DNA of 64,000 nt from contig JAFUYT010000032.1 of NCBI GenBank assembly GCA_017470425.1, positions 86,088 through 150,087 on the forward strand. The letters run 5' to 3'. The notes below the pieces were generated by a model. That model saw only the letters and a list, made by a program, of their open reading frames with translations. It had not been told where the DNA came from and made no database searches. This document shows, one piece after another, positions 1 through 64,000 of the stretch. The position numbers were made by a program, and so were the translations under genes. The first letter of the stretch is position 1. Each line of letters starts with the position of its first letter. The stretch comes from Bacteroidaceae bacterium. Its GTDB lineage: Bacteria > Bacteroidota > Bacteroidia > Bacteroidales > Bacteroidaceae.

Positions 1-1393
1 GGGTCTTCAGGTCGAGGACTTTCGGGATCCACTCCTCGTTGATGTGCTCCTTGATGTATGCAGCGAACTCAGGATACTCGAGGTACTTGGAGTAGGAGTC
101 GATGGGGTTCACGGCGGGGTAGCGCTTCTTGTCGGCACGCTCCTGCTCCAGACCGTAGAAGCAGCGGGCCACCTTCTTGGTGCTCTCCGTGACGGGTTCC
201 TTCAGGTTACCACCGGCGGGCGACACCGTTCCGAGGAAGGTGATGGAACCGGTCTCGCCGTTGTTCAGATAGACGTAGCCGGCGCGGCCGTAGAAGTTGG
301 AGATAAGGGCGGAGAGGTCCATCGGGAACGCATCGGGGCCAGGGAGCTCCTCCATGCGGTTGGACATCTCGCGCAGCGCCTGTGCCCAGCGGCTGGTGGA
401 GTCTGCCATGAGCAGCACGCGCAGGCCCATCGAGCGGTAGTACTCGGCCATTGTCATGGCGGTATAGACCGAAGCCTCACGGGCGGCGACAGGCATGTTA
501 GACGTGTTGGCGATGATGATGGTGCGCTCCATCAGCTTGCGGCCCGTGTGGGGATCGACGAGCTCGGGGAATTCGGTGAAGATCTCCACGACCTCATTGG
601 CGCGCTCACCGCAAGCGGCGATGATCACGATGTCGGCCTCGGCCTGCTTGGAGATGGCGTGCTGGAGCACCGTCTTACCCGTGCCGAAGGGGCCGGGGAT
701 GAAGCCCGTGCCGCCCTCCACGATGGGGTTGAAGGTGTCGATGGTGCGGACGCCTGTCTCCAGGAGCTTGAAGGGACGTGGCTTCTCGCGATAGTTCGTC
801 ATGGCGAACTTCACGGGCCAGTGCTGGATCATGTTCACGTCGAGATCCGTGCCGTCTTCGAGGGTGAGGGTGGCGATGGTGTCCACGACCTTGTACTTGC
901 CGGCGGGGGCGATCTTCTTGACCGTGGCGGTGCCCTCCATCTGGAAGGGAGCCATGATCTTCAAGGGTTGGCTGTTCTCCTCGACCTTGCCGAGCCATGC
1001 GCTGGCCTCGACCTTGTCGCCGACCTTGGCGAGGGGCTCGAAGTCCCAGAGACGCTCGCGGTCGAGCGGGTCGGTATATTGTCCGCGACGGAGGAAGACA
1101 CCCTCCATCTTGTCGAGGTCGTTCTGCAGACCGTCGAAGTTCTTACTGAGCATACCAGGGGCGAGCTGCACCTCCAGCTGGTGACCCGTGAACTCGGCGG
1201 TGGCGCCGACCTTCAGGCCGCGGGTGCTCTCGAACACCTGCACATAGACGTCCTGTCCGATGACCTTGATGACCTCGCTCATGAGGCGGTCACCGCCTGT
1301 CTCGATGTAGCAGATTTCACCCTGCCGGACCGGACCATCTACTCGGAGCGTTACCATATTGGAGATAACGCCGCTTACTGTTCCTTTAGTCAT
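1..1393 (-). CDS. atpA: V-type ATP synthase subunit A, partial (C-terminus beyond window)
   Basis: This is the catalytic nucleotide-binding subunit of the V/A-type rotary ATPase (V1 head), which couples ATP to proton or sodium transport at the inner membrane. The reading frame opens with MTKGTVSGVISNMVTL and contains the P-loop GPFGTGKT (around 690-660, near residue 235) followed by VLQH, as in the A subunit. About 464 of the roughly 585 residues usual for the family are present; the rest lies left of the window. The ATG at 1393 is directly preceded by AT-rich filler repeats rather than a clear ribosome site. It is the third conserved gene of a minus-strand ATP synthase locus (E, DUF2764, A), but a four-helix-bundle gene separates it from DUF2764. 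Identity is secure. Confidence 0.95.
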   Translation of the reverse strand, partial: MTKGTVSGVISNMVTLRVDGPVRQGEICYIETGGDRLMSEVIKVIGQDVYVQVFESTRGLKVGATAEFTGHQLEVQLAPGMLSKNFDGLQNDLDKMEGVFLRRGQYTDPLDRERLWDFEPLAKVGDKVEASAWLGKVEENSQPLKIMAPFQMEGTATVKKIAPAGKYKVVDTIATLTLEDGTDLDVNMIQHWPVKFAMTNYREKPRPFKLLETGVRTIDTFNPIVEGGTGFIPGPFGTGKTVLQHAISKQAEADIVIIAACGERANEVVEIFTEFPELVDPHTGRKLMERTIIIANTSNMPVAAREASVYTAMTMAEYYRSMGLRVLLMADSTSRWAQALREMSNRMEELPGPDAFPMDLSALISNFYGRAGYVYLNNGETGSITFLGTVSPAGGNLKEPVTESTKKVARCFYGLEQERADKKRYPAVNPIDSYSKYLEYPEFAAYIKEHINEEWIPKVLDLKT

Positions 1394-1820
1394 ATTTTTG
1401 ATAATTCATAATTATAAATTCATAATGCATAATTAAGCTGTTGTCGGGTTGAACGTCGATTTCACGATGCTGGTTAACAGCTTAATCAATTCTCTACAGT
1501 CGGCCAAGAGGCTATCCCCTTGTTCCCATGATATGTATTCTGTTTCTTGTAGTAACTCTATCCAATATTCGCTTTCACTGGCTTCTTTGAGGGCGGTGTT
1601 CATTTTTGAGCCAAAATCAGGACGTGTCTGACCACGAATGGCTTCTTTCACGTTTGCACCTATACTTGTGCCACTGCGCAGCAACTGCCGGGACAGATCT
1701 TCAGCAAGAAGGTACTTTCTTAGGCGAACACATCTAATGGCAAACGCTTTGCTCTTCACAACGATAATATTGCCATCTGCTGGCTTCATAATTATGAATT
1801 GTGAATTATGATTTATGAAT
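1394..1820 (-). mobile_element. Putative four-helix-bundle cassette flanked by family D repeats
   Basis: A 118-residue gene is bracketed on both sides by AT-rich filler made of 'ttcataatt' / 'aattgtgaattat' words (about 1395-1435 and 1788-1820), which are inverted relative to each other. It sits exactly between the stop of the DUF2764 gene and the start of atpA, two genes normally adjacent in Bacteroidales. The same filler recurs at 37922-37972 and 38182-38212 beside groES/groEL. The bracketing and position are seen in the sequence; that the unit moved in as a cassette is inference. Confidence 0.5.
1433..1789 (-). CDS. Four-helix-bundle protein (23S rRNA intervening-sequence family)
   Basis: A 118-residue protein matching the small four-helix-bundle family first seen inside 23S rRNA intervening sequences. 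Recognisable features are the 'LRKYLLAEDLSRQLLRSGTS' segment (residues 23-42), the following IGANVKEA, then a middle helix around KMNTALKEASESEYW and LLQETEYI. The biochemical role of the family is not established; related folds (Avd of diversity-generating retroelements) bind nucleic acid. The gene uses the ATG at 1789, and its stop codon overlaps the downstream filler repeat. Its codons are more AT-rich than those of the flanking ATP synthase genes. It interrupts the locus and is flanked by repeats, which suggests mobility rather than a role in the ATPase. Confidence 0.8.
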   Translation of the reverse strand: MKPADGNIIVVKSKAFAIRCVRLRKYLLAEDLSRQLLRSGTSIGANVKEAIRGQTRPDFGSKMNTALKEASESEYWIELLQETEYISWEQGDSLLADCRELIKLLTSIVKSTFNPTTA

Positions 1821-2662
1821 TACTTCAAGAATTCTTCCGGTACCTTGGCAGTGCCTCGGAGGTTCTCGATGATCTCGGTGAAGCGTTCGCGCCCTTGCTC
1901 GGGGTCGAGGAGCGACCAGCGCTCGAGGATTTCCGTGCGGACGACGTAGGCGAAGAGGGCCGTGATGTCGAAGGGCTCGAAGAACGTCTTCTCGTCGAGC
2001 CATGTCCAGCGCAGTGCATCGATCTGGCGCTCCTTCTCCACCGGGTCGGTGGTCTCGGCGGCGCGCATGAGGTCCTGCATATAGTCCAGCTCGGCGCTGA
2101 GACCGAAGTCGGGCTGTGCGGCCTGCTTGAGGATGTTGGCTGCCACTTCGCCGTCGCCCTGCACATAGTCGGCCAGCGCCCAGCCCTGACGGCGGGCGAT
2201 GAGAGCGGTGAGGATGTTGAGGATGTTGAAGTTCAGCTCGTACCACTCAGCCATCATCGCGTTGGGGCACTCGCGGGCGTAGTTGTAATAGGCCAGCAGG
2301 GCGGCATCGCGCGGGAACCACTTGGCATCGGTTGCGCGGCGGTCATACTCGCGGACGAAGTCCGCCAGAAACGCCGGGAAACCCTTCACGGGACCTTCCG
2401 TGGCGCGGGCCTCTCCGATGAAGGTGACGAGCGCCTCGCGGTCGTAGTTGCCACGGGTGTCCACCTCCGCATCGGCATCGGTGAGCAGGGCGCACAGGCT
2501 CTCGCAGTCGAAGCGCAGGAAGTAACGCTCCATCAGACGGGCGTCCTTCGCGCTCAGCATCTCCGCCAGCTCCGCCTTCAGTGCCTGAAGGGTGTGCTGC
2601 GGGCGGGCGTCGCTGAGCCGGATGCCCTGGAGTCCTGTCATGAAACAATAGTAGTTTGCCAT
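1820..2662 (-). CDS. DUF2764 protein of the V-type ATP synthase locus (subunit C-like)
   Basis: A 280-residue protein beginning MANYYCFMTGLQGIRL, the usual opening of the Bacteroidota DUF2764 family. These proteins are encoded between subunits E and A of V-type ATPases and are thought to stand in for subunit C/AC39, the stalk piece joining the V1 head to the membrane ring; that equivalence is inferred from gene order and helical character, not from a motif visible here. It starts 1 nt after the atpE stop, so the two are translationally linked. The sequence is helix-rich with many aromatic residues (WTWLDEKTFFEPF near residue 215) and has no signal peptide. Confidence 0.85.
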   Translation of the reverse strand: MANYYCFMTGLQGIRLSDARPQHTLQALKAELAEMLSAKDARLMERYFLRFDCESLCALLTDADAEVDTRGNYDREALVTFIGEARATEGPVKGFPAFLADFVREYDRRATDAKWFPRDAALLAYYNYARECPNAMMAEWYELNFNILNILTALIARRQGWALADYVQGDGEVAANILKQAAQPDFGLSAELDYMQDLMRAAETTDPVEKERQIDALRWTWLDEKTFFEPFDITALFAYVVRTEILERWSLLDPEQGRERFTEIIENLRGTAKVPEEFLK

Positions 2663-2663
2663 C

Positions 2664-3251
2664 TTAGAACAGCATCTCTATGAGTTGGGGACGCAGGAAG
2701 TTCTTGAAGTAGCTCTCCAGCTCCTCCTGACCGAAGTCAACGCGGTAGCTGCCGTCGGCAGGCTGGACACTGAAGAGAGCCTTCTGCCCGTTGACCTTCT
2801 CGATCTTCACGCCCTTGTCCAAGAGTGCCTTGGCCTCGCGGGCGAAGTAGGTCTTCAGGCTCTCGGCCTGCTCGGAGCTGATGACGATGTCACCCTGCTT
2901 GGCCCATTCTGTTGCCAGCGCCACGGTGAAGCGGCCCAGGAAGTCCTTGTCGTCGGTCAGTTTCTTCACACTCTCGGCCACGACGCGGTTGGTGACCACG
3001 TTGGTGATCTCGCTCTTCAGGGCGTTGACAGCCTGTCCCATGTAGAGCTTCAGCTCGCTCTTGGTGTTCTGATCCAGCTCGCTGGCGGCTTTTGTGGCCT
3101 GCTGGTTGATGGCAGCGGCCTGCGCCTTGGCATCAGCCACAATCTTGGCAGCCTGCTCTTTGGCCTGCGCTACGATCTGCGCGGCCTCGGCCTGCCCTTT
3201 CTCTACACCTTCGAGACGGATCTTCTCAGTGAGTTCTTGAATTTTTTCCAT
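2664..3251 (-). CDS. atpE: V-type ATP synthase subunit E
   Basis: A 195-residue peripheral stalk subunit of the V/A-type ATPase. The N-terminal half (residues 1-80) is an alanine-, lysine- and glutamine-rich coiled coil (GQAEAAQIVAQAKEQAAKI), and the C-terminal half is the globular domain that binds the A3B3 head. Length and layout match the family. It is the first gene of the minus-strand locus, with a good Bacteroidota promoter 45-75 nt upstream (3295-3325). It is followed after 1 nt by the DUF2764 gene and then, beyond an inserted cassette, by subunit A. Confidence 0.93.
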   Translation of the reverse strand: MEKIQELTEKIRLEGVEKGQAEAAQIVAQAKEQAAKIVADAKAQAAAINQQATKAASELDQNTKSELKLYMGQAVNALKSEITNVVTNRVVAESVKKLTDDKDFLGRFTVALATEWAKQGDIVISSEQAESLKTYFAREAKALLDKGVKIEKVNGQKALFSVQPADGSYRVDFGQEELESYFKNFLRPQLIEMLF

Positions 3252-3294
3252 TATAAATGACGTCTTATATGATGAGTTTCTATAAATTTGCGCG

Positions 3295-3325
3295 CAAAAG
3301 TAAGAATAATTTATCGTGTGGCAAA
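3295..3325 (-). promoter_or_regulatory. Promoter of the V-type ATP synthase locus
   Basis: On the minus strand, TACTTTTG (3302-3295) matches the Bacteroidota -7 consensus TAnnTTTG, and TTTG (3325-3322) lies exactly 19 nt upstream as the -33 element. The expected start point is near 3289, giving a leader of about 40 nt before atpE. Confidence 0.75.
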
Positions 3326-3397
3326 ACTTTCCTCTTCCTTTTTACGGTGCGTCCCTCTCTTTTCAGAGAAGATAGGCGGGAAACAGGCCTTTCCGCT

Positions 3398-4246
<849 letters not shown>

Positions 4247-4260
4247 CGGAGGGGATGGGA

Positions 4261-6318
4261 TTATTCGGCGGGAGCGGCTTCGGGGGCTTCACCCTCGGCT
4301 GATGCCGTGGGCACTGCGGCTTCGGGGCTGGCCTTGGGGGCACGCATCTCGGCGTCGAGGGCTTTGATTTTCTGGCTGAGGAGCTCCACTTCTTCGCGTA
4401 GTTTCTCAACCTTGTGGTTCATTTCGGCGACGAGGCTGTTGCCGCTCTTGCTGGTGGCGTTGAGGAAGTTGAGGTTGTTCTCGTAGGTCTGCACCTCGGC
4501 CTTGCGGGCCTCGAAGATGCGCTGGAGGCGTTCGCGCTCCCGGCTGAGGGTGCTCTCGCCCTTGGCTACGGCTTGGCGGACGCTCTTCTGGAACCCTTCC
4601 AGACGGCGGCGCACCTGCGTAGCACCGAACTGCTTGTAGAGCACGTCGGCAGCAGCACGATATTCCTTGTAGAGGCGATCCTTGTCGCGGAAGGGTACGT
4701 GGCCAATCTCGTTCCACTGAGCCTGCAGCTCCTTCACCTTCTCGATGGTGGCGTCGGCGGCATCGGCAGCGAGCGCCTTGAGCTGCTCGATGATCTGCTG
4801 CTTGGCCTCCATGTTGGCGGTCTCCTCGGCGCGCTGGTCGGCACCGGCGGCGTTCTTGGCCTCGAAGAATTGGTCGCAGGCCTCGGTGAAACGTTTCCAG
4901 AGCTGCTCGCTGTACTTGCGGGGAATGGGGCCGATTTCCTTCCAACGCTTCTGGAGCTCAATGAGCTTGTTGGCGGTCTTGCGCCACTCGGTGCTGTCCT
5001 TCAGGGCCTCGACCTCTTCCACGAGCTTACGCTTCTGCTCGAGGTTCTCGTTCTGTTCGTCCTTGACGGCGCGGTAGTATTCCGCCTTGGCGGTGAAGAA
5101 GCGGTCGCAGGCGGTGCGGAAGCGGTCGAAGATGGCGCTGTTCTGCTTGTGGCCGGCAAAACCGATGTTCTTCCAGTCGGCCTGGAGGGCGATGACCTCC
5201 TTGGTCTTCTCCTCCCAGGCGGGGAAGGTGGTGAGCTCTTCGAGCTGAATGGCTTCGACCTGTTCGCAGAGGGCTTCTTTCTGGTGGAGTGCCTCGTCCT
5301 CGCGGGCCTTGATGGCTTCGAAGTGCTCCTGATGGCGCTTGTTGATGACGGTGCTGGCGGCCTTGAAGCGGTTCCAGACATCCTCGCGGAGATCCTTGGC
5401 TACGGGGCCAATCTCCTTATATTCTGCGTGGAGGGCCTGTAGTTTGTTGAAGGCTGCGATGATGTCCTCTTCATCGACCAGCTTCTCGGCCAGCTCGATG
5501 AGGCGCTCCTTGGCGCTGAGGTTCTTCTTGAAGTCGTACTCGCGGGCCTCGCTGTTGAGCTTCAGCAGGTCGTAGAACTGCTCGACGTAGAGCTGGTAGT
5601 TCTTCCAGATTTCCGTGGCGCGCTCGGCGGGCACGACACCTGTTTCCTTCCATGCGGCCTGTAGCTGCTTGAACTCGTCGAAGTGCGCATTGGCTTCTTC
5701 GGGCGAGGTGGCGAGCTCCTTGATGCGGTCTATGATGGCGAGCTTGCGCTCGAGGTTCTCTGCCTTCTGCTTCTCCACTTCCTCCGCAATCTGCGCGCGG
5801 CGCTGGCGGATGGATGCCATGATGGCGCGGAAGTTCTCCTCGGCGACATCTACTTCAGCGCGCCAGTCCTCGGGTGCGCCGCCTTGTTCTATGAATGCGT
5901 TGCGTGCGGCCATCTGTGCGGCGCGGTGCAACTTATAAAATGCTTGCTTGAGCAGATCCAGCTCACTACGGTCGCCGCCGTTGTCTTCAGTCTGGATTTC
6001 GCGGAGACGGTCCACCACTTGCTCCTTGGTCTCATAAACGGGGGCTTCGGGGATTTCGGGGGCTTCGGTGGCTTCACCCTCGGCTGATGCCGAGGGCACT
6101 GCGGCTTCGGGGGTGTTTTCTACGGCCTGCGTCTCTTCAGCGGGAGCTTCCTGCACGGGTTCTTCTGCGGTTGCCTGTACGGGTTCTTCAGCGGGTGTCT
6201 CCTGTTCGGGCGCCTGTGCGGTTGTTTCCTGTACGGGCTCCTCGGCGGGCGCGGGCGTTGCTTGTACTTCTGCGGCCTCGGTCTCGGGTGCGGGCTGCAG
6301 TTCGTTGGTTTCAGTCAT
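4261..6318 (-). CDS. DUF349 domain protein with acidic low-complexity ends
   Basis: A 685-residue cytoplasmic protein built from about seven tandem DUF349 repeats, each with a 'LQ..WKEIG.V' core (for example LQADWKNIGFAG, LQKRWKEIGPIP, LQAQWNEIGHVP). DUF349 proteins are widespread in Bacteroidota and actinobacteria; their molecular role is unknown. The first 95 residues are an E/A/P/Q-rich string with repeated EEPVQ units, and the last 25 are similar. Both ends contain a PSASAEGE or PTASAEGE segment encoded by family B palindromes (6077-6097 and 4292-4312). The C-terminal 100 residues before that form a coiled coil. No clear promoter was found upstream. Family assignment is firm; function is unknown. 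Confidence 0.85.
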   Translation of the reverse strand: MTETNELQPAPETEAAEVQATPAPAEEPVQETTAQAPEQETPAEEPVQATAEEPVQEAPAEETQAVENTPEAAVPSASAEGEATEAPEIPEAPVYETKEQVVDRLREIQTEDNGGDRSELDLLKQAFYKLHRAAQMAARNAFIEQGGAPEDWRAEVDVAEENFRAIMASIRQRRAQIAEEVEKQKAENLERKLAIIDRIKELATSPEEANAHFDEFKQLQAAWKETGVVPAERATEIWKNYQLYVEQFYDLLKLNSEAREYDFKKNLSAKERLIELAEKLVDEEDIIAAFNKLQALHAEYKEIGPVAKDLREDVWNRFKAASTVINKRHQEHFEAIKAREDEALHQKEALCEQVEAIQLEELTTFPAWEEKTKEVIALQADWKNIGFAGHKQNSAIFDRFRTACDRFFTAKAEYYRAVKDEQNENLEQKRKLVEEVEALKDSTEWRKTANKLIELQKRWKEIGPIPRKYSEQLWKRFTEACDQFFEAKNAAGADQRAEETANMEAKQQIIEQLKALAADAADATIEKVKELQAQWNEIGHVPFRDKDRLYKEYRAAADVLYKQFGATQVRRRLEGFQKSVRQAVAKGESTLSRERERLQRIFEARKAEVQTYENNLNFLNATSKSGNSLVAEMNHKVEKLREEVELLSQKIKALDAEMRAPKASPEAAVPTASAEGEAPEAAPAE

Positions 6319-6424
6319 TGTTTGCTTACGATTTAGTAGCTAAAAAGAGATAATTAGTGCCTAAGGGCCTGCAAATAAACGGAAAATAATCGATGTGACC
6401 TAACAAAATGACGAAAAATTTGCG

Positions 6425-7351
6425 TCAGAGCCATGCTTTCCGCTTGGAATACCACCAGAAGAGGGATGTCAGGAGGATGGAAAGGATGATGGCGAGCGGG
6501 AAACCGAGGACGTGTGTCTCCAATCCGTTGATGAGGTTCATGCCGAAGAAGCTGGCCACGAGCGTAGGCACCATCATGAACATGGTGATGACTGTCAGGG
6601 TCTTCATGACGGTGGACATGTTGTTGTTGATGATGTTGGCGTAGGTGTCCATCGTGGATTCCAGAATGTTGGAGTAGATGCCGGTGGTCTCACGCGCCTG
6701 ATTCATCTCGATACTGACGTCCTCGATGAGGTCGGCGTCGAGTTCATCGACGGGGAGCTTGAACTTCAGCTTGGAGAGTAGCGTCTCGTTGCCGCGGATG
6801 GAGGTAGCGAAGTAGGTGAGGCTGTCTTGAAGGCGCGAGAGGGCTATGAGGTCGGCGTTATCGACCTTGCGGTCGAGGTGTTGCTTGGCGCCCTCGATGC
6901 GGGCGTTGATCTGTTTCAGCCGCTTCAGGAACCACACGGCGGTGGAGAGGAAGAGGCGGAAGACCATATCGACGGAGTCGGTGAAACCCACGCCACGCTT
7001 CTGCTGATAAGTGACGAAGTCAATCATCAGGTTCGTCTCGAAGTTGCAGACGGTGATGCAGACATCGCCTTTAAGGATGATGCCCAAGGGGATTGTGGTG
7101 AAGGGCGTGCGGGATTTCACTTCCTTCACGTAGGGGATGCGCAGGATGATGAGGATCCAGCCATCGTCGTAGTCATAGCGGGCACGCTCTTCCGTGTCGG
7201 CGATGTCATCGAGAAAGTAGTCGGGGATGCCTAATTGCTGCTGTAGGAATTGTGCGTCGTCAGCGGTGGGGCAGGTGACTTGTACCCAGCAATTGGGCTG
7301 CCATTGGTCCAACGTGTGCAGACCATGATTTGTGTTCCAATAGGTTCGCAT
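6425..7351 (-). CDS. corA: CorA family magnesium/cobalt transporter
   Basis: A 308-residue CorA-type divalent cation channel of the inner membrane. It has a soluble N-terminal alpha/beta domain, a long helix, two C-terminal membrane segments and the signature GMN in ASFFGMNLINGLETHV between them. The short basic tail YSKRKAWL is typical. Length is normal for the family. I prefer the ATG at 7351 (MRTYWNTNHG) to the upstream TTG. The roughly 120-nt leader after the -7 element at 7477-7484 contains a short GC-rich hairpin (7372-7387), which might have a regulatory role, but nothing identifies it as a known riboswitch. Confidence 0.9.
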   Translation of the reverse strand: MRTYWNTNHGLHTLDQWQPNCWVQVTCPTADDAQFLQQQLGIPDYFLDDIADTEERARYDYDDGWILIILRIPYVKEVKSRTPFTTIPLGIILKGDVCITVCNFETNLMIDFVTYQQKRGVGFTDSVDMVFRLFLSTAVWFLKRLKQINARIEGAKQHLDRKVDNADLIALSRLQDSLTYFATSIRGNETLLSKLKFKLPVDELDADLIEDVSIEMNQARETTGIYSNILESTMDTYANIINNNMSTVMKTLTVITMFMMVPTLVASFFGMNLINGLETHVLGFPLAIILSILLTSLFWWYSKRKAWL

Positions 7352-7476
7352 CGGCAAAAAAGTGTTTAGGAGGGCCTGCAGAGGCCCGCTATGCGACGGC
7401 GAACCTCGGTCCTCAATTCATGTTGTAACGTTGATGATAATCGTCCATTTTTCGTTGAAAGAATGGTTAAGCGCGG

Positions 7477-7484
7477 CAAAAGTA
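7477..7484 (-). promoter_or_regulatory. -7 promoter element of corA
   Basis: TACTTTTG on the minus strand matches TAnnTTTG. No well-spaced -33 TTTG was found. Confidence 0.5.
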
Positions 7485-7543
7485 CTACTTTTTTGTCGAA
7501 TGGCACACAAAAAATAGTCCTTTTTTTACGTGACAACAAATTT

Positions 7544-9748
7544 TCAGTCTTCTTTCGTGGCTTCCTGGGCAGGTTGCTTTGACTGGAGGGAATCGAAGAG
7601 GCCATAGGTGGTGCGGAGCACGCGGAATTCGGTGCGGCGGTTGAGGGCGTTGCACGGCTCGCGCTGCTCCTCGGGGAGTGCGAGGATGAAGGCTTCGGTG
7701 AGGGTGTCCCCTTCGTGGAGGAAATCGTACTGTTCGGCGATGCGGCGTTTGACAACCTTCGGGCGGCTCTCGCCATAGCCCTTGGGCGTGAGGCGGTCGG
7801 CGGCGATGCCATGTGCAATCAGGTAGTTGACAACACTCTCGGCGCGACGCTGCGAAAGGCGCTCGTTGTACTGGTCGTTGCCGCGGTAGTCACAATGGGC
7901 ACTGAGTTCGATCGTCACGTTGGGGTTCTCGTTCAGGAGGTTGACGAGGCTGTCGAGGGCGGCAGTGCTGTTCTCGGTGAGGGCGGCGCTGTCAAATTCG
8001 TAGAATACGTTGCGCACGAGGACAGGTGCTGAGATGCTGGCCAGCGGGAACTGGAGCACGAACTCGCGGCTGACGCTGGAGGTGTCAATGGACAGCTTCT
8101 CGACGTGGTTGAGGTAGCCCTTGCAGGTGCCGAGGAAGATGTAATCGACATGGGGCTGGATGACGGCCGTGAATGAGCCGTCGCCACGCACGCTAAGTTT
8201 CTGGTTGGTGCCGTCGTTGCCAATCATGTGAACGAGGCCAGCCGGGAGCTCGTAGCCGTCCTTCTCATAGACCCACCCCTTCACGGTCTGCAGCACCTCG
8301 GGGCACTCGAAGCTCATCAGGTGGTCCCAGCCGCGTGCATCACCGCGGCTGGTGCTGAAGAAGCCACGGTTGTGGACACCCTCAAAGGTCATGCCGAAGT
8401 CATCGCCTGCGGAATTCATGGGGTAACCGAGGTTCTTGACGCTCCATGCGTGAGTCGCCGTGTCCTGCTGTGCTACGAAGAGGTCGAGGCCGCCCATGCC
8501 CGGATGGCCGTCGCTGGAGAAGTAGAGGTCTCCGTTGGGCCGGAAGGTGGGGAACACCTCATCGCCCGGCGTGTTGATGGGCGCACCGACGTTCTCCACA
8601 CCTCCGAGGATGTTGGTCCCGCTGATGGCGATGCGCCAGATGTCCTTGCCACCGTGGCCGCCGGGCATGTCGCTCACGAAGTACAGCCATTCGCCATCGG
8701 GCGAGATGGCGGGGTGCGCGAAGCAGGAGAGGGTGTCCTTGCTGATCTTCACGAGCTGCGGCTTCGACCACGAGGCGTCGCTGCGGTTGGAGGTGTAGAT
8801 CTGTGCGAAGCGCGGGTAGTCGGGGTCTGCGGCGCAGTAGGTGAAGAACATTGCCTTGCCGTCAGGGGTGAAGCAGCAAGCACCCTCATCGAGTTCCGTG
8901 TTGAGGTCGCCCTCCACCTTCTCTGGCGAGCTCCACTTGCCTTTGTCGTCCTTCTTCGACCAGAAGATGTCGGCATACTTCGTACCGGTGATGCCGGAGA
9001 GGTCGTCGCCCGTGGCCTGTGGCCGTGTGGTGGTCCAGTAAAGCTGATCCCAGTCATCGCCGAAGAGTGCGGGGGAGAAGTCGGCGCGGCGCGAGTTGAG
9101 AAGCGGCTCTTTCTTGATGGTGTGGAGCGTGGGTTTCTGCTTCATCAATGTGGCCTGACGCGCGCCGATGAGGCCGTTTGTGGCGAGGGTGTCGTTCTGC
9201 GGGGTGCAGATGGTGGGGTGCATAGGGTAGAGTTCCTTGCTGTCTTCGAGGAAGCGGCTGTAGTTCTTGATGGCTTCCTTGTAGTCGCCATTCTTATGCT
9301 GGAGGCGTGCCAGACGGAGGGTGGCTTCGAGGATGCGTGCCTGGGCGAGGGAGTCTTCGGGGGAGGGGGAGAGGCCCTCGGCTGATGCCGAGGGAGTGGT
9401 GGCTTTCTGGCGACCGGCCATTGCTTTCTGGCGGTCGGCCATTGCTTTCTCCGTGTAGCGGATACCGTTCTGGTAGGCGCCGATGGCTTTGGCGGTGTAG
9501 TTGATGCGGGCGTAGCAGTCGGCCATTTTCAGAGCACGTTCGCCGCGCTTCTCGCGCATCTTCGTGGCAGTCTTGGAGTAGGCCGCCTTGTATTCTGCCG
9601 CTGCATCGTAGTACTCGCCGAGGGCGTAGTACTGATCGCCTTTCTTCATGCTGTTCTCGGCATTGCAGGAGGAGAAAAAGATCGAAAGATTGAGGGATTG
9701 AAGGATGGAAAAGCAGCACACAAGGCTGCGAATCACAACCTTGTACAT
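7544..9748 (-). CDS. PorE-like TPR/PD40/OmpA lipoprotein
   Basis: A 734-residue outer-membrane lipoprotein. In order: a signal peptide with lipobox FFSSC (residues about 22-26), TPR-like helices (about 30-180), a WD40/PD40 beta-propeller (about 215-480, with repeats such as SPDGEWLYFVSDMPGG and RPNGDLYFSSDG), a carboxypeptidase-regulatory-like domain starting VKGWVYEKDG, and a C-terminal OmpA peptidoglycan-binding domain with NERLSQRRAESVVNYL. This is the architecture of PorE, which anchors the type IX secretion machinery to peptidoglycan; other Bacteroidota proteins share it, so the name is tentative. The ATG at 9748 has a good AGGAAAGGA ribosome site. Oddities: the signal-peptide core SILQSLNLSIF is encoded by repetitive filler, and PSASAEGLS (about 116-124) comes from a family B palindrome. 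Confidence 0.75.
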   Translation of the reverse strand: MYKVVIRSLVCCFSILQSLNLSIFFSSCNAENSMKKGDQYYALGEYYDAAAEYKAAYSKTATKMREKRGERALKMADCYARINYTAKAIGAYQNGIRYTEKAMADRQKAMAGRQKATTPSASAEGLSPSPEDSLAQARILEATLRLARLQHKNGDYKEAIKNYSRFLEDSKELYPMHPTICTPQNDTLATNGLIGARQATLMKQKPTLHTIKKEPLLNSRRADFSPALFGDDWDQLYWTTTRPQATGDDLSGITGTKYADIFWSKKDDKGKWSSPEKVEGDLNTELDEGACCFTPDGKAMFFTYCAADPDYPRFAQIYTSNRSDASWSKPQLVKISKDTLSCFAHPAISPDGEWLYFVSDMPGGHGGKDIWRIAISGTNILGGVENVGAPINTPGDEVFPTFRPNGDLYFSSDGHPGMGGLDLFVAQQDTATHAWSVKNLGYPMNSAGDDFGMTFEGVHNRGFFSTSRGDARGWDHLMSFECPEVLQTVKGWVYEKDGYELPAGLVHMIGNDGTNQKLSVRGDGSFTAVIQPHVDYIFLGTCKGYLNHVEKLSIDTSSVSREFVLQFPLASISAPVLVRNVFYEFDSAALTENSTAALDSLVNLLNENPNVTIELSAHCDYRGNDQYNERLSQRRAESVVNYLIAHGIAADRLTPKGYGESRPKVVKRRIAEQYDFLHEGDTLTEAFILALPEEQREPCNALNRRTEFRVLRTTYGLFDSLQSKQPAQEATKED

Positions 9749-9810
9749 GAATCCTTTCCTATGTCTTAAACAATTCTTCAATGTTCCATTTATATAACGC
9801 GCGTACCTAT

Positions 9811-11742
9811 TTATTTATTGCCTTCTGCGGAGGTGACGTGGCGGTTGCTGTTGTCGTTGAGGACTGCCAAGACGATGTCGGAGACCATCTGCTTCAGCTC
9901 TTCGATGAAGGTTTTGGCATCGTATTCATGACGCTCAATCTGTCGGAGCTTCTTCTCCCATAGTCCCGTGAGTTCTGCGCTCTTCAGGAGCTCTTCATGG
10001 ATGAGGCTGATGAGCTCGATGCCGGTGGGGGTGGGCGCGATGCTCTTGCCCTTGCGACGGATGTAGTCGCGCTTGAAGAGCGTCTCGATAATGGCAGCTC
10101 GTGTGGAGGGCCGTCCGATGCCGTTCTCCTTGAGGGCATCACGCAGCTCATCGTTCTCTACCAGCTTACCGGCCGTTTCCATTGCACGCAGGAGGGTTGC
10201 CTCGGTATAGGGCTTGGGCGGTGTGGTCTGCTTCTCGGCCAGGTTGGGCTCGTGGGGACCACTCTCACCTTTCTTGAAGGCGGGGAGGGAGCGCTCGACG
10301 GAGTCAGGGCTCTCAGGGTTGTCGTCTGCTTGACCCTCGGGTGACTCCGAGGGCACTGTGGCCGTGGAGGGGGAGGGAGTGGCGGGCTTCTTTTTCTCCC
10401 AGAGGATGTGCCAGGCGGGGTCGGTAATGCGCTTGCCGGTGGCTTTGAAAGGGATGACATCGTCGAAGGTGCCAGCCTTCAGACCCTCGCTGCGTACCTC
10501 TCCCAGTACGGTCGTCTGTTCAAACTTACATTCGGGGTAGAAGACACCGATGAAGCGGCGGGCAATGAGGTCATAGACGTGCTTCTCAAAGTTCGTGAGG
10601 CCGACGGAGGTGACGGGCACGGGCGTCGGGATGATGGCATGGTGGTCGGTGACCTTGGAGTTGTCGAAGACCTTCTTGCTCTTGGGCAGGGGCTTACCTG
10701 AGGCTGTGAGCGGTTGTATGAAGCCTGCATAGGGCGTCATGGCTGCCAGAATCTGCGGGCATTTCGGATAGACATCATCGGGCAGGAAGGTGGTATCGAC
10801 ACGTGGGTAGGTGGCCACTTTCTTCTCGTAGAGGCTCTGGATGAGTTGTAAGGTCTGCTCGGCACTGTAGCCGAAGCGCTTGTTGCACTCCACCTGTAGC
10901 GAGGTGAGGTCGAAGAGGCGCGGTGGCGCTTCCTTGCCAGCTTTCTTTTCTACGCTGGTGACGGTGAAGGGTAGTTCGCGGATGGCGTCGAGGGCCTTCT
11001 GTCCTTCCTCTTGGCTCTTGAAGCCGCGGTCGCCCTCTTCCATCACCGCGGAGAACACGGTGTCGCGGTACTTCGTTGTCAGCACCCAGTAGGTCTCAGG
11101 CTTGAAGTTGTCGATCTCGTGCTGGCGGTTGACGATGAGGGCAAGGGTGGGCGTCTGCACACGTCCGATGCTGAGGACCTGCCGATTCCGCCCGTTCTGT
11201 CCGTATTTCAGGGTGTAGAGACGCGTGGCATTCATGCCGAGTGTCCAGTCGCCGATGGCGCGACAGAGTCCTGCCTCATACAGGCTTTGGTATTCGCGCT
11301 GGTCCTTCAGCGTCTGGAAGCCTTCGCGGATGGCCTCCTCCGTCAATGAAGAAATCCACAGGCGTTGCACGGGGCACTTGGCTCCCGCCTTCTGCATGAC
11401 CCATCGTTGGATGAGCTCACCCTCTTGTCCGGCATCGCCGCAGTTGATGATGCTGTCAGCCGCTTGCATCAATTGCTCAATGGTGGCAAACTGCTTCTCG
11501 ATCCCTTTGTCTTCCTTCAGCTTGATGCCGAAGCGTGGGGGAATCATGGGAAGCTGCGCGAGGCTCCATTGTTTCCACAGGGGCGAATACTCATGCGGTT
11601 CCTTCAGCTCGCAGAGATGTCCGAAGGTCCACGTCACCTGATAGCCGTTACCCTCCATGAAGCCGCCCCGCTCATGCGTAGCCCCAAGGACCTTGGCGAT
11701 GTCGCGGGCAACGGATGGTTTTTCCGCTATGCAAACAACCAT
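9811..11742 (-). CDS. topB: DNA topoisomerase III
   Basis: A 643-residue type IA topoisomerase that passes single strands to decatenate and relax DNA. The toprim start MVVCIAEKPSVARDIAKVLG, the acidic toprim motif GDAGQEGELI (about 100-109), the active-site tyrosine in ATYPRVDTTF and the conserved GIGRPSTRAAIIETL are all visible. There is no zinc-finger tail, as is usual for TopB. About 50 residues (449-498, including SPSTATVPSESPEGQAD) form a low-complexity insert, partly encoded by a family B palindrome at 10334-10354, between the DNA-binding strands and the final catalytic helix region. It lies between the BNR protein (27 nt upstream) and the PorE-like gene (62 nt downstream) on the same strand. 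Confidence 0.93.
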   Translation of the reverse strand: MVVCIAEKPSVARDIAKVLGATHERGGFMEGNGYQVTWTFGHLCELKEPHEYSPLWKQWSLAQLPMIPPRFGIKLKEDKGIEKQFATIEQLMQAADSIINCGDAGQEGELIQRWVMQKAGAKCPVQRLWISSLTEEAIREGFQTLKDQREYQSLYEAGLCRAIGDWTLGMNATRLYTLKYGQNGRNRQVLSIGRVQTPTLALIVNRQHEIDNFKPETYWVLTTKYRDTVFSAVMEEGDRGFKSQEEGQKALDAIRELPFTVTSVEKKAGKEAPPRLFDLTSLQVECNKRFGYSAEQTLQLIQSLYEKKVATYPRVDTTFLPDDVYPKCPQILAAMTPYAGFIQPLTASGKPLPKSKKVFDNSKVTDHHAIIPTPVPVTSVGLTNFEKHVYDLIARRFIGVFYPECKFEQTTVLGEVRSEGLKAGTFDDVIPFKATGKRITDPAWHILWEKKKPATPSPSTATVPSESPEGQADDNPESPDSVERSLPAFKKGESGPHEPNLAEKQTTPPKPYTEATLLRAMETAGKLVENDELRDALKENGIGRPSTRAAIIETLFKRDYIRRKGKSIAPTPTGIELISLIHEELLKSAELTGLWEKKLRQIERHEYDAKTFIEELKQMVSDIVLAVLNDNSNRHVTSAEGNK

Positions 11743-11769
11743 AGATTGATTGTACGATTTGACAATTTA

Positions 11770-14700
11770 CTATTTGACGATTTTTCGAGTGCCATGTATA
11801 TAGATTCCTTTCTGTGTGGAAGCTGAATGTATTTGCCGGCCGCTCAGGTCATACCAATTCCCGTCGTCCTTTGGCGAGAGTGTGAGGCTTTTGATGCGCA
11901 CCGACTCATCTTTGGTAAGCACGAAATTATCGAAGCCGCAGATGAACTCATTGGCTTTATGGTCGGACTTAGCTCCGATGGCGATGGGGGTGGTGCCGTC
12001 GGCCTCGAAGTCGATGGTGACGGTTTGCCATTGGTTGGTGGCTGACACGGTGCGTGTGGCGCCTCCGACGTAGATGGACGCTGTGTTGTTGGCAGAATTG
12101 TCGGTGGCGAAGATGTTGGCGGTGAGCTGGTACTTACCTTCCTCCAGTTTCACCTCTTGATAGAAGTTGAGGATGCTGGCTCCCCAGCGCTGGCGGATCC
12201 AGAGGGTGTGCTCTCCACCATTGCTGTTCTGTGGCTTGGAGGCGAAGAAACTGCTATACTGCTTGTCAGCAGCGGCGAAAGCGTTGAAGTCGTTGGCATC
12301 ACGTGGCGCATAGTCCACCGTCCATCCCTCGGGCACATAAATGGCGCGGTCGTTGGTGACGCCGCTGCCGCTCAGGACGTTGTAGGCGCCCTCAAAGTCG
12401 CCATTGACGAAGGTGGTGGGGTATTCTTTTTCCTCGTAGGGGATATCCTGCAACTCGCAGATCTCCTTCTGCGTGAGGCAGATGTCGTAGAAACGGAAGC
12501 CGTCGATGGTGCCGCAGAAATCCTGGTTATCTGCTGCATAGGAACCATCCCACCACTGTGTGCGACCGATGTAGTTGCGCGTGTCGGTCGCCACCTCTGC
12601 CAGCTGGTAGCCTTCTGCCTGATTGGCAGTGCCGCTGACATCTTCTATACCATTAATATATATAATGGTCTTGCGCGAGGCGGCATCGTAGGTGACGGCG
12701 AGTTTATAGTCCTTGCCAGCTTCGAGCTTGGTGGTGCTGTTGATCATCGTGGTCGTTCCGCCATTGTATTTCACGCCTGCAGAGAGGGCGTCGGCGCGCA
12801 GGAAGAGGCTGTTGCCGCTACCGCTGCCGAAGTCGTAGAGGCGCGGCTGCTTGGTCATCGTTTTGACGTTGGCGGTGAGCAGGACGGTGTAGGAGCGCAG
12901 GCCGCTGAGCATACCTTCGGGTGCGAGACCATATTTGTTGGTAGAGAAGCCGGCAGCTGTGTTCTTGGTCATATCAAGCGCCTCGGGTAGCTCATAGCGC
13001 AGGTTCTGTGTGATGTCGCGGGCTAAGGCTTTCACCTCGAAGGTGCGGAAATCGTCGCCGATGGTAGCCGTGAGGGTGACAGGCGTGTCTTTGGTTGTGG
13101 CAAAGAGTACGCCGTTATTGCTCATTACTTGTTCGTTGCTGCTCGTCCAGGTGATGTTGAGGCCCAGCTTGGAGGCGGGCAGTACGAGGTCGGTGCGTGT
13201 CTCAGCGGGGAGGTCCAGCATCAGCAGGGCGTTCTTGGCTGCTTCGCGGTCGAGCTGCTCCTGCATATTCTTAACGAACGTCTGCACGGTGATGGGTGAG
13301 GCGCAGGCGTAGTAGTCATTCTGCATCAACAACGTGTGGGGGTAGTCGTCGCCAAAAGCCTCAGCCGTGCCGCCTTCCAGAGTCGTTGTCTCTATCACCT
13401 GATCTACGAGACCATTGCGGTAGGTGGTCAGCACCTTGCCGTCGTATGTCAGCGAGAGAACCCAGGTGGTGACCTTCGTCGGGTGGTTGTCGCCGCTGGT
13501 GCCTGTGGAGTTGGTGGCCCAGTCATCGGAGGTCAGCAGGCGGTTCTGGCTGCGATAACTCTGCTCGCCAATGGTAACAACCGGATAGTTGTCGGCATTG
13601 ATGGTATAAGTCATATTGCCCAGAGTGAAGAGCTTGCTGTCAGCATACTTCGCGGTGTTCATGGCGAAGGCCAGGTTGAGCGTCTTGTTCACGGCAAGGC
13701 ACCAGCAGTCGGTACGATCCATGGAATCATCCTCAGGCGTCATATCCTCTTCCCACGCATAATCCACCCGGATGTCCGTGGGGTAGCCCTTCGGGTAGCT
13801 CTTCTGCACCATCCAATAATAATAGTCGCCATTCATCCAGGCCATGCGCATGGGCGAGTTTCCGGAACCGGGGATGATGAAAGGGCGGACGTTGTTCTTG
13901 GCGGAGTTGCGGGTGATCTGCTCGCTGCCAGCCACCTTGCCTTCGTCGTCGATGGTGTATTTCCATATTTCATAGACGCCGTCCTTGTTGTAGGCCCCGT
14001 CCTTGGTGGGGATGGAGAGATAGAGGTCGTTGATATGTTCGGGATCCACGGCCATGCCGCCGCTGTAGCAGCGCTCGGTGGAGTTCCAGTTCTGGTGGAA
14101 GGCGTGTCCGGCATACTGCACCCACGTGCGGCGCCACTCACTGCCCGTCCATCGAGCATACCAATAAACATGTGTCGTCTTGGCATCATCGATATGAGGA
14201 TAGGCGATAACGGGATTCTCGTCCTTGTCTAAGGTGATCTGCCACACCCAGTTGCGGATGTTCGCCGAGTTATCCACCACGGCGGCGGGGTGGGCGGTAG
14301 CATAGCTACTCTGCTTGTTGACGTTATGCACGCCGTTAGCGATGATGGAGAGCTGGTTGCCCTTCAGGTCACGCAGGATGGGGCCATTGCCCTTGTTGAT
14401 GTCGATGACGTTGAAGTAGAGCCAGTTGGGCTGCTCGTTGTCGGGGTGACCGGTGGTGTAGCTGAGGTAGATCTTATCCTTGCCGTTGCTCTGGTACTTG
14501 GCGTAGGGGCGTGCGCCGGTGCTCTGCACGATCTGCTTGGGGCCGAAGTCGAACTTACAGTTGTCGCTGGCATCAGGCATCGTCAGGCGGGCAATCGTCG
14601 GATGCCAGTTGATGCCGCGCCAGCAGAGATAGATGTGGTTGGGGTCATCGCTCAGGATGAAGGGCGATGGGTAGGTTGTGTTATTTTCTGTTGCCAGATA

Positions 14701-15111
14701 TTTCTCCTCGCCAAGCGCAGTGATGTCACCGGGTTTCTGCGAGATGCGGTACCAGATCTTGGCCTCGTCGGTGTGGCGGGTGTAGAAAATCATCACGCGT
14801 TCGTCGGGCAGCACCACAAAGGTCGGGTTGTTGTGGTCGTCGGGCTGGAAGTAGCTGCGGATGAGCACGTCGGTCTTGCGCTTGGCTATCCAGTCGTACT
14901 GCGTAGCCTTCACGTTGCCGTGGACATCAATATAACCGAGGTAGGTGGCGTTGATGTTGCCTGCCTCATTCTCATAGTGCAGTGCGCGCGGGTCAGCGAA
15001 CCAACACCAGGCTCCTTCTTCGGCGACAACAGTTCCGCTGTAACTCTCTTGTGCAGCTGCCGACATGGTGGCAGTGATTGCCATGCAAAGTGCAAAAAAT
15101 AACCTTTTCAT
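11770..15111 (-). CDS. Secreted BNR/LamG multidomain protein with type IX secretion tail
   Basis: A 1113-residue exported protein. MKRLFFALCMAITATMSAAAQ is a signal peptide and fixes the start at 15111 rather than at an upstream in-frame codon. Residues about 30-500 form a BNR_4-type beta-propeller domain, a fold used by polysaccharide lyases and sialidase-like proteins (AWCWFADPRALHYEN, TTYPSPFILSDDPNHIY). Then come a bacterial Ig-like region (ITWTSSNEQVMSNNGVLFAT), a LamG/concanavalin domain (YIGRTQWWDGSYAADNQDF, GTIDGFRFYD), a jelly-roll carbohydrate-binding-like module, and the end WYDLSGRQIHS..KGIYIHGTRKIVK, typical of Prevotella type IX secretion signals. It is probably a cell-surface or secreted glycan-active protein; its substrate cannot be read from the sequence. 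Confidence 0.8.
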   Translation of the reverse strand: MKRLFFALCMAITATMSAAAQESYSGTVVAEEGAWCWFADPRALHYENEAGNINATYLGYIDVHGNVKATQYDWIAKRKTDVLIRSYFQPDDHNNPTFVVLPDERVMIFYTRHTDEAKIWYRISQKPGDITALGEEKYLATENNTTYPSPFILSDDPNHIYLCWRGINWHPTIARLTMPDASDNCKFDFGPKQIVQSTGARPYAKYQSNGKDKIYLSYTTGHPDNEQPNWLYFNVIDINKGNGPILRDLKGNQLSIIANGVHNVNKQSSYATAHPAAVVDNSANIRNWVWQITLDKDENPVIAYPHIDDAKTTHVYWYARWTGSEWRRTWVQYAGHAFHQNWNSTERCYSGGMAVDPEHINDLYLSIPTKDGAYNKDGVYEIWKYTIDDEGKVAGSEQITRNSAKNNVRPFIIPGSGNSPMRMAWMNGDYYYWMVQKSYPKGYPTDIRVDYAWEEDMTPEDDSMDRTDCWCLAVNKTLNLAFAMNTAKYADSKLFTLGNMTYTINADNYPVVTIGEQSYRSQNRLLTSDDWATNSTGTSGDNHPTKVTTWVLSLTYDGKVLTTYRNGLVDQVIETTTLEGGTAEAFGDDYPHTLLMQNDYYACASPITVQTFVKNMQEQLDREAAKNALLMLDLPAETRTDLVLPASKLGLNITWTSSNEQVMSNNGVLFATTKDTPVTLTATIGDDFRTFEVKALARDITQNLRYELPEALDMTKNTAAGFSTNKYGLAPEGMLSGLRSYTVLLTANVKTMTKQPRLYDFGSGSGNSLFLRADALSAGVKYNGGTTTMINSTTKLEAGKDYKLAVTYDAASRKTIIYINGIEDVSGTANQAEGYQLAEVATDTRNYIGRTQWWDGSYAADNQDFCGTIDGFRFYDICLTQKEICELQDIPYEEKEYPTTFVNGDFEGAYNVLSGSGVTNDRAIYVPEGWTVDYAPRDANDFNAFAAADKQYSSFFASKPQNSNGGEHTLWIRQRWGASILNFYQEVKLEEGKYQLTANIFATDNSANNTASIYVGGATRTVSATNQWQTVTIDFEADGTTPIAIGAKSDHKANEFICGFDNFVLTKDESVRIKSLTLSPKDDGNWYDLSGRQIHSASTQKGIYIHGTRKIVK

Positions 15112-15147
15112 CGTTGCGTATATATGTTTGTTTCGTTCAATTGGGGG

Positions 15148-15155
15148 CAAAGGTA
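15148..15155 (-). promoter_or_regulatory. -7 promoter element of the BNR/LamG gene
   Basis: TACCTTTG on the minus strand, 37 nt before the ATG at 15111. No -33 match at the expected distance. Confidence 0.5.
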
Positions 15156-15229
15156 GTAAAAAGTTGAAAGTTGGAGGCTGAAAGCTGAAAGTTTTTGCAT
15201 TTCTATGCGACATTTTATCAAATAATCCT

Positions 15230-15237
15230 TACCTTTG
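15230..15237 (+). promoter_or_regulatory. -7 promoter element of the phosphoesterase gene
   Basis: TACCTTTG ends only 5 nt before the ATG at 15243, so transcription should begin at or next to the start codon. This implies a leaderless or nearly leaderless mRNA. Confidence 0.5.
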
Positions 15238-15242
15238 CCACC

Positions 15243-15746
15243 ATGAAACGCATAGGAATCCTTTCCGACACCCATTCCTATTGGGATGACAAGTATGTAG
15301 ATTATTTCGAGCAGTGCGATGAGATTTGGCATGCCGGTGACATCGGTAGCACAGAGCTGGCCGACCGTCTGGCAGCCTTTCGCCCGCTGCGTGCCGTCGT
15401 CGGCAATTGCGATGGCGGTGACCTGCGCCGTATGTTCCCTAAGCTCCTGCGGTGGAACTGCGAGGGTGCCGATGTGCTGATGACCCATATCGGCGGTTAC
15501 CCCGGGCGTTATGACTGGAGCATCCGTAACCTGCTCTACACCCGCCCTCCCAAGCTTTTCATCTGCGGTCACAGCCATATTCTGAAGGTGCAGTACGACA
15601 AACAACTGGGGCTCCTCCATATTAATCCTGGTGCTGCCGGGCTGCAAGGCTGGCATCAGGTGCGTACGCTCGTGCGTTTCACCGTCGAAGATGCTTCTTT
15701 CCACGACTTGGAGGTCATAGAAATCCCCCGTCAAGAGCCTATATAG
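15243..15746 (+). CDS. YfcE/MJ0936-type metallophosphoesterase
   Basis: A 167-residue calcineurin-like phosphoesterase. The metal ligands are all visible: the DTH motif in GILSDTHSYW (residues 5-14), GDI in HAGDIGS, GNCD (57-60), TH in LMTHIGGYPG, and GHSH (112-115) followed by INPGAAG. This small single-domain type hydrolyses phosphodiesters such as bis-p-nitrophenyl phosphate in vitro; its physiological substrate is unknown. The start at 15243 is chosen because homologues begin MKRIGILSDTH; the upstream in-frame TTG would fall before the promoter element. The gene is transcribed away from the BNR gene and towards mutA. Confidence 0.88.
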   Translation: MKRIGILSDTHSYWDDKYVDYFEQCDEIWHAGDIGSTELADRLAAFRPLRAVVGNCDGGDLRRMFPKLLRWNCEGADVLMTHIGGYPGRYDWSIRNLLYTRPPKLFICGHSHILKVQYDKQLGLLHINPGAAGLQGWHQVRTLVRFTVEDASFHDLEVIEIPRQEPI

Positions 15747-15786
15747 TCGAAAAAAGACCTTTGAGACGCAGTTTTCTGCTTCCAAA

Positions 15787-15818
15787 TTTGGCCGCTCCGC
15801 CAAACTTTGCTACTTTTG
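15787..15818 (+). promoter_or_regulatory. Promoter of the methylmalonyl-CoA mutase operon
   Basis: TTTG (15787-15790) and TACTTTTG (15811-15818) are separated by 20 nt and match the Bacteroidota -33/-7 pair. The predicted leader to the mutA ATG is about 48 nt. Confidence 0.7.
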
Positions 15819-15871
15819 TCCGCTTTTAGGACGAAAATACACCTTATATATTCTATTTTATTTCAAAATTT

Positions 15872-17857
15872 ATGGCAGATAGTAAAGAAAAACTCTTCGC
15901 GGACTTCACCGCCCCGACCCGCCAGGAATGGCGTGACAAGATTGAGGTCGATCTCAAGGGCGCTGACTACGAGAAGAAAATGGTATGGCGAACCAACGAA
16001 GGTTTCTCCATGCAACCCTTCTATCGTAAGGAGGATGTGGACCAGCTGGCCACCGTCAACGCCCTCCCGGGCGAGTTCCCTTACGTAAGAGGCAACAAGA
16101 AGGACAACAACCAGTGGTTTGTCCGTCAGAACATTGAGGAGACCGATGCCAAGGCGGCCAATGCCAAGGCGCTGGACATCCTGAACAAGGGCGTCAACAG
16201 CCTCGGTTTCCATGTGCCTGTCGACCAGTGCAACAAGGAGTATCTGGCCGCCCTGCTCGATGGTATCTATGCCGACTGCGTGGAACTGAACTTCCGTACG
16301 TGTCAGCGTCATTGTGTGGAGCTGGCTGAGGCTCTCGTGGCTTACTTCACCGAGAAGGGCTACGACCTTGCAAAACTGCAGGGCAGCATCAACTACGACC
16401 CCATCTCGAAGATGCTGAAGAAAGGTAAGGACACCACTCCCGCCCTCCAGTTCGCAAAGCCCCTCATCGAAGCACTGGCCCAGTTGCCGCAGTACCGTTG
16501 CATCGCTGTCAACGCCGACCTGCTCAACAACGCCGGTGCTTATGTGTATCAGGAGCTCGGCTACGCCCTCGCTTGGGGCGGCGAGTACCTCGACGAACTC
16601 GTTGAGGCTGGTGTTCCCGCTGAGGAAGCCGCCCGTCGCATCAAGTTCAACTTCGGCATCAGCGGCGTCTATTTCATGGAGATTGCCAAGTTCCGCGCAG
16701 CCCGTATGCTCTGGGCTGAGATCGTGAAGCAATATCTGGCCCCCTATAATCCCCCGGTGGGGGATGAAAAGAGTGGCTGCCAAACGCCCCCCGCCGGGGG
16801 GCCATGGGAGGCTGCCAAGATGCGCGTCAACGCCACCACCAGCTCCTACAACCTCACCCTCTTCGACAGCTATGTCAACATGCTGCGCACGCAGACCGAG
16901 ACCATGTCCGCTGCCATCGCCAATGTCGACTCCATCGTGGTCACGCCCTTCGATGTGCCCTGCGAGCAGCCCACCGAGTTCGCCGAGCGCATCGCCCGCA
17001 ACCAACAGTTGCTGCTGAAGGAAGAGTGCCACTTCGACAAGCTCGTGGACGTCAGCGGCGGCAGCTACTTCGTGGAAGAACTGACCGTGGCCATCGCCCA
17101 GCAGGCTTGGAAGCTGTTCCTCGCTGTGGAGGAAGAAGGTGGTTTCCTCGCTGCCGCCAAGGCCGGCACCATTCAGAAGGCCATCAACGACACCGATGCT
17201 GCCCGCCACGCCAACGTCGGCAAGCGCAAGGAGTTCCTCCTCGGCACCAACCAGTTCCCCAACTTCACCGAGAAGAGCGAAGGCAAGGAGCCCATCAACC
17301 CCTCTCCCTGCTCCCCCCGTGGGGGGGAGGGCTGCAAATGCTCTGGAAACGTAAATAGTAACGAGGCTCTCCCCCCCACGGGGGGAGTTGGAGAGGGGCT
17401 TATCCCCGCCCTGAAGACCAGCCGCCTCGCTTCCGACTTTGAGACCCTGCGCCTCACCACCGAGAAGGCCGCCAAGCAGCCCATCGCTTTCATGCTGACC
17501 ATTGGTAACCTGGCCATGCGCCAGGCTCGTGCCCAGTTCTCCTGCAACTTCCTCGCCGCTGCCGGCTACAAGGTGGTTGATAACCTCGGCTTCCCGACCG
17601 TAGAAGAAGGTGTGCAGGCTGCCGTCAAGGCCGGTGCCGACATCGTGGTGCTCTGCTCCTCCGATGACGAGTATGCCGACTATGGCGTTCCCGCTTTCGA
17701 AGCCCTCAAGGCTGCCGACCCGAAGGCCATCTTCATCATCGCTGGCGCTCCCGCCTGCTCCGAAGACCTCAAGGCCGCCGGCATCGAGAACTTCATCCAC
17801 GTGCGTGTCGACCAGCTCAAGACACTGAAAGAGTTGAATGCTAAACTTGGAATATAG
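15872..17857 (+). CDS. mutA: Methylmalonyl-CoA mutase small subunit
   Basis: The non-catalytic beta subunit of the adenosylcobalamin-dependent mutase that interconverts succinyl-CoA and methylmalonyl-CoA in the propionate/succinate pathway. It has the TIM-barrel half (LNFRTCQRHCVELAEAL, DVSGGSYFVEELTVAIA) and a degenerate B12-binding-like C-terminus (QFSCNFLAAAGYKVVDN) lacking the DxHxxG cobalamin motif, as expected for the small subunit. At 661 residues it is longer than usual because of two in-frame family A insertions: residues about 291-311 (YNPPVGDEKSG..PPAGG; DNA 16744-16805) and 473-511 (PSPCSPRGGEGC..LPPTGGVGEG; DNA 17299-17400). The partner mutB follows after a 509-bp cassette. Confidence 0.93.
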   Translation: MADSKEKLFADFTAPTRQEWRDKIEVDLKGADYEKKMVWRTNEGFSMQPFYRKEDVDQLATVNALPGEFPYVRGNKKDNNQWFVRQNIEETDAKAANAKALDILNKGVNSLGFHVPVDQCNKEYLAALLDGIYADCVELNFRTCQRHCVELAEALVAYFTEKGYDLAKLQGSINYDPISKMLKKGKDTTPALQFAKPLIEALAQLPQYRCIAVNADLLNNAGAYVYQELGYALAWGGEYLDELVEAGVPAEEAARRIKFNFGISGVYFMEIAKFRAARMLWAEIVKQYLAPYNPPVGDEKSGCQTPPAGGPWEAAKMRVNATTSSYNLTLFDSYVNMLRTQTETMSAAIANVDSIVVTPFDVPCEQPTEFAERIARNQQLLLKEECHFDKLVDVSGGSYFVEELTVAIAQQAWKLFLAVEEEGGFLAAAKAGTIQKAINDTDAARHANVGKRKEFLLGTNQFPNFTEKSEGKEPINPSPCSPRGGEGCKCSGNVNSNEALPPTGGVGEGLIPALKTSRLASDFETLRLTTEKAAKQPIAFMLTIGNLAMRQARAQFSCNFLAAAGYKVVDNLGFPTVEEGVQAAVKAGADIVVLCSSDDEYADYGVPAFEALKAADPKAIFIIAGAPACSEDLKAAGIENFIHVRVDQLKTLKELNAKLGI

Positions 17858-17858
17858 C

Positions 17859-18367
17859 AGCCTCACCCCCAACCCCTCTCCCAAAGAGAGGGGAGTAGAT
17901 ACTTTCAGATAATGGCTTACCATTATGAAACAGCGGCTCCTGACAGGTATGATTTGTTGAAGCAATTCGCGAAGGTTAACCGTAGGGAAATGACAGAAAG
18001 TGAGGCTATTCTTTGGAATACACTCCGAAAACTGCAATGTGGCTATCATTTTAGGCGTCAACACCCAATAGGTGACTATATAGCGGATTTCATCTGTATC
18101 AAGAAGAATCTCGTGATAGAAGTCGATGGTGAGTACCACAACGAGCCAGCCCAACAGCAGGATGATCAGTTCCGGACCGAAAGTATCAACGCAAGAGGTT
18201 ATTCAGTCATTCGTTTTACCAACGATGAAATTCAAACAGACCTACCCAAGGTTATAGAAACCATAAAGAAGTATTTGTTTAACGAATAAAATGCAAACCC
18301 CGTCCTCTTTCCTATAGAATAAGGTATATACGCCCCTCTCCTTGGGAGAGGGGACGGGGGTGAGGCT
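17859..18367 (+). mobile_element. DUF559 cassette with about 35-bp terminal inverted repeats
   Basis: The unit starts 1 nt after the mutA stop and ends 1 nt before the mutB ATG. Its left end (17859-17895, AGCCTCACCCCC..) and right end (18333-18367, ..GGGGGTGAGGCT) are imperfect inverted copies of each other, and each contains its own smaller palindrome (CCCCTCTCCC..GAGAGGGG). Between them lies a single 125-codon gene. The end sequences belong to the same family A repeats scattered through this window. The structure is directly seen; mobility is inferred. Confidence 0.65.
17912..18289 (+). CDS. DUF559 (Vsr/restriction-endonuclease-like) protein
   Basis: A 125-residue DUF559 protein, a branch of the PD-(D/E)XK/Vsr-like nuclease superfamily. 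The family pattern is clear: MTESEAILWNTLR (residues 27-39), FRRQHPIGDYIADFIC (50-65), LVIEVDGEYH (70-79) and GYSVIRFTNDEI (95-106). The D of IADF and the E-D of IEVDG are the presumed catalytic acids. Most members have no known function. It starts about 17 nt after the left inverted repeat and has no promoter of its own that I can see. It is clearly more AT-rich than mutA and mutB. Placement within a repeat-bounded unit suggests that it travels with, or acts on, the repeats. Confidence 0.85.
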   Translation: MAYHYETAAPDRYDLLKQFAKVNRREMTESEAILWNTLRKLQCGYHFRRQHPIGDYIADFICIKKNLVIEVDGEYHNEPAQQQDDQFRTESINARGYSVIRFTNDEIQTDLPKVIETIKKYLFNE

Positions 18368-18368
18368 T

Positions 18369-20534
<2,166 letters not shown>

Positions 20535-20596
20535 TCCACCTTCCGCCATTACGTTTTCCGTAATTATCCATTTTGAAATCGTGCGGAAATCCCTAT

Positions 20597-20650
20597 GCGC
20601 CCTACGCAGATATAACCGTTCTGCGTAGGGCGCGTTTCGTTTTGATACAT
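20597..20650 (+). terminator. Rho-independent terminator after mutB
   Basis: A perfect 13-bp stem (GCGCCCTACGCAG, 20597-20609, with its complement at 20621-20633) with an 11-nt loop is followed by a T-rich tail GTTTCGTTTTG. It closes the mutase operon 63 nt after the mutB stop. Confidence 0.85.
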
Positions 20651-20667
20651 TTTTTAGCTCGGTTTTC

Positions 20668-20698
20668 TTTGCCTTTTTACAGAAAAGCCTTACCTTTG
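20668..20698 (+). promoter_or_regulatory. Promoter of the fumarate hydratase gene
   Basis: TTTG (20668-20671) and TACCTTTG (20691-20698) are spaced exactly 19 nt. The leader to the ATG at 20787 is about 85 nt. Confidence 0.75.
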
Positions 20699-20786
20699 TC
20701 GCGATTCTTGGAAGATCACGGCAATCGCTGCGCTTTCAATGGTCTTTGCTACCCGCTACGTGCCAACTCTAAATTTTCAACACAAT

Positions 20787-22433
20787 ATGGCAACAACACC
20801 CGATTTCAAGTACGCTCCGATGTTCCAGCTCGGAGAAGACAAGACCCAGTACCGCCTCCTAACGAAGGAAGGCGTCACCACCGCTACCTTCGAGGGCAAG
20901 GAGATTGTGAAGGTCTCTCCCGAAGCATTGACGCTGCTGGCCCAGCAGGCGTTCCACGACGTGGAGTTCATGCTGCGCCGCGAGCACAATGAGCAAGTGG
21001 CCGCCATCCTCACCGACCCCGAAGCCACGGAGAACGACAAGTACGTGGCCCTGCAGTTCCTGCGCAACGCCGAAACGGCAGCCAAGGGAATCCTCCCCTT
21101 CTGCCAGGACACAGGCACCGCCATTATCCACGGCGAGAAAGGTCAGCAGGTGTGGACGGGCTTCGAGGACGAAGAGGCTTTGAGCCGCGGCGTCTATAAC
21201 ACCTTCACGCAGGACAACCTGCGCTACTCGCAGAACGCTCCGCTGAACATGTACGACGAGGTGAACACGCGCTGCAACCTGCCCGCACAGATTGACATCG
21301 AGGCCACCGAGGGCGCTGAGTACCGCTTCGTGATGGTGGCCAAGGGCGGCGGCTCCGCCAACAAGACCTACTTCTACCCGATGACCAAGGCCACCATCCA
21401 GAACGAGGGTACGCTCATCCCCTTCCTCGTGGAGAAGATGAAGAGCCTCGGCACCGCTGCCTGCCCGCCCTACCACATCGCCTTCGTCATTGGCGGCACG
21501 TCTGCCGAGAAGAACCTGCTGACCGTGAAGCTCGCCAGCATCAAGTACTACGACAGCCTGCCCACCACGGGCGACGAGACGGGCCGCGCCTTCCGTGACA
21601 TCGACTTGGAAAAGAAGTTGTTGAAGGAGGCTCACAATATCGGCCTCGGCGCCCAGTTCGGCGGCAAGTACATGGCGCACGACATCCGTGTCGTCCGTCT
21701 GCCGCGCCACGGCGCCAGCTGCCCCATCGGCATGGGCGTCAGCTGCTCCGCCGACCGCAATATCAAAGCTAAGATCAACCGCGACGGCATCTGGCTCGAA
21801 GTCATGGACAGCAACCCCACCGAGTTGATTCCCGAGGCGCTGCGTCGCCCGGGCGAAGGCGCGAAGGGCATCGAGATCGACCTCAACCAGGGCATCGACG
21901 CCGTGCGCGCCGAGCTGACGAAGTACCCGGTTTCCACGCGCGTGAACCTTAAAGGTACTATCATCGTGGCGCGCGACATCGCCCACGCCAAGCTGAAGGC
22001 CCGCATCGACGCCGGTGAACCCATGCCCGACTACTTCAAGGACTACCCTGTCCTCTATGCCGGTCCCGCCAAGACGCCCGAAGGCTACCCCTGCGGTTCT
22101 ATGGGTCCGACCACGGCCAACCGCATGGATCCCTATGTGGATGAGTTCCAGAGCCTGGGCGCTTCGCTCGTGATGATTGCCAAGGGCAACCGCTCGCAGC
22201 AGGTCACCGACGCCTGCCAGAAGCACGGCGGCTTCTACCTGGGCACCATCGGCGGCGTGGCAGCCGTCCTCTCGCAGTCGAGCATCAAGAGCATCGAGTG
22301 CGTGGAATATCCCGAACTCGGCATGGAAGCCATCTGGAAGATTGAGGTCGAGGACTTCCCCGCCTTCATCCTCGTGGATGACAAGGGCAACGACTTCTTC
22401 AAGCAGCTGAAACCCCTCTGCTGCAAGAACTGA
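20787..22433 (+). CDS. Fumarate hydratase, class I (iron-sulphur)
   Basis: A 548-residue oxygen-sensitive [4Fe-4S] fumarase converting fumarate and malate in the reductive branch to succinate and propionate. The N-terminal alpha domain shows [30 protein letters not shown] and the cluster cysteine regions ([37 protein letters not shown]). The C-terminal beta domain contains [15 protein letters not shown] and [12 protein letters not shown]. Length matches single-chain class I enzymes such as FumA/FumB. The start at 20787 ([16 protein letters not shown]) is preferred over an upstream in-frame codon because homologues begin here. It has its own promoter and is followed 44 nt later by ddh. Confidence 0.95.
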
Positions 22434-22477
22434 TAATCATAGGACACAATTCACAAACAGCTTAATCAGGAAACACA

Positions 22478-23377
22478 ATGAAAAAGATTCGTGCAGCCGT
22501 AGTGGGTTACGGCAATATTGGGAAATATACGGTGGAGGCTCTTCTGGAGGCTCCGGACTTCGAGATTGCGGGCATCGTGCGCCGTCGCGGTGCGGAGGAC
22601 TGCCCCAAGGAGTTAGAGGGCTTCAAGGTGGTGAAGGATATCCGCGAGCTGGAGGGCGTTGATGTGGCCATTCTGGCCACGCCGACGCGTAGCGTAGAGG
22701 CATACGCCAAGGACATCCTGGCACTGGGCATTAACACGGTGGATTCGTTTGACATCCACACGCAGATTGTGTCGCTGCGCCGCTCTCTCGACGCTGCCGC
22801 CAAAGCGGGCAACGCCGTGAGCATCATCAGTGCAGGATGGGATCCGGGTTCGGATAGCATCGTGCGCACGCTCATGGAGAGTCTGGCACCAAAGGGTATC
22901 ACCTACACGAACTTCGGTCCCGGTCGCTCCATGGGGCATAGCGTTTGCGTCCGTTCCAAGGCAGGAGTCAAGGACGCTTTGTCCATGACGATTCCTGTGG
23001 GGCAGGGCATCCATCGCCGTATGGTATATGTGGAGTTGGAAGAGGGTGCTGATTTGGACGAGGTCACGGCAGCCATCAAGGCCGACCCCTATTTCGCTTC
23101 CGACGAGACCCATGTGTTCCAGGTCGAAAGCGTGGATGCGCTGAACGATGTGGGGCATGGCGTGAACCTCGTTCGCAAGGGCGTTTCAGGTCAGACCCAT
23201 AATCAGCTCTTTGAGTTCAATATGAAAATTAACAACCCCGCCCTCACAGCGCAGGTGCTGGTGAACGTGGCCCGTGCCTCGATGCGCCAGCAACCCGGTT
23301 GCTACACGATGATAGAGATTCCCGTCATCGATCTGCTGCCCGGCGACCGTGAGGCGATAGTGGGGCATTTAGTGTAA
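22478..23377 (+). CDS. ddh: meso-Diaminopimelate D-dehydrogenase
   Basis: A 299-residue NADPH-dependent enzyme that reductively aminates tetrahydrodipicolinate to meso-diaminopimelate in one step, supplying lysine and peptidoglycan. It has the Rossmann motif VVGYGNIGKYTVEAL (residues 8-22), SFDIHTQI, the substrate-binding stretch SAGWDPGSDSIVR (117-129) and FGPGRSMGHS. C-terminal HNQLFEFNMKINNPALTAQ and the PGCYTMIEIP segment complete the fold. Its stop overlaps the ribF start (TAATG), so the two are translationally coupled although functionally unrelated. Confidence 0.95.
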   Translation: MKKIRAAVVGYGNIGKYTVEALLEAPDFEIAGIVRRRGAEDCPKELEGFKVVKDIRELEGVDVAILATPTRSVEAYAKDILALGINTVDSFDIHTQIVSLRRSLDAAAKAGNAVSIISAGWDPGSDSIVRTLMESLAPKGITYTNFGPGRSMGHSVCVRSKAGVKDALSMTIPVGQGIHRRMVYVELEEGADLDEVTAAIKADPYFASDETHVFQVESVDALNDVGHGVNLVRKGVSGQTHNQLFEFNMKINNPALTAQVLVNVARASMRQQPGCYTMIEIPVIDLLPGDREAIVGHLV

Positions 23378-24363
23378 TGGTCTGCACCATCGGCTTCTTC
23401 GATGGCGTGCATCGCGGCCATCAGTGCCTCATCCGGCAAGTGCGGGATGAGGCACTGCGGCGTGGTGCGCGTTCGCTGCTCATTACCTTTGACCGCCATC
23501 CGCGTTCGGTGTTTGCCCCAGAGAGTGTGCCGCAGCTGCTGACAACGGCCTCGGAGAAGCAGGCATTGCTGCGTGCTACGGGGGTGGATGACATCTTCGT
23601 CCTGCCCTTTGACCGCGCTATGGCTGCGCTCACGGCGCGGGAGTTCATGCAGCGGGTGCTGAAGGAACAGCTGGGCGTCGATGTCTTGGTCATCGGTTAT
23701 GATCATCGCTTTGGGAGACCTCTCTCCAATTCCCGCAGTGAGGGATTCCCAGAGTATCAGGCGTATGGGAAGGAGCTCGGCATCGAAGTGGTGCAGGCGC
23801 GGGAGCTGGAAGGCGAGCATGTCAGCAGCTCTGCCATTCGGCGGGCGCTGGCGGACGGCGATGTGGCGACGGCAGCGCGGTTGCTGGGGCGTCCTTATGA
23901 ATGGAGGGGGCGTGTCGTACATGGGCACGCCGTCGGCCGCCGACTGGGCTTTCCTACGGCGAATCTCGAGGCTGTGGAGCCAGGAAAGGTGCGACCGGCG
24001 AGGGGGGTGTATGCGGCGAAGGTGCTGTTACCCGCAACTGACGTTGCGGGCACGGCGGCTGGGAGAGCAAGGGGGACCGCAACTGACGTTGCGGGCACGG
24101 CTGCTGCGGACACGGCTGCTGCGGGCACGGGGGCTGTAGCGATGCTCAATATAGGGCATCGGCCTACGTTGGATAACGGCAGTGAACTGAGTATCGAGGC
24201 GAACCTCTTGGATTTCTGCGGCGACCTCTACGGACAGACTCTCACCTTATTCTTTATCGCGCGCCTGCGCGAGGAACGGCAGTTCCGCAGTGAAGCAGAG
24301 CTGGCAGAACAGCTACAGCGCGATCGCGCAGCAGCTCTTGCAGCCTGCAATTCTACTCTTTAA
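23377..24363 (+). CDS. ribF: Bifunctional riboflavin kinase / FAD synthetase
   Basis: A 328-residue enzyme making FMN and FAD from riboflavin. The N-terminal nucleotidyltransferase domain has GFFDGVHRGHQ (residues 6-16), FDRHPRSVF, IGYDHRFGR and EHVSSSAIR; the C-terminal kinase domain has GHAVGRRLGFPTANLE. It starts directly at the catalytic strand, so the usual N-terminal 10-15 residues are absent; the start overlaps the ddh stop. Residues about 217-255 (ATDVAGTAAGRARGT..) are an alanine/threonine-rich insertion in the kinase domain between VYAAKVLL and AMLNIGHRPT. It is encoded by two copies of the palindrome CCCGCAAC-TGAC-GTTGCGGG, at 24031-24051 and 24077-24095. Confidence 0.93.
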   Translation: MVCTIGFFDGVHRGHQCLIRQVRDEALRRGARSLLITFDRHPRSVFAPESVPQLLTTASEKQALLRATGVDDIFVLPFDRAMAALTAREFMQRVLKEQLGVDVLVIGYDHRFGRPLSNSRSEGFPEYQAYGKELGIEVVQARELEGEHVSSSAIRRALADGDVATAARLLGRPYEWRGRVVHGHAVGRRLGFPTANLEAVEPGKVRPARGVYAAKVLLPATDVAGTAAGRARGTATDVAGTAAADTAAAGTGAVAMLNIGHRPTLDNGSELSIEANLLDFCGDLYGQTLTLFFIARLREERQFRSEAELAEQLQRDRAAALAACNSTL

Positions 24364-24381
24364 CGTATCTTTCCTACGCCT

Positions 24382-25185
24382 ATGTCAACTTTCCGCACCC
24401 ACCTCCGCCAACATCCCTTCTGGGTCTATATCCTGCTCTTCCTGTTCTGTCAGCTGGCTTCCGTGCCCGTGGGTCTGTTGATGGCGCGCTGGCTGGGGTA
24501 CGACCAGATGCTGGTGGGTACACTGCTTTTCGCCAATGCGTTGGCGATCATCCTATTCCTCCTCTATCGCCCTGCGACGGTCACCTGGCAGAGTACCCTC
24601 GGCGGCGTACGGGGGCGCGGTGGCCGGCGCTCTGCTCTCGTATTCCTCTTGGCGCTGCCGACCATCCTCTTGGTGAACCTCGGTCAGGAGGCGTTTTTCC
24701 CCGATATCCCCGACCTCGTGGGGGAAGAGACCTTGCAGGCACTGATGTACCACCCGTTGGGGCTGCTGACCATTGCCGTGTTGGGGCCGCTCAGCGAGGA
24801 ACTGCTCTTTCGTGGCGGCGTGCAGTCCGACCTCTACCGCCACACTGCCCAACAGGGTACATGGGTGGCCATCGCCTTGAGTGCAGCCATCTTTGCACTC
24901 ATCCACATGAACCCCGCCCAGATGCCGGCAGCCTTCCTCCTCGGGATCTTGCTCGGCTTAGCCTACTGGTGGACGGGCTCGCTGGTGGCTTCCGTCTGCA
25001 TCCATGTCTTCAACAATTCCTTTGCCTGCGTGCTTTCCCTCTTGTCGCCCGATGATGACAGCCTGATCAACTTCCTGGGCGGGTCAACGTCTGCCGGACT
25101 CACGGCTCTGATTTGTCTCTTTGCGCTCCTCTTAACCCTCCGTGCAGTGCGAAAAGAGGGTCTAAAAAGTACGGAAGAAGGCTAA
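24382..25185 (+). CDS. CPBP family intramembrane metalloprotease
   Basis: A 267-residue polytopic membrane protein with about seven hydrophobic segments. It carries the three CPBP (Abi/CAAX protease-like) motifs: EELLFRGG (residues about 143-150), ALIHMNP (about 173-179) and HVFNNSF (about 210-216). Members include prenyl-protein proteases and bacteriocin self-immunity proteins, but most bacterial paralogues have unknown substrates. It starts 18 nt after ribF, so it may be co-transcribed with it. Nothing nearby hints at a peptide substrate. Confidence 0.85.
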   Translation: MSTFRTHLRQHPFWVYILLFLFCQLASVPVGLLMARWLGYDQMLVGTLLFANALAIILFLLYRPATVTWQSTLGGVRGRGGRRSALVFLLALPTILLVNLGQEAFFPDIPDLVGEETLQALMYHPLGLLTIAVLGPLSEELLFRGGVQSDLYRHTAQQGTWVAIALSAAIFALIHMNPAQMPAAFLLGILLGLAYWWTGSLVASVCIHVFNNSFACVLSLLSPDDDSLINFLGGSTSAGLTALICLFALLLTLRAVRKEGLKSTEEG

Positions 25186-25233
25186 AAAATGTTTTTTTCT
25201 ATATATAATAAGGTGTAGTTCGCTTTTTTTGTG

Positions 25234-25241
25234 TAGTTTTG
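25234..25241 (+). promoter_or_regulatory. -7 promoter element of topA
   Basis: TAGTTTTG matches TAnnTTTG and lies 29 nt before the topA ATG at 25271. The -33 position is not convincing. Confidence 0.5.
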
Positions 25242-25270
25242 CGCCCACATTTGCAAAAAGCACAAGAACT

Positions 25271-27622
25271 ATGTCTAAGAATCTTGTTATCGTAGAGTCC
25301 CCTGCCAAGGCTAAGACCATTGAGAAATTCCTTGGTAAAGACTATAAGGTGATGTCGTCGTATGGTCATATCCGTGACCTGAAGAAGAAAGACTTCAGCA
25401 TCGACACCGCCTCTTTCCAACCCGAGTACGAGGTGCCAGCCGACAAGGTGCACATCGTCAGCCAGCTGAAGCAGAACGCCAAGAAATCCGATGTCATCTG
25501 GCTCGCGTCCGATGAGGACCGCGAGGGAGAGGCTATCTCATGGCATTTGCAAGAGGTTCTGAAGCTGGATCCGAAGACCACGCGCCGCATCGTGTTCCAC
25601 GAAATCACCAAGCCAGCCATCCTGGAGGCGATTGAGCATCCGCGCCACGTGGATATGGCGCTTGTAGATGCACAGCAGGCGCGCCGTGTGCTGGACCGCA
25701 TCGTAGGCTTCAAGCTCTCGCCCGTGTTGTGGCGCAAGGTGAAGCCTTCGCTCAGTGCCGGTCGTGTGCAGAGCGTTGCCGTGCGCTTGATTGTGGAGCG
25801 CGAGCGCGAGGTGCAGGCTTTCAAGAGCGAAGCCACATTCCGCGTGACAGCTCTTCTGGCGCTGCCCGATGGCAACCAGCTGAAGGCTGCACTGAACCGC
25901 CACTTCCAGACACGCGCTGAGGCGGAGGCCTTCCTTGCTTCCCTGAAGGATGCCACGCTTACCATTGAAGATATCCAGACACGCCCCGTCCGTCGCACAC
26001 CGGCACCTCCCTTCACGACGAGTACCCTGCAACAGGAGGCTGCCCATAAGCTGGGCTTCCCCGTCACGCAGACGATGCTCGTAGCGCAGCATCTCTATGA
26101 GAACGGTTTCATCACCTATATGCGTACGGACAGCGTGAACCTCTCGAAGCTCGCTCTTGGCACCAGCCGCTCCGTCATCACGGAGCTGATGGGCGAGGCC
26201 TACGTGAAGACGCGGCAGTACCACACCTCTTCGAAGGGTGCCCAGGAGGCGCACGAGGCAATCCGTCCCACCTACATGGACCGCACGGAGCTGACCTCTG
26301 CCAATCAGCAGGAGCGCCGCCTCTATGACCTCATCTGGAAACGCACCATCGCCAGCCAGATGGCTGATGCTGAGATGGAGAAGACTACCGCCACCATCCG
26401 CATCAGCGGTCGCGATGAACAGTTCGTAGCGACGGGTGAGGTCATCAAGTTCGACGGCTTCCTGAAGGTCTATCGCGAGACCGTCGAGAATGTTGACGGC
26501 GCAGAGGACAGTGCCGAGAGCTCTGCCATCCTGCCGCCGCTCACTGTCGGGGAGACTCTCAGCCGCATTGAGGTGCAGGCTACCGAACGCTTCATGCAGC
26601 ATCCCCCTCGCTACAATGAAGCCAGCCTTGTGCGCAAGCTCGAAGAGCTGGGCATCGGGCGCCCTTCCACCTACGCTCCTACCATTTCCACGATCCAGCA
26701 GCGCGAGTACGTCGTGCGCGGCGATAAGGCTGGCGAGGAACATCCTTACACGGTGCTGTCGCTGACCGGCGCCGACATCCGCGAGGAACAGCGCAGTGCC
26801 ATCCTCGGCGCCGAGCGCGGACGCCTGCTCCCCACCGACACGGGCATCGTCGTCAACGATTTCCTCATGGAGAACTTCCCCTCTATCATGGATTATAACT
26901 TCACCGCCGACGTGGAGAAGGAGTTCGACGCCATCGCTGAGGGCAAGGAGGAGTGGACCGAGATGCTACAACACTTCTGGCGCGAGTTCGAGCCGCAGGT
27001 GGAGCAGTCCATCCAGACGAAGACGGAGCTCCGCGTGGGCGAACGTGTGCTGGGTACGGATCCCGAGAGCGGTCGCACCGTGAGCGTGAAGATTGGGCGC
27101 TTCGGTCCCGTGGCACAGATTGGCACTTCCGAGGACAAGGAGAAACCTCGCTTCGCGCAGCTCAAGAAAGGGCAGAGCATCGAGACGCTGACGCTCGACG
27201 AGGCGCTGGAACTCTTCCGCCTGCCGCGCACGCTGGGCGACTATGAGGGCAAGACCGTCACTGTGGGTACAGGTCGCTACGGCAACTACGTCCTCCATGA
27301 TAAGGTCTTCGTGAGTATCCCCGCCGCGACCGATCCGCTGGCCATCACCCTCGATGACGCTGTCCGCCTCATCGAGGAGAAGAAGCAGAGTGAAGCTGCC
27401 CGCCACCTGAAGACCTTCGCTGAGGACGCGAAGCTCGAGGTTCTGAACGGCCGCTACGGTGCTTATCTGGCCTACGACGGCAACAACTACCGTCTTACGA
27501 AGGCGCAGCAGGAACACGCTACGGAGCTGACCTACGACGAGTGTATGGCCATCGTCAAGGAACAGGACGAGAAGCCTCGTAGCACAGGCGGCAAGCGCCA
27601 CTTCGGCAAGAAGAAATCATAA
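25271..27622 (+). CDS. topA: DNA topoisomerase I
   Basis: A 783-residue type IA topoisomerase that relaxes negative supercoils. The toprim domain begins NLVIVESPAKAKTIEKFLG and has the acidic DEDREGEAISWH (about residues 79-90). The active-site tyrosine is in FITYMRTDSVNL (about 293-304), and GIGRPSTYAPTISTI follows near 470. The C-terminus has three toprim-C repeat units (GRYGNYVL, GRYGAYLAY) and no cysteine zinc fingers, which is usual in Bacteroidales, and ends in a basic tail. The ATG at 25271 is chosen because the upstream in-frame codons span the promoter. Confidence 0.95.
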   Translation: MSKNLVIVESPAKAKTIEKFLGKDYKVMSSYGHIRDLKKKDFSIDTASFQPEYEVPADKVHIVSQLKQNAKKSDVIWLASDEDREGEAISWHLQEVLKLDPKTTRRIVFHEITKPAILEAIEHPRHVDMALVDAQQARRVLDRIVGFKLSPVLWRKVKPSLSAGRVQSVAVRLIVEREREVQAFKSEATFRVTALLALPDGNQLKAALNRHFQTRAEAEAFLASLKDATLTIEDIQTRPVRRTPAPPFTTSTLQQEAAHKLGFPVTQTMLVAQHLYENGFITYMRTDSVNLSKLALGTSRSVITELMGEAYVKTRQYHTSSKGAQEAHEAIRPTYMDRTELTSANQQERRLYDLIWKRTIASQMADAEMEKTTATIRISGRDEQFVATGEVIKFDGFLKVYRETVENVDGAEDSAESSAILPPLTVGETLSRIEVQATERFMQHPPRYNEASLVRKLEELGIGRPSTYAPTISTIQQREYVVRGDKAGEEHPYTVLSLTGADIREEQRSAILGAERGRLLPTDTGIVVNDFLMENFPSIMDYNFTADVEKEFDAIAEGKEEWTEMLQHFWREFEPQVEQSIQTKTELRVGERVLGTDPESGRTVSVKIGRFGPVAQIGTSEDKEKPRFAQLKKGQSIETLTLDEALELFRLPRTLGDYEGKTVTVGTGRYGNYVLHDKVFVSIPAATDPLAITLDDAVRLIEEKKQSEAARHLKTFAEDAKLEVLNGRYGAYLAYDGNNYRLTKAQQEHATELTYDECMAIVKEQDEKPRSTGGKRHFGKKKS

Positions 27623-27650
27623 TTTTAAACTCTCAACTTTCAATTCCTCC

Positions 27651-28178
27651 GTGGTTCGCATCATCCTTATCGGTTACATGGGCGCTGGCAAGACGACTGT
27701 CGGCAAGGCACTGGCAGCAGAGCTCGGTGTGCCCTTCTACGACCTCGACTGGTATATCACCACCCGCTATCGCCGCACCATCCCCGAGATCTTCGCCCAG
27801 CAGGGCGAGGAGGGCTTCCGGGAGCTGGAGCGCAAGATGCTCCATGAAGCTGCAGAGTTCGAGGACATCGTCCTCAGCTGCGGCGGCGGCACACCGTGCT
27901 TCTTCGACAACATGGAGTACATGAACTCTCTCGCCGACACCATCTACCTGAAGGCTGAGCCCGAGATCCTGGCGCAACATCTGAAGATGGGCAAGGGCAA
28001 ACGCCCCCTCATTGAAGGTAAGACGCCCGAGGAACTGGAGGCTTACATTCAGGAGTCCCTGCAGGCGCGCGAGCCGTTCTACTCTCAGGCGAAATACACC
28101 CTCGACATCTCACTCCTCGACACGTTCTCCAAGATCGATGAGTGCGTGAAAATCATCAAGGACATGCTAAAGGTTTAA
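27651..28178 (+). CDS. aroK: Shikimate kinase
   Basis: A 175-residue P-loop kinase that phosphorylates shikimate at O3 in the chorismate pathway. Visible motifs are GYMGAGKTTVGKALA (residues 8-22), the shikimate-binding DLDWYI (31-36), FRELE (55-59), LSCGGGTPCF (73-82) and the lid KGKRPLIEG. The only plausible start is GTG at 27651; the sequence before it is family C filler (aactctcaactttcaattcc) with no clear ribosome site. It is followed 3 nt later by speA and preceded by topA on the same strand, so it is probably co-transcribed. Confidence 0.92.
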   Translation: MVRIILIGYMGAGKTTVGKALAAELGVPFYDLDWYITTRYRRTIPEIFAQQGEEGFRELERKMLHEAAEFEDIVLSCGGGTPCFFDNMEYMNSLADTIYLKAEPEILAQHLKMGKGKRPLIEGKTPEELEAYIQESLQAREPFYSQAKYTLDISLLDTFSKIDECVKIIKDMLKV

Positions 28179-28181
28179 GAC

Positions 28182-30074
28182 ATGAAAAAGTGGCGCATTG
28201 AAGACTCCGAGGAGCTCTATAACATCAAAGGATGGGGAGTCAGCTATTTCGGTATCAACGAGAAAGGGCACGTTTATGTGACGCCCAAGAAGAACAGCGT
28301 ACAGGTGGACCTCAAGGAGGTCATCGACGAACTGGCCACGCGCCATGTCACGGCGCCCGTGCTGCTGCGCTTCCCCGACATTCTTGACAACCGCATTGAG
28401 AAGACCGACGAGTGCTTCCGCAAGGCGGCCAAGGAGTACGACTACCAGGCAGAGCACTTCATCATCTTCCCCATCAAGGTGAACCAGATGCGCCCCGTCG
28501 TGGAGGAGATCATCAGCCACGGCAAGCGCTACAACCTCGGACTGGAAGCCGGCTCCAAGCCTGAGCTCCATGCCGTGTTGGCCACGAACATGGACAGTGA
28601 CAGCCTCATCATCTGCAATGGTCACAAAGACCAGAACTTCATCGAGCTGGCGCTGCTGGCGCAGAAGATGGGCAAGCGTGTGTTCCTCGTCATTGAGAAG
28701 CTGCCCGAGCTGCAGATCATCGCCGAGACCGCCAAGCGGCTGGGCGTGCGCCCCAACCTGGGCATCCGCATCAAGCTCGCCGCCAACGGCAGCGGCAAGT
28801 GGAGCGAGAGCGGCGGCGACGCCTCGAAGTTCGGCCTCAACAGCTCCGAGCTGCTCATGGCGCTGCAACTGCTCGACGAGATGGGTCTGCGCGACTGCCT
28901 GAAGCTCCTCCACTTCCACATCGGCAGCCAGATCACCAAGATCCGCCGCATCTCAACCGCCCTGCGTGAAGCCGCACAGTTCTATGTGCAGCTCCATGCG
29001 ATGGGCTTCGGCATCGAGTTCATCGACTGCGGTGGCGGACTCGGTGTGGATTACGACGGCACTCGTTCCAGCAACAGCGAGTCCAGCGTGAACTATAGCA
29101 TCCAGGAGTACGTCAACGACTGCGTCTATACGCTTGTGGAAGCGGCCAACGCCAACGGCATCCCGCACCCCAATATCATCACCGAGGGCGGTCGCTCGCT
29201 GACGGCTCACCACAGCGTCCTCATCGTGGATGTGATGGAGAGCGTCACGGCGCCCCAGATGCCGGAGGATTTCGAGCCCGGTGAGCACGACCATAAGCTC
29301 GTCCACGACCTCACGGAGATCTGGGACAAGCTCTCCACACGCTCGCTCCTTGAGGACTGGCACGACGCTGAGGACATCCGCGAGGAGGCCCTTGACCTGT
29401 TCCGCCACGGCATCATCGACCTGCGCACCCGCGCTCAGATAGAATCCCTCTACTGGGCTGTCAGCCATGAGGTCGCTGAACTGGCGCACCATCAGAAGCA
29501 CGTCCCCGACGAGCTTCGCGCGCTGGACAAGCAGATGGCCGACAAGTACTTCTGCAACTTCTCCCTCTTCCAGTCGATGCCCGATTCGTGGGCCCTCGAC
29601 CAGCTCTTCCCCATCATGCCCATCGCCCGCCTTGGTGAGCAGCCTACGCGCAGCGCCACCCTGCAGGACATCACTTGCGACTCGGATGGCAAGATCACGA
29701 CCTACGTCAACGGCGGTCACCAGACCAACTACATCCCCCTGCACCCCGTGAAGGCGGATGAGCACTACTACATCGGCGTCTTCCTCGTGGGAGCCTATCA
29801 GGAGATTCTCGGCAACATGCACAACCTCTTCGGCGACACCAACGCCGTCCACATCACCGTCAACCGCGACAACTACGAGATCGAGCAGATTATTGACGGC
29901 GAGACAGTGGCCGATGTCCTCGAATATGTCCAGTACGACCCCAAGAAGCTTGTGCGCCGGCTGGAGATCTGGGTCAGCCGTGCCGTCAAGGACGGCAAGA
30001 TTACCGAGGCAGAGGGCAAGGAATTCATCAGCAACTACCGTGCGGGGCTCTATGGTTACACCTATTTAGAGTGA
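28182..30074 (+). CDS. speA: Biosynthetic arginine decarboxylase
   Basis: A 630-residue PLP-dependent decarboxylase (fold III, alanine-racemase-like barrel) that converts arginine to agmatine, the first step to putrescine and longer polyamines. Motifs include FIIFPIKVNQMRPVV with the PLP lysine (about residue 103), LGLEAGSKPEL, LLHFHIGSQI and FIDCGGGLGVDYDG, as in E. coli SpeA. The C-terminal region has SLFQSMPDSWALDQLFPI. Length is normal. It follows aroK by 3 nt, and a 150-bp repeat pair separates it from argB, so two neighbouring genes act in arginine metabolism. Confidence 0.95.
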   Translation: MKKWRIEDSEELYNIKGWGVSYFGINEKGHVYVTPKKNSVQVDLKEVIDELATRHVTAPVLLRFPDILDNRIEKTDECFRKAAKEYDYQAEHFIIFPIKVNQMRPVVEEIISHGKRYNLGLEAGSKPELHAVLATNMDSDSLIICNGHKDQNFIELALLAQKMGKRVFLVIEKLPELQIIAETAKRLGVRPNLGIRIKLAANGSGKWSESGGDASKFGLNSSELLMALQLLDEMGLRDCLKLLHFHIGSQITKIRRISTALREAAQFYVQLHAMGFGIEFIDCGGGLGVDYDGTRSSNSESSVNYSIQEYVNDCVYTLVEAANANGIPHPNIITEGGRSLTAHHSVLIVDVMESVTAPQMPEDFEPGEHDHKLVHDLTEIWDKLSTRSLLEDWHDAEDIREEALDLFRHGIIDLRTRAQIESLYWAVSHEVAELAHHQKHVPDELRALDKQMADKYFCNFSLFQSMPDSWALDQLFPIMPIARLGEQPTRSATLQDITCDSDGKITTYVNGGHQTNYIPLHPVKADEHYYIGVFLVGAYQEILGNMHNLFGDTNAVHITVNRDNYEIEQIIDGETVADVLEYVQYDPKKLVRRLEIWVSRAVKDGKITEAEGKEFISNYRAGLYGYTYLE

Positions 30075-30079
30075 GGCGA

Positions 30080-30230
30080 CCCCACCCCCCTGCCCCTCCC
30101 GAGGGAGGGGAGTAATTACTGTTCAAGAATTGTATATTTATTATAGACATTTATAGTTTTCTACACAATGGAAAATCTCTTAGTCAATCACATACAACTC
30201 CCCTCCCTCGGGAGGGGCAGGGGGGTGGGG
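30080..30230. repeat. Perfect 31-bp inverted repeat pair between speA and argB
   Basis: 30080-30110 and 30200-30230 are exact reverse complements (31 of 31 bases), each with an internal palindrome (CCCTCCCGAGGGAGGG core), enclosing 89 nt of AT-rich sequence. They belong to family A. The right copy lies within the annotated N-terminus of argB. It resembles a paired REP or miniature element; transposition is inferred. Confidence 0.75.
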
Positions 30231-31091
30231 GCACCTCGGGAGGTGAAAGGTGGAGGGGTCATTGTCATCAAGGTCGGCGGCGCCGTCGTCGAAGATCCTG
30301 CGCAGCTCGCCATCCTGCTGGATGAGTTCGTGCGGCTGGAAGGTCCGAAGGTGCTGGTGCACGGTGGCGGACGTACCGCCACCAACTTGGCGAAGCAGCT
30401 GGGCATCGAGAGCCAGATGGTGGGCGGACGCCGCATCACCGATGCCGAGATGCTGCGTGTTGTCACGATGGTCTATGGTGGCCTCGTCAACAAGAATATC
30501 GTGGCACAGCTGCAGGCCCGCGGCGTCAACGCCCTCGGCCTCACGGGCGCCGACATGAACCTGATCCGCGCCCATCGCCGTCCCGTCACCCCCGAAGGTA
30601 TCGACTTCGGCTTTGTCGGCGATGTGGATTGTGCCGACGGTGCCCGCCTCGCCGAGCTCCTCGCCAGTGGCATCACCCCCGTCATCGCCCCCCTCACCCA
30701 CGATGGCGAAGGCCACCTGCTGAATACCAACGCCGACACTATGGCACAAACCGTTGCCACCGCCCTCGCCGCCAGCGTCTCCCCCCCTTCTCCCTCTTCC
30801 GCCTCCTCTCCCTCTTTCCCCTCCCTTGGCAGTGTGGCCGGCGGTTTGTCCGCCGGCGTCTCCCTCACCTTCTGCTTCGAGCTCCCCGGCGTCCTCCGCG
30901 ACCCTGCCGACCCTGCGAGCCTCATCCCCCGCATCACCGAATCCGACTTCCGCGCCCTCGTGGCCGACGGCGTCATCAGCGGCGGCATGATTCCTAAGCT
31001 CGAGAACGCCTTCTCCGCCCTCCGCGACGGTGTCTCCAGTGTCCGTATCACCCACATCTCCGCCCTTCAGGGAGGAACTTTGATTATGTAA
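30168..31091 (+). CDS. argB: Acetylglutamate kinase
   Basis: A 307-residue enzyme of the amino-acid-kinase family that phosphorylates N-acetylglutamate, the second step of arginine synthesis. Core motifs are VIKVGGAVVED, KVLVHGGGRTATNLAK, GGRRITDAEML, LTGADMNLI, LTHDGEGHLLNTNAD and GGMIPKLENAFSAL. Two parts are foreign. Residues about 9-29 (LPSLGRGRGVGAPRE..) are the translated 31-bp inverted repeat; the original start may be the GTG at 30241, just before the core. Residues about 202-233 (SPPSPSSASSPSFPS..AGGLSAG) are a serine/proline insertion ending in the palindrome GCCGGCGG..CCGCCGGC. The stop overlaps the sigma factor start (TAATG). Confidence 0.9.
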   Translation: MENLLVNHIQLPSLGRGRGVGAPREVKGGGVIVIKVGGAVVEDPAQLAILLDEFVRLEGPKVLVHGGGRTATNLAKQLGIESQMVGGRRITDAEMLRVVTMVYGGLVNKNIVAQLQARGVNALGLTGADMNLIRAHRRPVTPEGIDFGFVGDVDCADGARLAELLASGITPVIAPLTHDGEGHLLNTNADTMAQTVATALAASVSPPSPSSASSPSFPSLGSVAGGLSAGVSLTFCFELPGVLRDPADPASLIPRITESDFRALVADGVISGGMIPKLENAFSALRDGVSSVRITHISALQGGTLIM

Positions 31092-31609
31092 TGGACTTCC
31101 GTGCCGACATCCTCTCCCATCGCGACCGCCTCTACCGTCAGGCTCTCAGCATCCTCGCCGATGCGGCCGAGGCCGAGGATGTGGTGCAGGATGTGATGCT
31201 GCGAGCGTGGGAGCATCGTGGCGAGTGGGATCAGATTGAGAATATGCAGGCGTGGCTTGCGCAGGTGTGCAAGCGCCTCGCCCTCGACAAGCGCAAGCAC
31301 GCCGCCCTCCTCCGTCGCACACCCCTCTCCGATGATACCCTGGATGCTGCACGCCACACGTCGCTCTCCGGGCACGCCTCCGACATGGAGAGGCACGAGA
31401 CCCTCCATCTCCTTTGCGACCTCATTGCCGACCTCCCTTCCCCCTTGGACGACCTCGTGCGGTTGCGCGATATTGAAGGTATGAGCTATCGCGACATCGC
31501 CCTGCAGCTCAGCCTCAGCGAAGACCAGGTCCGCGTCTATCTCCACCGTGCCCGTGGCAAGCTCCGCGAACGCTATCTGAAGCTCCACCGTGCCGGGCTG
31601 AACCCGTAG
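31091..31609 (+). CDS. ECF-type RNA polymerase sigma factor
   Basis: A 172-residue sigma-70 family protein. Region 2 (about residues 8-70) includes the usual AEAEDVVQDVMLRAWEH; region 4 (about 112-165) has the helix-turn-helix GMSYRDIALQLSLSEDQVRVYLHRARGKLRE (quoted in parts: GMSYRDIALQLSLSEDQ and VRVYLHRARGKLRE). There is no region 3, as expected for ECF factors. It overlaps the argB stop by TAATG, so it is translationally coupled to argB. The next gene encodes a small single-span membrane protein, placed as anti-sigma factors often are. The signal and regulon are unknown. Confidence 0.88.
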   Translation: MDFRADILSHRDRLYRQALSILADAAEAEDVVQDVMLRAWEHRGEWDQIENMQAWLAQVCKRLALDKRKHAALLRRTPLSDDTLDAARHTSLSGHASDMERHETLHLLCDLIADLPSPLDDLVRLRDIEGMSYRDIALQLSLSEDQVRVYLHRARGKLRERYLKLHRAGLNP

Positions 31610-31761
31610 TACGTGTACCCAACAGTACGCTACAATGCACTATAGTGTGCTCAATGGCGAGATGATTCGGGGAAAAGCAAAAAGAATGTTAAAAACGGGG
31701 AAGGGGCTGTAACTTTTCGCCTGTTCGCTCGTCTTCCCTACAGAAACGCATCCGACGCAGT

Positions 31762-32220
31762 ATGGACTACAAGTACATCGAACAGCTCATCGACCGCTAT
31801 TTTGAGGGTGAGACCACTCTCGAAGAAGAGCAGATTCTGCGCAAGTTCTTTGCTCAGGAAGAACTGCCGGAACACCTGCAGCAGTGGAAGCCGCTCTTCC
31901 GAGCCGAGCAGGAAATTGCTGTCGCTCACCTCGACGAGTCGTTCGACGAGCGCATCCTGGCGCTCACGGGCGAGTACCACGTCAAGGCGCAGCCCATCCC
32001 CCTCCGTGTACGCCTTCGTCCCCTCTACCGCGTGGCAGCTTTCCTGGCTTTCGCCATCGTCATTGGTACGGCTGTGGAACACTCTGCCACCCCTGCTGCC
32101 GACGCGCCCCGCGAGCCCATCGCCGTGCAGGGACAGGACGAGCTGGATGCCGACGAGACCACACCACTTGACATCCGTTCAGCGGAGCTGATGGAGAGTG
32201 ATTCCCTCATGATTCAATGA
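31762..32220 (+). CDS. Small membrane protein downstream of the ECF sigma factor (possible anti-sigma)
   Basis: A 152-residue protein starting MDYKYIEQLIDRYFEGETTLEEEQILRKFF (quoted in parts: MDYKYIEQLIDRYFEG and ETTLEEEQILRKFF), an opening common in Bacteroidales proteins encoded next to ECF sigma factors. It has a helical cytoplasmic N-terminus (1-85), one membrane span (about 90-106, RVAAFLAFAIVIGTAV) and an acidic tail. This layout fits a regulator that holds the sigma factor at the membrane, but no zinc-binding anti-sigma motif is present, so the role is inferred from context. It lies 152 nt after the sigma gene; that gap contains the short palindrome CACTATAGTG. Confidence 0.55.
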   Translation: MDYKYIEQLIDRYFEGETTLEEEQILRKFFAQEELPEHLQQWKPLFRAEQEIAVAHLDESFDERILALTGEYHVKAQPIPLRVRLRPLYRVAAFLAFAIVIGTAVEHSATPAADAPREPIAVQGQDELDADETTPLDIRSAELMESDSLMIQ

Positions 32221-32350
32221 TTCATTTTTGCTTTTTCGATATAAACAGTTAGTGCTTAAAACACCCTTTGCAGTTCTGCTGCAATATGAAGCTGTGAAGC
32301 TTCACCTCCGTTCTTAGAATAACTTAATACTGTAGAACACTAACGATGGA

Positions 32351-32380
32351 AAGAGGCGACCGCGAAGGCCGCCTCTTTTC
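32351..32380. terminator. Bidirectional terminator between the membrane protein gene and yifB
   Basis: GAAAGAGGCGaCC-GCGAA-GGcCGCCTCTTTTC forms a stem of about 11 bp with T-runs on both strands, positioned between two convergent transcription units. Confidence 0.75.
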
Positions 32381-32432
32381 AATTTACTGCCATCAATGGG
32401 GTGCGCCGTATATGACTTCGCACGGCATACAG

Positions 32433-33986
32433 CTATTCGCCCCACGACTCGCGGTCGAGGTTGCGGTAGCCGACGGCTTCGGCGAGGTGGTGGGTCTGGA
32501 TGGTGGGGGCACCTTCGAGGTCGGCGATGGTGCGGGCCAGGCGCAGGATGCGGTCATAGGCTCGGGCGCTGAGCTGCAGGCGGTTGATGACTTCGCGCAG
32601 CATCGCCATGTCCTGTGGCGCGGGCGTGGCGTACTGGCGCATGAGGGCGGGTGTCATCTGTGCGTTGCAGTGGATGCCGGGGTGTGCGCGGTAGCGTTCC
32701 TCCTGGATCTGGCGTGCTCGGATGACGCGCTCGCGAATGACGGCCGACGGCTCGCCGGGCTGGGTGCGGCTGAGGTCGTTGAAGGAGAGGGGCGTGATCT
32801 CAATCTGAATGTCGATGCGGTCGAGGAGGGGACCGCTGATCTTGTTGAGGTACTTGTGGATCTGTCCGGGCGTGCACTGGCAGGGCTTGGTGGGGTGGTT
32901 GTAGTAGCCGCAGGGGCAGGGGTTCATGGATGCCACGAACATGACGTTGCAGGGGTAGTCGATGCTGTATTTGGCGCGTGAGACGGTGATCTTGCGGTCT
33001 TCCAGCGGCTGCCGCAGCACCTCCAGGCAGGCACGCGGGAACTCCGGCAGCTCATCGAGGAAGAGGACGCCGTTGTGGGCCAGCGACAGCTCGCCCGGCA
33101 TGGGGTTGGCGCCGCCGCCGACGAGGGCGACCTGCGAGACGGTGTGGTGCGGTGCCTGGAAGGGGCGTTCGGTGATGAGGCCGGTGCCGCCCTTGAGCTT
33201 GCCGGCGACGGAATGGATCTGCGTGGTCTCCAGGCTCTCGGCCAGCGAGAGCGGCGGCAGGATGGAGGGCAGGCGGCGCGCCATCATGCTCTTGCCCGCG
33301 CCCGGCGGTCCCACCATGATGAGGTTGTGGCCTCCAGCGGCTGCTACCTCGAAGGCTCGTTTGACATTCTCCTGTCCTTTGACATCGGCGAAGTCCAGCG
33401 GGAAGTCGTTCTGGTGGGCAAAGAACTCGGCGCGTGTGTCGATGTCCAAGGGCTGCAGCACATCCATCTTCCCCGACAGGAAGTCCTTGATCTCGAGGAC
33501 GTTCTCGGCACCATACACCTTCAGGCGGTTGACGACAGCCGCCTCGTGGGCGTTTTCGCGGGGCACGATGAGCCCTTCGTAGCCCAGCTCGCGCGCCTTG
33601 ATGGCAATGGGGAGCGCGCCTCGGATGGGCTGCAGGTGACCGTCGAGGCTGAGCTCGCCCACGAGCATGAAGCGCTCGGAGAAGGTCGTGGTCACGATGG
33701 CGTTAGCCATGAGGATGCCCAAGGCGATGGGTAGGTCGAAGCCGGTGCCCTCCTTGCGGATGTCGCCGGGGGCGAGGTTGATGGTGACGTTTTCGTTCGG
33801 CAGCTTGATGCCGCTGTTGGCGAGTGCCGCCGCGACGCGGCTGTAGCTCTCTTTGACGCTGCTGTCCGGCAGCCCGACAATCACCATTCGGCCGCTACCC
33901 TGTTGAATGGGCTGGACGTTCACTTCGATGGTGACGGGGATGGCGGTGATGCCGTCAACGGTCGCGCTGTAGGTCTTGGCTAACAT
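32433..33986 (-). CDS. YifB/ComM family magnesium-chelatase-like AAA+ ATPase
   Basis: A 517-residue AAA+ protein of the ComM/YifB group. The N-terminal Lon-like ChlI domain (residues 1-165, VEVNVQPIQQGSGRMVIVGLPD) is followed by the ATPase core with Walker A MVGPPGAGKSMMARRLP (about 219-235), Walker B VLFLDELPEF and the sensor region around SMNPCPCGYY. ComM proteins are hexameric branch-migration helicases used in natural transformation; whether this organism transforms is unknown. It lies 18 nt after recG on the same strand, so two branch-migration ATPases appear to form an operon. The adjacency supports a recombination role. Confidence 0.9.
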   Translation of the reverse strand: MLAKTYSATVDGITAIPVTIEVNVQPIQQGSGRMVIVGLPDSSVKESYSRVAAALANSGIKLPNENVTINLAPGDIRKEGTGFDLPIALGILMANAIVTTTFSERFMLVGELSLDGHLQPIRGALPIAIKARELGYEGLIVPRENAHEAAVVNRLKVYGAENVLEIKDFLSGKMDVLQPLDIDTRAEFFAHQNDFPLDFADVKGQENVKRAFEVAAAGGHNLIMVGPPGAGKSMMARRLPSILPPLSLAESLETTQIHSVAGKLKGGTGLITERPFQAPHHTVSQVALVGGGANPMPGELSLAHNGVLFLDELPEFPRACLEVLRQPLEDRKITVSRAKYSIDYPCNVMFVASMNPCPCGYYNHPTKPCQCTPGQIHKYLNKISGPLLDRIDIQIEITPLSFNDLSRTQPGEPSAVIRERVIRARQIQEERYRAHPGIHCNAQMTPALMRQYATPAPQDMAMLREVINRLQLSARAYDRILRLARTIADLEGAPTIQTHHLAEAVGYRNLDRESWGE

Positions 33987-34004
33987 ACGTGTATGGTCTT
34001 TTAT

Positions 34005-36134
34005 TCAACTGATATTGCTCCAGTCGATGGTATTACGGTTGAGCTCGCGCAGGTGCGTCCACATACGGGCGTTCTCCGGCAGGCACTGGTCGGGGTCCTC
34101 GTCGAGGATGCGGTTGGCGGTATCGCGGGCGAGCTGCACGAGTTGTCCGTCGCGGGCGATGTTGGCGATGTGGAGGTCGAAGGCCATGCCGCTCTGCTGG
34201 GTGCCTTCGAGGTCGCCCGGGCCGCGGAACTTCAGGTCGGCTTCGGCGATCTCGAAGCCGTCGTTGGTCTCGCACATGATCTCAATGCGCTTGCGGGTGT
34301 CCTGCGATAGCTTGTACTTGGTCACGAGGATGCAGTAGCTCTGCTCGGCACCGCGCCCCACGCGGCCGCGAAGCTGGTGGAGCTGTGCCAGCCCGAAGCG
34401 CTCGGCGTTCTGGATGATCATCACGGAGGCGTTCGGCACGTTGACGCCCACCTCAATGACGGTCGTGGCCACCAGCATCTGCGTCTCCCCGCGCACAAAG
34501 CGCTCCATCTCGGCATCTTTCTCGACGGCCTTCATCTGGCCGTGGACCTTGGAGATGCGGAGGTCGGGGAAGGCGTGGCAGAGAGCCTCGTAGCCGTTCT
34601 CGAGATCCTGGATGTCCATCTTCTCGCTTTCCTTGATGAGCGGATAGACGACATAGACCTGCCGCCCCTTCGCGATCTCGGCGCGGATGCCGCTGTAGAG
34701 GCTCTCCGTGCGCTCCTCCCAGAAGTGGCGTGTCTCGATGGGCTTGCGGCCGGGCGGCAGCTCGTCGATGACGCTGACGTCGAGGTCGCCGTAGAGGGTC
34801 ATGGCGAGTGTGCGGGGGATGGGCGTGGCGGTCATGACCAGGACGTGGGGAGGGATTTCATTCTTTTTCCAGAGACGGGCGCGCTGTGCCACACCGAAGC
34901 GGTGCTGCTCGTCGATGACCACGAGGCCGAGGTTGCGGAACTCCACGGTGTCCTCCAGCACGGCGTGGGTGCCGATGAGGATGTGCACGTCGCCCGTGCG
35001 CGTACCTTCTAATATAGGGTCGCGCCGTTTCTTGCCTTTTACGTTGCCGGTGAGCAGTTCCACGCGCACCGGCATCCCCGCGAGCATCTCGCAGAAGGTG
35101 GCATAGTGCTGCTCGGCCAGGATCTCGGTGGGTGCCATCAGGCAGGCCTGGTAGCCGTTGTCGAGGGCGATGAGCATCGTCATCAGCGCCACGAGAGTCT
35201 TGCCCGAGCCCACGTCGCCCTGCAGGAGGCGGTTCATCTGGCGGCCGCTGCCCATGTCGCGCCGCATCTCGCGGATGACGCGTTTCTGGGCGCCCGTGAG
35301 CTCAAAGGGCAGGAAGTGGTGGTAGAAGGTGTTGAAATGGTCGCCCACGTGGGCAAAGACGTGTCCGGAGACCTGCTGCTGGCGCTGCCGCGCGAAGCGC
35401 AGGATGCCCAGCTGGATGAAGAACAGCTCCTCGAACTTCTGGCGGTAGGTGGCGCGCCGCAGTGCGTCGGCGGAGGCGGGGTAGTGGAGGTCGTGGAGCG
35501 ACTGTCCGCGCGGCACGAGGGCGAGCTGCCGGATGAGCGCATCGGGCAGCGTCTCGGGGAGCACAAAGGGCGAGGGCTCCTTCTCCCATTTCTCCATCAG
35601 GGTGGAGGTGAAGCGCTCCATGCTGCGGCTGTTCAGACCGCTCTTCTTCATGCGGTCGGTCGTGTGGTAGTAGGGCTGGAGCCCCATCTTGCCCAGCTGA
35701 AGGGTGTCGGCGGGGTCGATGTCGGGGTGAGGGATGTTGATGCGCCCGCCAAAGACATTGGGGCGCCCGAAGACGATGTAGAGCTTTCCGATCAGGTAGT
35801 TCTTCTTGATCCACTTGAACGTGCCCGCCTGGAACCAGATGAGGTCGATGATGCCGCGGCCGTCGGTGAAATGTGCGATGAGGCGGCGCTTACGACCCTG
35901 CCCCTCCTCCTCGAAACTCAGGATCTCACCCTTCACCTGCACGAACGGCATGTCGGCCGTCAGCTCATGGATGTAGTAGAGGCGTGTGCGGTCGATGTGC
36001 TTGTAGGGGAAGTAATAGAGCAGGTCGCGGAACGTCGTGATGCCGAGTTCCGTCTCCAGCAGCTTCGCGCGTTGCGGGCCTACGCCGGGCAGATAGGTGA
36101 TGGGAGTGGAGAGGTCGATGTTTTTTGAGTTTAT
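34005..36134 (-). CDS. recG: ATP-dependent DNA helicase RecG (start codon unclear)
   Basis: A fork-reversal and branch-migration helicase of about 710 residues. It has the wedge/OB domain (ITYLPGVGPQRAKLLETELG at the start, FVQVKGEILSFEEEG), then superfamily 2 helicase motifs: GDVGSGKTLVALMTM (Walker A), MAPTEILAEQHY, VVIDEQHRFGVAQR (DEQH), MTATPIPRTLAMTLYG, and LHQLRGRVGRG in the second RecA domain. The start is a puzzle. No in-frame ATG or GTG occurs before the conserved region, and the only TTG (36170) lies in the -7 element. The coordinate given uses an ATA codon within filler as an upper bound. yifB follows after 18 nt. Confidence 0.88.
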   Translation of the reverse strand: MNSKNIDLSTPITYLPGVGPQRAKLLETELGITTFRDLLYYFPYKHIDRTRLYYIHELTADMPFVQVKGEILSFEEEGQGRKRRLIAHFTDGRGIIDLIWFQAGTFKWIKKNYLIGKLYIVFGRPNVFGGRINIPHPDIDPADTLQLGKMGLQPYYHTTDRMKKSGLNSRSMERFTSTLMEKWEKEPSPFVLPETLPDALIRQLALVPRGQSLHDLHYPASADALRRATYRQKFEELFFIQLGILRFARQRQQQVSGHVFAHVGDHFNTFYHHFLPFELTGAQKRVIREMRRDMGSGRQMNRLLQGDVGSGKTLVALMTMLIALDNGYQACLMAPTEILAEQHYATFCEMLAGMPVRVELLTGNVKGKKRRDPILEGTRTGDVHILIGTHAVLEDTVEFRNLGLVVIDEQHRFGVAQRARLWKKNEIPPHVLVMTATPIPRTLAMTLYGDLDVSVIDELPPGRKPIETRHFWEERTESLYSGIRAEIAKGRQVYVVYPLIKESEKMDIQDLENGYEALCHAFPDLRISKVHGQMKAVEKDAEMERFVRGETQMLVATTVIEVGVNVPNASVMIIQNAERFGLAQLHQLRGRVGRGAEQSYCILVTKYKLSQDTRKRIEIMCETNDGFEIAEADLKFRGPGDLEGTQQSGMAFDLHIANIARDGQLVQLARDTANRILDEDPDQCLPENARMWTHLRELNRNTIDWSNIS

Positions 36135-36167
36135 AGTTAAGAGTTGAAAGTTGAATGATTGACGATG

Positions 36168-36175
36168 CAAAGGTA
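36168..36175 (-). promoter_or_regulatory. -7 promoter element of recG
   Basis: TACCTTTG on the minus strand just upstream of recG, with only a weak TTG near the -33 position. It overlaps the sole in-frame TTG that could have served as start codon. Confidence 0.5.
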
Positions 36176-36206
36176 GTGATTATTTCGTGAATGTCGCCAA
36201 GAAGTT

Positions 36207-36246
36207 GCAAAAAAAAGGTGAGGACGCTCCTCGGGAGCGCCCTCAC
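36207..36246 (-). terminator. Rho-independent terminator after groEL
   Basis: On the minus strand, a 13-bp stem GTGAGGGCGCTCC/GGAGCGTCCTCAC with a 3-nt loop is followed by a run of eight to nine T. It separates the groESL unit from recG. Confidence 0.9.
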
Positions 36247-36288
36247 GGCTTCATTCTTCTCGTGGTTGATAATAATGTTTCTTGGGGA

Positions 36289-38212
<1,924 letters not shown>

Positions 38213-38214
38213 TG

Positions 38215-38487
38215 CTACTGGAGCACCGCCACCACGTCGCTCTGACGCATGATGAGGTACTTCTGTCCTTCGTGCTCCAGCTCAGTGCCGGCATACTTGC
38301 CATACAGCACAGTGTCGCCAGCCTTCAGCACCATCTCTTCGTCCTTGGTGCCTTTGCCAACGGCCACGACCTTGCCCTGGAGGGGCTTCTCTTTAGCGGT
38401 GTCGGGGATGATGATACCGCCGATTGTCTTTTCTTCGGCTGCAGCCGGTTCAATCAGAACGCGGTCTGCTAACGGTTGAATCTTCAT
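38215..38487 (-). CDS. groES: Co-chaperonin GroES (10 kDa)
   Basis: A 90-residue co-chaperonin that caps the GroEL ring. It starts [20 protein letters not shown] and has the mobile loop [20 protein letters not shown] (residues 18-37), followed by [11 protein letters not shown], the beta-barrel core and the ending SDVVAVLQ. Length is slightly below the 95-97 residues common in other phyla but normal for Bacteroidales. The repeat-filled gap to groEL lies downstream. Upstream sequence shows a small hairpin (GCTGC-GTGGA-GCAGC, near 38529-38545) but no convincing promoter or CIRCE operator. Confidence 0.96.
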
Positions 38488-38686
38488 AGTTGTTTGCTTT
38501 TATAAGTTGATGAATTGTTGAATATCAGAGATGCTGCGTGGAGCAGCACTTGTGGGTTAGCGAAAATCGTGCCAAAACGGCGTGGGCTGTCAACTTGTCA
38601 GTGTCATTCGCCTCTCTTGTCTGCCGTCTGCTCCCTAAGGCATCGACAATGCCGTTCCTGGCGTACATTCTTATATATTTTTCTTC

Positions 38687-39224
38687 AAAAAACCGTCAAA
38701 CCCTCACTTTTTGTTGTATCTTTATGATTATAAGATGATTCTGAAGTGATGGTTCGGGTGAGGGTAGGTGAGAGTAGTGACGGTTTTTGAGTGATTTACG
38801 TGCATATTATGTCGGAAACTCCTTACTGTGGAACCCCACTACAGACCGCATCACGGAGGCATACTACTTACGTCACGAAGGAATACTACTTACATCACGG
38901 AGGAAAACAACTTCCCGAGAGATTGAGTGTCTCATGCATGAGACACAGCTGTCTCACCTGTGAGACACAGCTGTCTCACCTGTGAGACACGATTGTCTCA
39001 CGCATGAGACACCCTCCCGCAACGGCAAGACACCCTCCCACAACAGCATCATGGCGGTCTCCTCTCAACGGCAAAATCCCGAAAAGGCTATTGTCTGCGA
39101 CAAAATAAGACCCTAATTGAGGGATAAACCGTCACTTTTGTCACCTGCCATCACCCTAACCGTCACCATTTAACGCATTGAAAACCAATCGGACGCACGG
39201 AAAAGTGACGGTTTGACGGTTTTT
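38687..39224. repeat. Non-coding element with nested inverted ends and phased palindromes
   Basis: This occupies most of the 762-bp gap between groES and a lipoprotein gene. Outer inverted arms lie at 38687-38713 and 39201-39224 (AAAAACCGTCAAACC-TCACTTTT). Inner inverted arms of about 43 nt lie at 38746-38788 and 39125-39167 (GTGA-GGTT-GGGTGA-GG..AGTGACGGTTT). The core holds three 22-nt tandem units (38849-38914, TCACGGAGG / ATACTACTTA) and four 16-bp palindromes GTCTCA-NNNN-TGAGAC at 38929, 38951, 38973 and 38995, exactly 22 nt apart. I see no gene in it. Confidence 0.7.
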
Positions 39225-39249
39225 CGGAGAAAAATCATGAGTATGCGGG

Positions 39250-39702
39250 CTAATCTGCCTGACGGTCGATGTCGATCTTGCGGACGAAGAACTTCACCTT
39301 GGCGCAGATCTCGTCGTAGGACTGATCCAGCGCCATCACGCGGCGTTGCTGGAGGTAGTAGGCGTCGTTGGTGTGACCGTCGATGCGGGGCGGCATCTGC
39401 GCGAAGCTGTCGCGGGCGGCTTGCAGGCGCTGCTCGCAGGCGGCGGCGCTGTCGCGCGCTTCCATGAGTTCTACGCTGTCGAGGGTGAGGATGGCGGCGC
39501 GGCGTGCGTCCAGCGCCGTGGGGTGCTGTCGGCGGAGGCTGAGGATGGTGTCGCGCGCGGCGCTGTAGTCGCGCACGGCGAGCAACTGGCGAGCCTCGTC
39601 GAGCATGGCTGCGGCGGGGGCTTCATCGTTGGCGGGTGCCTGCTGACAGGAGATGATGGCAAGGGCTGCTACAGGCAGAAGGAGAAAGTCTTTTGTCTTC
39701 AT
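39250..39702 (-). CDS. Small predicted lipoprotein of unknown function
   Basis: A 150-residue protein with a lipoprotein signal peptide (MKTKDFLLLPVAALAIISCQ, lipobox AIISC). The mature part is helical with many alanine, arginine and aspartate residues (LLAVRDYSAARDTILSLRRQ) and resembles a short TPR-like or coiled segment near residues 35-110. Proteins of this kind are common in Bacteroidales, but I recognise no functional motif. The ATG at 39702 is chosen because it opens the signal peptide; upstream in-frame codons lie before the promoter. It is divergent from cca. Its -7 element ends 8 nt before the ATG, implying a very short leader. Confidence 0.7.
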   Translation of the reverse strand: MKTKDFLLLPVAALAIISCQQAPANDEAPAAAMLDEARQLLAVRDYSAARDTILSLRRQHPTALDARRAAILTLDSVELMEARDSAAACEQRLQAARDSFAQMPPRIDGHTNDAYYLQQRRVMALDQSYDEICAKVKFFVRKIDIDRQAD

Positions 39703-39710
39703 TGCGAGAG

Positions 39711-39718
39711 CAAAAGTA
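39711..39718 (-). promoter_or_regulatory. -7 promoter element of the small lipoprotein gene
   Basis: TACTTTTG on the minus strand, 8 nt before the start codon. No -33 match. Confidence 0.5.
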
Positions 39719-39771
39719 GCCCTTTTCTGCAAAAACTGCTCACTTTCCACGTCCAACTTTAAACTTTTTAT

Positions 39772-39779
39772 TACCTTTG
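39772..39779 (+). promoter_or_regulatory. -7 promoter element of cca
   Basis: TACCTTTG, 38 nt before the ATG at 39818. No -33 match at the expected spacing. Confidence 0.5.
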
Positions 39780-39817
39780 CGGCCGTTTTAACACCCTTCA
39801 ACGTATTTTTTGCCATT

Positions 39818-41368
39818 ATGAGACACCTTGACCGCCCTCAACTCACTGCTCTGCTCGACCAACCCATCTTCCACACCATCGGCGACGCTGCCGACGAGAT
39901 GGGCGTGGAGTGTTACGTCGTGGGCGGCTACGTCCGCGATCTGTTTCTGGAGCGCCCGTCGAAGGACATCGATGTGGTGTGCGTGGGCAGTGGCATCGAG
40001 CTGGCAAAGCGTGTGGCGAAGCGGCTGGGACACGGCGCCCATCTCTCCGTGTTCAAGAACTTTGGCACGGCGCAGGTGAAGGCGAAACGACAGGAAGTGG
40101 AGTTCGTGGGGGCACGGCGCGAGAGCTACAGCCACGACTCCCGCAAGCCCATCGTGGAGGATGGCACGCTGGAGGACGACCAGCTGCGACGCGACTTCAC
40201 CATCAACGCGCTGGCCGTCTGCCTGAACCGTGAGCGCTTTGGCGAACTGGTGGATCCCTTCGACGGCGTCTGGGACCTGGAGGACCGCATCATTGCCACG
40301 CCCCTGAACCCCGACGTGACATTCTCCGACGACCCCCTGCGCATGATGCGTTGCATCCGCTTTGCCACGCAGCTGAACTTCGAGATTGAGCCGGAGACCT
40401 TCGAGGCGCTGGAGCGCAACCGCGAGCGCATCAAGATCATCTCCGGCGAGCGCATCATCGACGAGCTGCAGAAGATCATGGTCTCGGACAGTCCTGCCCG
40501 AGGCTTCGAGCTGCTGTTCCAGTGCGGCCTGCTGGAGATCATCTTCCCGGAGTTGTATGCGCTGCAAGGCGTGGAGACCATCGGCGGGCGCGCCCATAAG
40601 GATAACTTCTGGCACACGCTGGAGGTGCTGACCAATGTCGTGAGAAAGACCGCCCCCCACCCCCTCCCATTAGGGAGGGGAGAGGCTGGCGCAGTGTTGC
40701 CGACCGAGCCGGAAAATCGCGGGATGGAGTCTTCAAGCGGACAGGAAAGTATCCCCCCACGGGGAGATTTAGAGAGGTCACTCTGGCTCCGCTGGGCAGC
40801 CCTGCTCCACGACATCGGCAAGCCACGTTCGAAGCGGTGGGACCCGCAGCTCGGCTGGACGTTCCACAACCACAACTACATCGGCGAGAAGATGGTGCCG
40901 CAGATCTTCCGGCGGCTGAAGCTGCCGATGGACGAGCGGATGAAGTACGTCCAGAAGCTCGTCTCGCTGCACATGCGCCCCATCGCCATTGCCGACGATG
41001 AGGTGACGGACTCCGCCGTGCGGCGTCTGCTCTTCGAGGCGGGTGATGACATTGACGATCTGATGCTGCTCTGCGAAGCTGACATCACCAGCAAGAATGA
41101 ACAGCGCAAGCAGCGCTTCCTGGACAACTTCCGGCTGGTGCGCCAGAAGCTTGTGGATCTCGAGGAGCGCGACCGCATCCGCAACTTCCAGCCGCCCGTC
41201 AGCGGCGAGGAGATCATGGAGCGCTTCCATCTGCCGCCCTGTCGCGCGGTGGGCACGCTGAAGACGGCTGTCAAGGATGCCATCCTCGACGGCGTCATCC
41301 CCAACGACCACGACGCAGCCCTCGCCTTCGTCATTGAGAAGGCACGCAAGATGGGGCTGGAGAGTTAA
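39818..41368 (+). CDS. cca: CCA tRNA nucleotidyltransferase with HD domain
   Basis: A 516-residue class II nucleotidyltransferase that adds or repairs the CCA end of tRNA. The catalytic head has VVGGYVRDLFLERPSKDIDVV (quoted in parts: VVGGYVRDLFLER and PSKDIDVV), then EDDQLRRDFTINALA and the neck motif DDPLRMMRCIRFATQLNF. The C-terminal HD phosphohydrolase domain includes ALLHDIGKPRSKRW, which may remove 2',3'-cyclic ends. Residues about 278-321 (PHPLPLGRGEAGAV..SIPPRGDLERS), just before LWLRWAALLHDIGK, are absent from typical homologues. They are encoded by two family A repeats (40652-40686 and 40751-40778) plus the sequence between them. The frame stays open. Confidence 0.92.
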   Translation: MRHLDRPQLTALLDQPIFHTIGDAADEMGVECYVVGGYVRDLFLERPSKDIDVVCVGSGIELAKRVAKRLGHGAHLSVFKNFGTAQVKAKRQEVEFVGARRESYSHDSRKPIVEDGTLEDDQLRRDFTINALAVCLNRERFGELVDPFDGVWDLEDRIIATPLNPDVTFSDDPLRMMRCIRFATQLNFEIEPETFEALERNRERIKIISGERIIDELQKIMVSDSPARGFELLFQCGLLEIIFPELYALQGVETIGGRAHKDNFWHTLEVLTNVVRKTAPHPLPLGRGEAGAVLPTEPENRGMESSSGQESIPPRGDLERSLWLRWAALLHDIGKPRSKRWDPQLGWTFHNHNYIGEKMVPQIFRRLKLPMDERMKYVQKLVSLHMRPIAIADDEVTDSAVRRLLFEAGDDIDDLMLLCEADITSKNEQRKQRFLDNFRLVRQKLVDLEERDRIRNFQPPVSGEEIMERFHLPPCRAVGTLKTAVKDAILDGVIPNDHDAALAFVIEKARKMGLES

Positions 41369-41386
41369 CAGTTGGACAGTGCAGAC

Positions 41387-43966
41387 TCAGAACGGGTAGC
41401 CGACGGCGATGTGGAAGCCGAGGCTGTCCCAGAAACGGCGCATATTGTAGTAGCCGCTGCGCCCGGTGTCGTAGGGGGCGTGGATGCCCACGCCGACGTC
41501 GAAGCGCAGGACGAGGAAATCCAGGTCATAACGGAAACCGAAACCGGTGCCCAGGGCGATGTCCTTGGCCAGGCGCGAGGCTACGACGTCGCCGCCCGGG
41601 CGAGCCTCGTCGGCCTTCATCAGCCACACGTTGCCGGCATCCACGAAGAGGGCACCGTCGAGACCGCCGATGAGCGGGAAGCGGTACTCCACGTTGGCTT
41701 CCAGTTTCAGGTTACCCACCTGATCGACATAGCTCCAGCTGGAGTTGGCGGGGTGGTAGCTGCCGGGACCTATGCTGCGCACGGCGAAGGCGCGGATGCT
41801 GTTGGCACCGCCGACGCTGAAGAGGTCGGAATAGGGGGCCATCGTGCTGTTGTGGTAGCTCCAGACGGCACCCACGAAGGCGCGGGCGGCGATGCAGCTC
41901 TTGGGCGTGACGGGGAAGGTCTCGCGCCATTCGCCTGTGAGCTTCAGGAACTGTGCGAAGGGCACGCCCAACAGGTGCTTGTCGCGCTCCTTGATGGCGC
42001 GGCCGGCGAGGGCATAGATGCCGTTGGTGATGTGGCCGGCTTGCTTGGCGCCGAGCAGGATGGTGCGCTGATGGCCGTTGCGCCAGCGGCGCGTGTAGGT
42101 GAAGTTGTAGGCCATCGAGGGCACGAGCTGGTTGCGCATACTCACGTAGAGCGCCTGGTTGGCGTTCATGATGGAGTCGAAGCGGTCGGACTTGTGGGTG
42201 AGCATCGTGTAGTCGATGCGCAGCGGCGTCAGCTGGTGCTTGATGCGGCGCACCCGCTGGTAGGTGTAGGTCATGCCGACGCCGAAGTTGATCATCCGGA
42301 AGTAGCTGGAACGGTTCGTCCACGTGGCATCGATCTTGTATTGCGTCGATGCCTCGGCGTGGCGGTTGAGGCGGCGGGTGAGGTTGAAGAACTGCAGGCG
42401 GGGGTAGGTGAGCGTGGTGGAGGCGCCGAGTTCAAAGGAGTTCAGCAGGTTCTTGTCCTGGCCGGCATCCACGACGGTGGCGCCCGTCTGCCACTCGTAG
42501 CTGCCATAGATCTTGAAGTTCACGGTCTCTGCGCCGCGGAAGGCATTGCGCTTCGTCATACCCCATCCCACGCCCGGGCCGAGGAGACCGTTGCTCTTGT
42601 TGGTCACCTTGGCTTCGAACTCGCTGTCCCAGGGCTTGTCGAGGATGGCGAAGATGCTGACGTCGAGGGTGTCGCACGTGGCCGAGGTGTCGCGCGGCGA
42701 GTAGTTCATCTGTATGTTGGAGAAGATGCCCATCGCGGAGAGCTTGCTCTGGATGAGCTCGTGGAGGCGCTGGCGGTAGATGGCGCCGCGCTCGTAGTGG
42801 AGGTTGTGGATGATGGCTCCGAGGCGGAGGGGCGGTTTCGTGCTTCCCTCCTCGCAGGTCCAGCGGTAGAAGAAGTCGCGGCGGCGGATGCTGTCGGTGA
42901 TCTGGCGCGCGCCGTAGGGCAACACCGTCACGGTCGTGCGCCCCATATAGAATTGGTTATGAACCTGTGCGGGCATGTCGACGCGCGGCCGCACCTGCAG
43001 GTGGACGGTGTTCTCGCGCTGGAAGGTGTCGGCGCGGAAGGTGATGTACTCTGGGCGGTAGTAGTAGTAGCCGTTGTTGCGGAAGAGGTCGCTCAGGCGT
43101 GTGCGCTCCGCGTCGAGGGCGGCGGCGCTGAAGGCATCGCCCGTGTGGAGCTCGGACTTCGCCATCGTGCGGCGCACGATGCTGTCGGTGAGTCCCGTGA
43201 AGCGCTGGTACTCGATGGTGCCCAGCCGCGAGAGGGGGCCGGGATAGACGGAGTAGGCGATCTTCGCCCGCAGCGAGTCGTGCGGGTCGGTGAGTACCTC
43301 GTAGGCGGCGGAGCCGTGGAAGAAACCGTAGTTGCGCAGCGTCTGACGCGCCACCTGCACGCGCAGCTGCGGGTTGGCCATGCTGATGGTGCGGTGTTGT
43401 GTGCCGATGGTGTTTCGCATCCAGCGCCCGAAGCCGCGCTTGGACTCGGCATAGGTGTCGTAGGCCCACAACCCGATGGGTATGCCCCAGCGGTACTTGG
43501 AGCTGCCGAAGATGGCGTTGTTGGGTGCATACGCCAGCGCGGCGTTGACCTCCTCGCGCACGGTGGCCGTGGCGGCCGTGAGCACCTCCGCCTCGCGTAG
43601 CAGCGAGTCGCGCTGCGCGCTCGTGAGGCTGTCGTTGTGGCTGAGGTAGGCGCGGATGTCCTTGGGCTTCAGGCTCCCCTTGAAAAGTTCCGAGACGGTG
43701 TCGTAGGCATCGCCTACAGCTTTGATGACGCCTGTGCTGTCGTTCTTCGCGCGCCCCTTGGCAGCGGCCTTGTGGCCGTAGGCAATCTCGGTGATGCCCG
43801 TGTAGAGCTGCTCGCCCTCGGGAAGGTGGGCGATGGTGGTGCAGGCAGTTAACAAGAGGCCCACCCCCAACCCCTCCCCAAGGGAGGGGAGAAGACCCAC
43901 CCCCCTGCCCCTCCCTGTGAGGGAGGGGAGTATATACTTTTGGAGTATTGCTTTCAAGTGTGCCAT
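41387..43966 (-). CDS. tamL: TamL, Omp85-family outer-membrane lipoprotein
   Basis: About 859 residues. It is the Bacteroidota lipoprotein form of TamA: a lipobox (LLLTAC, near residue 45), POTRA-like domains in the first half, and a C-terminal Omp85 16-strand barrel ending in aromatic F (HIAVGYPF). Barrel motifs such as GANSIRAFAVRSIGPGSY and LEANVEYRFPLIGGLDGALF are typical. It inserts outer-membrane proteins or moves lipids with TamB, encoded just upstream. The signal peptide is abnormal: about 25 residues (LPSLTGRGRGVGLLPSLGEG..) between the basic start and the lipobox are encoded by family A repeats. The start could be 43966 or an ATG at 43978 within filler. Confidence 0.85.
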   Translation of the reverse strand: MAHLKAILQKYILPSLTGRGRGVGLLPSLGEGLGVGLLLTACTTIAHLPEGEQLYTGITEIAYGHKAAAKGRAKNDSTGVIKAVGDAYDTVSELFKGSLKPKDIRAYLSHNDSLTSAQRDSLLREAEVLTAATATVREEVNAALAYAPNNAIFGSSKYRWGIPIGLWAYDTYAESKRGFGRWMRNTIGTQHRTISMANPQLRVQVARQTLRNYGFFHGSAAYEVLTDPHDSLRAKIAYSVYPGPLSRLGTIEYQRFTGLTDSIVRRTMAKSELHTGDAFSAAALDAERTRLSDLFRNNGYYYYRPEYITFRADTFQRENTVHLQVRPRVDMPAQVHNQFYMGRTTVTVLPYGARQITDSIRRRDFFYRWTCEEGSTKPPLRLGAIIHNLHYERGAIYRQRLHELIQSKLSAMGIFSNIQMNYSPRDTSATCDTLDVSIFAILDKPWDSEFEAKVTNKSNGLLGPGVGWGMTKRNAFRGAETVNFKIYGSYEWQTGATVVDAGQDKNLLNSFELGASTTLTYPRLQFFNLTRRLNRHAEASTQYKIDATWTNRSSYFRMINFGVGMTYTYQRVRRIKHQLTPLRIDYTMLTHKSDRFDSIMNANQALYVSMRNQLVPSMAYNFTYTRRWRNGHQRTILLGAKQAGHITNGIYALAGRAIKERDKHLLGVPFAQFLKLTGEWRETFPVTPKSCIAARAFVGAVWSYHNSTMAPYSDLFSVGGANSIRAFAVRSIGPGSYHPANSSWSYVDQVGNLKLEANVEYRFPLIGGLDGALFVDAGNVWLMKADEARPGGDVVASRLAKDIALGTGFGFRYDLDFLVLRFDVGVGIHAPYDTGRSGYYNMRRFWDSLGFHIAVGYPF

Positions 43967-44040
43967 GTCACTTTTCATTTTTCACTTTTCACTTCTCGAG
44001 GATTACTCCCCTCCCTTGGGGAGGGGCTGGGGGTGGGCTG
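43855..44040. repeat. Three family A palindromes at the tamB-tamL junction
   Basis: Copies at about 43858-43890 and 43892-43932 (CCCACCCCC..CCCTCCC..GGGAGGGG) face an inverted copy at about 44006-44036 (ACTCCCCTCCC..GGGGGTGGG). The intervening sequence is 'cacttttca' filler. Together they supply the last codons of tamB and the signal-peptide core of tamL. Confidence 0.7.
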
Positions 44041-47000
44041 TTTAAACAGGAACAGCTCGCCCAGTCGCATGGTCTTGCGGCGCAGCACGAGGCCGACGCC
44101 CATCTCGGTGACCTCGCCGTCGAGGAGGGATTCGTAGTTCTTGTCGTAGAAGACGTTGACGTAGCGCGTGGCGCCTTCGTCCAGGCGGTATTCAATGCTG
44201 ACGTTGTCGATGATGCTCTCGCCCGTGTTGACGGCGTTCTCGCCCGTGCTGACCTTGCCGCCCACGATGACGCTGATGCGGTTGCCCCAGAAGCGCTTGG
44301 CGAAGCGGAAGGTGTAGTCCGTCGTGGCGCCGCCCGTGGCGCTCGTGCCTTGCTCCACACCCATGCTGAGGTCGATGCTCTTGAGTGCCTTGCCGGTGAT
44401 GTTGGAGATCTGGCTTTGCAGGAATGCGTTGAGGGCGTTCTGGCCGGTGACACCGCCGCTCGTGGCGGCACCGGCATCATTGATGTACATGCCGGTGGCC
44501 AGCATCGTCACGGCCAGACGGCCGCGCTGTTCGGCGCTCATCGTGGAGAGGTCGTTCTGGATGGTCATGTCCTCGGGCGCTTCGAGCGTGAACTCCAGGC
44601 CGAGGTTCTGGAGCGTCTGTGTGATGTTCATGCCGACGTTGAAGTTGACGCTGCGCGGCTGGTTGCCCTCTGTGACGGTGGTGCGCACACGCTCCGTCGC
44701 CGTGAGGTCCAGGGCGGGGTTCGAGAGCGGTCCGCGGAACTCGGCGTAGCTGCCGCTCTTGATGGTGAACTCCTTCAGGGGGATGACCATCATCGTGTAT
44801 TTCAGCGTGCCGCTGTTGATGGTGTAGCGTCCGTTGAGTTGCAGGTCTTTCTCGGGCGAGTAGGTCATCATGAGGTCGCCGCCGCCTTCGAGATCGACAT
44901 ACGAGGAGCCATCGGGGCTCAGCAGGCAGTGCACCTGTGCGGCGTCGGCGATCTCGATGCTCATAGCCACGTTGAGATGCTGCGGCTTCCGCTCCTCGAC
45001 CTTCTCCACGTACAGGGTGTCAGAGAAATCGACGAACTCCACGAGGTCCGCCAGCTGGTCGTCGGCGGTGAGGGGCGAGTCGGTGAGCACGTAGGTCACG
45101 TCGGTCTTCCCCAGTACCTTCAGGCGGCCCAGCACGCGCAGGTTGTCGAGCGTCCCCTGTGCCTTGGCGTTGAAATCTACGAAGACCTTGCCGTAGGCCA
45201 CCGAGCGGGCGCTCTTCTTGGCGTTGATGAGTTCGAAGTCCTGGGCGGTCATCGCCACATCGAGCAGGATACGGTCGAGGTCGGAGAAGTCGATGATGCC
45301 GTCCATCGTGAAGGGGTTCTTCCCGGTGGAGTAGAGGGTGATGCGGTCGAGCGAGAGCTGGCTGCCGCGCACGCTGATGGTGTCGTCGGCCACGCGCAGG
45401 TTCAGGCTGTAGGGGTCGGAGAGGATGCGCAGCCCCACGGTCGCCACGTCGCCGTTCACCAGAGGCTGGGCGGTGGTGCCGCCGACGTGGATGTCGCCGA
45501 TGGCTACGCCCTCTAAGCGTGCCACGCCGTCGGGGATGAAGCCGTTGGCCAGCGTGAGGGGCAGGCGGTCCAGCGTGGCATCGACGTCGATCTGGTCGGC
45601 AGCGCCCTTGCTGGCGGGGGTGTAGGTGCCGGAGAACGAGGCCACGGGGAGACCTGTGTGCAGCAGGCTGCCATCGACGAAGTGGCTGCCGTCGGCGTTC
45701 GGGAGATAGACGGCCTGCAGGCCCACCTGCCCGAGCTCCGCCTGCTCGTAGCGCAGGCCATCGACGGTCATGTCGGTGGAGACGCTCAGCGCCTCCTCCG
45801 TCTGGATCAGGTGGGCATCGCCGTGCAGGAAGCCGCCCAACTTGGGCAGATAGGGCAGCACGCTGGACAACTCGCCAAGGTTCAGCCTGTTGACGCTCAC
45901 GGAGAGGTCTTGCAGCGCTTCGTCGTTGGGCGAGGAGTAGATCTTCAGACCCGTGCCGTCGTCGGCCAACAGGTCGATGTCGGCATCCACGTGGTTGCGC
46001 TTGGTCAGGCGCACGAAGTTCGTGGGGTTGATGTGGAACGTGCGGTAGGCGATGATGGGGTCCAGCGGGTCGAAGTGCACCTGCAGCGTGTCCTCCACGA
46101 TGGTGGCCAGTAAGCCCAGGTCCACGCCCTTGCGGCCGCGGTCGTCGAAGTAGGCAACCTTGGCACTGGCGATGCCGTCGCGGGTGAGCTGTGCGTTGAA
46201 GGTGGCGTCGAAGGTGACCTGCGGATTGCGGCGGTTGTTCCTCACACGTGCATCCATGCGCACGCTCGTGCTATCTTGATAGATGTGTGCCCGTATGGTG
46301 TCGAGCAGGATGGCTCCCGCGTTCAGGCTGTAGATGTGCCCGCCGCCGTTCATGCCGATCTTCGGATCCAGATTGATGCCGAAGCGCAGGTCGCTGAACG
46401 CATAGCCCATCGATGCCAGAATGTCGTGCAGAGGGTTGTGCTCGCCGGAGCTGATGCGCAGATCGACCTGCGGCAGCCGGTGTGCGAGCGCTTCCTCATC
46501 GATGCGGCGCGCTTTCAGCTGGCGGTTGAGTTCCTCCATGAAATGGTCGAGTTGCCCCAACAGGCGGTCATAGCCCGTGTGGCCGCGCAGGCGCACGCTC
46601 AGGTCGCCGCTGCTGACGGCGGCATAGACCGTGTCGGGGGCCAGCAGCGCTTCCAGCGCCACGTCCTCGGGGCGGAAGATGGAGTCGTAGGGCATCAGCA
46701 CGATGTCGTTGATGGAGCCCGAGAGCTGGTGGTGGCGCTGGAGGTCGGTGGTGCCGTCGATGTGGAGGCACATCGCGGTCTTCAGCGGGTGATCGACCAG
46801 CCCGAGGGCGTGGAGGTCGGCGCGGCTCAGGTCAATGCCGAAGGTGAGGTCACAGGAGCGCTGCCCGCGCCCCCGCGCCGCAGCCCGCACATCGGAGAGC
46901 AGGGCATCCACGTCCGCCTGCATCCGCAGTGCGGCGTTGTCGGCTTGCAGGCGCGCATGGCCACGGCCATGTGCCAGATGAGCTTCCAACGTGGTGCCGT

Positions 47001-48381
47001 TGAGGTCGTAGGTGTCGTAGGTCAGCTGCTGGATGACAATGCTCGCGTCGAGGCGTGATGATGGATTCAGGAAGTCGGTGCCGCTGCCCTGTACGGTGGC
47101 TTTCGCCGTCAGCGGGCCTATCGCTAACGACGGCAGGAAATGGCGGAGCTGCAGGCGGGAGACATCCAGCGTGGCGTCGTACGTCATTGCGGCACGCGTG
47201 TCGATATTTCCCTTCAGGTAGGCCAGCCCGCCCGCCTCCGTCAGCGTGGCATCGACGCCGTACTGCGGCCCGTCGGCGGTTGCCGTGCCGGCCAGTTGCA
47301 TCGGTGGCAGCGCTACGCCGTCGAGGGCGCCGCCGGCCAGCGCCCGCACCCAGTTGATGTTCTTCGTCTGTAGGTTGAAGGCCACCTGTCCCTGCAGCGC
47401 AGTGCTGTCTAAGAGATGTGCCACGTCGCCCTGCGCGTCGAGGTAGATGCTGCCGGGCAGCGTCGCCTCGGCCCGCGTGAGCGTGAGGTGTTCGATGTTG
47501 CCCGAGGCGGTCAGCCCCACGTGAAGGGGCGCGTCGGGGTAGGCACGGGCAAAGCCGTCGGGCAGGTAGTTGCCTGCCACGCGCAGGAGGTCTGCCTTGG
47601 AGAAGGTCGTGCGCACGCCCACGTCCATACGGCCGTCGCTGCCGGGCGTGAAGGCGCTGAAGTCCATCTCTGTCCATGCCTGGATGCTCGACGAGGGCGT
47701 GACGAGCAACGCTTGCGGCACCCGCAGATGCTGCTGCCCGAGATCCAGGAAGATGCTGTCGGCCTGCAGGCTCAGCGAGTCCAGGTCGAGGAGCTGCGTG
47801 GTGTCGTTCACCAGCCGCACGCGGGCATCGCTGATGGTGGCGTGCGCCACGGCGAGGGTCCATGCCAGCGGCTCGCTCTCGGTCGTATCTACGACGGTTG
47901 TATCTACCAGCGTGACGGCCACGTCCACGCCCTGCGCCGAGAGATCCTCGACGGCGAGATGCTGGCGGGCGAGGTCGATGTCATCGAGGAGGTGCAGCTG
48001 CCGGAGACGGCCCTGCACGACGACGGAGGTGATCATCTCCTTCGTGTCGAGCTGCACGTCGGCGAGCGCGATGCCCTCCACCTTCACGCGCTTCTGGCAT
48101 ATCTGGCGCAGCGAGAGATCCACCGTGGCACGGCGGGCAGCCACGAGCGTGTCCCCCACGCTGTCCGTCACTGTCAGTCCGTCGAGGGCCACGTCTAAGA
48201 GCGGTGTCAGCCGGAGGCGTTCCATCGCGATGTGCATCCCTGTCTGCTCGCTCGCATACGCAGCAGCCCGCCGTACCGCGTAGTCCTGAACGGGCGGCAG
48301 GTACAGCAGGAGAATCGTCAGCGACAGCAGCAGAAAGGGTGCAGCAACCACCCAGGCTGTCCATTTGAGGAGGCGCTTCAT
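43975..48381 (-). CDS. tamB: TamB family translocation/assembly module protein
   Basis: A very long (1468-residue) AsmA/TamB-type protein. It has one N-terminal membrane anchor (residues about 8-27, AWVVAAPFLLLSLTILLLYL), a long repetitive beta-rich body forming a lipid-transfer groove, and a C-terminal DUF490/TamB domain (GTLKYTMMVIPLKEFTIKSG, LDLTATERVRTTVTE, LGLEFTLEAPEDMTIQNDLS). It spans the periplasm and works with TamL. The ATG at 48381 is used because the anchor begins there. The last 20 or so residues (QPTPSPSPREGSNPREVKSE) are encoded by family A and filler repeats, so the natural end of the protein is probably shortly after LGELFLFK. It overlaps or abuts the tamL start. Confidence 0.9.
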   Translation of the reverse strand: MKRLLKWTAWVVAAPFLLLSLTILLLYLPPVQDYAVRRAAAYASEQTGMHIAMERLRLTPLLDVALDGLTVTDSVGDTLVAARRATVDLSLRQICQKRVKVEGIALADVQLDTKEMITSVVVQGRLRQLHLLDDIDLARQHLAVEDLSAQGVDVAVTLVDTTVVDTTESEPLAWTLAVAHATISDARVRLVNDTTQLLDLDSLSLQADSIFLDLGQQHLRVPQALLVTPSSSIQAWTEMDFSAFTPGSDGRMDVGVRTTFSKADLLRVAGNYLPDGFARAYPDAPLHVGLTASGNIEHLTLTRAEATLPGSIYLDAQGDVAHLLDSTALQGQVAFNLQTKNINWVRALAGGALDGVALPPMQLAGTATADGPQYGVDATLTEAGGLAYLKGNIDTRAAMTYDATLDVSRLQLRHFLPSLAIGPLTAKATVQGSGTDFLNPSSRLDASIVIQQLTYDTYDLNGTTLEAHLAHGRGHARLQADNAALRMQADVDALLSDVRAAARGRGQRSCDLTFGIDLSRADLHALGLVDHPLKTAMCLHIDGTTDLQRHHQLSGSINDIVLMPYDSIFRPEDVALEALLAPDTVYAAVSSGDLSVRLRGHTGYDRLLGQLDHFMEELNRQLKARRIDEEALAHRLPQVDLRISSGEHNPLHDILASMGYAFSDLRFGINLDPKIGMNGGGHIYSLNAGAILLDTIRAHIYQDSTSVRMDARVRNNRRNPQVTFDATFNAQLTRDGIASAKVAYFDDRGRKGVDLGLLATIVEDTLQVHFDPLDPIIAYRTFHINPTNFVRLTKRNHVDADIDLLADDGTGLKIYSSPNDEALQDLSVSVNRLNLGELSSVLPYLPKLGGFLHGDAHLIQTEEALSVSTDMTVDGLRYEQAELGQVGLQAVYLPNADGSHFVDGSLLHTGLPVASFSGTYTPASKGAADQIDVDATLDRLPLTLANGFIPDGVARLEGVAIGDIHVGGTTAQPLVNGDVATVGLRILSDPYSLNLRVADDTISVRGSQLSLDRITLYSTGKNPFTMDGIIDFSDLDRILLDVAMTAQDFELINAKKSARSVAYGKVFVDFNAKAQGTLDNLRVLGRLKVLGKTDVTYVLTDSPLTADDQLADLVEFVDFSDTLYVEKVEERKPQHLNVAMSIEIADAAQVHCLLSPDGSSYVDLEGGGDLMMTYSPEKDLQLNGRYTINSGTLKYTMMVIPLKEFTIKSGSYAEFRGPLSNPALDLTATERVRTTVTEGNQPRSVNFNVGMNITQTLQNLGLEFTLEAPEDMTIQNDLSTMSAEQRGRLAVTMLATGMYINDAGAATSGGVTGQNALNAFLQSQISNITGKALKSIDLSMGVEQGTSATGGATTDYTFRFAKRFWGNRISVIVGGKVSTGENAVNTGESIIDNVSIEYRLDEGATRYVNVFYDKNYESLLDGEVTEMGVGLVLRRKTMRLGELFLFKQPTPSPSPREGSNPREVKSEK

Positions 48382-48404
48382 TCGCGAATGGAAGAATTTG
48401 GCTG

Positions 48405-48412
48405 CAAAAGTA
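48405..48412 (-). promoter_or_regulatory. -7 promoter element of the tamB-tamL operon
   Basis: TACTTTTG on the minus strand, 24 nt before the tamB ATG. Confidence 0.5.
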
Positions 48413-48455
48413 ACGCTTTTTTGGCCTCGCCGTATCATTCTTTTCCTTTTTTGAC

Positions 48456-48463
48456 TACTTTTG
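48456..48463 (+). promoter_or_regulatory. -7 promoter element of the FAD oxidoreductase gene
   Basis: TACTTTTG, 32 nt before the ATG at 48495 and divergent from the tamB promoter. Confidence 0.5.
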
Positions 48464-48494
48464 TGCCCAAAATCTATCAAAACGAGCCTACGAT

Positions 48495-50300
48495 ATGGTC
48501 AAAGACATCCAGTTGCGCGTCGTGCCACAGGTGGCAGCGAGCGAGACAACCATCAAGGAACAAGTGGTGCGGGAGACGGCGCTCGACGCCCGTCGCATAC
48601 AGGGGCTGCGCGTCGTGCGCCGCAGCATCGATGCCCGTCAGCGTCAGGTGTTCGTCAACCTGACCGTGCGCTGCTGGGTCGATGAGCCGATGGCCGAGGA
48701 GGCTTTCCAGCGCATCGACTATCCCAATGTGGAGGGTCGCCCGCAGGTCATCGTCGTCGGCGCCGGCCCCGGCGGGCTGTTTGCGGCGCTGCGGCTCATC
48801 GAGCTGGGGCTGCGCCCCATCGTCGTGGAGCGCGGCAAGGATGTCCATGAGCGCAAGAAAGACATCGCCCGCATCTCGCGTGACCACCTCGTCGATCCCG
48901 AGAGCAACTACAGCTTCGGCGAGGGTGGTGCCGGTGCCTACTCCGACGGCAAGCTCTACACGCGCTCCAAGAAACGCGGTTCGGTGGAGAAGATCCTCAA
49001 CGTCTTCTGCCAGCATGGCGCGCAGACCAGCATCCTCGCCGACGCACACCCCCACATCGGCACCGACCGCCTGCCCCGTGTCATCGAGAACATCCGCCAG
49101 ACAATCCTCCGTTGCGGCGGCGAGGTTCACTTCCAGACGCGCATGACCGACCTCCTCATCGAAGGGAATAAGGTCATCGGCTGTGTCTGCTCAACTGTCA
49201 ACTCTCAACTGCCAACTCTCAACTCTCAACTCGAGCTCCGCGGCCCCGTCATCCTCGCCACCGGCCACTCCGCCCGCGACGTCTATCGCCTGCTGGCCGC
49301 CCGCGGCATCGACATCGAGGCCAAGGGCATCGCCGTGGGCGTTCGCTTGGAGCACCCCTCGGAGCTCATCGACCAGATCCAGTACCACAGCCGTGCCGGT
49401 CGCGGACGGTGGCTGCCCGCCGCTGAGTACAGCTATGTCCAGCAATGCGGTGGCCGCGGCGTCTATTCCTTCTGTATGTGCCCCGGCGGCTTCGTCGTGC
49501 CCGCAGCCACAGGCCCCGAGCAAGTCGTCGTCAACGGCATGAGCCCCAGTCACCGCAACGGCCGCTGGAGCAATTCCGGAATGGTGGTGGAGTTACGCCC
49601 AGAGGATATCAGGCCCCTCTCTAACTCCCCCCGTGGGGGGGAGGACTTCCTGTCCTTTGGAGGAAAAGATGACACGGCTATGCGGCTCTCCCCCCCACGG
49701 GGGGAGGACTTCCTGTCCTCTGGAGGAAAAGATGACACGGCTATGCGGCTCTCCCCCCCACGGGGGGGGGACTTCCTGTCCTTTGGAGGAAAAGATGACA
49801 CGGCTATGCGGCTCTCCCCCCCACGGGGGGAGCGGGGAGAGGGGCCTTTGTCGATGCTCAACTTCCAGGAGCACCTGGAGCACCTCGCCTGGCAGCAGGG
49901 CGGTCGCCGACAGACGGCCCCAGCGCAACGCATGACCGACTTCGTGAACGGTCGCCTCTCCTATGACCTCCCCGAGAGCAGCTATGCCCCCGGCCTCGTC
50001 TCTTCGCCCCTCCATTTCTGGATGCCCCCGTTCATCGTCGAGCGCCTTCAGGAAGGCTTCCGCGCCTTCGGCCGTAAGAGCCACGGCTTCCTCACCCGCG
50101 AGGCCATCCTCATCGGCGTGGAGACCCGCACCTCAGCCCCCGTGCGCATCCTCCGCGACAACGACACTCTCCACCACATCCGCCTGGAAGGCCTCTATCC
50201 CTGTGGCGAAGGAGCTGGCTATGCCGGTGGCATCGTCAGTGCCGCCATCGACGGCGAGCGTTGCGCCGAAGCCGCAGCAGCACATCTGGTTCATCCTTGA
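48495..50300 (+). CDS. FAD-dependent oxidoreductase (COG2509 type) with in-frame repeat insertions
   Basis: A 601-residue NAD(P)/FAD-dependent dehydrogenase of the uncharacterised COG2509 family. An N-terminal ferredoxin-fold-like domain (1-80) is followed by the FAD Rossmann motif VVGAGPGGLFAALRLIE (about 87-103), FGEGGAGAYSDGKLYTR, ILATGHSARDVYRLL and the C-terminal GEGAGYAGGIVSAAIDG. The reaction is unknown. Two kinds of foreign sequence are fused in frame: NSQLPTLNSQL (about 235-246), which is translated family C filler, and residues about 372-453, a 21-residue tandem repeat (DFLSFGGKDDTAMRLSPPRG) encoded by a 63-nt unit. Without them the length would match the usual 510-540. Confidence 0.85.
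   Translation: MVKDIQLRVVPQVAASETTIKEQVVRETALDARRIQGLRVVRRSIDARQRQVFVNLTVRCWVDEPMAEEAFQRIDYPNVEGRPQVIVVGAGPGGLFAALRLIELGLRPIVVERGKDVHERKKDIARISRDHLVDPESNYSFGEGGAGAYSDGKLYTRSKKRGSVEKILNVFCQHGAQTSILADAHPHIGTDRLPRVIENIRQTILRCGGEVHFQTRMTDLLIEGNKVIGCVCSTVNSQLPTLNSQLELRGPVILATGHSARDVYRLLAARGIDIEAKGIAVGVRLEHPSELIDQIQYHSRAGRGRWLPAAEYSYVQQCGGRGVYSFCMCPGGFVVPAATGPEQVVVNGMSPSHRNGRWSNSGMVVELRPEDIRPLSNSPRGGEDFLSFGGKDDTAMRLSPPRGEDFLSSGGKDDTAMRLSPPRGGDFLSFGGKDDTAMRLSPPRGERGEGPLSMLNFQEHLEHLAWQQGGRRQTAPAQRMTDFVNGRLSYDLPESSYAPGLVSSPLHFWMPPFIVERLQEGFRAFGRKSHGFLTREAILIGVETRTSAPVRILRDNDTLHHIRLEGLYPCGEGAGYAGGIVSAAIDGERCAEAAAAHLVHP
49616..49850 (+). repeat. 63-nt tandem repeat within the FAD oxidoreductase gene
   Basis: The word ACTTCCTGTCC recurs at 49645, 49708 and 49771, an exact 63-nt (21-codon) period, with units joined by family A palindromes (CTCCCCCCCACGGGGGG). 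A partial unit closes the array near 49840. Because the period is a multiple of three, copy-number changes keep the frame. Confidence 0.9.
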
Positions 50301-50415
50301 TAAATGATAACGAGCTTATTTCTCTACGGCGACCTCTATGTGGCCGATGAGTTCCTGAGAGAGAAAAAGTTGTTATGAACGTAAGACATAATTGGCAAAT
50401 TAATGGATAGTATAC

Positions 50416-50994
50416 ATGCACATGAATAGCAATCTGAAAAACAAACTGGATCGGGAAGCCCGCTACCTGCATATCGCCATCCCATACGACAAGGATGACG
50501 AGCTGATAACCTTTGACGACGGTGTGATGACCGAACTGGAATGTGACGAGGAGTTCGTTCCACCCATGCTCAACGCCGAGGACCAGATGTTGGAGTTCCT
50601 CATTGACCTGAAAGAGCGTAAGGCCGTTAGCTGGAACTATGAATACGGCTATCTCCGCCTATGGGCTAAGGTCTGCGATGCCGGAACCTACACACTAATG
50701 GACGCTGAGGAGAAACCTCTCTGCCAGATATGCGGCTATGTGCCCAACAAGCTGATTCCTCCCTTCGAAAAAGGCTTTGGCGATTATATCGAACTAGCCA
50801 TCAATGCCGATGGCACAGTAAATGATTGGCCCGCCACTCCTGACTTCTCCGAGTTCATAGAAGAAGGCCAAGCGCCACAGCCTGTCAAGACTAACAAATG
50901 GCATCGCGCCGAGGAAGCCCTTTGGCGAGTCAAGGGCTTACACTTGAACAAGGAAGAAACCGCCTGGCTGATAGCACAATTACAGTCTGTATAG
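50416..50994 (+). CDS. Hypothetical acidic protein
   Basis: I do not recognise this 192-residue protein. It is acidic, has no signal peptide or membrane segment, and contains aromatic-rich strands (SWNYEYGYLRLWAKVCDAG) and a C-terminal helical part (WHRAEEALWRVKGLHLNKEE). The start may be the ATG at 50416 or the in-frame ATG at 50422. It is the first gene after the composition change that marks the accessory island. It is transcribed in the same direction as the following RhuM-type gene but separated from it by 127 nt and a promoter. A stress, immunity or DNA-related role would be a guess. Confidence 0.6.
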   Translation: MHMNSNLKNKLDREARYLHIAIPYDKDDELITFDDGVMTELECDEEFVPPMLNAEDQMLEFLIDLKERKAVSWNYEYGYLRLWAKVCDAGTYTLMDAEEKPLCQICGYVPNKLIPPFEKGFGDYIELAINADGTVNDWPATPDFSEFIEEGQAPQPVKTNKWHRAEEALWRVKGLHLNKEETAWLIAQLQSV

Positions 50995-51059
50995 TAGGCC
51001 ATGTCATTTCCAAAAGCTAATTGTAATCCTTATTTATTGCTACTTTTATATCAAACATT

Positions 51060-51090
51060 TTTGCCGTTTGCCATAAAATGACTAACTTTG
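51060..51090 (+). promoter_or_regulatory. Promoter of the RhuM-like gene
   Basis: TTTG (51060-51063) and TAACTTTG (51083-51090) are 19 nt apart, a textbook Bacteroidota promoter, 31 nt before the ATG at 51122. Confidence 0.75.
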
Positions 51091-51121
51091 TGGCCAATAT
51101 TACTCACGAACATAAGGCAAC

Positions 51122-51964
51122 ATGAAGAAAGAATATATGCAGGAGAATGAAATTGTTCTCTATCAGCCAAACGACGCTATACACCTGGAGGTAAGAATGG
51201 CAGACGAATCTGTGTGGTTGACACAACCACAGATCGCACTCCTTTTTGGCGTTCAACGTCCAGCCATAACCAAACACCTGCGTAACATTTTTAAGTCTGG
51301 AGAACTTGAGGAGTCGTCAGTTAGTTCCATTTTGGAACATACTGCCACAGACGGCAAGGTTTATCAGACCCAATTCTACAACCTTGATGCAATCCTATCT
51401 GTTGGCTACCGAGTGAACAGCATCAATGCCACCATGTTCCGCAAATGGGCCAACAGTGTGCTAAAGGAATACCTGTTGAAGGGCTATTCCATCAACCAGC
51501 GGTTTGAACGGCTGGAGCAGCGAGTGAGTAGGGCGGAGGAGAAAATTGATTTCTTTGTGCGCACTTCGTTGCCTCCCGTAGAGGGTGTATTCTTCGACGG
51601 TCAAATATACGATGCATACGAACTGGTCAGCAGACTTGTTAAAAGTGCAAGAAGCAGAATCATCCTTATTGACAATTATATTGACGAGAGTGTGCTAACG
51701 CTGCTTGACAAGCGTAAAGATGATGTGTCGGCTAAAATCTATACACAGCAGGCGAATCCCCAGCTACAGCTTGATATTCAGCGGCACGACAGCCAGTATG
51801 CTCCCATCCCTATTCATCTCCTTACCCGCTCTCACGACCGCTTCCTGCTCATCGATGATGACGTCTACCATATCGGTGCCAGCATCAAAGACCTTGGCAA
51901 GCGTTGGTTCGCCATCATGAAGATGCAGGAGACGCAAGCAGATGAGATCATAGCACATTTGTAG
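51122..51964 (+). CDS. RhuM-family protein with C-terminal PLD-like domain
   Basis: A 280-residue protein. The N-terminal half (residues 1-130) is the RhuM family domain: SVWLTQPQIALLFGVQRPAI (a helix-turn-helix-like segment), HLRNIFKSGELEESSV, FYNLDAILSVGYRVNS and FRKWANSVLKEYLLKGY. The second half (about 150-280) resembles a phospholipase D-like fold with SARSRIILIDNYIDESVL and the HKD-like motif HDRFLLIDDDVYHIGAS, in which the usual lysine is arginine. RhuM-type genes are common beside restriction and defence loci in Bacteroidota; their function is unknown. It has its own promoter and precedes brxP by 173 nt, so it may be a regulator or accessory of the BREX locus. Confidence 0.75.
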   Translation: MKKEYMQENEIVLYQPNDAIHLEVRMADESVWLTQPQIALLFGVQRPAITKHLRNIFKSGELEESSVSSILEHTATDGKVYQTQFYNLDAILSVGYRVNSINATMFRKWANSVLKEYLLKGYSINQRFERLEQRVSRAEEKIDFFVRTSLPPVEGVFFDGQIYDAYELVSRLVKSARSRIILIDNYIDESVLTLLDKRKDDVSAKIYTQQANPQLQLDIQRHDSQYAPIPIHLLTRSHDRFLLIDDDVYHIGASIKDLGKRWFAIMKMQETQADEIIAHL

Positions 51965-52103
51965 CAAACGCCTGCCAGCTTAGCCATCGTTAATATGATA
52001 CTTAGCTGCTGTAAACATAGTCTTTGCAAAAGCGGAGCTATTCATTTTCGCTTCGTTTAGAGTTTTTTGCACAGAAAGGGTGCGCGTTCTCATGGAAAAT
52101 GTG

Positions 52104-52111
52104 TAACTTTG
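52104..52111 (+). promoter_or_regulatory. -7 promoter element of the BREX locus
   Basis: TAACTTTG, 26 nt before the brxP ATG at 52138. This is the only good promoter element found between here and the end of the window, so the BREX genes probably form one operon. Confidence 0.55.
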
Positions 52112-52137
52112 CAAGCAAAATTGCACGAAACAGATTT

Positions 52138-54663
52138 ATGTATAAGATAACGTGGGACAAAGAGACGGGCGGAGTGCTGTTGCACTCTAGAATTGTAGAA
52201 GGCACGCTTGGTGTGTCTCCTCGTCCTGTGTTCTTCGAAGAACTTGACTTGCTCAAGCTGAACGAACTTGGCTGGGAATACCCTCACTCAATAGAGCCTC
52301 TTTTATGGGCAGTCAACAAGCAGTATTGGTATCAAGGTGAACTGATGTTTGAGGCCAAGGGGGCCAATATCTATGATGCAGCAACGATAGTGTTCCAACC
52401 AGGGAGGGAGAAGATGACGCTGAAGCCGGTGAACGTAGGGAAGATGCTGGCAAAGAACCACGACTTCATGTTCTTGTTGGAGAGTGAGGCTATTGAGTTT
52501 ATCCGTGAGACATTCAGTCAATATGCAGGAGCAAGGAAGAGTGTGGAACGTGTTGCAGCCAACCAGATGGACTTTGAAGCTTTGGCCAAGCGCATGGAGA
52601 AGAAGACCAAGCAGAAGATGGCCATCGTGAAGGAGGACTGCGACAGCTTTGAGATTATGCCACTCGATGCGGCTGAGGAGCAGGGAAAGAAGGTGTTCCA
52701 TACCACAAAGATTGACCGCTTTCTTGCATCGTTCTCTGGTGGTAAAGATTCCCAGGTAGTCCTTGACCTCTGTACGCGGGCAATACCCAGTACCGAGTTT
52801 GAAGTCATCTATAGTGATACAGGCTATGAGTTGCCCCCTTCTTTGCTGCTATATGAGCAGGTGCAAGAGCATTACCACAAGCTGTTTCCAGACTTGAAAT
52901 TCTCTATGGCTCGCAATCATGAGAGTGTATTGAACTATTGGGACAAGATAGGAACGCCAAGCGATACTCATAGGTGGTGCTGTTCCGTTATGAAGACAGG
53001 ACCTCTTTACCGTTCCTTAAAACTTAATGGAAGCAACAAACAAGCCAGAGTCCTTACATTTGATGGAATAAGATCAGAAGAAAGTACCAGGCGTTCTAAT
53101 TACAATAGGATTGGTAAAGGGGTAAAACATGACACGGTAATAAATGCTAGTCCTATTTTGAGTTGGTCTTCTGTCGAAATTTTCTTTTATCTGTGGCAAT
53201 ACGACCTTCCTATAAATCCTGCTTATCGATGTGGTATGACAAGAGTTGGATGCCTTATTTGTCCATTTTCTTCTGAATGGAACGACATGATATCAAGTCG
53301 AAAATACGCTGAACAGCTAAGTCCATTTCTTTCACGGATTGAGGCTATCACTAGGAAATCTGGCGTAAAGGACGTAGATGTTTATATCAAAGAAGGAAAC
53401 TGGAAACGCAGGGCTGGTGGACGTGGAATGGACTTTCCTTCGTCACTAGTGATAGAAGCAAACAAGCCTCATCTCAAAATGACCATTCATAACCCGCAGG
53501 TCAAATTACCTACATGGCTCAATGCTGTAGGCAAATATACAGTCTTCAGCAATGACGATGGAAGTATGTCTGGAGAACTGAAGTACAATGACAAAATGAT
53601 TCCTTTTACTATCACAAACAAGGAAGGTGGCGTTTTCTCTGTTGTATTTGAGAACACATACTCAGACCCTGTTCTCCAAGGGCTTATCAAGCGAGTCTTT
53701 TACAAGGCAACATATTGTATTCATTGTGGTGTGTGCGAAGTCGAATGTCCAACTGGGGCACTTGTAATATCTCCCCAAACTGCTCATATAGACAAAAGTA
53801 AATGCATAAGTTGTAATAAGTGCCTGAACTTTCATGATTTTGGCTGTATATCTGCAGCCTCTTTGGCGGTGACAGGTACTAAAAAAGATCATAAAATGAA
53901 ACTCATCAGTTATAACAATTTTGGAATGAACGAAGGTTGGGTTGAAGTTTACTTTTCTGACCCTGATGCCTTTTTCAACGAAAACCTTGCTGGCTTGAAC
54001 GTTAATGAGCAGATGCCTAGCTTTGCAAAGTGGCTTCATCAGGCAGGAATAATAAGTGACACTAAGGGTAAACAAATAACGCCACTAGGTAGCTTCCTTG
54101 CAGAAACTTATATGGATAACCCAGACTTGGTCTGGCAAATTATCTGGATCAACCTGTCATACAACTCCCCCATTGCAGCCTGGTATAATATTGGGGTTGA
54201 ATGGGGTAAGTTTATCACTCAACAAGAAATGGAGGAACTCGTTTTAAGCGACTATAGCGATAATAGCAAAACAACTGTCCATAATGTTGTCTATGCCTTT
54301 GTCAGGACTTTGAAAGAGAGTCCTCTTGGAGAGATGGGTCTTTTTAGTTCTGTCACTAAGAATGAATTTCAGAAAAAAGGCTTCGATACTATTGAACGAG
54401 AAGCTCTTGCTTACTCTTTATATAAATACTCTGAAGCCAAAGGTGTCCGATCACTTAGGATTTCAGATTTGTTCAGTCCGGAGAACAACTTAGGTGCATT
54501 CCGTGAATTTGGAATAGCCAAGAGTAACATTGAGAAACTTCTTCGGTCACTTAACAGTGATGCGAACCGTGTGTTGATAGCAGAATTAAATATGGGACTT
54601 GAGAGCATAACCTTACGTGAGGATTTGGATTCCATAAGTTGCCTGAAAACTCTTATTGGCTAA
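52138..54663 (+). CDS. brxP: BrxP: PAPS reductase/ferredoxin/DUF4007-like protein of BREX type 4
   Basis: An 841-residue multidomain protein. After an N-terminal region (1-195) comes a PAPS-reductase/PP-loop ATP pyrophosphatase domain with SGGKDSQVVLD (about 200-210), THRWCCSVMKTGPL (about 276-290), DGIRSEESTRR, and CLICPFSSEWND (about 371-382), the cysteine pattern of DndC-like sulphur enzymes. A 2x[4Fe-4S] ferredoxin domain follows (CIHCGVCEVECPTGALV and CISCNKC, about 525-570). The C-terminal 270 residues look like DUF4007, the domain found in SspB of phosphorothioation systems; this last match is from memory of the family. The start at 52138 follows the promoter; the in-frame extension upstream would precede it. 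BrxP is the hallmark of type 4 BREX. Confidence 0.85.
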   Translation: MYKITWDKETGGVLLHSRIVEGTLGVSPRPVFFEELDLLKLNELGWEYPHSIEPLLWAVNKQYWYQGELMFEAKGANIYDAATIVFQPGREKMTLKPVNVGKMLAKNHDFMFLLESEAIEFIRETFSQYAGARKSVERVAANQMDFEALAKRMEKKTKQKMAIVKEDCDSFEIMPLDAAEEQGKKVFHTTKIDRFLASFSGGKDSQVVLDLCTRAIPSTEFEVIYSDTGYELPPSLLLYEQVQEHYHKLFPDLKFSMARNHESVLNYWDKIGTPSDTHRWCCSVMKTGPLYRSLKLNGSNKQARVLTFDGIRSEESTRRSNYNRIGKGVKHDTVINASPILSWSSVEIFFYLWQYDLPINPAYRCGMTRVGCLICPFSSEWNDMISSRKYAEQLSPFLSRIEAITRKSGVKDVDVYIKEGNWKRRAGGRGMDFPSSLVIEANKPHLKMTIHNPQVKLPTWLNAVGKYTVFSNDDGSMSGELKYNDKMIPFTITNKEGGVFSVVFENTYSDPVLQGLIKRVFYKATYCIHCGVCEVECPTGALVISPQTAHIDKSKCISCNKCLNFHDFGCISAASLAVTGTKKDHKMKLISYNNFGMNEGWVEVYFSDPDAFFNENLAGLNVNEQMPSFAKWLHQAGIISDTKGKQITPLGSFLAETYMDNPDLVWQIIWINLSYNSPIAAWYNIGVEWGKFITQQEMEELVLSDYSDNSKTTVHNVVYAFVRTLKESPLGEMGLFSSVTKNEFQKKGFDTIEREALAYSLYKYSEAKGVRSLRISDLFSPENNLGAFREFGIAKSNIEKLLRSLNSDANRVLIAELNMGLESITLREDLDSISCLKTLIG

Positions 54664-55115
54664 TGAGTCTAAAAGTCGCATATTATCGAGGTGTCCTACT
54701 CGAAACTCATCGTGGAAATGGTCGTGGTATCGTTTCTAATGCCAAGCCGTATTTGCTTTTGTCCATTATACGCCTAATTGAACAAGGAGATATAATTGGT
54801 AACAGGATATTGTTTGATAATAATGCACTCTCAGAGACATACAATTCAGTGTCAAAACTATATGAGCCAGATAAGGCTGTAACGCCAATATCCAAGCCTT
54901 TTTTCCATCTCAATAGAGAGCCCTTCTACTATTTGAAATGGAAGTCAGCTACAAAAATCCCCCAACAGGCGATAACTCCTTCTGCAAAATTCCTCCGTGA
55001 AAACGTTGAATATGCCTGTCTTGATGATGCACTTTGGGAGCTGCTTCAAGATCCAGAGACGAGAAACGAATTGAGGGATGCTATCATCCAGCATTTCATA
55101 ACACCGAGAACGTAA
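54663..55115 (+). CDS. Small protein like the N-terminal domain of phosphorothioate-dependent HNH endonucleases
   Basis: A 150-residue protein whose start overlaps the brxP stop (TAATG), so it is translationally coupled to BrxP. The pattern AKPYLLLSIIRLIEQGDIIGN (quoted in parts: AKPYLLLSIIRLIE and QGDIIGN, about residues 25-45) followed by FHLNREPFYYLKW (about 88-100) and ACLDDALWELLQDPETRNEL (about 122-141) resembles the region preceding the HNH domain in putative restriction endonucleases of the ScoMcrA/SprMcrA type, where a domain recognises phosphorothioated DNA. No HNH motif is present. It is not among the four defining genes of type 4 BREX. Recognition of sulphur-modified DNA is a hypothesis; the resemblance is by eye only. 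Confidence 0.45.
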   Translation: MSLKVAYYRGVLLETHRGNGRGIVSNAKPYLLLSIIRLIEQGDIIGNRILFDNNALSETYNSVSKLYEPDKAVTPISKPFFHLNREPFYYLKWKSATKIPQQAITPSAKFLRENVEYACLDDALWELLQDPETRNELRDAIIQHFITPRT

Positions 55116-55140
55116 AAATAGAAATAAAAAACCAATAGCT

Positions 55141-58100
55141 ATGCCTTACAGCAAAATAGTGACGCTGCGAAATATGCGTCCAGCATACAATATCAAAGAA
55201 GAGAGTCAGGGAGAATGGAAATCGTTCATCGCCAATGACCAGTTCAACGACATATTGATGAAAACCATCCGTGCTGTACGCAACAATGATGCCGACACGC
55301 ACAAGTCGATATGGATAGCTGGAACTTACGGCACGGGAAAGTCTCATGCTGGAGCTGTGATTCAGCATTTGCTTTGCGACCCTGTGGATGACATCCGTGA
55401 GTATGTTGAGGAAGAATATCAGAAGTCTAAGTACGACATTCTGCGTGACTCGTTGTTGCAACTTCGCAAAACCAAACGGCTCTTTCCTGTGAATATGTAT
55501 GGCCAGCAAAGCATTGCACACGAGGAAGACCTGTCACTACAGCTGCAAAGGGAAATCAAGCGCAGTCTGGTAGCTGCAGGCATAGACATCACCGTGCAGA
55601 CCGACTTTGATATGTACGTGCAGCACATAGAGAGTCAGCCGCAGTTCTGGCAGAGCCTGATAGCACAGAATGCACAATTGGAGAGTGTTGCTCCGGATGT
55701 CAACAAACTGAAGCAGAGACTGACGGCAGCAGATACAGACGTGCTGGACTATGTACGTCAGGCTCTGCGTAAAGGAGGTTATGATATTCGCCTTCAGAGC
55801 AACAACCTGAAGCAATGGATATTTGAAGTGCAAGATGCGGTTCGCGAAAAAACTGACTACAATGGTCTGTTGATTATATGGGATGAATTTACAGAGGTAA
55901 TGACATCCGTCATCGGTACGCGTCTATTGGTGCAACTTCAGGAAATATCTGAGGCGATGATGAACGATGAGAATGACTCCTACTTCCTGTTTATCTCTCA
56001 TCCGTCAGCCCTGAACTCATTGAAAGAGGAAGAGCGTGAGAAGACCAAAGGCCGCTATCACTATGTTATATATAACATGGAGCCCGTCTCGGCTTTCAAG
56101 ATCATGTCGAAGAAGTTCAAGATAGTGGACTACACGCTCTATATGATGCGACAGGATCGTTTCTTTGGCATCCATCCAGAACTGCTCGATTTGTTCAGTA
56201 CGACAAGTGCTGATACAGAGCAGACCAAAGAGAATATCAAGAACCTCTTCCCCTTGCATCCCTGTACAGCCAACCTCGCTACCTACTACGCACGTGAGGC
56301 CGGTTCCAGCAGTCGAAGTGTATTTGAGTTTATCGCCAGCGACTCAGTCAGGAACTTTTTGGATGACGAAGAAGCCTACAACCAAGACAGAACCATTACG
56401 GCAGACTATCTGTGGGACTACGTGCAGGAGTATTTCGAGAGTGACGCTGCGAAGTTTGGAGCGGTAACAGAACGCTATAACAGCCATCACCTGTCTGTCG
56501 AGAGCCAAGGTGAGAACTATCTGAAAGTATTCAAAGGCATACTATTGCTGAATGCATTGAACAACATTGCCAATAGCGACACCGTGACTCCAAGCACGGA
56601 AAACATAGAGAACCTCTTCTTAGGCACAGAGGTTGAAGGCCAGTTGGAAGAGATACTCGACTTCTTCAACGACAAAAGCATCATCCAACGGCAGCCCAAT
56701 GGTAACTTCTCCATCCTCTTTACCGCTCTGCCAGGTGATGAGATTCAGAAAATCAAGGAGCAACTGAAAGCTTCCAGTTTCCTCTATACCGACCAAGTCA
56801 TCAAGTTTGGCACTACGGCTGAGAACATCTTCATGAGGAACTTCTCACAAGTGGCTCGTCCGTTCAGCTTCCAGTTCTTCAGCATCCAAGGCAACGAATA
56901 CACGCTGATGAACCGCATAGAAAATGCCAAGCGGATGGCACAGCCCTACGAAACCTTTATGGCCATTATGGTTGGACGCGACACTCAGGAGTTGATACAA
57001 CTGAAAGACATCGCAGAAAGGAATAGTGCTGATGAGCGCTATCAGTCAATAGCCTTTGTAGTTATGGAAACCGCAATGGGAACGAAAGAGTATGAGCGCT
57101 TCATAGAGTACCAGGCGAATGCACAGGTTGCCCAGAGCCATAGCCTGCCCCAGCAGCACCAGACCTACACCAAGCAAGCATCGGAAATGATACAACAATG
57201 GGTGAACAGTATGCGAGGCAAAAATGTGACGTTCTACCTGAACGGCGAGAGTATGACTATCGTAGGCAGCAAGATGACGAGCACCATCAATGCAGCCATT
57301 GCTCCTGCCATATTCACTTCTGGTCCGGAGTCATTGGAGTCTATCAGAACCAAAAGCAGCACCACCTATTGGAAGAAAGCATCTGTGAAGGCAACGGTGG
57401 ATGCCGTACTGAACTACAATACAAAACAGGACATACTGGACCGTTGTGGCGGTCCGGCCCGCCATGTGGAGTTCCTGTTGCAAGACAGCGTGGACGACAA
57501 CCTGCAATGGAAAGACACCGTCTCGCCCAAGCATCCGCTGAAGTTGGTATGCGACTACGTAGACGAGTGGCTTAGCGGACGACATACCAGCAAGAACCAG
57601 AGTTTCAATCTGGGCGAGAAACTGATTGGACTGACAGAACCACCATTTGGACTATTCCAGAGCTATGCGCCTATGGCAATGGTGGCATTTGCCATGAGGA
57701 AATACGTCAATATCATTTTCGATACCAATGGCAAACAACGTACCGCCCAACATTTGGTGGATGACGTAGTGGAACTGTTCAAAGCATGGGAGAGCGGCAA
57801 GAACAGCAATAAGCTGAACTTCATTTTCGAGAGTAAAGAGGCAGGCCGCGTGAGCAAGAGCCTCATCAGGATGTTCGGACTCAATAAGTTGAAAGGCTAT
57901 TCCGACATCAGTAGTCTGAAAGATGCCCGTTGGGCAGTACTCCACGTTTATTCGAAAGAGAAGGGTTACCCCCTGTGGTCGCTGAAATATACAGAAGACT
58001 GCACAGGCGACATGAAGGAGTTTATCGACAACCTGATGAAGGTGGTGACAGATCCTGAGAGCATGAAGAATCCTCGCTTGCTGGAGGCCACCATCAACGG

Positions 58101-58563
58101 ATATGACATGCTGAAGACAGACTTCGGTAACCTGTTGCTGCCTCAGGAAAACAACTTCGAGAAAGGTTTTGTGACCTACATGAAAGGCGTGGAAATTGTG
58201 GATGTGAAAGACGATGAGGTGGAAGCAGCCACCAAGTATCTGCATGAACATCTGGAAAGCGAAGTTGGCATGTGGACTGAGGAAGAGGTGAAGGACAAAT
58301 TGAAAGACTGGCGAATGACTACGATTCAGCCCGTGACTCCTGCGGTTCCACCAGTTACTCCTGGTATGCCCATACCGCCCACAACCGTTCCTGGGATGCC
58401 TCCTACCCAACCTGTGCCAATAATCAGTCCAGATGATCTGAAGAAGAAACGCAACAAAGCCATCAACCGAGTGAACAATACTGACGACCTGCGTCAAGCT
58501 ATTGAGAACATGATCAATGCAGAAGACAGTAACGTGATTGATATTCTGTTGAAATATGTATAA
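55141..58563 (+). CDS. brxC: BrxC: large AAA-type ATPase of BREX type 4
   Basis: A 1140-residue P-loop ATPase of the BrxC/PglY group. Walker A is GTYGTGKSHA (about residues 61-70) and Walker B is LLIIWDEFTE (about 242-251). The middle is helical and acidic; near residues 1060-1090 a proline-rich linker (PVTPAVPPVTPGMPIPPTT) leads to a basic C-terminal helix. BrxC is essential in characterised BREX systems and is thought to assemble with PglZ and other components on DNA. It begins 25 nt after the small gene, and its last codons overlap the pglZ start by 8 nt. Length is in the normal range (about 1100-1200). Confidence 0.88.
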   Translation: MPYSKIVTLRNMRPAYNIKEESQGEWKSFIANDQFNDILMKTIRAVRNNDADTHKSIWIAGTYGTGKSHAGAVIQHLLCDPVDDIREYVEEEYQKSKYDILRDSLLQLRKTKRLFPVNMYGQQSIAHEEDLSLQLQREIKRSLVAAGIDITVQTDFDMYVQHIESQPQFWQSLIAQNAQLESVAPDVNKLKQRLTAADTDVLDYVRQALRKGGYDIRLQSNNLKQWIFEVQDAVREKTDYNGLLIIWDEFTEVMTSVIGTRLLVQLQEISEAMMNDENDSYFLFISHPSALNSLKEEEREKTKGRYHYVIYNMEPVSAFKIMSKKFKIVDYTLYMMRQDRFFGIHPELLDLFSTTSADTEQTKENIKNLFPLHPCTANLATYYAREAGSSSRSVFEFIASDSVRNFLDDEEAYNQDRTITADYLWDYVQEYFESDAAKFGAVTERYNSHHLSVESQGENYLKVFKGILLLNALNNIANSDTVTPSTENIENLFLGTEVEGQLEEILDFFNDKSIIQRQPNGNFSILFTALPGDEIQKIKEQLKASSFLYTDQVIKFGTTAENIFMRNFSQVARPFSFQFFSIQGNEYTLMNRIENAKRMAQPYETFMAIMVGRDTQELIQLKDIAERNSADERYQSIAFVVMETAMGTKEYERFIEYQANAQVAQSHSLPQQHQTYTKQASEMIQQWVNSMRGKNVTFYLNGESMTIVGSKMTSTINAAIAPAIFTSGPESLESIRTKSSTTYWKKASVKATVDAVLNYNTKQDILDRCGGPARHVEFLLQDSVDDNLQWKDTVSPKHPLKLVCDYVDEWLSGRHTSKNQSFNLGEKLIGLTEPPFGLFQSYAPMAMVAFAMRKYVNIIFDTNGKQRTAQHLVDDVVELFKAWESGKNSNKLNFIFESKEAGRVSKSLIRMFGLNKLKGYSDISSLKDARWAVLHVYSKEKGYPLWSLKYTEDCTGDMKEFIDNLMKVVTDPESMKNPRLLEATINGYDMLKTDFGNLLLPQENNFEKGFVTYMKGVEIVDVKDDEVEAATKYLHEHLESEVGMWTEEEVKDKLKDWRMTTIQPVTPAVPPVTPGMPIPPTTVPGMPPTQPVPIISPDDLKKKRNKAINRVNNTDDLRQAIENMINAEDSNVIDILLKYV

Positions 58564-60979
58564 GGAACCGTTCAGAGATATTGAAGCCCTGAAGCAACAT
58601 GTGGAGGAGGACAAACAAGCAAGGGGCGTGGGTGCAGCAACGCTCGACCGCTACCCCATACGCTTTGTGCTGTTCGATAACTTCCGCGACTGCTACGACT
58701 TTGTAGATTTTCTGCAAAGTGAGCGAGGTGCCCATGTGGAGAGCGTTGACAGGTGGATAGATTCCAACTATCCCGACCTGATGATTACCCATGTGGAACT
58801 GGCAGAGAGAATACAGGAGCACATCAAAAAGAAAAGTCCACACGACTGTGTGATAGCCCCTTTCTCTGAACTTGCCCGATTCTATGATAACGACGAGAAG
58901 AAATCGTTTGATGCGCTGCTGAAGACCATCAAGGCCATACAGGCAACCAGCGAAGGTGTGGAAAGTCATCAGCGTGTCTATATTCCGTTGGTTGGACTGG
59001 AAGGCAAGATGGAAGCCTTCAAAGAGGATACACAAATCAATATATGGCGGTTGTTGTCGAAAGAGAAAGACCTGACCTATAAGCTGATACTGACCAACCA
59101 AAATGATTTCGGAGTGAAAGGTTTGGAGGCAAACTACACCATAGTTAACGATATTCGCGAATGGCTTAACATCTGGAAAGACAGCAAGCAGCAGGTATCT
59201 CCACAGATTATATGCAAGTCGCGTTCTATCTATGCCAATGCTGTGTATGCCCAGCCCGATAATGCTTTCAGTTATGAGACCTGCCGCAACGCTTACGAGT
59301 TTCTAGCTCATGGTTTGGGGCTCAACTTCGGAGGCTTACAACCGCTGATGAGCGATGGCAATAACTGGGAGTTGTTGGCAGAGGAGATAGATGTCAGTAA
59401 AGGTTTCAGTTTCCCCAAATTCGTAAAACAATATTTCGGTATTGACGATATAGAGAGCTATAAGGATTTCATTCGTCTCTGGTTCAGTCATCCGAGCATC
59501 TTCGACCGATGGCTGTTGGCCCGCTACTACGACAATAAGGAAAACGGTCAGGGATACCTGTGCCGGGTATTGAAAGCAACAACCAATTATGGGACGAATG
59601 AGCTGATAGAGGCGATGGCAGGAGATATATCTGAGAATACTGCTGAGATGGACATTCGCCGTTATTGCCTAAAATATGCTGCCCAGCAGAACGTGTTGCT
59701 TACAGAGGCAGCGGAGAGTATGGTGGCAAGAATGTTGCAAGCGCTGCCAGAGAGAATGGGTTATACAAGCGCTTTACGGTACTTTACAGGCATCACTCGT
59801 AAGGAGAAGGAAATTGCATTGCAATGGCTGGGCAATGGCAAGATTCGGGCTGATGAGTTGGAGAATTTCTATCCAGACCTGTATTGCTATGCAGCAGAAG
59901 GAATCGGAATCAGCGCAGGAGTGCCAGATTGGTTGACTGACTATATCGAGAAGTATAAACGGGCAAAGTTGGCTAATCGCTATAGCGAAGAAATCAGCCA
60001 AACCATACAGAGTTTGAATGAGACAGAATCGAAATTCGACCTGTGGTATAACAGTTTCAGTACTGTTTACACTTTACTGAAGAACCGAGGAGATATCGAG
60101 GTGTTCTATTGGATTGACGGTCTGGGTATTGACTGGATACCATTGGTAAAACAAATCGTCGCAGAGCACAAAGAACAGCAAATCTACCTGAATGAAGTTA
60201 AAATAGCAAGAGCCAAGCTACCAACAAAAACCGACATTAACAAGACGGAATTGCAACGACTTCTACCCGAAGGACAGACGCTGGAGAAGTTTGGCGATTT
60301 GGATGCCCAGGCACATCGCACCGATAACATCAGTCCCTTTACGATCATTAAGGAGATTGAACTGGTAAGGAAGAGTATAGAGGACATTCTGCAACTATAT
60401 ATTGGAAAGAAAATAGCCATTATCTCTGACCACGGGCTGACATATCTTTCACAATTAGTCAGCGGGAAGAACCTTACTGGAGTTGAAAGCGATCATCACG
60501 GGCGCATTGCCATCAGGAAGAAAGCAGGAGTGGATGCTGACAGCAGTTACTTCCGTTTGGAGGACGGTAAAACACTCTGCGCCCTAAAACACGAGTCACT
60601 TTGTTCAAAGGTGCCAACCAATCAAGGAGCACATGGAGGTTGTACGCCTGAAGAAGTGTTGGTGCCAATCTTTATTATCAGTAGTGCTCCAGCACCGACC
60701 AATTGGTCTGCACAACTGCTTACATACGAAATTAGCGGTTCCAACCCAAGGGCACAGATAGAAATCAAGAATCTCCCATCGACTGACGTTCCCCACGTTA
60801 TATATAATGGTAGAACCTATCAGTTGCATAATATTGAAGGCGATATTTATGAGACCGATGATTTAATCCTTGATGTGAATTGCCAGGATATGTCATTGAA
60901 CATTGGAGACGTAGAACGACCGATGCGGATAAAGGTGAGCACGGGAGTTCAGGAAGACGACTTATTCGGAGGACTTTAA
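58556..60979 (+). CDS. pglZ: PglZ: alkaline-phosphatase-fold protein of BREX
   Basis: An 807-residue BREX core protein. The C-terminal PglZ domain has FYWIDGLGIDWIP (about 515-527), IAIISDHGLTYLSQL (about 618-632) and HGGCTPEEVLVPIFII (about 692-707), with the aspartates and histidines of the alkaline phosphatase superfamily. The N-terminal 480 residues are helical and specific to this lineage. PglZ is the gene that defines BREX; it is needed for defence and for self-modification where that has been tested. Its ATG overlaps the end of brxC by 8 nt, and brxL follows after 15 nt, consistent with one operon. Confidence 0.92.
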   Translation: MYKEPFRDIEALKQHVEEDKQARGVGAATLDRYPIRFVLFDNFRDCYDFVDFLQSERGAHVESVDRWIDSNYPDLMITHVELAERIQEHIKKKSPHDCVIAPFSELARFYDNDEKKSFDALLKTIKAIQATSEGVESHQRVYIPLVGLEGKMEAFKEDTQINIWRLLSKEKDLTYKLILTNQNDFGVKGLEANYTIVNDIREWLNIWKDSKQQVSPQIICKSRSIYANAVYAQPDNAFSYETCRNAYEFLAHGLGLNFGGLQPLMSDGNNWELLAEEIDVSKGFSFPKFVKQYFGIDDIESYKDFIRLWFSHPSIFDRWLLARYYDNKENGQGYLCRVLKATTNYGTNELIEAMAGDISENTAEMDIRRYCLKYAAQQNVLLTEAAESMVARMLQALPERMGYTSALRYFTGITRKEKEIALQWLGNGKIRADELENFYPDLYCYAAEGIGISAGVPDWLTDYIEKYKRAKLANRYSEEISQTIQSLNETESKFDLWYNSFSTVYTLLKNRGDIEVFYWIDGLGIDWIPLVKQIVAEHKEQQIYLNEVKIARAKLPTKTDINKTELQRLLPEGQTLEKFGDLDAQAHRTDNISPFTIIKEIELVRKSIEDILQLYIGKKIAIISDHGLTYLSQLVSGKNLTGVESDHHGRIAIRKKAGVDADSSYFRLEDGKTLCALKHESLCSKVPTNQGAHGGCTPEEVLVPIFIISSAPAPTNWSAQLLTYEISGSNPRAQIEIKNLPSTDVPHVIYNGRTYQLHNIEGDIYETDDLILDVNCQDMSLNIGDVERPMRIKVSTGVQEDDLFGGL

Positions 60980-60994
60980 AATTGGAGATGACTT

Positions 60995-62458
60995 ATGAAA
61001 GAAGAAATATGCAATAAAATCAGGCAGCACTTTTCTGCCATGTCTATATACAAAGACCCAGCATCAACGGGCAGCCTGTTTGCAGGACGCAACCTTCCTG
61101 CTTTTGTGAAGGACTTCTTGTTGAAGCGTTATCTGAACGTACAGACGGGAGAAATAGACAAATTGGCGTTGACACAGTTTCTTGACAAAGTGATTCCCTC
61201 ACAACAGGGAATTGTGAAAGATCGTTTGCAAAGTGGTGAAGAAGTGACGTTGCTTGCACGCTTCATGGTGTATATCGACATCGTGAAGAACGAGCGCCAG
61301 TTTGCGATACCTGATTATGGCATTAAATTGCGTGAAGGCATCATTCCTGAATATGTCTATTCGAAGAATTCTGGTGATTTTGTTGACGGAGAGCGTTGGG
61401 GTATCATCAAACTTTGCCTGCTGCCTGACAGCAATGGAAAGACTAGCCATATCCAGATGGTTGACTATAAGGCATTCAAGCCCTATAGTTCTGTGGATGT
61501 AGGGTATTTGGCAGATGCGCGTCAGTACTTCACTACACAAGAGTGGATAGACGTGCTACTATCTGCAATGGAGTATGACCCCGACGGGTTCGCGTCTTTG
61601 ACTCAAAAGTTGGAGTTCCTAACCCGACTGTTGATATTCATTGAGCCAAGGCTAAACGTAATAGAGTTGGCCCCAAAGGGTACAGGTAAAAGCTATGTGT
61701 TTGGCAACTTGTCGAAGTATGGCTGGCTAGTTAGCGGTGGAAAGGTGACTCGTGCAAAATTGTTCTTTGACAAGGCCAAGCAGCAGAATGGTATTATCAA
61801 GAACCATGACTTCACCGTGTTTGATGAGATCCAGACCATTGTGTTTCAGGAGCCAGCAGAAATACAAGCGGCTTTGAAGTCTTATCTGGAGAGCGGAAAG
61901 ACAACTATCGACAATAATGAGTTTACTTCCGAATGTGGTCTGATGTTGATGGGAAATATCCCATTGTCGGCACACAACGTGCCTATTTCTCAGATGTATT
62001 TCGACAATCTTCCAAAGAACTTCCGAGAGTCAGCATTGTTAGACAGATTCCATTGCTTTATCGAAGGTTGGCTGTTGCCTCGTGTCGACAAAAGCATGAT
62101 TTTCAAAGGTTGGACCATCAATGTGGAGTATTTCTCTGAGATATTGCATTCCATGCGAACACAAAATACATACGGGCTGCTATTTGACCAGTTGGTTCGA
62201 TTCGAAGAGAAAGCTGATGTTCGCGACAGTAACGCCATTAAACGGATTGCCACAGCTTATATGAAACTTCTATTCCCCCATTGGCATCGGATTGAGGATG
62301 TTAATGAAGACGAGTTCCGTATGTATTGCCTTGAGCCAGCGATTCATAGACGTGGCATTGTGAAGACACAGTGTCATAACATTGACCCCGAATTCAAAAC
62401 TCGGATGCCGGTTGTGGATATCGTAGAACGAGGATTTACGGAGAATAAACTTTTCTAA
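60995..62458 (+). CDS. brxL: BrxL: Lon-like AAA+ protein of BREX (short form)
   Basis: A 487-residue AAA+ protein. It has an N-terminal region (1-200), Walker A APKGTGKSYVFGNLS (about 225-239), Walker B FTVFDEIQTIVF (about 271-282), and the sensor region GLMLMGNIPLS..NLPKNFRESALLDRFH. It ends soon after the AAA+ domain at VERGFTENKLF and so lacks the C-terminal Lon-protease-like domain of the longer (about 680-residue) type 1 BrxL. Short BrxL forms are known as a separate family, so this need not be a truncation. BrxL forms DNA-encircling rings in type 1 systems and is needed for phage exclusion but not for host modification. It is the last of the four defining type 4 genes. Confidence 0.88.
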   Translation: MKEEICNKIRQHFSAMSIYKDPASTGSLFAGRNLPAFVKDFLLKRYLNVQTGEIDKLALTQFLDKVIPSQQGIVKDRLQSGEEVTLLARFMVYIDIVKNERQFAIPDYGIKLREGIIPEYVYSKNSGDFVDGERWGIIKLCLLPDSNGKTSHIQMVDYKAFKPYSSVDVGYLADARQYFTTQEWIDVLLSAMEYDPDGFASLTQKLEFLTRLLIFIEPRLNVIELAPKGTGKSYVFGNLSKYGWLVSGGKVTRAKLFFDKAKQQNGIIKNHDFTVFDEIQTIVFQEPAEIQAALKSYLESGKTTIDNNEFTSECGLMLMGNIPLSAHNVPISQMYFDNLPKNFRESALLDRFHCFIEGWLLPRVDKSMIFKGWTINVEYFSEILHSMRTQNTYGLLFDQLVRFEEKADVRDSNAIKRIATAYMKLLFPHWHRIEDVNEDEFRMYCLEPAIHRRGIVKTQCHNIDPEFKTRMPVVDIVERGFTENKLF

Positions 62459-62461
62459 TCT

Positions 62462-64000
62462 ATGGTTGTCTATTACATCAAGAAGGTGGGCGAAAGTCTG
62501 GCTGATTATCGCTATCCAATAAAGGAAGGCGATATTTGCATGCTGTATGACGGTGAAGTAATCAAGACTATATATATTGATAGTGAAACGGACTCGGACT
62601 CCATTTGGCGCGACTATAAATTCATAGACACAAAATCGCTCAAGAGCTATCAGTTCCCCGCATCTGACTGCATCCTTTGCGCACCCACAGGAGATAGACA
62701 TGCTATCGGAAATACAGGATTACTCACCCAGCTGATCAAAGACTGTAAAGGAGAGTGGCTCTTGGATTTTTTGAACGAGACATCAGCTGTCCTTTCTGGT
62801 TTTGTGGATTATTGGGATTTAGGAATATTGAGAAGGTTCATTGGTGATGACGATATTGAGGTTGCATACGAAAATGAGGAATCTTTGTCTGAGTTCCTTG
62901 AAAAGCCAGATGACCAAGAAACTGATGACGAATATGAAGATGAGGAAGAAGTCGATGATACAGACTTCTTGCCCAAAAGCTATGACATAAAATGGTTTTG
63001 CCTTTCAGCATTAACTTGTATTGAGGACCAGTTAGATAAGCGTAGTTATCAAATTCTTGCCGCCACGCTAAAAGGCGACTCCCGTAGCGAAATTGCAGAC
63101 AGACATCGTCTTACTCAAGAACGAATACGGCAAATTGTCGTTAAAACTACCAAGCAAGCCAAAGAACTGCTTATAGAGCAACGAAAAAGCCTTGATGAGA
63201 CAAAAGCAGAGAATGCGAAACTAAAGGTTCAGCTAAATCTTCTGAGAGAAGATATTGCAGGTTTGAAGGCTCTGCTTCCAAAAGATGTATTCATTTTAAA
63301 GTCGGATGAACAAGATATTGACAATGAACTAACAGAGTTGCTGGAAACTCCTCTCATGGAAATAAACCTACCTGCACGAGCTGCTAACATACTCAAATAT
63401 ATGGGTATTAAAAAGTTTGCAGACATTCCACAGATAGACAGTTACATGCGAGTAATGAAAGAAAGAAACAGCGGCAGAAAGACAGTTCATGATGTCTCGC
63501 GGCTGTTGGAGGATTTCCATTTGACTTTTGGTATGTCGTACACCGAAATAGTTAATGTGCTAAGAGAAAACGATTGGTATGCTGCGAAAAGAAAATGGAT
63601 GGGTGGATATAAAGATAAGGATAGCGAAATAGAGCATAAGAACACTAGTAATAACACGGAATCCTCAAAACAGGATAACAATTCCGAAGGAGGCACTTAT
63701 AGTTTTACGTCGGAGAAACCAGACAAAAGAATTGGCTATCTTGTTAGGTTATTCCCTTCACAACAGGTGGGTGTGATTGTAAGTGCTAAGACAGATGGGA
63801 AGGGTATCAAGAAACTTGTTGTGCGAACGAATGAAGGGAATACTATGGTAATTGACGACCTGCCGTATCTTTATGAGGTGCTGAAACGAGAAGCTACTAC
63901 TAAGGTGGATGTCGCTGAAGAGAACCCGAAGAAGACTGATGAGATAGCGTCAGAAGAAGCAACAATTACTCTAACTCGTGATATTATTGAGGCAGCACGA
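62462..64000 (+). CDS. Sigma region 4-like / RNA polymerase alpha-CTD-like fusion protein, partial
   Basis: At least 513 residues; the end is beyond the window. It starts 3 nt after brxL (MVVYYIKKVGESLADYRY). Domains by eye: an unknown N-terminus (1-130), an acidic linker (133-170, DDQETDDEYEDEEEVDD), a sigma-70 region 4-like helix-turn-helix (about 192-235, LKGDSRSEIADRHRLTQERI), a coiled coil (230-272), a helix-hairpin-helix domain resembling the RNA polymerase alpha-subunit C-terminal domain (301-350, LPARAANILKYMGIKKFADI..NSGRKTVHDV), and a C-terminal beta-rich part. No enzyme motif is seen. Tight linkage to brxL suggests that it belongs to the BREX operon as regulator or DNA-binding partner, but this is inference. 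Confidence 0.6.
   Translation, partial: MVVYYIKKVGESLADYRYPIKEGDICMLYDGEVIKTIYIDSETDSDSIWRDYKFIDTKSLKSYQFPASDCILCAPTGDRHAIGNTGLLTQLIKDCKGEWLLDFLNETSAVLSGFVDYWDLGILRRFIGDDDIEVAYENEESLSEFLEKPDDQETDDEYEDEEEVDDTDFLPKSYDIKWFCLSALTCIEDQLDKRSYQILAATLKGDSRSEIADRHRLTQERIRQIVVKTTKQAKELLIEQRKSLDETKAENAKLKVQLNLLREDIAGLKALLPKDVFILKSDEQDIDNELTELLETPLMEINLPARAANILKYMGIKKFADIPQIDSYMRVMKERNSGRKTVHDVSRLLEDFHLTFGMSYTEIVNVLRENDWYAAKRKWMGGYKDKDSEIEHKNTSNNTESSKQDNNSEGGTYSFTSEKPDKRIGYLVRLFPSQQVGVIVSAKTDGKGIKKLVVRTNEGNTMVIDDLPYLYEVLKREATTKVDVAEENPKKTDEIASEEATITLTRDIIEAAR

Follow-up and report, generated by a model that had tools for sequence, protein, structure and literature searches.

Background

The closest described systems are the published BREX type 4 systems (brxPCZL), which encode four core proteins in the order brxP, brxC, pglZ and brxL without PglX, and whose self mark is phosphorothioation (PT) according to the literature. 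In Ssp systems (SspABCD with SspE or SspFGH), SspE is the PT reader, and the sparing of a partly marked host genome is treated as a fundamental question that PT reading by SspE answers, in the accessible part of the source (PMC9646914). SBD-HNH enzymes are PT-dependent restriction endonucleases with an N-terminal sulfur-binding domain (SBD). No reader for type 4 BREX is named in the literature as surveyed, and the accessible portion of PMC12839542 does not name an SBD.

The locus described here lies in a window of 64,000 nucleotides, the whole stretch of DNA analysed, and has the same four core proteins in the same order. Unlike brxPCZL, it has two further genes, one for an SBD at the brxP/brxC junction and an accessory one downstream of brxL. 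A sequence-only reading had taken the type 4 mark to be unknown, which is outdated given the literature on phosphorothioation.

Locus architecture and BREX type 4 assignment

The operon has the order brxP, small gene, brxC, pglZ and brxL, followed by the accessory gene, with these features:

52138..54663, + strand: brxP, 841 aa counted from the ATG (the ORF list has an earlier TTG), presumed PT writer with PAPS-reductase, 4Fe-4S ferredoxin-like region and C-terminal DUF4007 (SspB-like)
54663..55115, + strand: small gene, stand-alone SBD, 150 aa
54744..54746, + strand: Lys28 codon, aligned with R117 of the ScoMcrA SBD (sulfur pocket)
54897..54899, + strand: Pro79 codon, aligned with P165 of the ScoMcrA SBD (bottom of the sulfur pocket)
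55141..58563, + strand: brxC, AAA+ ATPase (SspC-like), 1140 aa
58556..60979, + strand: pglZ of the BREX type 4 kind, 807 aa
60995..62458, + strand: brxL, 487 aa, BrxL_N and BrxL_ATPase
62462..64000, + strand: accessory gene, 3 nt past brxL, truncated where contig and window both end

BrxP matches the PADLOC BrxP model (E 7.7e-272) and, in Pfam, PAPS_reduct (2.5e-31), Fer4 (1.2e-7) and DUF4007 (5.5e-8), and contains the motifs SGGKDS and CxxCxxCxxxC. BrxC matches the PADLOC BrxC model (E 0, 2257 bits), with GTYGTGKS as its Walker A motif. PglZ is assigned by PADLOC (E 0, 1391 bits) and by NCBIfam NF033445 BREX_PglZ_4 (758.8 bits, cut-off 140), exhibiting the motifs DGLG, SDHG and HGGCTPEE. BrxL is supported by PADLOC (3.4e-226), NCBIfam TIGR02688 (2.4e-128, 428.6 bits, cut-off 329.3) and Pfam BrxL_ATPase (2.1e-115) and BrxL_N (3.2e-25).

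PADLOC detects no PglX among the operon proteins, and genome-wide (genome 72% complete) the single BREX_1_MTaseX match reaches 23 bits, far below the cut-off of 500. The PAPS reductase protein BrxP stands where PglX would, and BrxC, a type 4 PglZ and BrxL occur together in one operon. Likeness to Ssp is seen in matches of BrxP to SspD/SspB models and of BrxC to the SspC model (5.6e-20); unlike Ssp, the locus has PglZ and BrxL as effectors and an SBD as putative reader, with no SspE model match among the six operon proteins (PADLOC). By sequence, the locus would be an operon of the PT-marking BREX kind, with PT formation by BrxP, published for the system, presumed here as well.

The HMM results bear out the type 4 call of the sequence-only reading and its statement that PglX is absent, and the order brxP-brxC-pglZ-brxL is kept in relatives. 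Its description of overlapping genes on one strand holds (brxC and pglZ have 8 nt in common). Its claim that just one promoter can be recognised has no force and was dropped as an argument, because 14 kb contain TANNTTTG 4 times, about what shuffled sequence gives (3.8). The locus start it had placed at 52104 is the position of a TAACTTTG element, with no TTG at the spacing scanned; the first gene starts at 52138. G+C content is lower from about 52 kb onward (0.41-0.48) than upstream (about 0.5-0.66).

Identification of the small protein

The brxP stop and the small-gene ATG share one base (TAATG); the translational coupling noticed earlier is confirmed, and the gene, then left unidentified, is assigned here. 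The listed TTG start at 54639 is unlikely because the in-frame ATG overlaps the brxP stop. Judged by comparison of fold and residues, the product is a stand-alone SBD. It has the SBD fold and is homologous to the N-terminal domain of SBD-HNH enzymes (hhalign E 4.9e-33), with the alignment to ScoMcrA made through the SBD-HNH set. Unlike those enzymes, it has no nuclease domain and adjoins a presumed PT writer rather than acting against PT. The solved SBDs SBDHga1 (8h0l, presumably from Hahella), ScoMcrA (5ZMO) and SprMcrA (7CC9) have the same fold and the same Lys/Arg and Pro in the pocket, but the small protein differs from them in standing alone, in having neither HNH nor SRA, and in carrying Ala for His before the pocket Lys.

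The ScoMcrA R117 position is Lys in most SBDs (PMC6224610). Both K28 and P79 are invariant in alignment A2, which omits 7/51 SBD matches: L037, L049 and L062 (incomplete or shortened), L072 and L096 (repeats), and L076 and L112 (other architecture). Among the 51 rows in all, K28 is present in 50/50 and P79 in 49/49 rows covering the column, and these rows show no relaxed selection at the sulfur pocket. The equivalent of ScoMcrA H116 is Ala in 47/50 covering rows and His in 3/50, so affinity may differ. SprMcrA has Tyr at this position; His there is common rather than universal, and hence was not treated as defining.

No HNH nuclease domain was found by Pfam in the 46 type 4 SBD proteins scanned, and the small protein scores 17 bits with the PT-dependent restriction endonuclease model NF045808 (SBD-HNH), whose cut-off is 180. 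Assignment to such an endonuclease was rejected for want of an HNH domain. A Fisher test (0/51 versus 25/27) took related rows as independent and counted five ORFs lacking a Pfam scan, and is given no weight. Assignment to DUF2642 was rejected (0.027, below the cut-off).

Distribution and conservation of the SBD gene

The loci came from 82 sources, including same or near-identical pairs (L032/L097, L036/L050, L101/L102, L074/L075, L053/L096 and L052/L072), and were mapped by simple longest-ORF picking. The 76 genome_contigs loci derive from the best 80 of 117 ranked by likeness to the window PglZ; because of this choice, nearly all loci are Bacteroidales by title and other phyla are barely sampled. 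An SBD occupies the brxP/brxC junction in 48/74 loci, a count that includes repeats since the sources contain duplicate loci, and in 47/70 without L075, L096, L097 and L102, retaining L052/L072 (identical BrxC) and excluding L105 as too short. The coupled small gene is conserved in many of these loci, in agreement with the earlier suggestion of a module larger than four genes. The junction table covers 45 loci, that is, 48 less L072, L096 and L037. The L037 copy lies at a contig edge in a locus without brxP, and the L049 and L062 copies are shortened.

The SBD is dispensable across BREX type 4 loci. The junction SBD is absent in 11/58 judged rows of BrxC clade A, about a fifth, and in 12/12 judged rows of clade B, 2 of which have an SBD after brxL. 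Divergent, overlooked copies were rejected as an explanation, as two SBD profiles run with all filters off revealed none in 23 loci that lack an SBD (best E value 0.052). The type 4 SBD proteins form one clade. In 37 loci where all five genes are full-length, median pairwise SBD identity is 35%, and SBD distances correlate with those of BrxP at 0.44 (partial 0.28) and of PglZ at 0.53 (partial 0.23), with a partial value of -0.12 for BrxC; these modest correlations do not indicate tight coevolution with a single partner.

The SspABCD+PglZ+BrxL loci of three genomes (L142 of G315, L172 of G718 and L173 of G560) likewise bring together PT writer genes, PglZ, BrxL and an SBD. There, a second DUF4007 protein has the SBD at its N-terminus, the PAPS reductase and the first DUF4007 each have their own gene, and a protein of ~1450 aa and a cysteine desulfurase are also present. 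The SBD is missing in 6/9 loci of this DUF4007-paralogue architecture, surveyed in 9/11 genomes with strong DUF4007-part matches; L179 yielded no SspD. Plasmid searches returned 9 SBD records, annotated as HNH endonuclease (8) or hypothetical protein (1), and 3 DUF4007 proteins matched outside the SBD part, while a viral_contigs scan with BrxP found no relative.

Proposed role of the SBD protein

By its sequence features, the small gene product looks like a dedicated sulfur-mark reader, a candidate self/non-self sensor. We consider it quite probable that the locus is a PT-based BREX type 4 operon encoding a PT reader of its own that lacks a nuclease, self-recognition being the preferred use. 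BrxP, with BrxC, would put sulfur into the DNA backbone, as published for the system, and the K28/P79 pocket of the 150-aa SBD should accommodate the Rp sulfur of PT-DNA. Gene position and the SBD-DUF4007 fusions suggest that its most likely docking point on the BREX machinery is the DUF4007 end of BrxP, or else BrxC, where it may report DNA as marked. Reader-occupied PT sites would then shield host DNA from PglZ/BrxL or keep the complex parked on it, much as SspE reads PT in the Ssp system. Nearly as likely, the SBD directs additional modification, such as at sites left half-modified by replication.

A writer maintenance or targeting subunit, in which the SBD would see PT on one strand and bring BrxP-BrxC to finish or spread the marks with no direct restriction role, is rather unlikely. 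The SBD gene comes immediately after the writer gene and its start is coupled, and the fusion partner elsewhere, DUF4007, is scored by PADLOC as SspB of the Ssp modification set, but SBD-less loci retain an otherwise complete writer, so the SBD is not strictly needed for writing. By analogy with SspE, whose antiphage activity relies on host PT in the accessible part of PMC9646914, an SBD sharing its operon with effector genes may upon binding host PT turn the BREX effector on against unmarked phage DNA; this appears improbable for a protein that is a single DNA-binding-type domain with no enzymatic part and is missing from roughly one in five clade A rows.

Autoregulation, with the SBD repressing or activating its own operon at a PT-marked promoter, is conceivable since the SBD is a winged-helix-type DNA binder, equated with wHTH in the accessible text of PMC10853773, and DndB offers a comparison as a negative regulator of dnd (PMC7461809, accessible part). 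Its chances are slim, as the gene lies inside the operon between writer and ATPase, and an XRE-type regulator gene occurs just upstream of brxP in 15/44 loci with a junction SBD and 3/23 without, this co-occurrence showing that the SBD is no simple XRE replacement. That the SBD, whose relatives are PT-dependent restriction enzymes, takes part in a type IV-like restriction in which PglZ, as the nuclease, attacks invaders whose PT marks lie in another motif, is very unlikely, given its location in a PT-writer operon and its lack of a nuclease; moreover, in the accessible part of PMC7461809, dnd genes may be found nearby for < 3.6% of the predicted SBD-HNH enzymes. Scarcely credible is a functionless, degenerate SBD-HNH remnant: the HNH part of relatives elsewhere is missing and two copies are shortened, but the same position is kept in the 48 loci (those two copies and the contig-edge one included), the type 4 SBDs are monophyletic, and both pocket residues are unchanged in every covering row despite the low median identity.

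Beyond the preferred self-recognition by a reader in this operon, it is possible, at somewhat less than even chances, that PT-based BREX repeatedly took up the reading domain of SBD-HNH enzymes without the nuclease, as a stand-alone protein encoded between writer and ATPase genes, fused to DUF4007, or inside a post-brxL protein, and used it as a self/non-self sensor sparing a sparsely marked genome from its own PglZ/BrxL. If so, writing and reading of the sulfur mark would be built into one operon, with a domain borrowed from the natural enemies of PT-DNA. Two identifiable pocket residues in a 150-aa protein make the reader question testable in type 4 BREX, and the protein, being small, natural and free of a nuclease, could find use as a reagent that binds PT-DNA.

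Accessory gene after brxL

The operon probably continues beyond brxL because an ORF starts 3 nt after it. The AlphaFold2 model of its product is poor (pLDDT 58), and a weak sigma70-r4-like part stays below the cut-off (Pfam Sigma70_r4, 0.0043). An alpha-CTD-like part matches Pfam RNA_pol_A_CTD (1.3e-6, 28.5 bits, cut-off 23.8), and relatives of the protein occupy the same slot after brxL in other loci.

Operon organization and core families

The type 4 BREX operon occupies the plus strand at the end of the window, with a small gene at the junction between brxP and brxC.

Features of the operon region (coordinates, strand, assignment)
52138-54663, +, brxP (PADLOC BrxP, 7.7e-272)
54663-55115, +, small gene, sulfur-binding domain (SBD)
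55141-58563, +, brxC (PADLOC BrxC, E 0, 2257 bits)
58556-60979, +, pglZ (PADLOC PglZ, E 0, 1391 bits)
60995-62458, +, brxL (PADLOC BrxL, 3.4e-226)
62462 to the contig end at 64000, +, ORF after brxL, incomplete there, with sigma-r4/alpha-CTD-like parts

PglZ scores above the cut-off of the curated NCBI model for its type 4 form, and BrxL above that of its own curated model. BrxP combines a PAPS reductase domain with an Fe-S region, ends in DUF4007, and carries the SGGKDS and cysteine motifs. G+C content is lower in the operon region than in the remainder of the window.

The sequence-only reading regarded the self/non-self mark of type 4 as unknown, a view superseded by the literature, which names phosphorothioate (PT): brxPCZL is described as a third PT-synthesis family (PMC11931770, citing Yuan et al. 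2024), and type 4 as DNA-phosphorothioation-based BREX (PMC12839542, citing the same work). On the effector step the two papers differ: PMC11931770 reports no restriction endonuclease activity in type 4 action, whereas PMC12839542 treats PglZ as the nuclease. The aminotransferase class V family is matched strongly twice in the host genome (a draft, 72% complete), and by these matches a housekeeping sulfur donor is available to the host, though the family, which includes cysteine desulfurases, is broad.

Distribution of the SBD in type 4 loci

A profile search of genome contigs with a PglZ alignment yielded 76 loci from the best 80 of 117, nearly all Bacteroidales by record title. Together with the window and five relatives, 51 of these 82 sources carry an SBD according to our own HMMs. 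Among the 79 of these sources with BrxC, the SBD lies at the brxP-brxC junction in 48 and after brxL in two, is lacking in 24, and could not be judged in five; in L076, a contig without brxC, it follows brxL on the other strand. The in-frame SBD start falls at most 6 nt from the brxP stop in 40 of 45 junction loci and within -24 to +18 in 44, with a shortened ORF starting at +75 in L062.

In the BrxC tree (74 rows, FastTree), one clade has 60 members, of which 47 carry the SBD at the junction, 11 lack it and two were not judged; in the other clade, of 14, no SBD lies at the junction, two lie after brxL (L035, L112), ten loci have none and two were not judged. For the 23 loci in the tree that lack an SBD, unfiltered searches found no hidden copy. 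This distribution fits an old presence in the larger clade, followed by several losses. The 43 junction SBDs of the 44-row alignment fall on one side of a branch (support 92, quick tree), separated from the SBD-HNH, fusion and after-brxL SBDs. Among these loci, the BrxC closest to that of the window (97% identity) comes from a roe-deer rumen assembly of Alloprevotella. L089, a record titled Erysipelotrichaceae, also carries a type 4 BREX with SBD that is Bacteroidales-like, likely through binning error or transfer.

Conservation of the sulfur pocket

K28 and P79 are the only invariant positions of the 44-row alignment, and across all 51 SBD matches they are kept in 50/50 and 49/49 rows covering the column. 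Their equivalents K31 and P81, invariant in 27 other SBD proteins, align to the HR and YP motifs of ScoMcrA. As reported in PMC6224610, SBDs bind Rp-PT DNA, the ScoMcrA pocket consists of H116, R117, Y164, P165 and A168, R117 is replaced by lysine in most homologues, and PT binding is lost when R117 or P165 is mutated, though the authors caution that the proline change may harm folding. At the position of the ScoMcrA histidine, 47 of the 50 type 4 SBDs that cover it have alanine, and SprMcrA has tyrosine (PMC7470945).

SBD proteins outside type 4

An SBD match was found in 27 of 395 Bacteroidota genomes, with 29 matches listed. Setting aside the window's own and L136 (the fragment in L144), 25 of the remaining 27 proteins match HNH_2 and one matches DUF4007; L128 is a truncated SBD protein and L140 the DUF4007 fusion. 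HNH is absent from all 46 type 4 SBD proteins scanned (44 plus L076 and L112). PMC7461809 makes the case that an SBD-HNH gene would be expected to stay away from dnd clusters sharing its specificity, and reports that fewer than 3.6% may lie near dnd clusters; a nuclease-free SBD beside a PT writer fits this rule.

In L144 (8600-8990), an N-terminal SBD fragment with a stop at its end lies directly upstream of a dndC-resembling gene (BrxP profile match 4.8e-13), itself followed by an ATPase-like gene; the fragment may derive from an SBD-HNH gene that was disrupted at the point of a PT writer's arrival. An SBD-HNH gene in L143 (6346-7285) is apparently split into an SBD ORF of 147 aa and an HNH-like ORF of 95 aa.

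SBD-DUF4007 fusion

Locus L142 of genome G315 encodes SspB, SspC (two ORFs), SspD, a 422-aa SBD-DUF4007 protein, a 1478-aa protein, PglZ and BrxL, and additionally an SspA/DndA-like cysteine desulfurase. Among 200 genomes of the same family, the fusion recurs in G718 (66% identity) and is interrupted in G560. Since DUF4007 is the C-terminal domain of BrxP, whose gene adjoins the SBD gene in the window, the fusion suggests a working link, as gene-fusion evidence short of proof of contact. Across nine loci of this architecture, three carry the SBD part and six the DUF4007 part alone. The SspABCD-PglZ-BrxL loci (L142:4537-8973 and L172-L179) share a conserved protein of ~1450 aa between the DUF4007 paralogue and PglZ; the 1478-aa member in L142 has no Pfam match above cut-off.

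Proposed role of the small protein

Type 4 BREX and its PT mark are already known, as are SBDs. A full-text literature search found no paper describing a conserved SBD component in PT-based BREX, although an earlier mention is possible in supplements or in Yuan et al. 2024; the main text of PMC12839542 contains neither 'SBD' nor 'McrA' (0 occurrences each), and its auxiliary effectors include HNH proteins that carry wHTH and SRA domains.

Nuclease-free, with the SBD fold and pocket residues and a conserved position in the operon, the small protein would bind PT and work with BrxP/DUF4007 or with BrxC, with self-recognition as its favored output. Against this reader role, the SBD is optional in both type 4 and DUF4007-paralogue loci, and distance correlations are modest and single out no one partner. 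The SBD may instead guide the PT writer, an output almost as probable as self-recognition. SspE discriminates self from non-self through PT reading (PMC9646914), and an SspE-like activator is a less probable role for the SBD. PMC10853773 regards the SBD as a wHTH, so it may also have a plain DNA-binding role.

Genes flanking the operon

A RhuM-family protein is encoded at 51122-51964 (PADLOC PDC-S05, 1.6e-122), 173 nt upstream of brxP, with residues 238-279 matching the end of the VPA1262_N_dom profile, and a RhuM-like ORF lies upstream in L034 too. In 20 loci (L080, L084, L077, L078 and 16 more), a small XRE-type regulator gene lies at most ~70 nt upstream of brxP. The slot directly after brxL, in the window and its relatives, holds one of several gene families, often a few nt past the brxL stop: proteins of ~490-720 aa with sigma-r4/alpha-CTD-like parts (the window's kind), of ~91-93 aa, of ~177 aa, or mosaic proteins that may include an SBD (L035, L112).
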